The position numbers and the translations under genes were made by a program. Below are positions 1 to 35,998 of a DNA stretch of 35,998 bases, one piece after another. Within the stretch, counting starts at the first letter, position 1; each line of letters starts with the position of its first letter. The notes beneath the pieces were generated by a model. That model was not told where the DNA came from. It did no database searches and saw nothing but the letters and a program-made list of their open reading frames with translations. This DNA comes from Muribaculaceae bacterium (GTDB lineage Bacteria > Bacteroidota > Bacteroidia > Bacteroidales > Muribaculaceae): contig JAFYYG010000005.1 of assembly GCA_017557625.1 (NCBI GenBank), positions 1 to 35,998 on the forward strand, written 5' to 3'.

Positions 1-71
1 AAAAAACAAAGACAAGCACATCTTGTATCTGGCCAGGTCGCTTAGAACCCGAAAATCTTTCATAAAAATAT

Positions 72-99
72 GGGAGGCTTTAGCAGATTTTAGCCTCCC
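72..99. terminator. Hairpin near left edge, possible terminator
   Basis: GGGAGGCT (72-79) pairs with AGCCTCCC (92-99), an 8 bp stem with a 12 nt loop. There is no long T-run on either side, so it may be a terminator or only a structured element. Bases 1-71 hold nothing I can assign. Confidence 0.4.
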
Positions 100-119
100 T
101 TACCACTATTAAATTTTTC

Positions 120-143
120 TAATGACCGATTTGGGTTAAAAAT
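120..143. repeat. 24-nt dispersed repeat, copy 1
   Basis: The 24 nt here recur at 20759-20782 with a single mismatch (T versus C at the 13th base); the shared core is AATGACCGATT-Y-GGGTTAAA. Both copies lie in non-coding DNA. The origin (IS end, attachment site or regulatory site) is unknown. Confidence 0.6.
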
Positions 144-170
144 GGGGGCGAGTTTTTCATTCGCTCCCAT
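142..170 (-). terminator. Intrinsic terminator downstream of rpoD
   Basis: ATGGGGGCGA (142-151) and TCGCTCCCAT (161-170) form a 10 bp stem with one G-T wobble and a 9 nt loop. Read on the minus strand the stem is followed by a short T-run, which fits termination of the leftward rpoD transcript ending at 248. Confidence 0.6.
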
Positions 171-247
171 TTAAATGTGTGAACTATTTGTTCTAAATTC
201 TTATTTGAGAAAATACGGCTTGATGCAAGCCGTTGGGTGTTGGGTAA

Positions 248-1105
248 TTAGCCCAGATAGGACTTGAGCAGTTTGCTCTTTTGTCCTTTGAGTCGGCGTA
301 TTGCCTTCTCTTTAATTTGTCGTACTCTTTCGCGAGTGAGGTCGAACTTCGAACCAATCTCTTCAAGTGTCATCTCTTGGCAGCCGATGCCGAAGAACAT
401 CTTCAAGATGTCGCGCTCGCGGGGGTTGAGCTGGTCGAGGGCTCGGTTCACCTCCTTGGAGAGCGACTCCTGGTTCAACGACTGATCAGCCATCGGAGAG
501 TCCTCATTGGGAAGTACGTCAAGCAGGCTGTTGTCCTCGCCATCGACAAAGGGCGCGTCTACCGACACATGTCGTCCGCTAACCTTCAGCGCGTCAGAGA
601 TTTTGTCAACAGGCACATCGAGTTGCTCGGCGAGTTCGGCCGCCGATGGACGGCGTTCGTGCTCTTGTTCAAATCTCGACTGCGCCTTGCTGATCTTGTT
701 GATAGAGCCCACTTGGTTGAGGGGAAGCCTAACAATGCGCGACTGCTCAGCGAGAGCTTGAAGAATTGATTGACGAATCCACCAAACTGCATAAGAGATG
801 AACTTGAAACCACGTGTCTCGTCAAATTTCTGGGCTGCCTTAATCAGGCCTAAATTACCCTCGTCGATTAAGTCGGGAAGACTCAATCCCTGGTTCTGGT
901 ACTGCTTTGCCACCGAAACTACGAAACGCAGGTTAGCGCTCACCAATTTGTCGAGTGCCGCTTGGTCGCCTTGCTTGATGCGCTGAGCAAGTTCCACTTC
1001 CTCATCGACAGTGATAAGGTCTTTGCGACCTATCTCTTGCAAGTACTTGTCTAGCGATGCGCTCTCGCGGTTGGTGATTGATTTTGTGATTTTTAATTGT
1101 CTCAT
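248..1105 (-). CDS. rpoD: RNA polymerase primary sigma factor (sigma-70/RpoD family)
   Basis: Primary sigma factor that directs RNA polymerase to housekeeping promoters. The 285-residue protein has region 1.2 near residues 15-50 ([14 protein letters not shown]), region 2 with [20 protein letters not shown] and the WWIRQSI helix that contacts the -10-like box, region 3 in the middle and region 4 with a helix-turn-helix ending [18 protein letters not shown]. The long acidic N-terminal region 1.1 of proteobacterial RpoD is absent, as is usual in Bacteroidota, where the primary sigma is short. It is transcribed alone, leftward, with a TAATTTTG box 26 nt upstream of the start and a terminator hairpin downstream. 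Identification is firm; that it is the housekeeping rather than an alternative sigma rests on the conserved regions 2.4 and 4.2. Confidence 0.95.
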
Positions 1106-1545
1106 ACTTGAAATGTAGAGTTTAAGCTTGCAAAATTACAAAAAGTTTCTGAATTATGATATAAACAAAGAAAGAAAAGTTTAATATGTTAACAAAATTT
1201 AATATAAGTGGGCGGGTATAATGTGTATGCTCTGATTATGATTTATCATTTATGGAAGACAGTTATGGGATTTTGATTATTATATTTTTTTATCTGTTGG
1301 TTGAATATTAATAGCGTCAATGCCACACGCTTCGGCAGTAATGGAGAATGCGATAATTTCTAGGTCGCTGTACTTGGGAGCGTCATCTGGCCTGGTTTAT
1401 TTCCCATGTCATTTACTAGTTTTTTGCGAAATCCACACTGTATTAATTTCTACGGAGTATAAGTGGGTAAGTTGTGGTTTTTCGTCCCACTCTGTCTTTT
1501 TTTCTATCTTTTTTCAATCTTATCGGAGAATAAGGTGTTTCATTG
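1106..1545. other. rpoD / nif3 divergent intergenic region
   Basis: Gene-free AT-rich gap between two divergent genes. Apart from the rpoD -7 box at its left and the nif3 promoter at its right I see no coding or RNA feature. The one open frame here (1320-1559) has an unlikely composition for a protein. Confidence 0.6.
1131..1138 (-). promoter_or_regulatory. -7 box of the rpoD promoter
   Basis: On the minus strand the bases read TAATTTTG, an exact match to the Bacteroidota -7 consensus TAnnTTTG, 26 nt before the rpoD start codon. No TTTG is found at the ideal 19-21 nt spacing upstream. Confidence 0.55.
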
Positions 1546-1577
1546 TTTGTGATTATTGAAAAAAAAATGTATCTTTG
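1546..1577 (+). promoter_or_regulatory. Consensus Bacteroidota promoter for the nif3-like operon
   Basis: TTTG at 1546-1549, a 20 nt spacer, then TATCTTTG at 1570-1577. Both boxes and the spacing match the primary-sigma consensus exactly. The start codon lies 21 nt after the -7 box, so the leader would be short. Confidence 0.8.
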
Positions 1578-1597
1578 TAGAAAAATTGTGTTGATAT

Positions 1598-2689
1598 ATG
1601 AAAGTAAGAGAGATAACCAATGCTATTGAGGCAGTGGCTCCGCTGTATTTGCAGGAAAGTTGGGATAATTCTGGTATGCAGGTTGGTGACCCTGATAATG
1701 AAGTGACGGGTGTGTTGCTATGCACCGATGTGCGTGAAGAAATTCTTGAAGAAGCAATAGAGCTTGGCGCTAATATGATAATCTCGCATCATCCTTTACT
1801 GTTTCGCGGACTTAAAAAGATAGTAGGCCGAAGTTATCAGGAACGTATCGTTGCCCTTGCTATCAAGCACGACATAACCATTTATTGCGCGCATACCAAC
1901 ATGGACTGTGCCCTGGGTGGCGTGAACTTCAAAATGGCTGAGAAATTGGGGATGAAAAACGTGCGCGTGCTAGACCCTCAACAAAGTACGCAGCGCAAGA
2001 TTGTGGTGTTTGTGCCAACTGAGGCTGTCGCCAAGGTGGAAAAGGCGATGTGTGATGCTGGGGCAGGCATACTTGGCAACTACGACAACTGCACTTATAA
2101 GATGGAAGGAGTGGGGCAGTACCGTGCTCTCGATGGTGCCGAGCCGTGGGCAGGTAAAGTAGGAGAGGTGCATAACGAACCCGAGGCGCGAGTTGAGGTG
2201 CTTGTGCATAAAGCGTTGTGTGGTAGGGTTGTGACAGCAATGATTAAGGCTCACCCTTACGAGGAACCCGCATTCGATATCATCGCTCTTGAGAATGCTG
2301 ACAAATATGCAGGCTTAGGCGTGATAGGCGACGTGGAGCCACAAGATGCACGTGCGTTTCTTGAGAAAGTGAAAAACGCTTTTGAGGTAGATACATTGCG
2401 CTACAGTGGCAACCTAGACCGTCAGGTGAGCCGCATCGCATTATGTGGTGGAGCAGGTGCCGAGTTTACAGGACTGGCGATGTCACAACGAGCCGATGTG
2501 TTCATCACCGGTGACATGAAATATCACGAGTTTCAAGGCAATGAAGAGCGCATAATACTCGCCGATATTGGTCATTATGAGAGCGAACATTACACAAAAG
2601 AGATATTTTATGATATAATTACGAAAAAAAATCCTAACTTTGCAGTCGATTTCGCAAAGAGCGAGAAAAACCAGGTTAATTATTTATAA
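1598..2689 (+). CDS. Nif3-like dinuclear metal-centre hexameric protein
   Basis: Member of the NIF3/YbgI (DUF34) family, whose members bind two metal ions at a site formed by conserved His, Asp and Glu; the cellular role is still uncertain (GTP cyclohydrolase I type 2 annotations are historical). Metal ligands are visible: SHHPLLFRG near residue 65, HTNMD near residue 98, and a C-terminal GDMKYHE and DIGHYESEH. At 363 residues it is the long form with a PII/CutA-like insertion between the two halves (around residues 135-235), containing HPYEEPAFDI. It begins after a consensus promoter and is followed only 9 nt later by the zinc-ribbon coiled-coil gene, a pairing common in Bacteroidota that suggests joint expression. 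Confidence 0.92.
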   Translation: MKVREITNAIEAVAPLYLQESWDNSGMQVGDPDNEVTGVLLCTDVREEILEEAIELGANMIISHHPLLFRGLKKIVGRSYQERIVALAIKHDITIYCAHTNMDCALGGVNFKMAEKLGMKNVRVLDPQQSTQRKIVVFVPTEAVAKVEKAMCDAGAGILGNYDNCTYKMEGVGQYRALDGAEPWAGKVGEVHNEPEARVEVLVHKALCGRVVTAMIKAHPYEEPAFDIIALENADKYAGLGVIGDVEPQDARAFLEKVKNAFEVDTLRYSGNLDRQVSRIALCGGAGAEFTGLAMSQRADVFITGDMKYHEFQGNEERIILADIGHYESEHYTKEIFYDIITKKNPNFAVDFAKSEKNQVNYL

Positions 2690-2698
2690 TAGTATATT

Positions 2699-3478
2699 AT
2701 GGCTAAACAAGAAAAAGAACTTACTGTAGAGGAGCGTTTGAAGCTGCTTTATGACTTGCAGAAGACTTTATCGGAGGTTGACCGTTTCAAGACCGAGCGT
2801 GGCGAACTGCCCCTTGAGGTGCAGGATTTGGAAGACGAGATTGAAGGTCTGCAAACAAAAATCGGCAATTTCAACGACGAGATTGAACAACTCAACACAT
2901 TAATTGCCAATCAGAAGGACACTATTGACAAGGCTAGCGAACTCATTGAAAAATATGAGAAAGACCAGGACAATGTGCGTAACAACCGTGAGTATGATTA
3001 TCTAACAAAAGAAATTGAGTTCCAGCGGCTCACCGTGCAGTCAGCCGAAAAGAAAATTGATGATGCTACTCATAAGGTAGACGCCATAAAGGTTCAAATA
3101 CAGGCATTCCAGGCTCAGCTGACTGAAAATGAGCAGGTACTCGCCGAGAAGAAAGGCGAACTCGACACCATCATTGCAGAGACCAAGCAGGAAGAGGAGA
3201 AGCAGCGCGAGAAAGCCAAGAAGCTTGAAAACAAAATCAACAATGCCGACCCACGCTTGCTCAACGCATTTAAGAGAATCCGCAAGAATGCCCGCAACGG
3301 CTTGGGCGTGGTTTATGTTCAGCGCAACGCCTGTGGCGGTTGCTTCAACCGCATCCCTGCACAGCGCCAAATGGAGATAAAGATGAAAAAGAAAATCATA
3401 GTGTGCGAATACTGTGGTAGAGTGCTTATTGACCCATCAATTGCTGGTGTTTCGGACATCGAGGCTCAAAACGCGTAA
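2699..3478 (+). CDS. Zinc-ribbon coiled-coil protein (C4-type, DUF164/CdsZ-like)
   Basis: The 259-residue cytoplasmic protein consists of a long N-terminal coiled coil (roughly residues 10-195, rich in Glu, Lys, Gln and Leu heptads) and a C-terminal C4 zinc ribbon with CGGC and CEYC pairs, reading CGGCFNRIPAQRQMEIK then VCEYCGRVL. This is the architecture of the FlgA/CdsZ-type zinc ribbon family found across bacteria. The molecular function is not established; the form suggests a nucleic-acid- or ribosome-associated tether. It follows the nif3-like gene by 9 nt and ends just before a strong terminator, so it is the last gene of that operon. Confidence 0.88.
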   Translation: MAKQEKELTVEERLKLLYDLQKTLSEVDRFKTERGELPLEVQDLEDEIEGLQTKIGNFNDEIEQLNTLIANQKDTIDKASELIEKYEKDQDNVRNNREYDYLTKEIEFQRLTVQSAEKKIDDATHKVDAIKVQIQAFQAQLTENEQVLAEKKGELDTIIAETKQEEEKQREKAKKLENKINNADPRLLNAFKRIRKNARNGLGVVYVQRNACGGCFNRIPAQRQMEIKMKKKIIVCEYCGRVLIDPSIAGVSDIEAQNA

Positions 3479-3504
3479 TTAAAGGATTAAGTACAAAGGA
3501 CTTG

Positions 3505-3541
3505 AAAAAGTGGCTGAAGCGAAAACTCCAGCCACTTTTTT
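3505..3541. terminator. Bidirectional intrinsic terminator
   Basis: AAAAGTGGCTG pairs perfectly with CAGCCACTTTT around a 12 nt loop, with A and T runs on both sides. It lies between two convergent genes and can serve both. Confidence 0.85.
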
Positions 3542-3558
3542 AGCTTTGTAATGATGGA

Positions 3559-4443
3559 TTAGTCGGCCATCAGTCGCTCGATAACGGTCTTGACTAAGTC
3601 GTTGACAGCCGTCTTGTAGTTGGGATTAGCGACTGTTGCGACGCGGTTGGCTATGATTGAGCAAATTGTGATAGCACGGTGCCCCATGAGTTTGGCGAGA
3701 CCTTGCAGTGCAGCGCCTTCCATCTCATAGTTGGTGATGTGTCCACCGTCATACTCAAACGCCTCAATGCGCTTGTTTAGTTCTGGCTCCGCCAGCGGCA
3801 GACGCACTTCACGTCCCTGAGGTCCATAGAATCCCACGGCCGAGATGGTATAGCCACGCACCATGTCGTCGCGACCAATCTTTTCTACAAGAGTTGGGTC
3901 GGCTTCTACAATGTAAGGTTTACAGAACAAGGGATTCCACTTCACAAACTTGCAGAACTTACGTTCAAACTCGAGGTCGCAGATCTCATTGCGTCCAGCG
4001 TAATAGTTCACTACACCGTCGAAGCCTAATGCCTTGGCGGCAATCACGGGAGTGCCTACTGGCACATAGGGTTGAAGACCGCCGCTGGTGCCTATACGCA
4101 CGATGTTGAGGGTACGGTGCTGATCCTTTACTGTGCGAGTGGCGAAATCAACGTTTGCGAGTGCGTCAAGTTCAGTAACCACGATGTCGATGTTGTCGCC
4201 GCCAATGCCATGCGAGAGCGCCATAATGGGCTTTCCCTTATAGGTGCCGCCGATAGTGTGGAACTCACGGCTCGACACTTCAAAGTCCTGGGTGTCGAAG
4301 TAGGATGCAATCATGTTAACACGACTGGGATCGCCGCAAATGATGATGTTGTCGGCGAGTTGCTCTGGTTTCAGATGAATGTGGAAGATGGAACCATCAT
4401 CGTTGATGATCATCTCGGAATCGGGAATGTATTTCTTTTCCAT
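3559..4443 (-). CDS. Nucleoside phosphorylase (uridine phosphorylase-like)
   Basis: Phosphorolytic cleavage of a nucleoside to base and ribose-1-phosphate in nucleoside salvage. The 294-residue protein belongs to the PNP/UDP superfamily: N-terminal phosphate-binding stretch IICGDPSRVNMIASYF, central RIGTSGGLQ, and a C-terminal NYEMEGAALQGLA that contacts the ribose. The NYEMEGAAL form and the length fit the Bacteroidota branch usually annotated as uridine phosphorylase; substrate choice between uridine and other nucleosides cannot be settled from motifs alone. It stands alone on the minus strand between terminators, with a TAATTTTG box 41 nt upstream. Confidence 0.88.
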   Translation of the reverse strand: MEKKYIPDSEMIINDDGSIFHIHLKPEQLADNIIICGDPSRVNMIASYFDTQDFEVSSREFHTIGGTYKGKPIMALSHGIGGDNIDIVVTELDALANVDFATRTVKDQHRTLNIVRIGTSGGLQPYVPVGTPVIAAKALGFDGVVNYYAGRNEICDLEFERKFCKFVKWNPLFCKPYIVEADPTLVEKIGRDDMVRGYTISAVGFYGPQGREVRLPLAEPELNKRIEAFEYDGGHITNYEMEGAALQGLAKLMGHRAITICSIIANRVATVANPNYKTAVNDLVKTVIERLMAD

Positions 4444-4484
4444 TATCTTGAGGTTTAAAAATTATTTTTTCTACAAATAAAAAG

Positions 4485-4492
4485 CAAAATTA
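4485..4492 (-). promoter_or_regulatory. -7 box for the nucleoside phosphorylase gene
   Basis: TAATTTTG on the minus strand, an exact TAnnTTTG match, 41 nt before the start codon. The -33 region is poorly matched. Confidence 0.5.
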
Positions 4493-4617
4493 TGCATTAT
4501 TTTTCAAACCTCCACCAAATTGAAGTGTTTTTTTAAAAAAAAGTGCGCAAAAAAAAGATTTGTTATAAAAATATTGAAAAATACATGTGTTGTCGGTGCC
4601 AATTTGCTACAAAAGAT

Positions 4618-4625
4618 TAATTTTG
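4618..4625 (+). promoter_or_regulatory. -7 box for the lipoprotein operon
   Basis: TAATTTTG, exact TAnnTTTG match, 22 nt before the ATG at 4648. No TTTG at the ideal spacing. Confidence 0.5.
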
Positions 4626-4647
4626 TAGTTTAAAAAGCATAATCGTG

Positions 4648-5580
4648 ATGAGTAAATTACTTAAGACATTATTGCTGGCGTGTGTGGCACTACTCTTAGA
4701 AGGATGCTTCACGGGAGTGGAGAGTACAAAGAAGATTACCGAGAAAGACGTGCAGCGCGCCATTCAGCAGATAGATAAAGGAAGTCGTGAGTCGTCATTG
4801 TCAATCTTTGTTGACTCCATTCTGTCATGGCATGAGGGCAAAGGGTTCTGGTGCGTTGATAATCAGGCACGGCTCATTTTCAATCCATCGACCAATTATG
4901 ACCTTGACACCCTTGACCTTCAGGGCAAAATGCTCACTTATAGTGGATATGGAACTCACAAACAGCTCGACAATAGCGAGGTGGTAGATATCTATTTGAA
5001 TTATGGACCACATAGGTTGGTATATCCTACTGGCAAGACTATGACAGAGATCAATCGCCACTCGTTCTCGATGCCTTTCCTGATTGATGACGATATGGTC
5101 CAGAATGTGGCTAATCAGTTGGAAAGTAAGACAGTATATATCAAGACCGCAATATGGTATGACATAGAGGGTTGTTATCAGATAGGAAATCGCAGGTTTA
5201 TACCTGTTGTGATTACCGCAGTAAAGCCTGGCGACAAGGTGTATCCGCTTAAGGTAGAGTTTTGTGCAACCGATAACGGTGACAAGGCGTTTGTGTGGAT
5301 GAAACCACCTGGATCCGAAAGTGTTGGACGTGACTTTGACTCATTGTTCTCTTGGACCGATGTCAGGAAACAATATCCTGACATTTCTCCCGTCATTTGG
5401 AGTAATATTGTGAATTGCAGGGTTGCTGAGGGCATGACAAAGGCTGAATGTCGTTTGGCGATGGGAAATCCTTCGAATATCATGCAACTGCCCGATCAGT
5501 CGGGGTTGCGGGAATATTGGTACTATGAAGGTGGGCGATATCTGTTCTTTGTTGATGGTCTTTTGAAAGAATTTAGATAA
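4648..5580 (+). CDS. Putative outer-membrane lipoprotein with BamE/SmpA-like C-terminus
   Basis: Hypothetical lipoprotein of 310 residues. The N-terminus has a short basic stretch, a Leu-rich hydrophobic core and a lipobox-like LEGC with the acceptor Cys at residue 20, although Glu at -2 is unusual. Residues 20-250 match nothing I recognise. The last 55 residues (GMTKAECRLAMGNPSNIMQ, then EYWYYEGGRYLFFVDG) have the G-M-x-x-x-E-x-x-x-x-x-G-x-P and W-x-Y pattern of the BamE/SmpA-OmlA fold, which in known proteins sits in the periplasm and binds partner envelope proteins. A GTG three nucleotides upstream is an alternative start, but the ATG is preferred. Its stop codon overlaps the start of the next gene by one base. 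Confidence 0.75.
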   Translation: MSKLLKTLLLACVALLLEGCFTGVESTKKITEKDVQRAIQQIDKGSRESSLSIFVDSILSWHEGKGFWCVDNQARLIFNPSTNYDLDTLDLQGKMLTYSGYGTHKQLDNSEVVDIYLNYGPHRLVYPTGKTMTEINRHSFSMPFLIDDDMVQNVANQLESKTVYIKTAIWYDIEGCYQIGNRRFIPVVITAVKPGDKVYPLKVEFCATDNGDKAFVWMKPPGSESVGRDFDSLFSWTDVRKQYPDISPVIWSNIVNCRVAEGMTKAECRLAMGNPSNIMQLPDQSGLREYWYYEGGRYLFFVDGLLKEFR

Positions 5581-6353
5581 TGGAAGACAACCGTCTAAAA
5601 ATAACGATATTAGGCAGCGGCACCAGCACTGGAGTTCCACAGATTGGATGCCAATGTGAGGTATGTCGCTCAATTGACCCACACGACAAGCGGCTGCGCC
5701 AATCGGCACTAGTGGAATGGCGAGGTAAGCGTATCTTGATAGACTGCGGTCCCGACTTTCGCCAGCAGATTCTGAATACAGGTGACACCCATCTCGATGC
5801 GTTGCTTATTACCCATATCCACTACGACCATATTGGTGGCTTGGAAGATTTGCGTGGGTTTAGCGATTGCCCGATATATGCCCGCCGCGACGTGATAGAT
5901 GCTTTGCATCAGCGACTTTCGTACTGCTTTGCTGAGCATCCTTATCCTGGAGTTCCTCACTACGAATTGGTGGAGATTAACGACAATGAACCATTTGATT
6001 GCGTTGGAGTTGAGGTACAACCCATTCCCGTAATGCACTATAAATTGCCAATTATGGGCTTCCGCATTGGTGATTTGGCTTATATAACCGATTGTAAGAC
6101 TATCACCAAAGAGCAGATAGAACGCCTGCGTGGGGTGCCTGTTCTTGTGCTGAACGCTTTGCGCTTTGAAGAACATCTTTCACACATTTCGCTTTCTCAA
6201 GCGCTCGAGATAATTGAGCAGATAAAGCCAGGCAGGGCAGTGCTCGTTCACATGAGCCACGGCATAGGTCTACACGCTGAGACTTCTAAATTACTGCCTC
6301 AGTGCGTGGAGCTTGCTTACGACGGCATGACGATAATAGTTCATAGTTCATAG
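5580..6353 (+). CDS. Metallo-beta-lactamase-fold hydrolase (PhnP-like)
   Basis: Predicted metal-dependent phosphodiesterase or related hydrolase, 257 residues. The N-terminus GSGTSTGVPQIGC followed by CQCEVCRS resembles the Cys-rich start of the PhnP/RNase Z-like branch. The metal site HxHxDH is visible as THIHYDHIGG near residue 79, with a later conserved HMSHGIG. Bacteroidota proteins of this kind are commonly annotated as MBL fold metallo-hydrolase. There is no phn cluster nearby, so a role in phosphonate use is not supported. The start ATG overlaps the preceding stop by one base, so it is translationally coupled to the lipoprotein gene. The stop codon lies inside a heptamer tandem repeat. 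Confidence 0.88.
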   Translation: MEDNRLKITILGSGTSTGVPQIGCQCEVCRSIDPHDKRLRQSALVEWRGKRILIDCGPDFRQQILNTGDTHLDALLITHIHYDHIGGLEDLRGFSDCPIYARRDVIDALHQRLSYCFAEHPYPGVPHYELVEINDNEPFDCVGVEVQPIPVMHYKLPIMGFRIGDLAYITDCKTITKEQIERLRGVPVLVLNALRFEEHLSHISLSQALEIIEQIKPGRAVLVHMSHGIGLHAETSKLLPQCVELAYDGMTIIVHSS

Positions 6354-6379
6354 TTCACAGTTCATAGTTCACAGTTCAT
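6338..6379. repeat. Tandem heptamer repeat AGTTCAY x6
   Basis: Six perfect 7-nt units AGTTCAT or AGTTCAC in a row. The array includes the last codons and stop of the hydrolase gene. It is followed by a looser repeat built on TTAACACTTA (6391-6420). Confidence 0.85.
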
Positions 6380-6426
6380 AGCTTTTTATCCTTAACACTT
6401 AAAACTTAACTTAACACTTATATTTT

Positions 6427-8124
6427 ATGGCAATAGTTGACGACAAGAAAATCATCTTCTCAATGGTGGGGGTGAGCAAGACAATTCAGCAAAACCAGAA
6501 ACAGATTCTAAAGAACATCTATCTTTCGTTCTTCTACGGGGCGAAGATAGGCATCATTGGTCTCAATGGTGCCGGTAAGTCCACGTTGATGAAAATCATT
6601 GCTGGCATAGAGACACAGTATCAAGGTCAGGTGGTATTTGCGCCGGGCTACAGCGTGGGATATCTTCCTCAAGACCCGCAACTTGACCCAACAAAGACTG
6701 TGAAAGAAGTGGTTCAGGAAGGTGTGCAGCACGTGGTTGATGCTCTAAATGAATATGAGGAGATAAACCAGAAATTCGGCTTGCCTGAATACTACGAGAA
6801 CGAAAATAAGATGAACGAGCTTTTTGCTCGCCAGGCACAGCTTCAGGACATAATTGACGCTACTGACGCGTGGAACCTTGACAGCCGCCTGGAGCGGGCG
6901 ATGGATGCTTTGCGCTGTCCGCAGGGCGACGAGAGCACCGAGCACCTGAGCGGTGGCGAGCGTAGGCGTGTGGCGTTGTGCCGACTGTTACTGCAAAAGC
7001 CCGATGTGCTGCTCCTTGATGAGCCTACTAACCACCTTGATGCAGAGTCTATCGATTGGCTTGAGCAGCACTTGCAGCAGTATGAGGGCACGGTGATTGC
7101 TGTAACCCACGACCGCTACTTCCTCGACCATGTGGCGGGATGGATTCTCGAACTCGACCGTGGCGAGGGCATCCCCTGGCGTGGAAATTATAGCAGCTGG
7201 CTGGAGCAGAAGACTCAGCGTCTTGCACAAGAGGAAAAGACCGAGAGCAAGCGCCGCAAGACTTTGCAGCGTGAGTTGGAATGGGTGCGCATGGCACCAA
7301 AAGCTCGTCAGGCAAAGGGTAAAGCGCGTTTGAACAGTTACGACAAGCTGCTTAACGAGACCGTGAAGGAGAAAGAGGAGAAGCTTGAGATATTCATTCC
7401 CAATGGTCCTCGCTTAGGCAACAAGGTTATCGAGGCGCAGCATGTGGCAAAAGCCTTTGGCGACAAATTGCTCTTCGATGACCTCAACTTCATGTTGCCG
7501 CCTAACGGCATTGTGGGCGTGATAGGTCCCAATGGTGCAGGAAAGACCACTTTGTTCCGACTGATTATGGGACTTGAGAAACCTGATAGCGGCACTTTTG
7601 AGGTGGGCGAAACAGTAAAAGCTGTTTATGTTGATCAGCAGCACACTAGTATCGACCCCGACAAGACTGTGTATGAAGTTATTTCGGGTGGGGTAGAGCT
7701 GCTGCGCATGGGTGGCCGTGACGTGAACGCTCGTGCCTATCTGTCGCGTTTCAACTTCTCGGGCGTTGACCAGCAGAAGAAGTGCGGCGTGTTAAGTGGC
7801 GGTGAGCGGAACCGTCTGCAACTGGCGTTGGCTCTCAAAGAGGAAGGCAACGTGTTGCTGCTCGATGAGCCAACCAACGATATTGACGTGAACACACTGC
7901 GGGCACTTGAGGAAGGTCTTGACGACTTTGCTGGTTGCGCAGTGGTAATCAGCCACGACCGCTGGTTTCTCGACCGCATCTGCACCCACATCCTCGCCTT
8001 CGAGGGCGACAGCAACGTGTTCTTCTTCGAAGGCTCCTATTCCGAGTATGAAGAGAACAAACTCAAGCGCCTAGGCAAAGAAGAACCCACCCGAGTTCGC
8101 TATCGCAAGCTGGTGAGTGATTGA
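6427..8124 (+). CDS. ettA: Energy-dependent translational throttle protein EttA (ABC-F ATPase)
   Basis: Ribosome-associated ABC-F protein that in E. coli gates the first elongation step according to ATP/ADP ratio. The 565-residue protein has two ABC domains and no membrane segments: first Walker A GLNGAGKST (about residue 46), signature LSGGERRRVAL, Walker B LLLDEPTNHLD; a charged linker around residues 245-315 (P-site tRNA interaction motif region); then second Walker A GPNGAGKTT, signature LSGGERNRLQLA and Walker B LLLDEPTNDID. Length and the DEPTNDID variant in domain 2 match EttA rather than Uup or ABC-F resistance factors. It is monocistronic as far as can be seen and ends at a shared terminator. 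Confidence 0.93.
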   Translation: MAIVDDKKIIFSMVGVSKTIQQNQKQILKNIYLSFFYGAKIGIIGLNGAGKSTLMKIIAGIETQYQGQVVFAPGYSVGYLPQDPQLDPTKTVKEVVQEGVQHVVDALNEYEEINQKFGLPEYYENENKMNELFARQAQLQDIIDATDAWNLDSRLERAMDALRCPQGDESTEHLSGGERRRVALCRLLLQKPDVLLLDEPTNHLDAESIDWLEQHLQQYEGTVIAVTHDRYFLDHVAGWILELDRGEGIPWRGNYSSWLEQKTQRLAQEEKTESKRRKTLQRELEWVRMAPKARQAKGKARLNSYDKLLNETVKEKEEKLEIFIPNGPRLGNKVIEAQHVAKAFGDKLLFDDLNFMLPPNGIVGVIGPNGAGKTTLFRLIMGLEKPDSGTFEVGETVKAVYVDQQHTSIDPDKTVYEVISGGVELLRMGGRDVNARAYLSRFNFSGVDQQKKCGVLSGGERNRLQLALALKEEGNVLLLDEPTNDIDVNTLRALEEGLDDFAGCAVVISHDRWFLDRICTHILAFEGDSNVFFFEGSYSEYEENKLKRLGKEEPTRVRYRKLVSD

Positions 8125-8235
8125 AAAAATAATGATTATAAGGCAAACATAATCCTTTCGAACGCCGCAATGCGACGCAATACATTGACAACACCCTATT
8201 TGGGGTTATAAGTTAGTAAGTTCTAATGCAGAAAA

Positions 8236-8272
8236 ACAACGGCTCATCAATCATGATGAACCGTCGTTTTTT
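8236..8272. terminator. Intrinsic terminator between ettA and pgk
   Basis: ACGGCTCATCA pairs with TGATGAACCGT (one G-T wobble) around a 4 nt loop and is followed by a six-T run; an A-run on the left side makes it usable from both directions by the convergent genes. Confidence 0.85.
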
Positions 8273-8290
8273 CGGTATGAGAGTAAATAA

Positions 8291-9544
8291 TTACTCACCT
8301 TTGATTGCTGCTACGCCTGGGAGGACCTTGCCTTCGATAGCTTCGAGCATAGCGCCGCCACCGGTAGAGACGTAAGATACTTGATCGGCGAGACCGAACT
8401 TGTTTACTGCGGCAACAGAGTCGCCACCGCCCACGAGAGAGTAAGCGCCGTTCTTGGTTGCTTCAGCGACATACTTGGCGATTTCGCCAGTACCTTTGGC
8501 GAAGTTCTCAAACTCAAACACACCCACAGGACCGTTCCAGAGGATGGTCTTGCTGTTCATGATAATCTCTTTCCACAAAGCGAGCGAAGCGGGACTGGCG
8601 TCCATACCTTCCCATCCGTCATCAATGTTGTGGGTGTCGAAGATGCGCTGTTCGGTGTCATTCTTGAATTCGCGGCCAGCAACTGTTGCAACCGAAAGCT
8701 GCACGTGAACACCCTTCTTCTTTGCCTCGGCAAGCACATTCAGAGCCTCGGGCATAAGGTCGTCCTCATGGAGCGAGTTGCCGATGCGTCCGCCTTCAGC
8801 CTTGAAGAATGTGAATCCCATGCCACCGCCAATGATGAGGTTGTCAACCTTGTCGAGCAGGTTCTTGATGACGGCGAGCTTCGAGGACACCTTGCTGCCG
8901 CCAATGATAGCGGTGAAGGGGTGCTGAGCGTTCTTGAGCACGTTGTCGATGGCGGTCACCTCTTTCTCCATGAGCAGACCGAGCATCTTGTTGTCGTCGT
9001 CAAAGTAGTCGGCGATGACAGCGGTAGAAGCGTGACGGCGGTGAGCGGTGCCGAAAGCGTCGTTCACATAGCAGTCGGCATAGCTGGCGAGAGTCTTGGC
9101 AAACTCAGCCTGACGTGCCTTCATCTCCTTCTTGGCGTCGTTGTAGGCAGGATCTTCTTTGTCGATGCCCACGGGTTTGCCTTCTTCCTCGGGGTAGAAG
9201 CGCAGGTTCTCGAGCAGCAGCACCTCACCTGGCTTGAGCGCTGCAGCAGCGTCGGCGGCCTTAGCGCAGTCGGGAGCGAATTTCACCTGAGTGCCAAGAG
9301 CGGCGGCCACGTCGTCAACAATCTGACTCAATGAGAGCTTGGGGTTGACTTTACCTTTAGGCTTGCCCATATGAGACATCACTACGAGGCTTCCGCCATC
9401 GGCGAGAATCTTCTTGAGAGTGGGCAACGCGCCGCGGATGCGGGTGTCGTCGGTAACCTTACCATCCTCATTCAGAGGAACATTGAAATCAACACGTACG
9501 ATTGCCTTCTTACCGGCAAAGTTGTAATCGATAAAATTAGCCAT
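8291..9544 (-). CDS. pgk: Phosphoglycerate kinase
   Basis: Glycolytic enzyme converting 1,3-bisphosphoglycerate and ADP to 3-phosphoglycerate and ATP. The 417-residue length is normal for bacterial PGK. Recognisable are the N-terminal [10 protein letters not shown] substrate-binding segment, the SHMGKPKG loop, [14 protein letters not shown], the [10 protein letters not shown] motif, [12 protein letters not shown], and the C-terminal nucleotide-binding [15 protein letters not shown]. It is transcribed alone, leftward, from a promoter with TTG-N21-TAACTTTG boxes. A 317-codon open frame on the opposite strand is a shadow of its codon bias. Confidence 0.97.
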
Positions 9545-9589
9545 TTTGAAAATATTTAAATTATTACCTATTATATTAATTTAAGTGTG

Positions 9590-9621
9590 CAAAGTTAGCA
9601 AAAAACAATGAAATAAACCAA
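9590..9621 (-). promoter_or_regulatory. Promoter of pgk
   Basis: On the minus strand TTG (9619-9621), a 21 nt spacer and TAACTTTG (9590-9597), close to the Bacteroidota primary-sigma consensus, 46 nt before the pgk start. Confidence 0.6.
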
Positions 9622-9628
9622 TTTTTTA

Positions 9629-9728
9629 GCTGACAAGTAGACAAGCTAACAAGTAAACAAGCCAAATGATGAATAAAACTGGGGATATAACTATTGCCTT
9701 GACAGTTCGTTAGACAGTCAGCTAGTTA
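9629..9728. repeat. Low-complexity short-phrase repeats between pgk and prfA
   Basis: ACAAGTAGACAAGC, AACAAGTAAACAAGCC and then GACAGTTCGTTAGACAGTC: degenerate tandem phrases of 8-10 nt built on ACAAGYW and TTAGACAG. Non-coding. Confidence 0.5.
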
Positions 9729-9731
9729 GAT

Positions 9732-10841
9732 TTATAGTTCCGCCTCCTTGAGTTTCTCGGCGTTTTCGGCAACTATGAGGTGGTCGATGCAGTCTTGAAT
9801 GTCGCCGTCCATAAAAGCAGGCAGGTTGTAGATGGTATAGCCAATGCGGTGGTCGGTGATGCGGCCCTGAGGATAGTTGTAGGTGCGGATTTTTGCCGAT
9901 CGGTCGCCAGTGCTCACCAGTGTCTTGCGGCGGCTTGCTATGTCGTCAACATATTTCTGGTGCTCCTTGTCGTAGATGAAGGTGCGTAGACGAGCCAGAG
10001 CGCGTTCCTTGTTCTTAGGCTGGTCGCGCGTCTCGGTACACTCGATGAGTATTTCCTGATCCTCGCCTGTATTTGGGTTGTTCCACATGTAGCGCAGGCG
10101 TACTCCCGAGTTTACCTTGTTCACGTTTTGACCGCCGGCGCCGCTTGAGCGGAAATAGTCCCACTTAATCTCGCCCTCATTGATCTCGATGTCAAATGGT
10201 TCGGCCTCGGGCAAGATTGCAACCGATGCCGCCGATGTGTGGACGCGTCCCTGAGTCTCTGTTACTGGCACACGCTGCACACGGTGAACGCCGCTCTCAT
10301 ATTTTAGCGTGCCATACACTCCGTTGCCAGTTACGCTGAACACAATCTCCTTGTAGCCGCCCGAAGTTCCCTCGCTGCAACTCGACATCTCGATTTTCCA
10401 GCCTTTGCTCTCGCAGTAGCGGGTGTACATGCGAGCCAAGTCGCCAGCAAAGAGAGCCGCCTCGTCGCCGCCTGTGCCGCCACGAATCTCGATGATGGCA
10501 TTCTTTGAGTCTTCTGGGTCTTCGGGAATGAGCAGAAGTTTTATCTTTTCTTCAAGTTTGGGAAGTTCTTCCTGGTTTGCATCGATTTCCTCGCGAGCCA
10601 TAGCGCGCAGTTCCTCGTCGCTCTCACTGGCGAGCAGTTCCTTTGCATCTTCAATGTCCTGCACCTTTTTCTTATATTCGTGTGTCACAGCGAGCAGATT
10701 CTCAAGACTTTTATACTCCTTGCTCAGTTTCACATATCGCTTTTGGTCGGCGATAACCGAAGGGTCAGTGATAAGAGTCTGAATCTCCTCAAACCTCGCG
10801 TCAAGACCTTCAAGTCGCTCAAGTAGTGTGTTATTTGCCAT
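9732..10841 (-). CDS. prfA: Peptide chain release factor 1
   Basis: Recognises UAA and UAG stop codons and triggers peptidyl-tRNA hydrolysis. The 369-residue protein has the stop-codon recognition tripeptide PVT at residues 192-194 (VPVTETQGRVHTS) and the universal catalytic GGQ at 236-238 within SSGAGGQNVNKVNSG. The PxT rather than SPF tripeptide marks it as RF1 and not RF2. No recoding site or insertion is visible. It is preceded by a TACCTTTG box and transcribed leftward alone. Confidence 0.96.
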   Translation of the reverse strand: MANNTLLERLEGLDARFEEIQTLITDPSVIADQKRYVKLSKEYKSLENLLAVTHEYKKKVQDIEDAKELLASESDEELRAMAREEIDANQEELPKLEEKIKLLLIPEDPEDSKNAIIEIRGGTGGDEAALFAGDLARMYTRYCESKGWKIEMSSCSEGTSGGYKEIVFSVTGNGVYGTLKYESGVHRVQRVPVTETQGRVHTSAASVAILPEAEPFDIEINEGEIKWDYFRSSGAGGQNVNKVNSGVRLRYMWNNPNTGEDQEILIECTETRDQPKNKERALARLRTFIYDKEHQKYVDDIASRRKTLVSTGDRSAKIRTYNYPQGRITDHRIGYTIYNLPAFMDGDIQDCIDHLIVAENAEKLKEAEL

Positions 10842-10863
10842 AGATGTCGTTATTTTTCGGCTG

Positions 10864-10871
10864 CAAAGGTA
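10864..10871 (-). promoter_or_regulatory. -7 box of the prfA promoter
   Basis: TACCTTTG on the minus strand, an exact TAnnTTTG match 22 nt before the prfA start codon. Confidence 0.55.
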
Positions 10872-10876
10872 CTAAA

Positions 10877-10920
10877 TAGTTTTTAGTTTTTTAGTTATTA
10901 GTTGTTAGTTTTTTAGTTAG
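10877..10920. repeat. TTAGTTATTAGTTG-type low-complexity repeat
   Basis: Tandem degenerate units TAGTTTTT / TAGTTATTAGTTGT / TAGTTTTTTAGTTAG in the prfA upstream gap. Non-coding. Confidence 0.5.
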
Positions 10921-11025
10921 TCGTAGAATTCGCTTTGTTTTGAGAAAAATCTTGTCATTAGTAGTTTTGTTTAAGAAAAAAAGTCGTAATTTTGTGGTTT
11001 GATTGAAAATGACTTGTAAAAAACT

Positions 11026-11451
11026 ATGGCCGATAACAATAAATATGAGTGGGCATTGCCCATTGGCACTACCATTCGTGGCGGTCAGTACCCCTACGAA
11101 GTCGTTGACGTGTTGGGGCATGGCGGCTTTGGCATAACTTATAAGGTCAAGGCGCGTGTCCCTCTCAATAACATCCGCGTTGATGTCTTTTTTGCGCTGA
11201 AGGAGTATTTCCCCACTGGTTGCTGGCGTGGTGATAACGGTGCGACAATGGAATGCTCGCCATCACTTGCCGCCGACACCAAAGCGGGCCTCAAGGACTT
11301 TATTACCGAGGGTAACAGATTGCAGAAAATTTGCAGTCTTAACCCACATATCGTAAATGTGAATGAGGTGTTTGAGGCCAACGCCACCGCCTATTTTGTT
11401 ATGGAATATCTCTCGGGTGGTGACCTGCGACAGATGAGAAAATTTCTATAA
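11026..11451 (+). pseudogene. Truncated serine/threonine protein kinase (N-lobe only)
   Basis: Start of a Hanks-type protein kinase: glycine-rich loop LGHGGFGITYK (residues 30-40), the invariant lysine at residue 59 in FALKEYF, and the hinge VMEYLSGGDL (125-134). The HRD catalytic loop, DFG and the whole C-lobe are missing. The native reading frame is lost after Gln136, where the DNA becomes the 5' end of an inverted IS982-like element (11435 onward); the last codons MRKFL come from that IS. A TAATTTTG box at 10987-10994 is intact, so transcription may still occur, but the product cannot be an active kinase. This is a gene broken by insertion and later deletion of the IS body. Confidence 0.85.
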
Positions 11452-11572
11452 TTTTGTCTTCAGGAAACATAGCGGTTGTTTTTAGAGTTATGTTTTAGCA
11501 CTACAAAATTACTAAAAATGCCGCTATTTTCCTAATTTTCAATCAATTAAAATTCATCGAACTCACGTTATT
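11435..11572 (-). mobile_element. IS982-like element remnant, left end, inverted copy
   Basis: Read on the minus strand this 138 nt contains an IS end and leader, a TAATTTTG box, and the first 12 codons of a transposase (MFPEDKIIEIFS; ATG at 11468-11470). The same sequence, closely similar by eye, occurs on the plus strand at 24066-24205. The peptide resembles the start of Bacteroidota IS982-family transposases as I remember them; the rest of the element is missing here. It is fused directly to the kinase gene. Confidence 0.7.
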
Positions 11573-11643
11573 TAAAATCAAAGAATTAAATGATGTTTGA
11601 TTTGATATGATTTGTTCGATTTCTGCGCGAAGCGCACTAAGTT

Positions 11644-11658
11644 AAAATTTTGACACAC
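11644..11658. repeat. TTTTGACACACC motif, possible solo IS terminus
   Basis: AAATTTTGACACACC resembles 20648-20660 and half of the palindrome at 23567-23584, and in reverse the GGGTGTGTCA end of the IS1182-like remnant at 30323. Likely a worn IS terminus. Just upstream a TGCGC-GAA-GCGCA hairpin is present. Confidence 0.4.
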
Positions 11659-11693
11659 CTTCAACTGTAGCATCATAATCGCTGAATAGTTAC

Positions 11694-11762
11694 GATAAAT
11701 TAGGCTGCGCCTCGGAAATGCTCAAATAAATTTGGCATTTCTCTCGGCTTGCACTAATTTTG
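11694..11762 (+). repeat. Dispersed nested palindromic element, copy 1, with consensus promoter
   Basis: Outer arms AAATTAG / CTAATTT and inner arms GAAATGC / GCATTTC are nested. The right half carries TTTG (11731-11734), a 20 nt spacer and TAATTTTG (11755-11762), a perfect Bacteroidota promoter pointing at the reductase gene that starts 32 nt later. Related copies: 20392-20454 (reverse), 23293-23360 (forward), 24992-25055 (reverse). Confidence 0.75.
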
Positions 11763-11794
11763 TAGCGTTTTTAATAACCTCCATATTTAATAAG

Positions 11795-12403
11795 ATGAGT
11801 AAAGTATTACTGATTAATGGTTCGCCTTGCAAGGATGGGAACACTTTTCTTGCTCTTAGTGAGGTGGCTAAGACGCTTAATGAACAAGGTATAGATACAG
11901 AGATAGCATGGATAGGTGTTAAACCAGTGCGCGGGTGTATAGCTTGTGGCAAATGCCACGAGACTCGTGAGGGCAAGTGCGCCTTTAATGACGACATCTG
12001 CAATGAGATGATTAAAAAGATGAGCGCCGCAGATGCTTTGGTGGTGGGCTCGCCAGTGTATTACGGTCAGCCAGCAGGACAGGTTGTGGCACTGATTCAA
12101 CGAGCATTTTATGCTGGCGCGCAAGTCGATAATAAACCTGCTGCCGCAGTTGCCGTGTGCCGCCGCGGAGGTGCTACAGCAGCATTGCAGACTCTGATGA
12201 TGCCATTCCAACTCAAGAATATGCCTCTTGTCACTTCACAGTATTGGAATATTGTCTATGGTATGAACAAAGGTGAGGCGAAACTTGATGTGGAAGGCAT
12301 GCAGACGATGCGTCAGCTCGCCCGCAACATGGCATGGCTGCTCAAAAACAATACCCCTGCCCCAGCCAGAGAAGAGTGGCAGCCGATGCATTTTATTAGG
12401 TAG
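11795..12403 (+). CDS. Flavodoxin-fold NADPH-dependent FMN reductase family protein
   Basis: Predicted FMN-binding oxidoreductase of the iron-sulfur flavoprotein/WrbA-like group. From the ATG at 11795 the protein has 202 residues; an upstream in-frame ATG at 11732 lies inside the promoter and is rejected. The first strand and phosphate loop LLINGSPCKDGNTFLAL bind FMN phosphate, and GCIACGKCHETREGKCAFND contains a Cys cluster typical of iron-sulfur flavoprotein relatives. GSPVYYGQPAGQV is the second flavin loop. Physiological substrate unknown. Transcription probably starts from the repeat-borne promoter immediately upstream. The DNA alkylation repair gene follows by 9 nt, so the two are likely co-transcribed. 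Confidence 0.85.
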   Translation: MSKVLLINGSPCKDGNTFLALSEVAKTLNEQGIDTEIAWIGVKPVRGCIACGKCHETREGKCAFNDDICNEMIKKMSAADALVVGSPVYYGQPAGQVVALIQRAFYAGAQVDNKPAAAVAVCRRGGATAALQTLMMPFQLKNMPLVTSQYWNIVYGMNKGEAKLDVEGMQTMRQLARNMAWLLKNNTPAPAREEWQPMHFIR

Positions 12404-12412
12404 TTATCAGTT

Positions 12413-13195
12413 ATGGGTGTGGCACATGGCGAGAATATATTCTTAAATGCTGAGCAAGTAATTGCCCACATGGAATCGCTTGCCGATGAACAGCAAGCGC
12501 AGCACTTGATGCGGTTTTTCAAGACTGACAAGGGCGACTATGGCGAGGGCGACCGTTTCTTGGGAATCAGAGTCCCCGTGACTCGCCGTGTGGTGTCGCA
12601 ATGTAAGACATTGCCGCTCGTCGAAGTGGATAAATTGCTTGCCTCGCCGTGGCATGAGGTGCGCTTGTGCGGACTGCTTGTACTGGTGGCACAGATGGAG
12701 GCTAATAGCGCCAAGCGATTAATTGCGTCATCGCAGGCGATTGCACTGCGCGACAATATAGTGGAGTTCTATTTGGCTCATGCTCGCAGCGCAAATAATT
12801 GGGACTTGGTTGATTTGTCGGTTTATAAGATATTAGGTGAGTGGCTTGTGATGCCATCAAACTATAACGACAAAGCAAAACTTGCTGTCATCGACCGCCT
12901 TGCCGCTAGCGTTAACCTGTGGGAGCAGCGCATGTCGATGGTGTGCACTTTAGGGCCGCTCAAGCATGGCGACCCGAGTTTCACGCTGCGATATGCCGAG
13001 CGTCACCTGCATCACCCTCACGACTTGATGCACAAGGCAGTGGGATGGATGCTCAGGGAGATGGGCAAGCGTGTGAATCTTGATGTGCTGCGCGAGTTCC
13101 TTGTGGCACACGTTCATGAGATGCCTCGCACTGCGTTGCGTTATGCCATCGAGCTAATGGATGCTGACGAGAGAAAATTATGGATGCAGAAATGA
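12413..13195 (+). CDS. DNA alkylation repair protein (AlkD-like HEAT-repeat family)
   Basis: The 260-residue protein resembles the AlkD family of DNA glycosylases, built of HEAT-like helical repeats that bind damaged DNA and release bulky or positively charged N3/N7-alkylpurines. Recognisable segments: MRFFKTDKGDYGEGDRFLGI near residue 30, SPWHEVRLCGLLVLV, NNWDLVDLSVYKILGEW (the DNA-contacting Asn-Asn-Trp-Asp) and HDLMHKAVGWMLREMGKR near the end. Family members often differ in activity, so the enzymatic role is inferred. It lies 9 nt after the flavin reductase gene and overlaps the permease gene in an ATGA, indicating an operon. Confidence 0.85.
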   Translation: MGVAHGENIFLNAEQVIAHMESLADEQQAQHLMRFFKTDKGDYGEGDRFLGIRVPVTRRVVSQCKTLPLVEVDKLLASPWHEVRLCGLLVLVAQMEANSAKRLIASSQAIALRDNIVEFYLAHARSANNWDLVDLSVYKILGEWLVMPSNYNDKAKLAVIDRLAASVNLWEQRMSMVCTLGPLKHGDPSFTLRYAERHLHHPHDLMHKAVGWMLREMGKRVNLDVLREFLVAHVHEMPRTALRYAIELMDADERKLWMQK

Positions 13196-14088
13196 GTGAA
13201 AAGAAGATAGCAGGCTTCTGGTATCATGCCATAGCAATCTCGGTGATTTTGGCATGGGGTGTATCATTCCCATTCACAAAGATTCTGCTTACCAACGGCA
13301 TCACTCCAACCGAAATATTTGTCTATCGCACGATTGTAGCCTACTTGGGACTACTTGTTATCTCACGTTTTAACGTCTCTTTCTGGGGTTGGCGCGATGA
13401 GGCATTGGCATTGCTGTGCGGACTCACGGGAGGCACCCTGTATTTCGTGTTGCAGAATGTGGCTCTGAATATGACGCTGCTCAGCGACGTGGTGATAGTG
13501 ATTGCAATAAACCCGCTGCTTACTACTATCTTGGCGGCGATATTCCTAAAGGAGGAGCATTTCTCGTGGAAGATTCTATTATACTCGGCTGTGGCTTTCA
13601 TGGGTATGGCGGTGGTGACCTTAAGAAATGGCTTCGTGTGGGGGAACGGCTTAATGGGCAACATTTTGGCGTTTTTAGCCGCCCTCTCATGGGCGGTATA
13701 TAGTGTGCTGCTCAAGCGTGTTCAGGGCCGTCACAGCACCCTGTCAATCACACGCAAGGTGATGTTTTACGGAGTGTTGTGTGCTGCTCCATTAATGTTC
13801 CTTCAGCCTCTAACATCGATGTCCACCCTCTTGCGCCCCGACCTACTTGCCAATATGTTGTTCTTGGCGTTGATTTGCTCTATGGCGGCATTTTTCATCT
13901 GGAACCTGGTAATCAAGAAGATTGGTGCCATCCGTTCAAGCAACTATCTCTATCTTGATCCGATAATCTCAATACTGATGGGAGTGATACTCATTGGTGA
14001 GAAAGTCACCACAATCGCGGTGATAGGGTGTGCCCTTGTGCTTTTAGGTGTAATCATGGTGGAGAAATTAACGGCAAAGAAGAGGTGA
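13192..14088 (+). CDS. EamA/DMT-family permease
   Basis: Inner-membrane carrier of the drug/metabolite transporter superfamily with two EamA halves and about ten transmembrane helices over 298 residues. The first helix is YHAIAISVILAWGVSFPFTK, with the WG-SFP motif typical of EamA proteins; the second half begins near NGLMGNILAFLAALSWAVYS. The substrate cannot be predicted. The start is set at the ATG of the ATGA overlap with the repair gene; an ATG four codons upstream (13180) is the alternative. Confidence 0.85.
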   Translation: MSEKKIAGFWYHAIAISVILAWGVSFPFTKILLTNGITPTEIFVYRTIVAYLGLLVISRFNVSFWGWRDEALALLCGLTGGTLYFVLQNVALNMTLLSDVVIVIAINPLLTTILAAIFLKEEHFSWKILLYSAVAFMGMAVVTLRNGFVWGNGLMGNILAFLAALSWAVYSVLLKRVQGRHSTLSITRKVMFYGVLCAAPLMFLQPLTSMSTLLRPDLLANMLFLALICSMAAFFIWNLVIKKIGAIRSSNYLYLDPIISILMGVILIGEKVTTIAVIGCALVLLGVIMVEKLTAKKR

Positions 14089-14160
14089 GAGTGGAGAGTG
14101 GAGAGGTGAGACTGGAGAGTGGAGAGCGGGAAACAATAACCCATAACCGATAACCCATAA
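14087..14160. repeat. GTGGAGAG and ATAACCCATAACC low-complexity repeats
   Basis: Two adjacent degenerate tandem arrays, first on GAGAGTGGAGA, then on CCCATAACCGATAA, filling the gap between the permease and carbonic anhydrase genes. Non-coding. Confidence 0.6.
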
Positions 14161-14185
14161 CCAAATATTGATAAACGAGCAAACT

Positions 14186-14728
14186 ATGATTGACGAAATT
14201 TTGAAATTCAATGATGATTTTGTGAAGCGTGGCGACTATAAGCAGTATGTCACTGATAAGTACCCTAACAAGAAACTCGCGGTTCTCAGCTGCATGGACA
14301 CACGGCTTACCGAACTGCTTCCGGCCGCTTTAGGGCTGCGCAATGGCGATGCCAAGATTATAAAAAATGCGGGTGCGCTCATTATGTCTCCATACGACAG
14401 TGCCATGCGTTCGCTGCTGGTCGCTATTTATGAATTAGGTGTGGAGGAGATAATGGTGGTCGCTCACACCACCTGCGGAGCCTGCCACATGTCGTTTGCC
14501 GATTTTGAGCACCACATTCTTGAACGCGGCATCAGCAAGCAGACACTGGCGACTATCAAGCACAGCGGCATTGACCTCGACCAATGGTTGGAGGGTTTTC
14601 ACGACACAACCCAGTCGGTGCTAAACACCGTTGCCACAGTGCGCAATCATCCCCTAATGCCCCACGATGTTGTGGTGCGCGGTTTCATCATTGACTCGGT
14701 GACAGGAGCACTTGAGGAAGTGAAGTGA
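14186..14728 (+). CDS. Beta-class carbonic anhydrase
   Basis: Zinc enzyme interconverting CO2 and bicarbonate. From the ATG at 14186 it has 180 residues; a TTG six codons upstream is less likely. Zinc ligands and catalytic dyad are seen: SCMDTR (Cys, Asp, Arg) near residue 35 and AHTTCGACHM (His and Cys) near residue 93. The compact length and the SCMDTRLTELLPAALGL form match the small beta-carbonic anhydrases of Bacteroidota and Firmicutes. It is separated from the permease by about 97 nt of low-complexity repeat. Confidence 0.92.
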   Translation: MIDEILKFNDDFVKRGDYKQYVTDKYPNKKLAVLSCMDTRLTELLPAALGLRNGDAKIIKNAGALIMSPYDSAMRSLLVAIYELGVEEIMVVAHTTCGACHMSFADFEHHILERGISKQTLATIKHSGIDLDQWLEGFHDTTQSVLNTVATVRNHPLMPHDVVVRGFIIDSVTGALEEVK

Positions 14729-14914
14729 GAAAAATGCTTCAATCGTGCTTTTTGTTCATTTTTTCTTGCGAAAATATTTGGAAAAGCTCTTTTTTTTACT
14801 TGTTGATAAAAAAAAATGTCAATATTGCTTGCATAATTCATTTTTTTACTAATTTCGCACCGAAAACAACTCTTTCACCTCTAAACAATAAACGAAAAAC
14901 AATATACGAAAACT

Positions 14915-15466
14915 ATGATTTACAAGTTTCTGATTGGTTCGGAAGAAGCCGGAAATTTTAAATTGGAGATTGCTATTGACAGTTCTGACACTTTTGTTAG
15001 ACTACGTAACACCATCTTGGAAGCCGCTGGTTATGACAAAGGGCAGATGGATTCGTTTGTCATCTGCGATGATGACTGGTGCAAAGAGAAGGAGGTGACC
15101 TACTATGATATGGACTCAGATTCTGATGAGGACATCTGGATCATGGAAGATACCCCTCTTGACGAGTTAATAGAAGACGAAGGCCAGAAGATTAAGTTTG
15201 TCTTTGATTACATGACCGAGCGTTATTTCTATATGATACTCAAGGAAACTGTACCCGGCAAGAGTCTTCATGACCCCTTGTGCCAACGCAAGGAAGGCAA
15301 AGCCCCGCTAGAGACTCTGCCAGATATGTTTACTGCTCCAATCAAGCTTGACACTGATATTGATGATGACCTTGACGAGGCCTTTTACGGCGAGGAGAGT
15401 TTCAATGAGGAAGAACTCCGCGAGCTCAGCGACGAGTTTGAGAAAGACAGAGAAGAAGGAATATAA
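14915..15466 (+). CDS. Plasmid pRiA4b ORF-3-like protein
   Basis: Acidic 183-residue cytoplasmic protein. The N-terminal half (YKFLIGSEEAGNFKLEIAID, DTFVRLRNTILEAAGYD, MDSFVICDDDW and later IKFVFDYMTERYFYMILKE) follows the PRiA4_ORF3 pattern, a family named from a plasmid ORF and found as passenger of some IS elements but also as stand-alone chromosomal genes in Bacteroidota. The C-terminal 50 residues are very rich in Asp and Glu. Function unknown. It stands alone, followed by two hairpins. Confidence 0.7.
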   Translation: MIYKFLIGSEEAGNFKLEIAIDSSDTFVRLRNTILEAAGYDKGQMDSFVICDDDWCKEKEVTYYDMDSDSDEDIWIMEDTPLDELIEDEGQKIKFVFDYMTERYFYMILKETVPGKSLHDPLCQRKEGKAPLETLPDMFTAPIKLDTDIDDDLDEAFYGEESFNEEELRELSDEFEKDREEGI

Positions 15467-15470
15467 AAAA

Positions 15471-15545
15471 CTCCGTTTTGGCGGAGGTTAATGGTTAGTA
15501 TAATACAAGTAAAGCCATGCAGCAGTGATTGTTGCATGGCTTTTT
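15471..15545 (+). terminator. Terminator region after the pRiA4b-like gene
   Basis: First a small hairpin CTCCG-TTTTGG-CGGAG (15471-15486), then a strong one in which AAGCCATGCAGCA pairs with TGTTGCATGGCTT (one wobble), followed by a T-run. The second can also serve the convergent epimerase gene. Confidence 0.8.
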
Positions 15546-15564
15546 GGATATTGATATTACGATT

Positions 15565-16629
15565 TTATGCTGTTGTGAACTTGTAGATTGTTCGGGTGTA
15601 ATAAGTTTCGCCTGGTCGGAGTTCGCATGATGGGTACTCGGGGCAATTGGGAGTGTTAGGGTAGTGCTGTGTCTCAAACGCCACCGCTGAGCGTGCCGGG
15701 TATCCGATGCCGAACTTGCCTTTCAAGTTCTCATCAAGGAAGTTGCCAGTATACATCTGTGCCGCTGGCTCGGTGGTGAACATCTCCATGACGATGCCCG
15801 TCACAGGCGACATCACCCTCAATGCCACTTGGCTCAGGTCACCGGGATGGTTGAGCGCGAAACTGTGATCGTAGCCATTCCCGTTTTTGAGTTGCTCATC
15901 ATTGGCATTTATGTCTTGGCCTATGGGCTTAGGAGAGCGGAAATCGAAGGGTGTTCCCGTTACGTCCATAAACGATCCGTCGGTGATGAGTGTCTCATCG
16001 GCGGGCGTGATGCGGTCGGCATCAACGGTGAGCACATGGTTGTGTATGCTTGAGGCGAGGTCGCCGTTGAGGTTGAAGTAGGAGTGGTTGGTAAGATTGA
16101 CAATGGTGGGCTTGTCGGTAGTGGCGCTATACTCAATGTCGATGGCGTTGTCATCGGTCAAGGTATAAACCACTTTCACGCTTAGTGTGCCAGGAAAACC
16201 CTCGGTGCCGTCGGGGTCAATTAGAGTAAGTTCCAGGCGGTTGCCGTCTTGCTTGGCATCCCACACTTTCTTATCATAACCCTTGAGACCGCCATGCAGG
16301 CAGTGTGGGCCGTTGTTGACAGGAAGGGTGTACTCCACTCCGTCGAGAGTGAACCTACCGTAGCCTATGCGGTTTCCGTAGCGCCCGATGAGCGCCCCAA
16401 AGTTACCAGGGTCGGCGAGGTAATTGGCGATGCTGTCATGCCCCAGCTCCACATCGGTCAGCTTTCCGTCGCGGTCGGGAACCATCAGGCTCACGATGCG
16501 TCCGCCATAGTTGGTTATGCAAGCTTCCACGCCATTTTTGTTGGAAAGCACAAAAAGTGCCACAGGCTTACCGTCAACGATGTCAAAAAAATTCTTTGGG
16601 TCAAGCCCCGATTTTGTTATTTCTGTCAT
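15565..16629 (-). CDS. galM: Aldose 1-epimerase (galactose mutarotase)
   Basis: Interconverts alpha and beta anomers of hexoses. The 354-residue protein has no signal peptide, so it is cytoplasmic. Family landmarks: NYGGRIVSLMVPDRDG, GRYGNRIGYGRF, LHGGLKGYDKKVWD, the catalytic-His segment NLTNHSYFNLNG, GYDHSFALN, and the catalytic-Glu segment AVAFETQHYPNTPN near the C-terminus. No galactose genes flank it. A TAACTTTG box (16709-16716 on the minus strand) lies 79 nt upstream. Confidence 0.92.
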   Translation of the reverse strand: MTEITKSGLDPKNFFDIVDGKPVALFVLSNKNGVEACITNYGGRIVSLMVPDRDGKLTDVELGHDSIANYLADPGNFGALIGRYGNRIGYGRFTLDGVEYTLPVNNGPHCLHGGLKGYDKKVWDAKQDGNRLELTLIDPDGTEGFPGTLSVKVVYTLTDDNAIDIEYSATTDKPTIVNLTNHSYFNLNGDLASSIHNHVLTVDADRITPADETLITDGSFMDVTGTPFDFRSPKPIGQDINANDEQLKNGNGYDHSFALNHPGDLSQVALRVMSPVTGIVMEMFTTEPAAQMYTGNFLDENLKGKFGIGYPARSAVAFETQHYPNTPNCPEYPSCELRPGETYYTRTIYKFTTA

Positions 16630-16708
16630 GATTATGAATGAGTTAGATGTTATATTTGGTGTCTTTTATAATTTTTTGCTTAGATGTGTAGAAAATTAAA
16701 ACGGGTGA

Positions 16709-16716
16709 CAAAGTTA
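16709..16716 (-). promoter_or_regulatory. -7 box upstream of galM
   Basis: TAACTTTG on the minus strand, an exact TAnnTTTG match; the -33 region is not clear. Confidence 0.45.
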
Positions 16717-16791
16717 TAAAAAAAATAATAAAAAATAAAGGTCAAATTTGTATATTATTTGAAAAATGACGAAATTTGCTCAATAAAAGCG

Positions 16792-16799
16792 TATTTTTG
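16792..16799 (+). promoter_or_regulatory. -7 box of the META/TPR operon
   Basis: TATTTTTG, exact TAnnTTTG match 20 nt before the ATG at 16820. Confidence 0.5.
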
Positions 16800-16819
16800 A
16801 CTGAAAAAATCTAGAGAAA

Positions 16820-17728
16820 ATGATAAGAAAAATAACAATATTCGCCCTGCTTTTTGCCCTCTTGTCGTGTCCTGATTTAGCATTTGGCAAGAAGAAGAAA
16901 GATAATAAAGACAAAAATGTCCCAACTCCTATTTTTATAGGGAATGATAGATTTGAGGAGGTTGACCTCGCTATCACCAATGAGATGGAGCAGATCAACG
17001 GTGAGTGGAATGTGGTTGAGATAAATGACGAGCCGGTGGTTCCGGAAGCCGGCTCGCGTGTGTATCTCAACTTTGATGTGACGAGCCACTTTCTCTATGG
17101 CAACACAGGCACCAATGCCATTAATGGGACTTATAAACTCAACAAAGACAACAAGATTTCGTTCGATGATATGTTGGTTACCAGAAAATCAGGTGGGTAT
17201 TTTCAGCATATAGAGCGCGATTTGCTCAAAGCTCTTGATGACGTGACATCGGTGGCGCTAGTCAAAGTTGGTGATACTGAATATATGGAGATGAAGAACC
17301 GTCGTCGTGACGTGGTAATCAAGTTGCGACGTCAGAACCTCGATTTCATGAATGGCCCTTGGTTGGTGAAGACCATCAATGGCGAGAATGTGATAGACCG
17401 TGACATCAAACTAGTCAACGATATCGACATGCTAACAGTGAACATCACCAGTGGTTGCAATATTATTAATGGTGTAATTACTATTGACCCTAATAAGGAA
17501 TTCGCCATAGAATATGAGGACCTTAAATCTTCTCATCGTCAATGTCCTAATATCGATACCGAGACACGATTGCTCATCGCCATGGAGGAGGCTCAGTTCT
17601 GTCGCAAGCGCAATGACTATGAAGTGGAATTGCTCACTACCGAGCGTGATGAGATGGGAAAGTCGGTAAACAAGACATTGGTGGTTCTCGAGAAAGTGAG
17701 ACTAGAAAAAAATCCAAATGATTTTTAG
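16820..17728 (+). CDS. Exported META-domain protein
   Basis: The 302-residue protein begins with a signal sequence (MIRKITIFALLFALLSC, with Cys17 in a lipobox-like LLSC; cleavage after LAFG is the alternative), then a Lys-rich stretch. Two copies of a META/HslJ-like domain follow: INGEWNVVEINDEPVVPEAG with NAINGTYKLNKDNKISFDDM, and NGPWLVKTINGENV with GCNIINGVITIDPNKEFAIE. META domains occur in outer-membrane-associated proteins and the HslJ heat-shock lipoprotein; their ligand is unknown. Its end overlaps the annotated first ATG of the TPR gene by 11 nt, so the two are likely co-translated. Confidence 0.78.
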   Translation: MIRKITIFALLFALLSCPDLAFGKKKKDNKDKNVPTPIFIGNDRFEEVDLAITNEMEQINGEWNVVEINDEPVVPEAGSRVYLNFDVTSHFLYGNTGTNAINGTYKLNKDNKISFDDMLVTRKSGGYFQHIERDLLKALDDVTSVALVKVGDTEYMEMKNRRRDVVIKLRRQNLDFMNGPWLVKTINGENVIDRDIKLVNDIDMLTVNITSGCNIINGVITIDPNKEFAIEYEDLKSSHRQCPNIDTETRLLIAMEEAQFCRKRNDYEVELLTTERDEMGKSVNKTLVVLEKVRLEKNPNDF

Positions 17729-17729
17729 A

Positions 17730-20003
17730 ATGTCGCATTTGGCATGCACATTTCGTCTTGCCATCATCTTAGTGGCTTTGGCCGCTATTAATGGTGGCGC
17801 AGCACAAGCTCAAATCAATACTGAGCAGGTGATGAACATAGGACGCAATGCATTATATTTTGAGGACTATATTCTCTCGATTCAGTATTTCAATCAGGTA
17901 ATACAGCAAAAACCTTATCTTCCAGAACCTTATTTTTATCGTGCGGTGGCAAAAATATCGCTCGACGACTTCTCAGGAGCCGAGACTGATGCCTCAAAGT
18001 GCATAGAGATAAATCCATTTATTAAAGACGCTTATCGCGTGCGCGCTGTAGCAAGGCACAATACCCGCAACTACGAAGAGGCAGTAGGCGATTATAAGAC
18101 GTGTCTGCTGATGCGTCCCGATGATCCTGACATCATGCTCAACATGGCAATGTGTGAACTGGCACTCAAGAATTACAATACTGCTGACAGTTGCCTAACA
18201 TGGTGCCTTGAGCGCGACTCTACCAGCGAGCGAGCATGTCTAGGCATGGCACAGCTATGCCTGGATCGTCAAGACTCCATAGGTGCCTTGAACTACGTGT
18301 CGAGGTGTATATCGAGCCATAAAAATAATTCACAGGCCTATCTTGCGCGCTGTGAGATATATGCAAATCATCTTAAGGACTATAGCAAAGCTCTAGAAGA
18401 TATAGATGAGGCTATAAAACTGGAGCCTAGTAATGTGGGTTATTATATTAACCGTTCTTATCTTCGGTATCAGATAAATGACATTCGTGGCACAATGGCC
18501 GATTTGGATTATGCCATCGCTTTAGATCCTAATAATGTGACAGCTCACTATAACCGTGCGTTGCTACGTAGCGAAGTGGGCGACTACAACCGTTCTGTGG
18601 AAGACTATGACTTCGTGCTTGAGCATGACCCTGACAATTATCCGGCATTCTACAACCGTACCATGATACTCATTAACACCGGGTATTACCAGCAGGGCAT
18701 TACTGGACTAAATGCGATGCTTGATAAGGACAATGACGACTTTGTGGCATTATATCAACGCGCTATGCTCTATATAGAGACACATCAGTATCAGTTGGCA
18801 CTCCGTGATTTGAACGCCATTCTTGCCAAGTATCCCAAGTATGAGAGCGGATACATGCTACGTGCACAAATCAAGCAACGCCTCGGTGACAAGCGGGGAT
18901 ATGAGAAAGACCTTGAGACTGCAGTCGCTGTGATGAAAGCCAAAGGAGTGCATTACAGCTCATTCAATCCTGTCGATAAAGAGCGAGAACGCTCCGATGA
19001 GATACATCAAAAACGTGCACAGCAGCACTTCGACAAGCAAGAGCAAGAGGCACAGCGTCAGCGTGAAATGAAGGAAGGTAGCCTTGAGGAATCGATAGAG
19101 GAGGTGCAAAAGCGCTTTAGCCAGTTACTCGTGGTAGATGTCAATAACGAGTTGAAACCCGAAGTGAGTTTGGATAGCGATGGACTATATGACGAGAAAG
19201 CTGGTCACCGCCGCTACCGCAATAAGACACGAGGCTATGTTCAGGACGACAACGTGGATGTGCTTCCGCAGAGTGTGTTCTCGTTGTCATATTACAGTTA
19301 TGACAACAAACTTAACGGGCGCACCCACTTCATGAAAGAAATGACACAAGTCAATGAGTTGCATGTATTGACGAGTGCGCTAACCCTCGTGTGTGGTGCA
19401 CCAAGTCTCACAGAGTATGAGGCGCGATCAAGGTTCAATAGTGTGGATTACTTCAATGGTCTCATCGCAACTACTGATGTCCGTGCCATCGACTATTTTG
19501 GCAGAGCTATGGATTTCTTTTTACTGAAAAATGTGGATGCCGCTATCTCTGATGCCGATCGAGCGATAGATGCAAACACCGATTTTGCTCTTGCCTATTT
19601 CTTAAGGTTCAATGCTCGCATGGTCAAGCTGGAACTCGATGAGGCATCCGAATTTTCCCCAACTGACAAGGAGGGCCAAGCCATGCTCGCTCGACGTGCC
19701 AGAGAGGTGGCGCTAAACGATATGGCTACCGACTTAAGAAAAGTAATCACTTTGTCGCCACGCAACACCTACGCTTATTATAACCTTGCTTACGTCCAGG
19801 CTATGATGGGTGATAACGAAGGTGCTATTGCAAGCTATTCACGTGCCATTGACTTGAAGCCTGATTTGGGTGAGGCCTATTTCAATCGCGCTCTCGTCTA
19901 TCTACAGCTCGGTGATAAGGAAAAAGGTACCGCTGACTTGAGCAAAGCCGGCGAACTTGGCATTTTGCCCAGCTACAACATCCTTAAGCGTATGAGCCGA
20001 TAA
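17730..20003 (+). CDS. Exported tetratricopeptide-repeat protein
   Basis: Large TPR protein (757 residues from the ATG at 17730; an ATG at 17718 adds four residues and overlaps the upstream gene). A signal peptide ends near AAQAQINTEQ. At least ten TPR units occupy residues 30-400, with the A-x-x-x-R-A and P-x-x-x-x-A-Y-x-N-R signatures (for example DFSGAETDASKCIEINPF and YSKALEDIDEAIKLEPSN), and more lie at the C-terminus (EGAIASYSRAIDLKPDLGEA). A charged Gln/Glu/Arg stretch (about 415-460) separates the blocks. Probably a periplasmic scaffold; partner unknown. Confidence 0.85.
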   Translation: MSHLACTFRLAIILVALAAINGGAAQAQINTEQVMNIGRNALYFEDYILSIQYFNQVIQQKPYLPEPYFYRAVAKISLDDFSGAETDASKCIEINPFIKDAYRVRAVARHNTRNYEEAVGDYKTCLLMRPDDPDIMLNMAMCELALKNYNTADSCLTWCLERDSTSERACLGMAQLCLDRQDSIGALNYVSRCISSHKNNSQAYLARCEIYANHLKDYSKALEDIDEAIKLEPSNVGYYINRSYLRYQINDIRGTMADLDYAIALDPNNVTAHYNRALLRSEVGDYNRSVEDYDFVLEHDPDNYPAFYNRTMILINTGYYQQGITGLNAMLDKDNDDFVALYQRAMLYIETHQYQLALRDLNAILAKYPKYESGYMLRAQIKQRLGDKRGYEKDLETAVAVMKAKGVHYSSFNPVDKERERSDEIHQKRAQQHFDKQEQEAQRQREMKEGSLEESIEEVQKRFSQLLVVDVNNELKPEVSLDSDGLYDEKAGHRRYRNKTRGYVQDDNVDVLPQSVFSLSYYSYDNKLNGRTHFMKEMTQVNELHVLTSALTLVCGAPSLTEYEARSRFNSVDYFNGLIATTDVRAIDYFGRAMDFFLLKNVDAAISDADRAIDANTDFALAYFLRFNARMVKLELDEASEFSPTDKEGQAMLARRAREVALNDMATDLRKVITLSPRNTYAYYNLAYVQAMMGDNEGAIASYSRAIDLKPDLGEAYFNRALVYLQLGDKEKGTADLSKAGELGILPSYNILKRMSR

Positions 20004-20103
20004 TGACATGTTTTGCTGTTCAGTGTTGTTCAGGTAAATAAGGATAAAACTGGCATCAAACCGATGCTCAAGGTAGATTCCCTTGAACGAGCATAGTTGA
20101 TAG

Positions 20104-20286
20104 GTTACGTTGTTAGCTGTAGCTGTTACTTCGGTTCAGTCGCAAAAAGGTGAGGACATTAGGACAGGCGTCTCAGCCAAAGGATGTGCGTATGTTCTTT
20201 ACGATGCGGCCATGCAGCAACCGTTTGTGTCAATAATCTCTAACACCCACCTCTATACTCAAAACCACGAGCGAAGCGAGTATTAA
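20104..20286 (+). pseudogene. Eroded 5' fragment of a secreted protein
   Basis: A 60-codon open stretch without a start codon reads LLAVAVTSVQSQKGEDIRTG near its beginning, which looks like a signal-peptide core and cleavage site of a Bacteroidota exported or beta-barrel protein, then runs into stop. An in-frame stop precedes it. This is a weak interpretation from composition alone. Confidence 0.3.
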
Positions 20287-20391
20287 ATGGCGGCGACAAC
20301 TCACTATCTCTCAATGGATTACAAAATCCATTAATGGAAAAGGTGAATATATTGCCGTTCAGTGTCATCTTTTACCATGATTTAGATGGCA

Positions 20392-20454
20392 AAATTTCGA
20401 TTAAGCGAGAGCAGCGTTCAAGTTTGCTTGGACATTGCCGAGCGTGAGAAATTT
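20392..20454 (-). repeat. Dispersed nested palindromic element, copy 2 (diverged, reverse)
   Basis: Outer arms AAATTTC (20392-20398) and GAAATTT (20448-20454). Read on the minus strand the interior (GCTCGGCAATGTCCAAG, later CTCTCGCTTAAT) aligns with copy 1 (CCTCGGAAATGCTCAAA, later CTCTCGGCTTGC). A degenerate promoter TTG-N21-AAATTTTG remains at the corresponding place. Confidence 0.5.
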
Positions 20455-20647
20455 CTGCAAAAAGAATGAAATTTTGCAACAATATCACTATTTTGTTAAT
20501 AAAATTGCAAAAAATTTGATTTCATCAAAAAACAGTAGGAAAATCATTGAAAATAGAAAACAACTGATTATTTACAAATTATAAAAAACTTTCAATCAAG
20601 ACATAAAGAAATCAGAAAATTCAGATATTCTGTTGTTTAAATTAGAG

Positions 20648-20660
20648 TTTTGACACACCC
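20648..20660. repeat. TTTTGACACACCC motif, possible solo IS terminus
   Basis: Matches the motif at 11644-11658 and, in reverse, the GGGTGTGTCA end at 30323. Non-coding context. Confidence 0.4.
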
Positions 20661-20758
20661 ATATCGGTTAATTGCTCGTCGTTGTCGCTCTCTTGCCATC
20701 ACTGCACTGGTCTTGGTGATGGGATCACCTACTCAAAATATGAAGATCCTTAGCGGCC

Positions 20759-20782
20759 TAATGACCGATTCGGGTTAAAAAT
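20759..20782. repeat. 24-nt dispersed repeat, copy 2
   Basis: Same 24 nt as at 120-143 with one mismatch. Confidence 0.6.
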
Positions 20783-21004
20783 CTACACCTTAGAATAAAA
20801 AATATCCACTTTCTTGAGAAAAAATTTATTTTTTAGAAATTAAATCACTAACTTTGTGGGCTCAAACGGCTGTACCCTCATTTATGATAGTGTAAAATGC
20901 TGTTTAGCAGGTATTATTGTAATAAAAAGAAAAAATATTGTGCAAACCGATGTCAATTTTATCAAACAAAAACAACAAAGAAATACAAACATAACAAATA
21001 ATTA

Positions 21005-21036
21005 TTTGTTGTTCTTGTCAGGTTTTGTTAATTTTG
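21005..21036 (+). promoter_or_regulatory. Consensus promoter of the EF-G paralogue
   Basis: TTTG (21005-21008), 20 nt spacer, TAATTTTG (21029-21036): a perfect match to the Bacteroidota consensus. A leader of about 65 nt would result. In B. thetaiotaomicron the fusA2 gene is reported to be activated by the regulator Cur; I cannot identify its operator here. Confidence 0.75.
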
Positions 21037-21107
21037 TTTGATATATTTTTGCGAGGGTAGCCAAGTTTATAGAATATTCAAATCATTTAATTTCACTAAT
21101 AATTTTC

Positions 21108-23270
21108 ATGAAAGTTTATAAAAGTAACGAGATTCGTAACATCTCATTATTAGGAAACAAAGGCTCGGGTAAAACTACCCTTGCCGAGTCTATCATCTTT
21201 GACTGCGGCCTTATCAACCGCCGTGGCACTATCGACGCCGGTAACACCGTGTGCGACTATTTTCCTGTAGAGAAGGAGTATGGCAACTCGGTGTTCTCAA
21301 CTATTTTCAGCGTGGAGAATAAGGGCAAGAAGCTTAACTTCATTGACTGCCCAGGTATGGACGACTATGTTGGCAACATTGTTACCGCACTCAACGTCAC
21401 CGATGTAGGTTTGATGCTCATCAACGGTCAGAATGCCATTGAGGTAGGCACACAGAACCAGTATCGCACCGTTGGCAACATCAAGAAGCCTCTCATCTTC
21501 GCCATCAACCGTCTAGACAACGATGCTGCCGACTATGACAATGCCCTCAACCAGTTGCGCGAGACCTTCGGTAACAAGGTGGTGCCCGTGCAGTTCCCAG
21601 TTTCTACTGGTGCTGGCTTCAAGAGCATTGTTGACGTGATGACAATGAAGCAGTACAACTATGACGGCGACAGCGGTAAGGCTACCGTTACCGACATCGA
21701 CGCTGCTCATCAAGACCGTGCCGAGGAGTATAACATGGCACTTGTGGAGATGGCTGCCGAAGGCGATGAGGCACTCATGGAGAAGTTCCTTGAGACTGAT
21801 ACCCTTACACCAGAGGAAATCGTTGATGGTATGCGCAAGGGACTTATCGATTGCAGTGTAATCCCAGTGATGTGCATTAGCGGCGAGAAGAACGTGGGAG
21901 TTGACCGACTCATGGATTTCCTCGGTGAAGTAGTTCCTACCACCGCCGAGATGCCTGCTGTTTGCGACACCGATGGCAACGAGGTGAAATGCGACCCCAA
22001 TGGCCCAACAAGCTTGTTCTTCTTCAAGACTACTGTTGAGCCTCACATTGGCGAAGTTTCTTACTTCAAGGTAATGAGCGGAACAATTAAGGCTGGCACC
22101 GACCTCACTAATATGAATCGTGGCAGCAAAGAGCGCATCACACAGCTCAACACCGTGTGTGGTAGCTTGGCAAAGACTCCTATCGACGAGTTACAGGCTG
22201 GCGACATTGGCGCTACTGTTAAGCTCAAGGACGTGCGCCGTGGCAACACCCTCAACGACAAGGACTGCGAGCGTGTTTACGACTTTATCCAATATCCAGC
22301 TCCCAAGTATCAGCGTGCTATCCGCCCTGTTAACGAGAGCGAGATTGAGAAACTCGGTCAAATCCTAAACCGCATGCACGAGGAAGACCCAACTTGGATT
22401 ATCGAGCAATCTAAGGAGTTGAAACAGACCATTATCAGCGGTCAGGGCGAGCTTCACCTGCGCACCCTCAAGTGGCGCATCGAGAACAATGAGAAGGTGC
22501 AAATCGAGTATATCGAGCCTAAGATTCCTTATCGTGAGACTATTACTAAGGCCGCTCGTGCTGACTATCGTCACAAGAAGCAGTCGGGTGGTTCGGGTCA
22601 GTTTGGTGAGGTTCACCTGATTATCGAGCCTTACCGTGAAGGTATGCCTGAGCCCGATGTTTACAAGTTTGGCAACCAAGAGTTCAAGATGAGCATCCGC
22701 GACAAGCAGGAGATGGATCTTGACTGGGGTGGCAAGCTCGTAATCTATAACTGTATCGTGGGTGGTGCAATTGACGCACGCTTCATCCCTGCTATCGTGA
22801 AGGGTATCATGGACCGCATGGAGCAAGGACCATTGACAGGCTCATACGCTCGCGACGTGCGCGTATGTATCTATGATGGTAAGATGCACCCGGTAGATAG
22901 TAACGAAATCTCGTTCCGCTTGGCAGCCCGTAACGCTTTCAGCAAGGCCTTCCGCGACGCTAATCCAAAGGTTCTCGAGCCTATCTACGATGTTGAGATT
23001 CTCGTTCCAAGCGATGCAATGGGTGGAGTACAGAGCGATCTTCCCGGCCGTCGTGGTATCATGATGGATATGTCGAGCGCCAACGGTCTCGAGACCATCA
23101 AAGCTCGTATCCCTCTGAAGGAGATGGCAAGCTACTCTACCGCTTTGAGTTCTATCACTGGTGGACGCGCTTCGTTCTCAATGAAGTTCGCAAGCTACGA
23201 GCTTGTTCCTGGAGATGTTCAAGAGAAACTCCTCAAGGAATACGAAGAAGCCAACAAAGACGAGGATTAA
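21108..23270 (+). CDS. Elongation factor G paralogue (EF-G2/FusA2-like)
   Basis: Ribosomal translocase homologue of 720 residues with all five EF-G domains. It differs from canonical EF-G at the GTPase motifs: the P-loop is GNKGSGKTT instead of AHIDAGKTT, the G3 motif is DCPGMDDYV, so the catalytic His of DTPGHVD is Met, the switch I RGIT motif is absent (EKEYGNSVFSTIF), and G4 is NRLD instead of NKxD. The later domains are well kept (SGQGELHLRTLKWRI, GSGQFGEVHLIIEP, GRRGIMMDM). This pattern fits the second EF-G of Bacteroides, reported to support translation without GTP hydrolysis and to matter during carbon limitation and gut colonisation. It is monocistronic, with a consensus promoter and a terminator. 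Confidence 0.9.
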   Translation: MKVYKSNEIRNISLLGNKGSGKTTLAESIIFDCGLINRRGTIDAGNTVCDYFPVEKEYGNSVFSTIFSVENKGKKLNFIDCPGMDDYVGNIVTALNVTDVGLMLINGQNAIEVGTQNQYRTVGNIKKPLIFAINRLDNDAADYDNALNQLRETFGNKVVPVQFPVSTGAGFKSIVDVMTMKQYNYDGDSGKATVTDIDAAHQDRAEEYNMALVEMAAEGDEALMEKFLETDTLTPEEIVDGMRKGLIDCSVIPVMCISGEKNVGVDRLMDFLGEVVPTTAEMPAVCDTDGNEVKCDPNGPTSLFFFKTTVEPHIGEVSYFKVMSGTIKAGTDLTNMNRGSKERITQLNTVCGSLAKTPIDELQAGDIGATVKLKDVRRGNTLNDKDCERVYDFIQYPAPKYQRAIRPVNESEIEKLGQILNRMHEEDPTWIIEQSKELKQTIISGQGELHLRTLKWRIENNEKVQIEYIEPKIPYRETITKAARADYRHKKQSGGSGQFGEVHLIIEPYREGMPEPDVYKFGNQEFKMSIRDKQEMDLDWGGKLVIYNCIVGGAIDARFIPAIVKGIMDRMEQGPLTGSYARDVRVCIYDGKMHPVDSNEISFRLAARNAFSKAFRDANPKVLEPIYDVEILVPSDAMGGVQSDLPGRRGIMMDMSSANGLETIKARIPLKEMASYSTALSSITGGRASFSMKFASYELVPGDVQEKLLKEYEEANKDED

Positions 23271-23292
23271 TCCCCTCTCTTCTATATTTTGT

Positions 23293-23360
23293 ATAAATTA
23301 GGCTGCGCTTCGGAAATGCTCAAATAAATTTGGCATTTCACTCAACTTGCACTAATTTTC
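23293..23360 (+). repeat. Dispersed nested palindromic element, copy 3
   Basis: Nearly identical to copy 1 at 11694-11762 over its whole length. TTTG (23329-23332), N20, TAATTTTC (23353-23360): the last base of the -7 box is changed, and it fires toward a terminator rather than a gene. Confidence 0.75.
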
Positions 23361-23377
23361 CTTACATAACAATTTTG

Positions 23378-23411
23378 AAAAGCACTTCTCAATCAACCGA
23401 GAAGTGCTTTT
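23378..23411. terminator. Strong intrinsic terminator after the EF-G paralogue
   Basis: Perfect 13 bp stem AAAAGCACTTCTC / GAGAAGTGCTTTT with an 8 nt loop and a T-run. Confidence 0.9.
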
Positions 23412-23457
23412 TCATTTTTCATCTGTGACGGTTTGTTTTAGTGTTGAATTGTGCTTA

Positions 23458-23553
23458 TCACTTATTCTGGATCAGCCTGCCATTTTCAATAACTATGCCC
23501 TTGTAGTCCTTGCCCACGAGAAGATTATTGTGAGATAATTTCTGACTTTTGCG
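23458..23553 (-). pseudogene. C-terminal remnant of an exported surface protein
   Basis: On the minus strand a 31-codon stretch ends GKDYKGIVIENGRLIQNK then stop, a tail of the kind seen at the C-terminus of Bacteroidales secreted proteins (KGIVIENGRK-like). It is preceded by a stop and, 13 nt further on, by the palindrome at 23567-23584. The body of the gene is gone. Confidence 0.5.
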
Positions 23554-23566
23554 CTATAGGGAGGTT

Positions 23567-23584
23567 GTGTCAAAATTTTGACAC
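23567..23584. repeat. Perfect 18-bp palindrome GTGTCAAAATTTTGACAC
   Basis: Two inverted GTGTCAAAA half-sites meet head to head. The half-site equals the motif at 11644 and 20648 and resembles the IS end at 30323, so this may be a scar where two IS termini abut; a regulator-binding site is the alternative. Confidence 0.6.
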
Positions 23585-23616
23585 CCCTTTTTCTGGTTTC
23601 TATTACTAAAATGACC

Positions 23617-24009
23617 TTATTCTAAAATGAACTTGTACTTTTTTCCTTTGCTGTTTGTGAAAACTCCCTCATAATAGTCTCCTCGACATTCATACTGACC
23701 TTTGAAAGTTCCACTATGAACACCTTTGTCGGTATACTCATAGAGCACGACAATCATACTTCCTTTGGCGTTAATGGTTTCATAGTCCTTAACGACAAGA
23801 TTGAAACGATTTTGTGGGTTTGATTTGTATATGTAGTATCCTACAGTCTCTCCTATAGTGAAATGGTTGAGATTGAGGTGCATGACTACCTTGTGACGCC
23901 CTATCTTGCCGGTGAGGACTTGTATTGGCTCATTTTTCTCTTGAGCAGAACCAGTTGATATTGCCAAACAGGCAAACAGCACAACCATCAATGTGATAAT
24001 TCGTTTCAT
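23617..24009 (-). CDS. Small secreted protein of unknown function
   Basis: 130 residues with a clear signal peptide (MKRIITLMVVLFACLAIS, likely cleaved after GSA or SAQ). The mature part is rich in beta-strand-forming residues and reads as a small repeat-like domain: KIGRHKVVMHLNLNH, GETVGYYIYKSNPQNRFNLV, then GTFKGQYECRGDYYEGVFTN and KGKKYKFILE. The form resembles exported Bacteroidales proteins that register how a ligand or stress modifies the envelope, but I do not recognise a family. It is flanked on both sides by IS and surface-protein debris, yet its frame is intact. A TATCTTTA box lies 18 nt upstream. Confidence 0.65.
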   Translation of the reverse strand: MKRIITLMVVLFACLAISTGSAQEKNEPIQVLTGKIGRHKVVMHLNLNHFTIGETVGYYIYKSNPQNRFNLVVKDYETINAKGSMIVVLYEYTDKGVHSGTFKGQYECRGDYYEGVFTNSKGKKYKFILE

Positions 24010-24065
24010 ATCAGTTTTGTTTAGTGTAAAGATACAGATTTTAGTCTTTTGCCGCTACATTCAAT

Positions 24066-24280
24066 AATAACGAGAGTTCGATAAAATTTAATTGATTGAA
24101 AATTAGGGAAAAAAGTAGTAATTTTTAGTGGTTTTGTGGTGCAAAAACATAACTCTAAAAACAACCAGTATGTTTCCTGAAGGCAAAATTATAGAAATTT
24201 TCTCAATGTGTTATTGTTTCATCAAAGTTTTTGACAAAACTGTTGTGCAAAATTCCATAACAGTGGCGAGAAGACAAGGA
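24066..24280 (+). mobile_element. IS982-like element remnant, left end, with short transposase fragment
   Basis: 24066-24205 repeats the sequence of 11435-11572 in opposite orientation. The transposase start ATG is at 24170 (MFPEGKIIEIFS) and the frame continues MCYCFIKVFDKTVVQNSIT before the protein-like character is lost around 24280. The element is therefore longer here than at the kinase gene but still only a 5' remnant. Confidence 0.7.
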
Positions 24281-24315
24281 AACGCACGCCCGACGGCGAG
24301 CCTTTTGGTATGCAT

Positions 24316-24340
24316 GGAAACCGCGCGCTCGCTGATCTGT
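24316..24340. repeat. GAAACCGCGCGCTCGCT repeat, copy 1
   Basis: The 17 nt recur at 30889-30905; both copies are followed within a few bases by GATCT. Non-coding. Confidence 0.45.
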
Positions 24341-24505
24341 ATAATGCTGCATAGAAACTCACGGCAACCCTATATGGAATCCGTGAGTTCGTTTTTTCTA
24401 TTTTTTTGGAATTTTACTACTCAAAAGCGATATTGTTGCACAATTATGTTTAATTATGCACAATAAATGAAATTATTAATTTATTCACCAAAAAAATTAT
24501 TGCAA

Positions 24506-24925
24506 ATGAAAAAAACATTACTTTTTCTTGCAGTGCTGCTTACAGCAGCGACGGCGTGGGCAGAGACACAGAACGTCAACTACATTGACGCCAATGGAGC
24601 AGAACAGACGGTCGAGGCCACCGTATTAACAACTGGAGGCTGGCAAGATCCAGGCTGGTATGTGGTGACAGGGAACATTGAAGCAAGTTCTTTAATCTTT
24701 GATTCTGGTGGAATCACTAACCTCATTCTTGCCGACGGTGCCACTCTCACACTCAACGACGGTGGCATATACGCTTTTGGCGCAATCACTATTTATGGTC
24801 AGAAAAATGGTACCGGTAAGTTTACTAACATTCCCGGAGATGAGTCCGATTATGCATTGAGAGCTAATGGCGATATCAACATCCACGGCTGGTGCCGTTT
24901 TTTTTCAGTGCATCATTGCCATTGA
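24506..24925 (+). pseudogene. Truncated secreted surface protein (N-terminal fragment)
   Basis: The frame from ATG 24506 gives 139 residues: a good signal peptide (MKKTLLFLAVLLTAATAWA), then NVNYIDANGAEQTVEATVL and a beta-helix-like stretch with NLILADGATLTLNDGGIY, IYGQKNGTGK and ALRANGDINIHG. This is the start of large Bacteroidales exported proteins with carbohydrate-binding-like repeats; such proteins normally run for several hundred residues. After NIHG the frame turns into GWCRFFSVHHCH and stops, so only the N-terminus survives. A frame start at 24467 is upstream of the signal peptide and unlikely. An imperfect inverted repeat TGCACAATTA / TAATTATGCA (24438-24461) precedes it. Confidence 0.7.
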
Positions 24926-24991
24926 TGTTGATTTTTTTTATGGAATCGTGCTCCATGCCGACGCTTGACTGACAGAATCGCCGTGATGATG

Positions 24992-25055
24992 AAAATCTGT
25001 GCAAACCGAGGAAGCGCCAAGCTCGCTTGAGCATTTCCTCGGTGCAGCCTGATTT
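24992..25055 (-). repeat. Dispersed nested palindromic element, copy 4 (reverse)
   Basis: Read on the minus strand, AAATCAGGCTGCACCGAGG and AAATGCTCAAG, then TTCCTCGGTTTGCAC, align with copy 1. The promoter boxes are degenerate. Confidence 0.6.
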
Positions 25056-25632
25056 ATGGAATTTTGAAACACGTTTTTTACTTTGCAAAGTTAGCACATC
25101 GCCTAAGCTTTGTAAAAACCGTATTACAATCATTTGTTCGCTGTCCACCAAATGATAATCCGCTTTAATAGATGGTAAGGATGCATAATCGATTTCCCCT
25201 TTTCCACCTCATGTCACTAAGAGAACATCAAGATGCAAAAGAGATGATTATCAGTCAATTAAAATAACTAGATTTGTTGTTTGCAAAAGATTCAAAATCA
25301 AAAGGTGTATTTTTTAATTATTTTTTTACTAATTCTCATCTCTATGTCAAAAATTATATTTATTTTTGCATTTGGTTTAGTGGATTTTATCGCTAACCAT
25401 ATTTTGTTGGAAAAAGCGTTATGTTCTTTTATAAATCGAAAACCTAGGAACTTTTCGGAATTATTACAAACAAAAGCATAGCGGCTCTACGCATATGGCG
25501 TGGTGTTAGCTATCACACATTTGTAGTATATGGTACTCCTAGGACCTTCGATTTAATGTGACATAGTAGTCCACGCTTTTCTGTTAGAAAAATGGGACTT
25601 GGACTACGTCCCACGTAGAGTTTTCGAGTTTA
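25056..25632 (+). promoter_or_regulatory. Leader region of the radical SAM cassette with overlapping hairpins
   Basis: No convincing gene. A TATTTTTG box (25361-25368) is the best -7 candidate, giving a leader of about 260 nt. The last 70 nt before the first ATG can form three stems that share bases: GTAGTCCA (25566-25573) with TGGACTAC (25600-25607); TGGGAC (25593-25598) with GTCCCA (25608-25613); and CTACGT (25604-25609) with ACGTAG (25613-25618). They exclude one another, as in attenuators or riboswitch-like leaders. CCTAGGA occurs twice upstream (25443 and about 25535). Confidence 0.45.
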
Positions 25633-26631
25633 ATGGCGAACATTCTATTAACTGAAACATGTGTTAGAAGTTGTCCCTATTGTTTTGCCAAGCAATATAT
25701 GGCAAACAATGTTAATGAAAATGATTATATTTCATGGGACAACCTCATCTATATAGCAGACTTTCTGTCCGCTTCTGGCGAGAACCATGTATCGCTGTTA
25801 GGCGGAGAGCCATTATTGCATCCTCAAATTTCTAGCATTATAAAGTATCTTAACCAGAGAAATTTGAGTGTTACTATTTTTACAAGTGGCATTATGCCCA
25901 TTGATAGGCTTCAGCGGTTTGTCGCTGAATTAAACGAGCTGCAAAATCTACGCGTTGGATTTGTATGTAACGTTAACGAACCTAGATTTTCACCGAAAAA
26001 TGAATTGGAACGAGTTGAACAGTTCCTGACCTTGTTCGCTAACCGTACATCACTGAGTTTCAACATCTATAGGACAGATTTTGAAATGACCTTTTTACGC
26101 GATTATATCGTTAGATTTGGGCTTGATAGACATATAAGATTAGGATTAGCTCATCCAATTCCAGGCAAGAAAAACAAGTATATTCCAACAAATGAGTTCA
26201 ATAGCGTTAAGGATAAACTAATTCAGTTCTTTACTGAGAATCAGGTATTTGGCATAATTCCTGGCTTTGATTGCGGCTTCCCAATGTGCATGTTCTCTGA
26301 TGAAGAACTAGGTTTGATGTTTAAACTTTCTATTGGGCAACTTTGTTTCCAATGCGGTCCAGCTATTGACATTGATGCCGAGCTAAATGTTTGGTCCTGT
26401 TTCCCTCTGTCGGATTTTAATAAGAAAAGCCTTTTTGACTTCACAACATATGGCGAATTAGCAAAGTTTTATCTTGAAAAGATGGAAGAAGTTCGTAGTG
26501 AACGCAGAGGCATATACCCACAATGTGACGACTGTCAGCATAATAAGCATGGTTTATGTTCAGGCGGTTGTTTAGCTCACATATTAAACGGATTTATCGA
26601 AGAAGGTGACTTCAGAAGGCAAGAAAAATGA
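25633..26631 (+). CDS. Radical SAM/SPASM-type peptide maturase, first in cassette
   Basis: The 332-residue protein has the radical SAM cluster motif C10-x3-C14-x2-C17 (ETCVRSCPYCF) and the SAM-binding GGEP at residues 57-60, so it should cleave S-adenosylmethionine at a 4Fe-4S cluster to a 5'-deoxyadenosyl radical. Beyond the partial TIM barrel a Cys-rich C-terminus (214, 219, 238, 241, 256, then C298-x2-C301-x7-C309-x3-C313 in DDCQHNKHGLCSGGC) fits a SPASM or twitch domain with auxiliary clusters, as in peptide-modifying enzymes. The next gene begins at its stop in an ATGA. Local DNA is more AT-rich than the core genes. Exact reaction unknown; likely substrate is the Tyr-rich peptide encoded downstream. 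Confidence 0.85.
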   Translation: MANILLTETCVRSCPYCFAKQYMANNVNENDYISWDNLIYIADFLSASGENHVSLLGGEPLLHPQISSIIKYLNQRNLSVTIFTSGIMPIDRLQRFVAELNELQNLRVGFVCNVNEPRFSPKNELERVEQFLTLFANRTSLSFNIYRTDFEMTFLRDYIVRFGLDRHIRLGLAHPIPGKKNKYIPTNEFNSVKDKLIQFFTENQVFGIIPGFDCGFPMCMFSDEELGLMFKLSIGQLCFQCGPAIDIDAELNVWSCFPLSDFNKKSLFDFTTYGELAKFYLEKMEEVRSERRGIYPQCDDCQHNKHGLCSGGCLAHILNGFIEEGDFRRQEK

Positions 26632-27452
26632 AAAAGTCAGGATTAACATATATTGTTGATGATTTGTCTCTTATAAGAAAAAACATAATAAGAGACAACT
26701 CCGTTGTAATAAAGTTATCTAATCCAGATGATGTTGTTGGTGTTTTTCAAAGATATTATGGAGACTACAATATCTATCAAATTTGTTTAGACCTAGGATT
26801 TGGTTCTTTGTCACAAATTCAATTCAACAACGATTGGGAAAATATTCCACTAGTCATTTTTGCTTATAATCTTGGTGATTTGAACTACATTCTAAATATT
26901 GTAGGTTTAATTCAATCCTGCAAGATAAGAGTTATGCAGCCTGCCTCGAACAAAGAATCATATGCCTCTTTGAAGATTTTATCATCTCTTGGTGTCGATT
27001 GTGGTATTTTCTTTGACCAAGAACAAGCTGATTCAGAAGCATTTCTTGACTTAGCGTCATATTATTATATGTCTCCAGTACCCCATGCCTCAATAGAGCC
27101 ATTTGCAAACATAAAAGAGAACATCCATCTAGACTACAATCATAGCTTTGACGAAGTTTATTTTGTTGACGAGAAGCGCTTCCTTTACATTCATTCAGAG
27201 AAAGAATTTTCATTCTTACCTCAAAGTAAACGCTTAAGTATATACCTTTCTGATGAAGATTTTGAGAAAGAACAGGTAAATTTTAAGCTTGAGAATTACT
27301 ATGGTCATTTTATGGAGCTTGACCAATGTTCAAAGTGCAAAGCGTTTAAAATATGTAACCACAAACTAAGTTCATCATTCAATTGCGATTGCCAGCAAAC
27401 TATGGCAGAAGTTTTTGAGTATGCTGAAATTAGTGAAACTGTTAGGAGATAA
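26628..27452 (+). CDS. Pseudo-radical-SAM protein with C-terminal Cys cluster
   Basis: 274 residues with no CxxxCxxC motif, so it should not bind the SAM cluster. The middle part has alternating strands and helices of barrel type (LVIFAYNLGDLNYIL, KIRVMQPASNKESYASLKIL, GVDCGIFF), and the C-terminus has Cys234-x2-Cys237-x5-Cys243-x9-Cys253-x-Cys255 (QCSKCKAFKICNHK, FNCDC), laid out like the end of a SPASM domain. I read it as a degenerate partner of the two radical SAM enzymes, perhaps for precursor binding. Pseudo-rSAM partners are known from other Bacteroidales peptide systems (GG-Bacteroidales type), but homology to them is not shown. Starts in an ATGA overlap. Confidence 0.65.
   Translation: MKKSGLTYIVDDLSLIRKNIIRDNSVVIKLSNPDDVVGVFQRYYGDYNIYQICLDLGFGSLSQIQFNNDWENIPLVIFAYNLGDLNYILNIVGLIQSCKIRVMQPASNKESYASLKILSSLGVDCGIFFDQEQADSEAFLDLASYYYMSPVPHASIEPFANIKENIHLDYNHSFDEVYFVDEKRFLYIHSEKEFSFLPQSKRLSIYLSDEDFEKEQVNFKLENYYGHFMELDQCSKCKAFKICNHKLSSSFNCDCQQTMAEVFEYAEISETVRR
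27444..27448 (+). promoter_or_regulatory. AGGAG ribosome-binding site deciding the second radical SAM start
   Basis: AGGAG lies 8 nt before the ATG at 27457. Shine-Dalgarno sites are rare in this window, so this one supports that start over the in-frame ATG at 27415 inside the preceding gene. Confidence 0.55.
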
Positions 27453-27456
27453 CACT

Positions 27457-28584
27457 ATGCCAACACTGATATTCAAAGAAACTGAAGCATGTAACTCTAA
27501 TTGCATTTACTGTGACGTAATTGCAAGAAAGAAGCCGTGTACTATTTCTTTTGATTTGTTAGAAACTGTATTCATTAGAATTAATGAATATCTAGAGAAA
27601 TATTCGAATCAGAATTTCTCCATTGTTTGGCATGGAGGCGAACCGTGCATTGTTGGAGTCAAGTTCTATAATAAAGTGCTGGAGTTGCTAGACAAGCATT
27701 GCCCCAACACCAAGAACAGAATATCACACGATATTCAGACAAACCTAACTTTAATCAATCAAGAGTTAATTGATGTATTCAAGAATCTTGGGATGAATAG
27801 AGTTGGAACAAGCTATGAGCCATATAAAGGCATTCGTGGATTTGGGAAAGAGCGAGACTCTGATGCATATAATAGAGCGTTTTTCCGTGGAATAGAACTC
27901 ATTGAGAAGAATGGGTTTTCTTGGGGCTTTATCTATGTGGTAACGCGAAATGTAATAGATAAGCCATTGGAGATATTCAACATTTTGACAAATTTCAAGG
28001 TAAAAGGTGGTTTCCAACTTCATCCTGTTTATTCATATAAAAATGAAGACAAGAATAATGTCGGAATCACAGCAATGGAATTTGCGGATTTTTTGGGTGA
28101 AATATTTAAAGAATGGTGGGAACATCGCCAGAGATATCCATTCGTTCAACCTTTCTTCTCGTATATGAACCATTATGGAAACGGTGGAACTGTTTGCTGT
28201 AGCGAAAGTGGTCAGTGCGCTTATTCACATATATTCCTTGGCCCTAATGGCGAAATCTCACATTGCGGTCGTTCATCCGATTGGGATGTATTTGAAGTAG
28301 GAAACATAAAAGAAGTTTCTATAATAGAAGCCTTCAATCACGCTTATAGAAAAGACTTGGAAAAGAGGAACGAGTATCTTTTGGCTAATGATTGCAAAGG
28401 TTGCGAATACTTTTCGTTATGTCATGGCGGTTGCCCTCTCGATGGATGGAATTACAAAGATACAATTTTTGCAAAGTCCGAATGGTGTGCAGCAACTAAA
28501 GTATTTCTTAAAAAATATTTTGAACCTATCACTGGTTTAAAATTCGATTCAAGAAAATATGAGCAGCTGGATTTATCTAAATAG
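27457..28584 (+). CDS. Radical SAM/SPASM-type peptide maturase, second in cassette
   Basis: 375 residues from the ATG at 27457. The cluster motif is C12-x3-C16-x2-C19 (EACNSNCIYCD), GGEP at 60-63 (VWHGGEP). The C-terminal SPASM region has C254, C270, then C313-x2-C316-x5-C322-x3-C326 (DCKGCEYFSLCHGGCPLDGW) and C344, the arrangement of anaerobic sulfatase-maturase-like SPASM enzymes that carry two auxiliary 4Fe-4S clusters. Many relatives install thioether, C-C or C-O cross-links in ribosomal peptides. It follows the pseudo-rSAM gene by 4 nt and overlaps the next by 26 nt. The presumed substrate lacks Cys, so a thioether product is unlikely; cross-links or epimerisation on Tyr/Asn are the candidates. 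Confidence 0.88.
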   Translation: MPTLIFKETEACNSNCIYCDVIARKKPCTISFDLLETVFIRINEYLEKYSNQNFSIVWHGGEPCIVGVKFYNKVLELLDKHCPNTKNRISHDIQTNLTLINQELIDVFKNLGMNRVGTSYEPYKGIRGFGKERDSDAYNRAFFRGIELIEKNGFSWGFIYVVTRNVIDKPLEIFNILTNFKVKGGFQLHPVYSYKNEDKNNVGITAMEFADFLGEIFKEWWEHRQRYPFVQPFFSYMNHYGNGGTVCCSESGQCAYSHIFLGPNGEISHCGRSSDWDVFEVGNIKEVSIIEAFNHAYRKDLEKRNEYLLANDCKGCEYFSLCHGGCPLDGWNYKDTIFAKSEWCAATKVFLKKYFEPITGLKFDSRKYEQLDLSK

Positions 28585-29248
28585 TACGTCAAACATAGAC
28601 GCTTTGGCTTTATCTGCAGTTCTTAATGCTTCAGATAAGTGTTTCAACGTAGTAAAACAATCTCGTTTTAACTTTGTCTTGGAAGGACACCCCAAGATTG
28701 AGCAATATGGCCACCCCTCAAAAGATGACGATGTGATTTGTATATCAACAGATAATTCATCTTTTTCTGAACTATGTGACAAAATTGCAACTCAACTTGC
28801 AATCGATGCAACTGAGTTCACACCATTCATTCCCGTTAGAAGCAAGATGACTTCATCAATAGGTGAAATAATAGGCAACTCTAAGATTTTAATTATTTTA
28901 GAAAAACCTAATGATGATGAGGCGATTGATGTATTTCTAATTGATGCCATTGTGCAAGGATTGAATGCCAAAGGTTATGAAGCAATTCAAACAGGCTTTG
29001 AGGCTCTCCCTCACATAAGAAAGTCTTATGATTTAAGAGGTTTTGACTCTCTCCAAATTTTACATAATTTTGATTCAGTTTCGCAAATCATCACAAATTC
29101 TTCATTTTGGCAGATTCTTTCAAAATATCTGAACAAGAGCTGCTATGTAGTTTCAGATGTGCCAAATCCAACAATGGAAATGAGTGGTATAGCGAAATCA
29201 AATACAGTTATTAATCAAATTTCAAATAGTATTCAGCATGGAAAATAA
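28559..29248 (+). CDS. Small GT9-like (GT-B fold) protein in the radical SAM cassette
   Basis: 229 residues, not confidently assigned. The beginning (WIYLNSTSNIDALALSAVLN, FNFVLEGHPKIEQY) and the end (DLRGFDSLQILHNFDSVSQI, then SSFWQILSKYLNKSCYVV and VPNPT) echo the start and nucleotide-sugar-binding half of heptosyltransferase-like GT9 proteins (L-x-G-x-x-S-L-x-x-L, then I-x-x-x-S-x-x-x-x-L-A-x-x-L-x-K-x-x-V). It is much shorter than the usual 330-360 residues and the signature S/D residue of the donor loop is not clear. If related it could glycosylate or bind the Tyr-rich peptide. The start overlaps the preceding gene by 26 nt; its stop overlaps the peptide gene by 11 nt. Confidence 0.5.
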   Translation: MSSWIYLNSTSNIDALALSAVLNASDKCFNVVKQSRFNFVLEGHPKIEQYGHPSKDDDVICISTDNSSFSELCDKIATQLAIDATEFTPFIPVRSKMTSSIGEIIGNSKILIILEKPNDDEAIDVFLIDAIVQGLNAKGYEAIQTGFEALPHIRKSYDLRGFDSLQILHNFDSVSQIITNSSFWQILSKYLNKSCYVVSDVPNPTMEMSGIAKSNTVINQISNSIQHGK

Positions 29249-29555
29249 AAAGAACATGTCAAGACGCGAAGCCCTTAAGCGTATGGCTAAGGCTGTTGCA
29301 GGTGTTGCGGTACTCTCTGTTCTCCCGACCATGAGTGCTGACGCTCAGTACTATTACAAGTACTACAACTACTACAACTCTGGTTATGGTCATGGTGGCT
29401 ATACCAAGTACTACAACTACTATGGTAATTACTACAATTATTATAGTAATTACTACAACTATTCGAATTATTCAAACTTTTACTATTCGAATTATTCAAA
29501 CTACTATCGAAACTACTATAACCGATATTATAATTATATGAAGTATGGCTATTAA
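29238..29555 (+). CDS. Tyr/Asn-rich repeat peptide with twin-arginine-like signal; probable radical SAM substrate
   Basis: 105 residues. Residues 7-14 (MSRREALK) match the Tat motif S-R-R-x-F-L-K except Ala for Phe; a moderate hydrophobic core AVAGVAVLSVLP and a SADA-Q cleavage site (36/37) follow. The mature 69 residues contain 33 Tyr and 14 Asn, with units such as SNYYNY and GNYYNYY; no Cys, Trp, Asp or Glu occur, and the charges are a few Lys and Arg. The encoding DNA is made of TAC/TAT-AAC/AAT near-repeats. It sits between modification genes and overlaps both neighbours by 11 nt, so it is the natural substrate candidate. An in-frame ATG at 29256 (MSRREAL) is an alternative start. Tyr-rich polymer or cross-linked fibre precursors are the closest idea; no named family is recognised. 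Confidence 0.82.
   Translation: MENKKNMSRREALKRMAKAVAGVAVLSVLPTMSADAQYYYKYYNYYNSGYGHGGYTKYYNYYGNYYNYYSNYYNYSNYSNFYYSNYSNYYRNYYNRYYNYMKYGY
29340..29552 (+). repeat. Degenerate Tyr/Asn codon repeat inside the peptide gene
   Basis: Units of TAC-TAC-AAC and AAT-TAC-TAC with alternating TAT/TAC synonyms, about 9-15 nt long. The synonymous variation suggests selection on the peptide sequence rather than recent slippage. Confidence 0.6.
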
Positions 29556-30231
29556 CATCGCAATTTTCGTCCCCGAAGGGATGGTCATTGCCTCTGATTG
29601 TCTTTCATTTATGAGAACAGTCCGAGACGATGGTTTTAGCCATACACATACAACGAGAACATTTGGCTTGTTTAACAAATATGTCATTTCGTTTTGTGAT
29701 AATGGTTATGCTCAAGGTTTGCCTTACGGCTATTATGTGGCCAAGTTTCAACAAGATAATTGGAACTTAGCTAATCATCGCCCTGCAGAAGTGGCATCTG
29801 CATTCGTACGATATTTGACAGATTGCCATAGCCTCAAAGATCTAGATAAGTTCTATATAGCTGGATATGACAAGTTAAATAATCAGTCCATTCCATATGT
29901 TGCCTTTTATGAATCAAATGAACTACATATTGTAAACATTGACCAAGATAACAACTCTGTTTATAACTTCCACGCTATTGGAGAAACATATTGGCTATAC
30001 AAAATACTACTAAACACAAAAATCACAGAAGACAAGTCAGAAGTTGAGTTCGGAAACATAGACATAGATTTCACAAAGTACTCGATAGCAGACGCAGAAG
30101 ATTTTGCGAAATCATTGATTTTAATTAGTGCGAAATTAGATTACTTAGCTCAATTTTCAAATCGAATTGGCGAAAATCTCACCCTCGCAACAATTACACC
30201 AATGCAGGGTGTTGAAATAAAGGAACTATAA
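29545..30231 (+). CDS. Proteasome-like (Ntn-hydrolase-type) protein lacking the catalytic threonine
   Basis: 228 residues. The start NIAIFVPEGMVIASDCLSFM has the strand-turn-strand of 20S proteasome beta/HslV proteins (V-G-I-x-x-x-D-G-V-V-L-A-A-D-x-R), with Asp18 at the place of the conserved Asp17 and FGLFNKYVISFCDNGYAQG resembling the second hairpin. In that alignment the residue after the initiator Met is Ala2 where the active Thr1 belongs, and the usual Lys33 is replaced by an Arg/Thr stretch. If right, it is an inactive chamber-like or binding protein; otherwise it is an unknown. It closes the operon, overlaps the peptide gene by 11 nt and is followed by a strong terminator 21 nt later. 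Confidence 0.5.
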   Translation: MAINIAIFVPEGMVIASDCLSFMRTVRDDGFSHTHTTRTFGLFNKYVISFCDNGYAQGLPYGYYVAKFQQDNWNLANHRPAEVASAFVRYLTDCHSLKDLDKFYIAGYDKLNNQSIPYVAFYESNELHIVNIDQDNNSVYNFHAIGETYWLYKILLNTKITEDKSEVEFGNIDIDFTKYSIADAEDFAKSLILISAKLDYLAQFSNRIGENLTLATITPMQGVEIKEL

Positions 30232-30252
30232 TGTATTATAGTTTCGTAATAG

Positions 30253-30279
30253 ACCGCTCAGTATTGGGCGGTTTTTTTT
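30253..30279 (+). terminator. Intrinsic terminator of the radical SAM cassette
   Basis: ACCGCTCA pairs with TGGGCGGT (one G-T wobble) around GTAT, followed by eight T. It marks the right end of the six-gene operon. Confidence 0.9.
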
Positions 30280-30322
30280 ATGCCTTGATGATGTCTTTTA
30301 CAACTTATTTGCAATGGAGTGA

Positions 30323-30573
30323 GGGTGTGTCATAATGAAGATATGGCATGCCCTCTTTGAAAATAAACCGTCTGAGAATGCGATATGTCTCAGGCGGCTT
30401 GTTTTTCTGTTTTTTGCCAGAATAATCGATTCTCAGAGGTTAAAATTTGAACTGTGAGGCAAAATACGAGAAAATGTGTCGGATTTCCGCCATTATGGGT
30501 GGATTTCGCTGTTTTTGCGGCCCATTTCTTGATGTTGAAGGCGATGGCAAAGAAGGCGACAACGACGAGTAAT
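30323..30573 (-). mobile_element. IS1182-family element remnant (3' end of transposase)
   Basis: On the minus strand the frame reads LVVVAFFAIAFNIKKWAAKT and continues to NRLFWQKTEKQAA then stop (about 30400), the typical C-terminus of IS1182-family transposases (FAIAFNIKK). Beyond the stop a hairpin of CCGTCTGAGA (30368-30377) with TCTCAGGCGG (30388-30397) would terminate the gene, and the terminal motif GGGTGTGTCA with CCCTC arms (30323-30357) marks the element end. The 5' two thirds are missing. Confidence 0.8.
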
Positions 30574-30580
30574 TAACCAC

Positions 30581-30609
30581 GTGGTGGGGACACAAAAGAT
30601 CCCCACCAC
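30581..30609. promoter_or_regulatory. Perfect 10-bp hairpin upstream of a small ORF
   Basis: GTGGTGGGGA and TCCCCACCAC pair perfectly with a 9 nt loop. It has no T-run. It could be an operator or RNA structure for the small gene starting 18 nt later. Confidence 0.5.
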
Positions 30610-30626
30610 TTAAAGAGACCGAAAAA

Positions 30627-30836
30627 ATGATTTACAACAAGATGACCGATAGAGACCTCGAGAAACTGCAGACGCTGGCTATAGAGGCGGCGCTGATAGT
30701 GCAGGACTACCGCCCCGAAGGGATGGGAACCATTGAGTGGATGGCGCAGTGCGACCAGTACCGAGAACTGGCGATGATGGGCAGCTACTGCCTGCTGGAG
30801 TTACAGACACGGCACAAGGAGAGGACAAGGAAGTGA
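30627..30836 (+). CDS. Small hypothetical protein of 69 residues
   Basis: Helical, charged, cytoplasmic 69-residue protein beginning MIYNKMTDRDLEKLQTLAIE and ending ELQTRHKERTRK. No motif is recognised. In favour of a real gene: balanced codon use, a perfect hairpin 18 nt upstream and an 11 bp terminator 10 nt after the stop. An in-frame second Met at residue 6 is an alternative start. It lies just outside the IS1182 remnant and may be a mobile-element passenger. Confidence 0.5.
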   Translation: MIYNKMTDRDLEKLQTLAIEAALIVQDYRPEGMGTIEWMAQCDQYRELAMMGSYCLLELQTRHKERTRK

Positions 30837-30845
30837 AAAATTTTC

Positions 30846-30879
30846 GCGAGTGAACCTCCAAATGGTTCACTCGCTTTTT
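30846..30879. terminator. Intrinsic terminator after the small ORF
   Basis: Perfect 11 bp stem GCGAGTGAACC / GGTTCACTCGC with a 7 nt loop and TTTTT. Confidence 0.88.
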
Positions 30880-30888
30880 GTACCCAGA

Positions 30889-30918
30889 GAAACCGCGCGC
30901 TCGCTTCGCTCGCAGATC
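30889..30918. repeat. GAAACCGCGCGCTCGCT repeat, copy 2
   Basis: Shares 17 nt with 24316-24340; the following GCTCGCTTCGCTCGC forms a small self-complementary unit. Confidence 0.45.
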
Positions 30919-30951
30919 TTTATTTTTTTTCGCTTATTGATATATTATGAT

Positions 30952-30959
30952 TATCTTTG
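30952..30959 (+). promoter_or_regulatory. -7 box abutting the TonB receptor start
   Basis: TATCTTTG exact match; TTTC (30928-30931) at 20 nt is a 3/4 match to the -33 box. The ATG follows only 9 nt later, so the transcript would have almost no leader. Confidence 0.5.
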
Positions 30960-30968
30960 CAGTCTCCA

Positions 30969-33032
30969 ATGAAGATTGCTTCTCACATATCTCTTTATCC
31001 GTTTTGGAGTCTGCGTAGGCACCATAAGCACCTGCGGAGCTTTATCACAGGCATCGTTGCGTCTTTGGCGCTGGCTGTTTTCGGGCAGACAAGCAATATT
31101 TCGCAACCAGACACCATCAAGCAAGAACTGAATGAGGTGACGGTAAGCGCACGTATCTCAGGCACAAGCCGTTTGTCGGGCGCTGAGAACGGACTTCGCA
31201 TAAATCGTGTGGAACTGTTCAAGGCTGCATGCTGCAATTTGGGTGAGAGTTTCACCACCAACCCGTCGGTTGATGTTAACTACAGCGATGCCGCTACTGG
31301 TGCCAAGCAAATCCGATTGCTTGGTTTGAGCGGCACTTATGTGCAGATGCTAACCGAGAACCTGCCCAATTTCCGTGGTGCAGCCAGTCCTTATTCCCTT
31401 GACTATGTGCCTGGGCCGTGGATGAACAGCATACAGGTGTCGAAAGGCGCATCGTCGGTGCGCAACGGCTATGAGAGTATCACAGGACAGATAGATGTGG
31501 AATATCTCAAGCCCGACAATGACCAAGGATTGACAGTCAATCTCTATGGCAACTCGTTGGGGCGTTTTGAGGCTAATGCTGATGGAAATCTACATATTGG
31601 GCAACGACTCAGCACCGAGCTGCTGGCGCATTATCAGGACGACTGGGCGCATCATGACATGAACCACGACGGTTTCGTTGACCAGCCTAATGTGCGGCAG
31701 GTAAATGTTCAGAACCGCTGGAAATGGCGTGGCGACCGATACTTGTTCCATGCTGGAATGGGGTATATCAACGAGAAGCGCAATGGTGGGCAGACTCACC
31801 ACACCGCCCCCGATGCGCACCATCTTTTTGGCATCAACATTAAGACCGACCGCTATGAGGGATATATGAAACACGCATTTATCATCAATCCCGAACATGG
31901 CACAAACATTGCGCTGATGGGCAACTTCTCGGCTCACAACATGTATGCCGCCTATGGTAACAAAAGCTACCATGTCAACCAGAGAAACGTCTATTCCCAA
32001 CTGCTGTTCGAGACCGATTTCAACGAGAGCCACAATCTCTCGGCAGGACTATCGCTTGCTCACGACTATCTGAAACAAAATCTTATCTATAGCGGCATTG
32101 ATGCCGACAATGAGCGCGAGACAACAGTCGGCATCTATTCGCAATACACCTACACACTTTCCAGTTATTTGGTGGCGATGGCCGGACTGCGTGCTGATCA
32201 CAGCAGTCTATATGGCACATTCGTCACGCCACGCTTTCATCTCAAAATCACACCTCATGAGGTGGTGAGTTTCCGCCTGTCGGCAGGAAAAGGCTACCGC
32301 ACGGTTCATGCCCTTGCCGAGAACAACTATTTGATGGCAAGCGGACGACAACTTGTCATTTACGAGCTGAAGCAAGAAAATGCATGGAACTGTGGCGCAA
32401 GCGCCTCGCTGTATATACCCATCCGCAACAAGACACTGAAGGTGAATGCGGAGTACTATCACACTCGTTTCGGCAATCAAGCTGTAGTGGACTACGATTC
32501 AGACCCGTCGTTGATTCATATTGCCAACCTTGACGGCAAATCCTATTCCAACACTTTCCAGATTGATGCCTCTTATCCCATCATCAGCGGCTTGGAACTC
32601 ACTGCCGCATACCGTTGGAATGATGTTAAATGCACTTATGGCGGACAATTGCTCGAAAAGCCGCTCACCAGCCGTTGCAAGGCTCTTATTACTGCAAGTT
32701 ACAAGACACCGCTTGAACTGTGGCAGTTTGATGTCACCTTGCAGCTGAATGGTGGCGGACGCATGCCAACACCATACACCTTGCCCGACGGCTCAATGTC
32801 GTGGCAGAGCCGTTTTAACGCTTATCCGCAATTGTCGGCTCAAGTTACGCGCTGGTTCCGCCATTTCTCGATATATATCGGAGGCGAGAACCTGACAGGA
32901 TTTCGACAGAAACAGACCATCATCAATACCGCTGACCCGTGGAGCGAGACTTTCGACCCAACCATGGTATGGGGACCAGTACACGGCGCAATGGTCTATG
33001 CTGGAATACGCATTAATATAGGAAGATTGTAA
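30969..33032 (+). CDS. TonB-dependent outer-membrane receptor (metal-type)
   Basis: 687 residues from the ATG at 30969; a TTG at 30957 lies inside the -7 box and is rejected. An unusually long basic n-region (SLRRHHKHLRSF) precedes the signal core ITGIVASLALAVFGQ. The plug domain has LNEVTVSARISGTSR (TonB-box region), LLGLSGTYVQMLTENLPNFRG and QVSKGASSVRNGYESITGQI; the 22-strand barrel ends in GAMVYAGIRINIGRL. His/Asp-rich loops occur (DDWAHHDMNHDG and QTHHTAPDAHH), suggesting metal or metallophore binding. It is followed by the HMA protein gene after 22 nt, a pairing seen in Bacteroidota copper or heavy-metal loci. Ligand not established. Confidence 0.88.
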   Translation: MKIASHISLYPFWSLRRHHKHLRSFITGIVASLALAVFGQTSNISQPDTIKQELNEVTVSARISGTSRLSGAENGLRINRVELFKAACCNLGESFTTNPSVDVNYSDAATGAKQIRLLGLSGTYVQMLTENLPNFRGAASPYSLDYVPGPWMNSIQVSKGASSVRNGYESITGQIDVEYLKPDNDQGLTVNLYGNSLGRFEANADGNLHIGQRLSTELLAHYQDDWAHHDMNHDGFVDQPNVRQVNVQNRWKWRGDRYLFHAGMGYINEKRNGGQTHHTAPDAHHLFGINIKTDRYEGYMKHAFIINPEHGTNIALMGNFSAHNMYAAYGNKSYHVNQRNVYSQLLFETDFNESHNLSAGLSLAHDYLKQNLIYSGIDADNERETTVGIYSQYTYTLSSYLVAMAGLRADHSSLYGTFVTPRFHLKITPHEVVSFRLSAGKGYRTVHALAENNYLMASGRQLVIYELKQENAWNCGASASLYIPIRNKTLKVNAEYYHTRFGNQAVVDYDSDPSLIHIANLDGKSYSNTFQIDASYPIISGLELTAAYRWNDVKCTYGGQLLEKPLTSRCKALITASYKTPLELWQFDVTLQLNGGGRMPTPYTLPDGSMSWQSRFNAYPQLSAQVTRWFRHFSIYIGGENLTGFRQKQTIINTADPWSETFDPTMVWGPVHGAMVYAGIRINIGRL

Positions 33033-33054
33033 TAACTTAAAAAAACATCATAAT

Positions 33055-33396
33055 ATGAAGAGATTAATTCTATTGACCGCAATGTTGCTGACAATGACCG
33101 TCGGCTTTGCAAAAGACATCAAAACTGTTGTCGTGACCACAACCCCGCAGATGCACTGCGAAAGTTGCGAGAACAAGATTAGAGGCAATCTGCGCTTCGA
33201 GAAGGGCGTGAAAAAGATTGAGACAAGTATCGAGGACCAAACGGTCACCATTGAGTATGACGCCGACAAGACTAGTGTCGAGAAACTTATTGAGGCATTC
33301 AAGAAGTTTGGCTACGAGGCACAGTTGATCACTCCACAAAATGAGACTGAGGATAGTGATAAAGAGGCCACATCATCCGGGTGCTGTGAGCCATAA
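33055..33396 (+). CDS. Exported heavy-metal-associated (HMA) domain protein
   Basis: 113 residues. A signal peptide (MKRLILLTAMLLTMTVGFA) is followed by one HMA domain (about residues 23-93) with the metal-binding CxxC in PQMHCESCENKIRG, and the fold's second half as VTIEYDADKTSVEKLIEAF and FGYEA. An acidic tail ends SSGCCEP, an extra Cys pair absent from simple HMA chaperones. By family it binds soft metals such as Cu(I) or Hg(II). Export to the periplasm and the TonB receptor immediately upstream suggest a relay from receptor to a periplasmic metal chaperone. Confidence 0.88.
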   Translation: MKRLILLTAMLLTMTVGFAKDIKTVVVTTTPQMHCESCENKIRGNLRFEKGVKKIETSIEDQTVTIEYDADKTSVEKLIEAFKKFGYEAQLITPQNETEDSDKEATSSGCCEP

Positions 33397-33407
33397 ATGC
33401 TGTGCGT

Positions 33408-33486
33408 CTAGGCGAAGCAATGCGAGCGGGAGTTAAGCACCGCCCACAATATTACGAGCGAGCGCATCCTGGGTGCGCTCGCCTAG
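33408..33486. terminator. Nested palindrome between convergent genes
   Basis: Outer arms CTAGGCGA (33408-33415) and TCGCCTAG (33479-33486); inside, GCGAGCGCA (33458-33466) pairs perfectly with TGCGCTCGC (33474-33482) around TCCTGGG. There is no T-run; it may be a REP-like or bidirectional terminator structure. Confidence 0.55.
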
Positions 33487-33508
33487 TTTCTGTTGTGGAA
33501 CACTCTTA

Positions 33509-35416
33509 TCAATCCAAATAGAACTCGTTGAGTGGTCTGTACCCAAGGTTTTTCATCAATGTGTCCCAATTGCGAGGCAACTCTATCTTAATTGTTGAAT
33601 ATCCGCCGCCTGGCATTGTCTGCAGCTTGTTTCGGGAACTGTCGCCCGTAATGAGAAACTGTGTCATGCCTTGCTGCATGGTAGGGACTGTCTCAATATA
33701 TTCTTCGGGTGTGTCGTACCATTCTGGCGTTGCCGTGGTTTCGGCTCCCTCGGTGCGTCGCAAATAGCCTGTGTATTGTCTGATGTTGTGCTCACCGCCA
33801 TCCTTTGCGCCACCGGGGTTGGCATAATAGTTGGCGAAGACCCTTTCCCTGAGTGGTCGGCGAGACGAGTCTATCAAATCTCTCTCCAAGTCGGTCGTTG
33901 AGTGATAGACGGTGGAAAGCGTTTTTGCAACCGGTTCGGTCATCAATATGGTACGGAACGTGAACTGTTTGCCGCTGCCTAGGGCGAACTGGCATCGCTC
34001 GCTGATGTCCCATGCCAGCAGTTCCATAATCTTCTCGGCATCGGTTGTCGATGGCGCCATGTTGTTGCCCCACAGCAGGGCTGAAGCAGCCGTTATGGTA
34101 TTGTCGTTGATGTCGTAACCAGTGCGAACATGGTAGGGTTGCCAACCTACGCGCTTGCAAGCCTCCTCATCCTCGGCCATACACCACGACATGGGATAGC
34201 CGAAAGTGCCCATACGGTCTTGCTTCACATAGTAACCGCACAGGTTCATAAGAGCAAGGTTCATGAAACGGCCAATCGCCATGTTGGCTGCTTCGTTAAT
34301 CTCACCCTGCCCGCAATCAATGCCCAATTGTCGGGCCACAGGGCCGTTGAGCCAACAGTAAGGCATCCAGGCATGGGTGCTGGCGAGTGTGCGGCGAAAA
34401 TCGGGACCGCCGAGGGCCTTTGTCAAGGCAATCAGGATAGGCATGTATTCGGGATTGCATCCAGCCATCACACCGTTTACCGCCACATGCCAGGCAGTGG
34501 TGTTGCGGTGCGCTATGGGTAGTGTGGCCACTGTCTCATCCCATCGGTAGTCGGTGAAACGTAGCATTTCATTCACTTTCTCAAATGTGGGTGGGACTAT
34601 AGGCAAGCCGTCGCTCCACTTCATTTCATTGAAATAGGCGTTCACCTCGTCAATCGTTCCGAAGAAAATGTCGTCGCGCAAGTCGCCATGATTGGCGGCA
34701 AGCCCTTGATTACGCTCGTCGGTTGTGATGGGCTTTGTTAGCGCGTCCACAATTTGTGGCCACAGAACTTCTCTTGTGTTCCTGATGAGCGTCGCCTCAT
34801 CATCCAAAGCGAAAGCAGTGGGATATTCAGCAACGCGGAGCACCGGAACACCGTTGTTGAGTGCTGTGTAGCGGGCTTGAGCCGTGAAGCTCGGAGCGGT
34901 AATAATGACCGACGGGATGCCGATATACTCGGCGGCTATACACGACCCCGTTTCTTTGGGGGTGCACAATCCGCAACCACCGTTCCCCGAAATGACAGCT
35001 TCCACATGGAGGTCACGCAGGCGTTGCTGGAACTCGTCCTTTGCACGTCGGGTGATGCCTGGAGCAGGATATGGCCCAGCTGTGCCAACCTCATCAAGCA
35101 GCAGCACATGAGCATCGGGATAATTTGTCTCAATAAGACGCTTGATTTCGGGGTGTGTAACACGGCTCATGAAACTAACTCCAACAACGGCAATTGTTTT
35201 GCCTGAGAGCGTGCTCAAGCGAGGTGCCTGAGTTATTGGCTCCACTGTGCCTCGCCCAACAGGTGATACCACTGCAAATCCGGCATCACCCTTGGTCGCA
35301 GCCGATTTGTTTTCTGAACCTATCTCGCAAGTCTCATCGCAGATAATGCGTTCTTGTCCATAAACAATATCGGTCAAGAGGAGTAAAATGTATATGAATG
35401 CTGTTAGTCGTTTCAT
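33509..35416 (-). CDS. Exported UGSC-type protein with Cys in place of selenocysteine
   Basis: 635 residues with a signal peptide (MKRLTAFIYILLLLTDIVYG). The N-terminal domain (about residues 70-220) contains GNGGCGLCTPKETGSC and IPSVIITAPSFTAQAR, the pattern of the UGSC (seleno)protein family in which U-G-S-C is the redox site; here it reads C-G-L-C. The C-terminal domain has KWSDGLPIVPPTFEKV and later HAWMPYCWLNGP, as in long relatives whose function is unknown. A redox role on thiols or metals is inferred. It is convergent with the TonB/HMA pair and follows a divergent-looking AraC gene in the same orientation. A TAATTTTG box lies about 35 nt upstream. Confidence 0.6.
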   Translation of the reverse strand: MKRLTAFIYILLLLTDIVYGQERIICDETCEIGSENKSAATKGDAGFAVVSPVGRGTVEPITQAPRLSTLSGKTIAVVGVSFMSRVTHPEIKRLIETNYPDAHVLLLDEVGTAGPYPAPGITRRAKDEFQQRLRDLHVEAVISGNGGCGLCTPKETGSCIAAEYIGIPSVIITAPSFTAQARYTALNNGVPVLRVAEYPTAFALDDEATLIRNTREVLWPQIVDALTKPITTDERNQGLAANHGDLRDDIFFGTIDEVNAYFNEMKWSDGLPIVPPTFEKVNEMLRFTDYRWDETVATLPIAHRNTTAWHVAVNGVMAGCNPEYMPILIALTKALGGPDFRRTLASTHAWMPYCWLNGPVARQLGIDCGQGEINEAANMAIGRFMNLALMNLCGYYVKQDRMGTFGYPMSWCMAEDEEACKRVGWQPYHVRTGYDINDNTITAASALLWGNNMAPSTTDAEKIMELLAWDISERCQFALGSGKQFTFRTILMTEPVAKTLSTVYHSTTDLERDLIDSSRRPLRERVFANYYANPGGAKDGGEHNIRQYTGYLRRTEGAETTATPEWYDTPEEYIETVPTMQQGMTQFLITGDSSRNKLQTMPGGGYSTIKIELPRNWDTLMKNLGYRPLNEFYLD

Positions 35417-35602
35417 TATTAATTCGAATGATATTTATTATTTCAACGACACAAAATTAATGATTATTATTGAAACGTCAGAAATGAAAGCCTATTTTGG
35501 TGTCTTTTAGTGAATGGGATCTGTATGGTAAATTTGCCACAGAGAAACCTAAAACGTTTTTATATGGCAATCACAAAAGCCACATCAACGTTTTTTGTTT
35601 GG

Positions 35603-35998
35603 CTACTTCAGGCGCTTGCGGTACTCGCTGGGCGAGCAACCGAAAGTGCGCTTGACGTAACGGCTCAAGTAAGAGGGCGATGAAAAGTTCAGTTCGTCAG
35701 CTATGTCGATGAGCGGTTTTGAGCGGTCACTCAACTGGTGGGCGATTTCCTGGGCAGTGTAGCGATCAATCCAATGACTGGCATTGTGCCCGCTAATAGC
35801 CACACAGGCTTCGCTGAGGTATTTGGGGGTAATAAAAAGACGTGAGGCATAGTATTCCACGCTTCTTTCCTTTTTATAGATACCCTCTTGCAGCAATGTC
35901 ACAAACCGTTGAAGTATGCGCGACGCCTGGCTCACCCCCTCGATGTTCTGGTGGGTCATTCGGGCGTGGATGTCGTAGAAGTCGAGAATCATCGTCTC
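35603..35998 (-). CDS. AraC-family transcriptional regulator, partial at right edge
   Basis: The visible 131 codons run off the window, so the true N-terminus is outside. They hold the C-terminal AraC/XylS DNA-binding domain: first helix-turn-helix VEYYASRLFITPKYLSEACV, second PLIDIADELNFSSPSYLSRYVKRTFGCSPSEYRKRLK, which is the canonical end of the domain. An N-terminal effector or dimerisation domain is expected beyond the edge, since full proteins have about 290 residues. It shares orientation with the UGSC-type gene 186 nt downstream and may control it or the metal genes. Confidence 0.88.
   Translation of the reverse strand, partial: ETMILDFYDIHARMTHQNIEGVSQASRILQRFVTLLQEGIYKKERSVEYYASRLFITPKYLSEACVAISGHNASHWIDRYTAQEIAHQLSDRSKPLIDIADELNFSSPSYLSRYVKRTFGCSPSEYRKRLK

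Follow-up and report, generated by a model that had tools for sequence, protein, structure and literature searches.

A radical SAM cassette built around a tyrosine-repeat peptide, a candidate RiPP-like system for cyclophane formation and Tat export

What is made by a run of tightly packed genes in which radical SAM (rSAM) proteins stand beside a small, Tyr-rich exported peptide? All six ORFs, A to F, were present on one strand of the window, meaning the whole 35,998-nt stretch of DNA analysed (Table 1), and their coordinates agree with the tight packing described in the initial annotation (overlaps of 4–26 nt, or 4 nt apart): A and B overlap by 4 nt, a 4-nt gap separates B from C, C and D overlap by 26 nt, and D/E and E/F by 11 nt each. 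The start of C was taken as the ATG at 27457, an upstream TTG at 27415 being likewise open. Eight terminator-like hairpins were detected in the whole stretch against 3.3 in shuffles (sd 1.9). A transposase remnant guessed by eye 3' of F was discarded, as a Pfam search gave no match.

Table 1. Features of the cassette, with positions in the window and the evidence for each
Feature	Position	Strand	Evidence
A, rSAM1, radical SAM protein	25633..26631	+	Pfam PF04055, 6-sequence alignment, homologues in 35/35 loci
B, probable pseudo-rSAM	26628..27452	+	Cys motifs, hhalign to SPASM region of C, good predicted model
C, putative rSAM/SPASM peptide maturase	27457..28584	+	Profile matches, Cys motifs, structural-homologue alignment
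D, short degenerate GT9-like protein	28559..29248	+	Full-length GT9 in relatives
E, whole Tyr/Asn-repeat peptide	29238..29555	+	105 aa
E N-terminal part, Tat-type signal/leader (SRREALKRM ... ADA)	29238..29345	+	Sequence, motif shared with relatives
E core, Y-x-[N/S/D] triplets	29346..29555	+	69 aa, 33 Tyr
F, protein of no assigned family	29545..30231	+	Overlaps E; counterpart after E in L040
Terminator-like hairpin closing the cassette, 3' of F	30251..30274	+	Hairpin search

A scan with aligned A sequences detected 34 homologous loci, 35 counting the window, which span ten phylum-level groups. Each possesses an A homologue, 29 of the 35 carry A-B-C in this order, and Tyr-repeat precursors were found in 29. 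The same neighbourhood thus recurs, with a precursor of leader and core beside maturase genes and conserved together with them in 29/35 loci, as is characteristic of RiPPs, and the proposal of a peptide-modification cassette around an exported Tyr-repeat peptide is borne out.

Both A (47.9 bits against Pfam PF04055) and C scored above the Pfam Radical_SAM cut-off, and C also above that for SPASM, in line with the two rSAM proteins originally named. A gave generic matches only in profile searches (MoaA-, viperin- and PqqE-like core), and its six aligned sequences share the N-terminal CX3CX2C motif and eight more invariant Cys. This motif was present in 35/35 homologues of A and 29/29 of C, the latter also having the SPASM pattern CxxC-x5-CxxxC in 29/29, and in 0/30 homologues of B, all 30 of which keep a SPASM-like CxxC-x5-C. 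B aligned to the SPASM region of C at moderate hhalign probability (67) and gave no match to A; its predicted structure reached pLDDT 87.5, and no NCBIfam model matched it at E up to 1. The Cys motifs and this one moderate-probability match give fair grounds for keeping the pseudo-rSAM label.

The nearest NCBIfam models of C were sulfatase maturase, DynA, DarE, GrrM/OscB, AmcB and YhhB, and no NCBIfam cut-off was reached in the cassette except that of the generic SPASM domain. C fell far below the cut-off of every curated cyclophane-former model (bits/cut-off: GrrM/OscB 105.2/310, YhhB 87.4/445, XyeB 60.2/450, FxsB 59.9/370). It aligned to the sulfatase maturase (anSME) structure 4k36 over residues 6–364 (E 8e-26), and judging by these profiles C is related to the sulfatase maturases and to cyclophane-forming enzymes. 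It was rejected as an anaerobic sulfatase maturase itself, having 153.6 bits against a cut-off of 349.45 for TIGR03942 and, in 6/6 C sequences, Gly in place of the anSME Asp after the cluster Cys, a residue with a catalytic role.

The suggestion that none of the named systems fits was upheld, with no cut-off match to HXS, GG-Bacteroidales, GrrM, XyeB or sulfatase-maturase models. The HXS gene set combines two rSAM enzymes with a repeat of three residues. This likeness to the cassette (HXS is mentioned in sections of PMC9062424) does not extend to the repeat, His-based in HXS and Tyr-based here; C scored 63.9 of 370 against HxsB, E matched no HXS precursor model, and HxsC was not among the best 25 of 60 families for A or the best 25 of 55 for C, hence membership of the HXS family was rejected. 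GG-Bacteroidales rSAM peptides (TIGR04150) share the host order, Bacteroidales, and the pairing of rSAM with pseudo-rSAM, but their leader is of the double-Gly type and that of E is Tat-type, and B and E matched neither TIGR04150 nor the double-Gly precursor at E up to 1; this family was also dismissed. In the poly-cyclopropylglycine TVG system, sections of PMC9062424 describe the rSAM enzyme TvgB as modifying one repeat core several times over; repeated modification is the shared feature, whereas the TVGG repeat, single rSAM, and oxidase and transporter/peptidase partners are unlike the cassette. The triceptide or three-residue cyclophane formers (XncB, OscB/GrrM, MscB, YxdB, YhhB) have in common with it an rSAM/SPASM enzyme and, as set out in parts of PMC11002830, aromatic-x-[Asn/Asp/Ser/Arg] motifs, including Tyr, at i to i+2 spacing. 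The cassette differs from triceptides in the low model scores of C, in its combination of two rSAM proteins with a pseudo-rSAM, and in the Tat-type signal of the precursor; a chain can run to tens of triplets, and a GT9 is optional.

E was confirmed as a Tyr/Asn-rich peptide of 105 residues, with 33 Tyr and 14 Asn (the Asn counted by eye) among the 69 aa of its post-signal part. Cores in relatives reach more than 200 residues, many contain Tyr-Tyr pairs, and one bears an Lcl_C domain. In alignment with E of locus L040, 86/105 residues were identical, 49 of those 86 with a different codon, and in this comparison conservation was higher in the E core than in A, in C or in F.

The core pattern across loci is Y-x-[N/S/D], with clean Y-x-N/D triplets in L063 and L047. 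Asn, Ser or Asp was enriched at Tyr+2 (579/682 against 0.644 in shuffles, sd 0.012) and Gly, Ala, Thr, Val, Ile or Pro was depleted (46/682 against 0.215, sd 0.011), where the shuffles hold every Tyr in place and 0/1000 were as extreme as observed for either statistic. A reduced set of 18 loci gave the same enrichment and depletion, with an opposite trend in three of the 18, strongly so in L058 (0.28 at +2). Residues lacking a beta-CH2, including Gly and Thr, were depleted at Tyr+2, and Gly and Thr were not avoided at Tyr+1. The window core follows the rule weakly (N/S/D 0.63 at +1 and 0.71 at +2), so that the aromatic-x-X3 motif with N/S/D/R at i+2 is evident across loci and faint in the window. 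In sections of PMC11002830, the three-residue cyclophane formers reviewed there link an aromatic ring with the beta-carbon of an Asn, Asp, Ser or Arg at i+2, with Tyr-Asp and Tyr-Arg among the cyclophanes, and enzymes akin to C act at beta-carbons (parts of PMC11002830 and PMC8326336). At the level of sequence, Y-x-[N/S/D] matches the pattern found in substrates of the rSAM enzymes that make three-residue cyclophanes, to which C is related.

The leader motif [RK][RK][EDN]A[LI] was detected in 27/31 Tyr-rich ORFs of the 35 loci. Read against the Tat signal consensus, 26 of these 27 have RR and one, L051, has KK. TatC was found in 30/35 genomes, that of the window among them, and tatA adjoins the cassette in 6/35 loci, three of those with tatC, hence the description of E as a Tat-like precursor holds, with an RR signal and Tat machinery in the same genome. 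For E, the Tat-signal model TIGR01409 gave a score of 12.2 bits, below the cut-off of 16.7, and in five genomes TatC was not found, possibly owing to bin incompleteness; two of these (L066 and L069) have RR leaders. A lipobox-like Cys was read by eye in 11/32 precursors, those of L054 and L061 being of this type. In the L040 genome the RR-D-ALKRM string also starts an unrelated Tat-type protein, which weakens the idea of a maturase-specific leader.

D and F are the variable parts. The GT9-like reading of D stands for full-length relatives (L055 and L043 match PF01075 above cut-off) and fails for the window copy, which matched nothing in Pfam at E up to 1 and lacks all three GT9 motifs checked; it reads as a decayed GT9. 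All three motifs are missing in 4/18 D copies, including the window and the two fusions of D to C (L063, L064), and no D was seen in 17/35 loci, a few of which may owe this to being cut off; the cassette does not always include D. F occurs in the window and L040 only among the 35 loci, after E in both, and in 1/397 family genomes, that of the window itself, which does not support it as a general cassette part. The earlier proteasome-like (Ntn) assignment of F gained no backing: there was no Pfam family up to E 10, no credible PDB relative (two ribosomal-protein matches at E 0.85), and the AlphaFold2 model, built on two sequences, reached a pLDDT of 40.5, too low for use. The residue after Met is Ala in the window, and Ser in L040 if the second Met is the start.

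The sequences show a conserved set of genes, RR signals, tat genes next to some of the cassettes, and the Y-x-[N/S/D] rule. From these we infer a step order, a cross-link, glycosylation and a product role, and favour, with a probability of about 0.6, an undescribed RiPP-like modification-and-export cassette in which C makes three-residue cyclophanes on E before Tat export. The leader of E would recruit the precursor to the A-B-C enzyme set in the cytoplasm, where B might help in binding or electron transfer without being catalytic itself. C would take a beta-hydrogen from the residue two after each Tyr and bond the beta-carbon of this residue to the ring of the Tyr, so that the core would come to carry a series of three-residue cyclophanes at about -2 Da per link, and A would make a second radical modification. 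In many relatives the GT9 glycosyltransferase may attach a sugar. The rigidified chain would then cross the membrane via Tat, and the product would be freed, or kept on the membrane in the case of precursors with a lipobox-like Cys at the end of the signal.

The rSAM enzymes could instead alter Tyr otherwise, through PqqE-like bonds from the ring to side chains at a different spacing, Tyr-Tyr biaryl links or backbone cleavage at Tyr, in which case the triplet spacing would reflect only repeat duplication and secondary structure. Two different rSAM enzymes, the generic matches of A and the Tyr-Tyr pairs in many cores suit such chemistry, which we nevertheless consider unlikely because the +2 rule survives fixed Tyr positions, Gly and Thr are avoided at +2 and not at +1, and kin of C act at beta-carbons. 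Glycosylation as the main change, with a GT9-made surface glycopeptide carrying sugars on Tyr, Ser or Asn and a minor rSAM role, would account for the GT9 Pfam match in relatives and the C-D fusions; yet A, B and C stay where D is missing (17/35 loci, some cut off) or its motifs are lost (4/18), and we give this reading very little weight.

Many rSAM RiPPs are antibiotics, and the cassette is patchy and probably transferred, both of which would suit a diffusible antimicrobial or signalling RiPP that acts on neighbours after leader removal. This is improbable given cores of more than 200 residues, the lipobox-like Cys in 11/32 precursors and the one Lcl_C-domain core, and among neighbouring families present in at least three loci there was no recurrent peptidase or ABC exporter family; one ABC-ATPase-like cluster occurred in 4 loci, its position beside cassettes not being established by this test. 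Repeats are readily born by slippage, and a second low-complexity ORF lies antisense in the same stretch, but the idea of a chance low-complexity frame beside unrelated rSAM genes is refuted by the recurrence of A-B-C and of the precursor (each 29/35 loci, the latter with one signal type) and by the retention of E residues against L040 despite the changed codons.

Beyond cyclophane formation by C and Tat export, we raise as a tentative and somewhat doubtful possibility a cross-phylum class of ribosomal peptides in which rSAM enzymes convert tens of Tyr-x-[N/S/D] triplets per chain to strained cyclophanes. The resulting poly-cyclophane rod would be stiff and aromatic, would leave the cell already folded through a Tat system partly dedicated to it, and in many hosts would be surface-anchored as structural, barrier or charge-carrying material, not a released antibiotic. 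The Tat pathway takes folded cargo, and its use would account for the exit of a peptide made rigid beforehand. Such a class would bring together rSAM modification of Tyr triplets repeated many times over, the involvement of a pseudo-rSAM and export through Tat; we found no report linking all three, and no description of such a cassette in a search of openly licensed PMC papers. Rigid aromatic peptide polymers might then be obtained from a natural source. As a testable rule we offer that the residue at Tyr+2 has a beta-CH2, for which the 32 precursors and their enzymes from many phyla are test material.

Carriage of A by phages or plasmids was considered and set aside: no A was found on viral contigs or in phages, and on plasmids the sole match was a distant A-like gene (31.9%) that belongs to another cluster. 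To compare empty sites within the genus, 101 genomes were screened for the EF-G-like and TonB-receptor flanks. Positions 23.4–30.9 kb of the window had no counterpart in the stretches from three of these genomes (G785, G135 and G711), with the exception of one 117-base match in L092, which lies elsewhere.

The window carries a genuine, conserved radical SAM (rSAM) peptide cassette, apparently without prior description in the literature. The initial annotation had proposed six genes overlapping by 4–26 nt or 4 nt apart, and these were verified on the sequence as ORFs: four junctions overlap (by 4, 26, 11 and 11 nt) and one has a 4-nt gap (see table). Pfam identifies both A and C as radical SAM proteins, C additionally with a SPASM domain; the others are a pseudo-rSAM protein (B), a GT9-like protein (D), a Tyr/Asn-repeat precursor peptide (E) and a protein of no named family (F). 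In an NCBIfam scan of A–F, C passed the cut-off for the generic SPASM domain model only and the other five passed none; ten scanned relatives reached no cut-off either, bar the same kind of SPASM match where listed.

Features of the window and of related loci.
Sequence	Position	Strand	Feature
Window	24128–24925		Upstream of cassette, two neighbouring short ORFs, by eye like a broken secreted-protein gene; second ORF with secretion signal (by eye), no Pfam match
Window	25633–30231	+	Six cassette ORFs (A–F)
Window	30251–30274		Terminator-like hairpin, after F
Window	30429–30569	−	Short open fragment, by eye like a transposase C-terminus; no Pfam match
L041	173–5491		A-like rSAM in a different cassette
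L056	11682–14121		Two consecutive C-type genes; second has lost CGR as well as the last Cys-rich stretch of SPASM (by eye)
L065	7871–9821		Two consecutive C-type genes
L088 (NZ_CP128402.1)	231695–238254		Three genes annotated radical SAM
L097 (genome of L040)	1384–2409		Ferredoxin (iron-sulfur)/flavodoxin-like protein (named by eye)

The neighbourhood was sought in other genomes of the order, and was recovered. C had matches at E ≤1e-20 in 58 of 393 genomes, and at E <1e-90 only in its own genome and five others (40–50% identical), all five of which keep A, B and C in the same order. Downstream, three of the five carry GT9 and Tyr-repeat peptides; another has a Tyr/Asn-rich peptide upstream, and the last contig stops after C. 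A single scan of GTDB contigs with aligned A sequences matched 114 stretches, 34 of which encode a relative (loci L040–L073), a lower bound as the scan requires exact peptide patterns. Five of these are contigs from the close-C genomes, and adding the window gives 35 loci. B is present in 30/35, C in 29/35 and D in 18/35 (fused to C in two). C is missing from six loci, of which L058, L060, L072 and L073 run off the contig; in L041 and L070 neither B nor C was seen.

Putative precursors (n = 32; RR[EDN]A[LI]-type motif and at least three Tyr) occurred across 29 of the 35 loci, 15 upstream and 17 downstream of A, that of L046 being truncated by the locus end. By this definition none was found in L041, L052 (contig end), L059, L067 (Tyr-poor candidate only), L070 or L073. 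A motif-independent selection (Tyr at least 12%, 60–350 aa, in 512,304 bases) yielded 31 ORFs, of which 27 bear [RK][RK][EDN]A[LI] close to their start (RR in 26, KK in one); all 27 share the strand of A and lie −1.4 to +5.1 kb from its start. Of the four that lack the motif, two are antisense, one is distant and one is short. Aligned with its L040 homologue, the window peptide is identical at 86 of 105 residues (0.82), exceeding A (0.60), C (0.76) and F (0.36). As 49 of these 86 residues use a different codon (A, C and F similar, 0.56–0.60), the Tyr/Asn core is conserved as protein.

The cores follow a Tyr-x-[N/S/D] rule. With 29 loci weighted equally, and the C-terminal domain of L068 still included, N/S/D occupied the second position after Tyr (+2) at 0.67 versus 0.361 (sd 0.020) in full shuffles, and Tyr the third (+3) at 0.58 versus 0.356. 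We then trimmed the L068 domain, held every Tyr in place and scored non-Tyr residues: N/S/D made up 579/682 (0.849) at +2 versus 0.644 in shuffles, and G/A/T/V/I/P 46/682 (0.067) versus 0.215, compared with 170/649 at +1. No shuffle of 1000 was as extreme at +2. G/A/T/V/I/P were rarer at +2 than at +1 in 24 of 28 loci and commoner in four. A hand-picked set of 18 loci, one per clade, gave 382/453 and 34/453 at +2 (0/1000 shuffles as extreme), with N/S/D higher at +2 than +1 in 15 and lower in L042, L053 and L058, the last having mostly Arg at +2. In the window's own core the rule is weak (N/S/D 0.63 at +1, 0.71 at +2).

Were the repeat a structural turn, Gly should be favoured, whereas a reaction at a beta-CH2 would presumably exclude it; at +2, Gly falls to 13/682 from 56/649 at +1. 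Thr likewise falls from 49/649 to 9/682. In the three-residue cyclophane formers covered in a review, the aromatic ring is bonded to the beta-carbon of residue i+2, which is Asn, Asp, Ser or Arg, Tyr-Asp and Tyr-Arg included (PMC11002830). An Ala acceptor is known there with His, hence the beta-CH2 rule is not absolute for these formers (PMC11002830). For the cassette we infer i,i+2 cyclophane formation, the chemistry with the best support.

C aligns almost full-length with structures of the anaerobic sulfatase maturase (4k36, E 8e-26), but the maturase Asp after a cluster Cys is Gly in 6/6 aligned C proteins. Matches of C to the DynA, DarE, GrrM/OscB, AmcB and YhhB models all fell under cut-off. 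A has CX3CX2C at its extreme N-terminus and eight further invariant Cys in the alignment, with weak PDB matches in the core domain. B lacks CX3CX2C and keeps CxxC-x5-C in 30/30; AlphaFold2 gave a good model of B (pLDDT 87.5), and profile comparisons linked its C-terminal part, at a moderate probability of 67, to the SPASM region of C but showed no tie to A.

Judged from sequence, the peptide is very probably exported by Tat. TatC was found in 30/35 genomes, including the window's own, where the leader pattern occurs once. tatA adjoins the cassette in L044, L047, L049, L055, L061 and L068 (motif search; Pfam 48–66 bits), followed by tatC in L047 (Pfam-confirmed), L049 and L061. Counted against this reading, E scores 12.2 bits against the Tat-signal model (cut-off 16.7), TatC was not found in the genomes of L048, L059, L066, L069 and L070, the L051 leader has KK, and the L097 protein carries the precursor string SRRDALKRM at its start. 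L066 and L069 (Elusimicrobia) have RR-leader precursors with short Tyr cores and no TatC found, which incomplete bins could explain.

On balance we favour a surface or structural role for the product over release as an antibiotic, given core length, lipobox-like signals, a domain fusion and no peptidase family recurring among cassette neighbours. By eye, Cys ends the hydrophobic stretch before the core in 11/32 precursors, several lipobox-like (a strict script pattern flags six), and in L068 an Lcl_C domain follows the Tyr/Ser repeat (44.9 bits; cut-off 34.9). D relatives in L055 and L043 match GT9 above the Pfam cut-off, the L063 fusion below; GT9 motifs were found by pattern in 14/18 (GD), 12/18 (SPRK) and 13/18 (D..HA). 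As D of the window, L041, L063 and L064 lacks all three, glycosylation, if it occurs, would be optional and has probably been lost in the window cassette. F, which overlaps E in the window, lies after E in just one other locus, L040 (36% identical); no family or credible PDB relative was found and its structure model was unusable, leaving the proteasome-like (Ntn-like) reading of the initial annotation a guess.

The cassette has likely been transferred between lineages, although wrong binning of metagenome-assembled genomes could contribute to the pattern. Ten phylum-level groups are represented in the A tree (32 proteins; L070, L072 and L073 excluded as partial), where starred branches divide each of Nitrospirota, Ignavibacteriota, Thermodesulfobacteriota and Chlorobiota. 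As expected of transfer, precursors of L056, L057, L065 and L072, whose bins are assigned to four different phyla, share a near-identical C-terminal core block with two Cys (..YYSQYCSG..YYYSYYCS.RYSSY..). Cassette GC (0.35–0.37, versus mostly 0.4–0.55 in the rest of the window) fits acquisition. Within the family, D occurs in 1/247 and F in 1/397 genomes, each time the window's own. A has matches in 2/101 genomes of the genus, the window's own and G668. The G668 genes sit in another kind of cluster (L087, G668:C27), in which three A-like rSAM genes are accompanied by an 83-aa PqqD-like, a kinase-like and an ABC-transporter-like protein (named by eye). The L041 cassette, in which neither B, C nor a precursor was seen, encodes one protein that weakly matches MvdD pre-ATP-grasp (24.5 bits; cut-off 27), one of 188 aa with no named family and one of 540 aa, part of which is weakly D-like. 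On a plasmid of Candidatus Chlorohelix allophototropha (L088), one radical SAM gene is 31.9% identical to A, and hypothetical proteins and an IS21 element adjoin.
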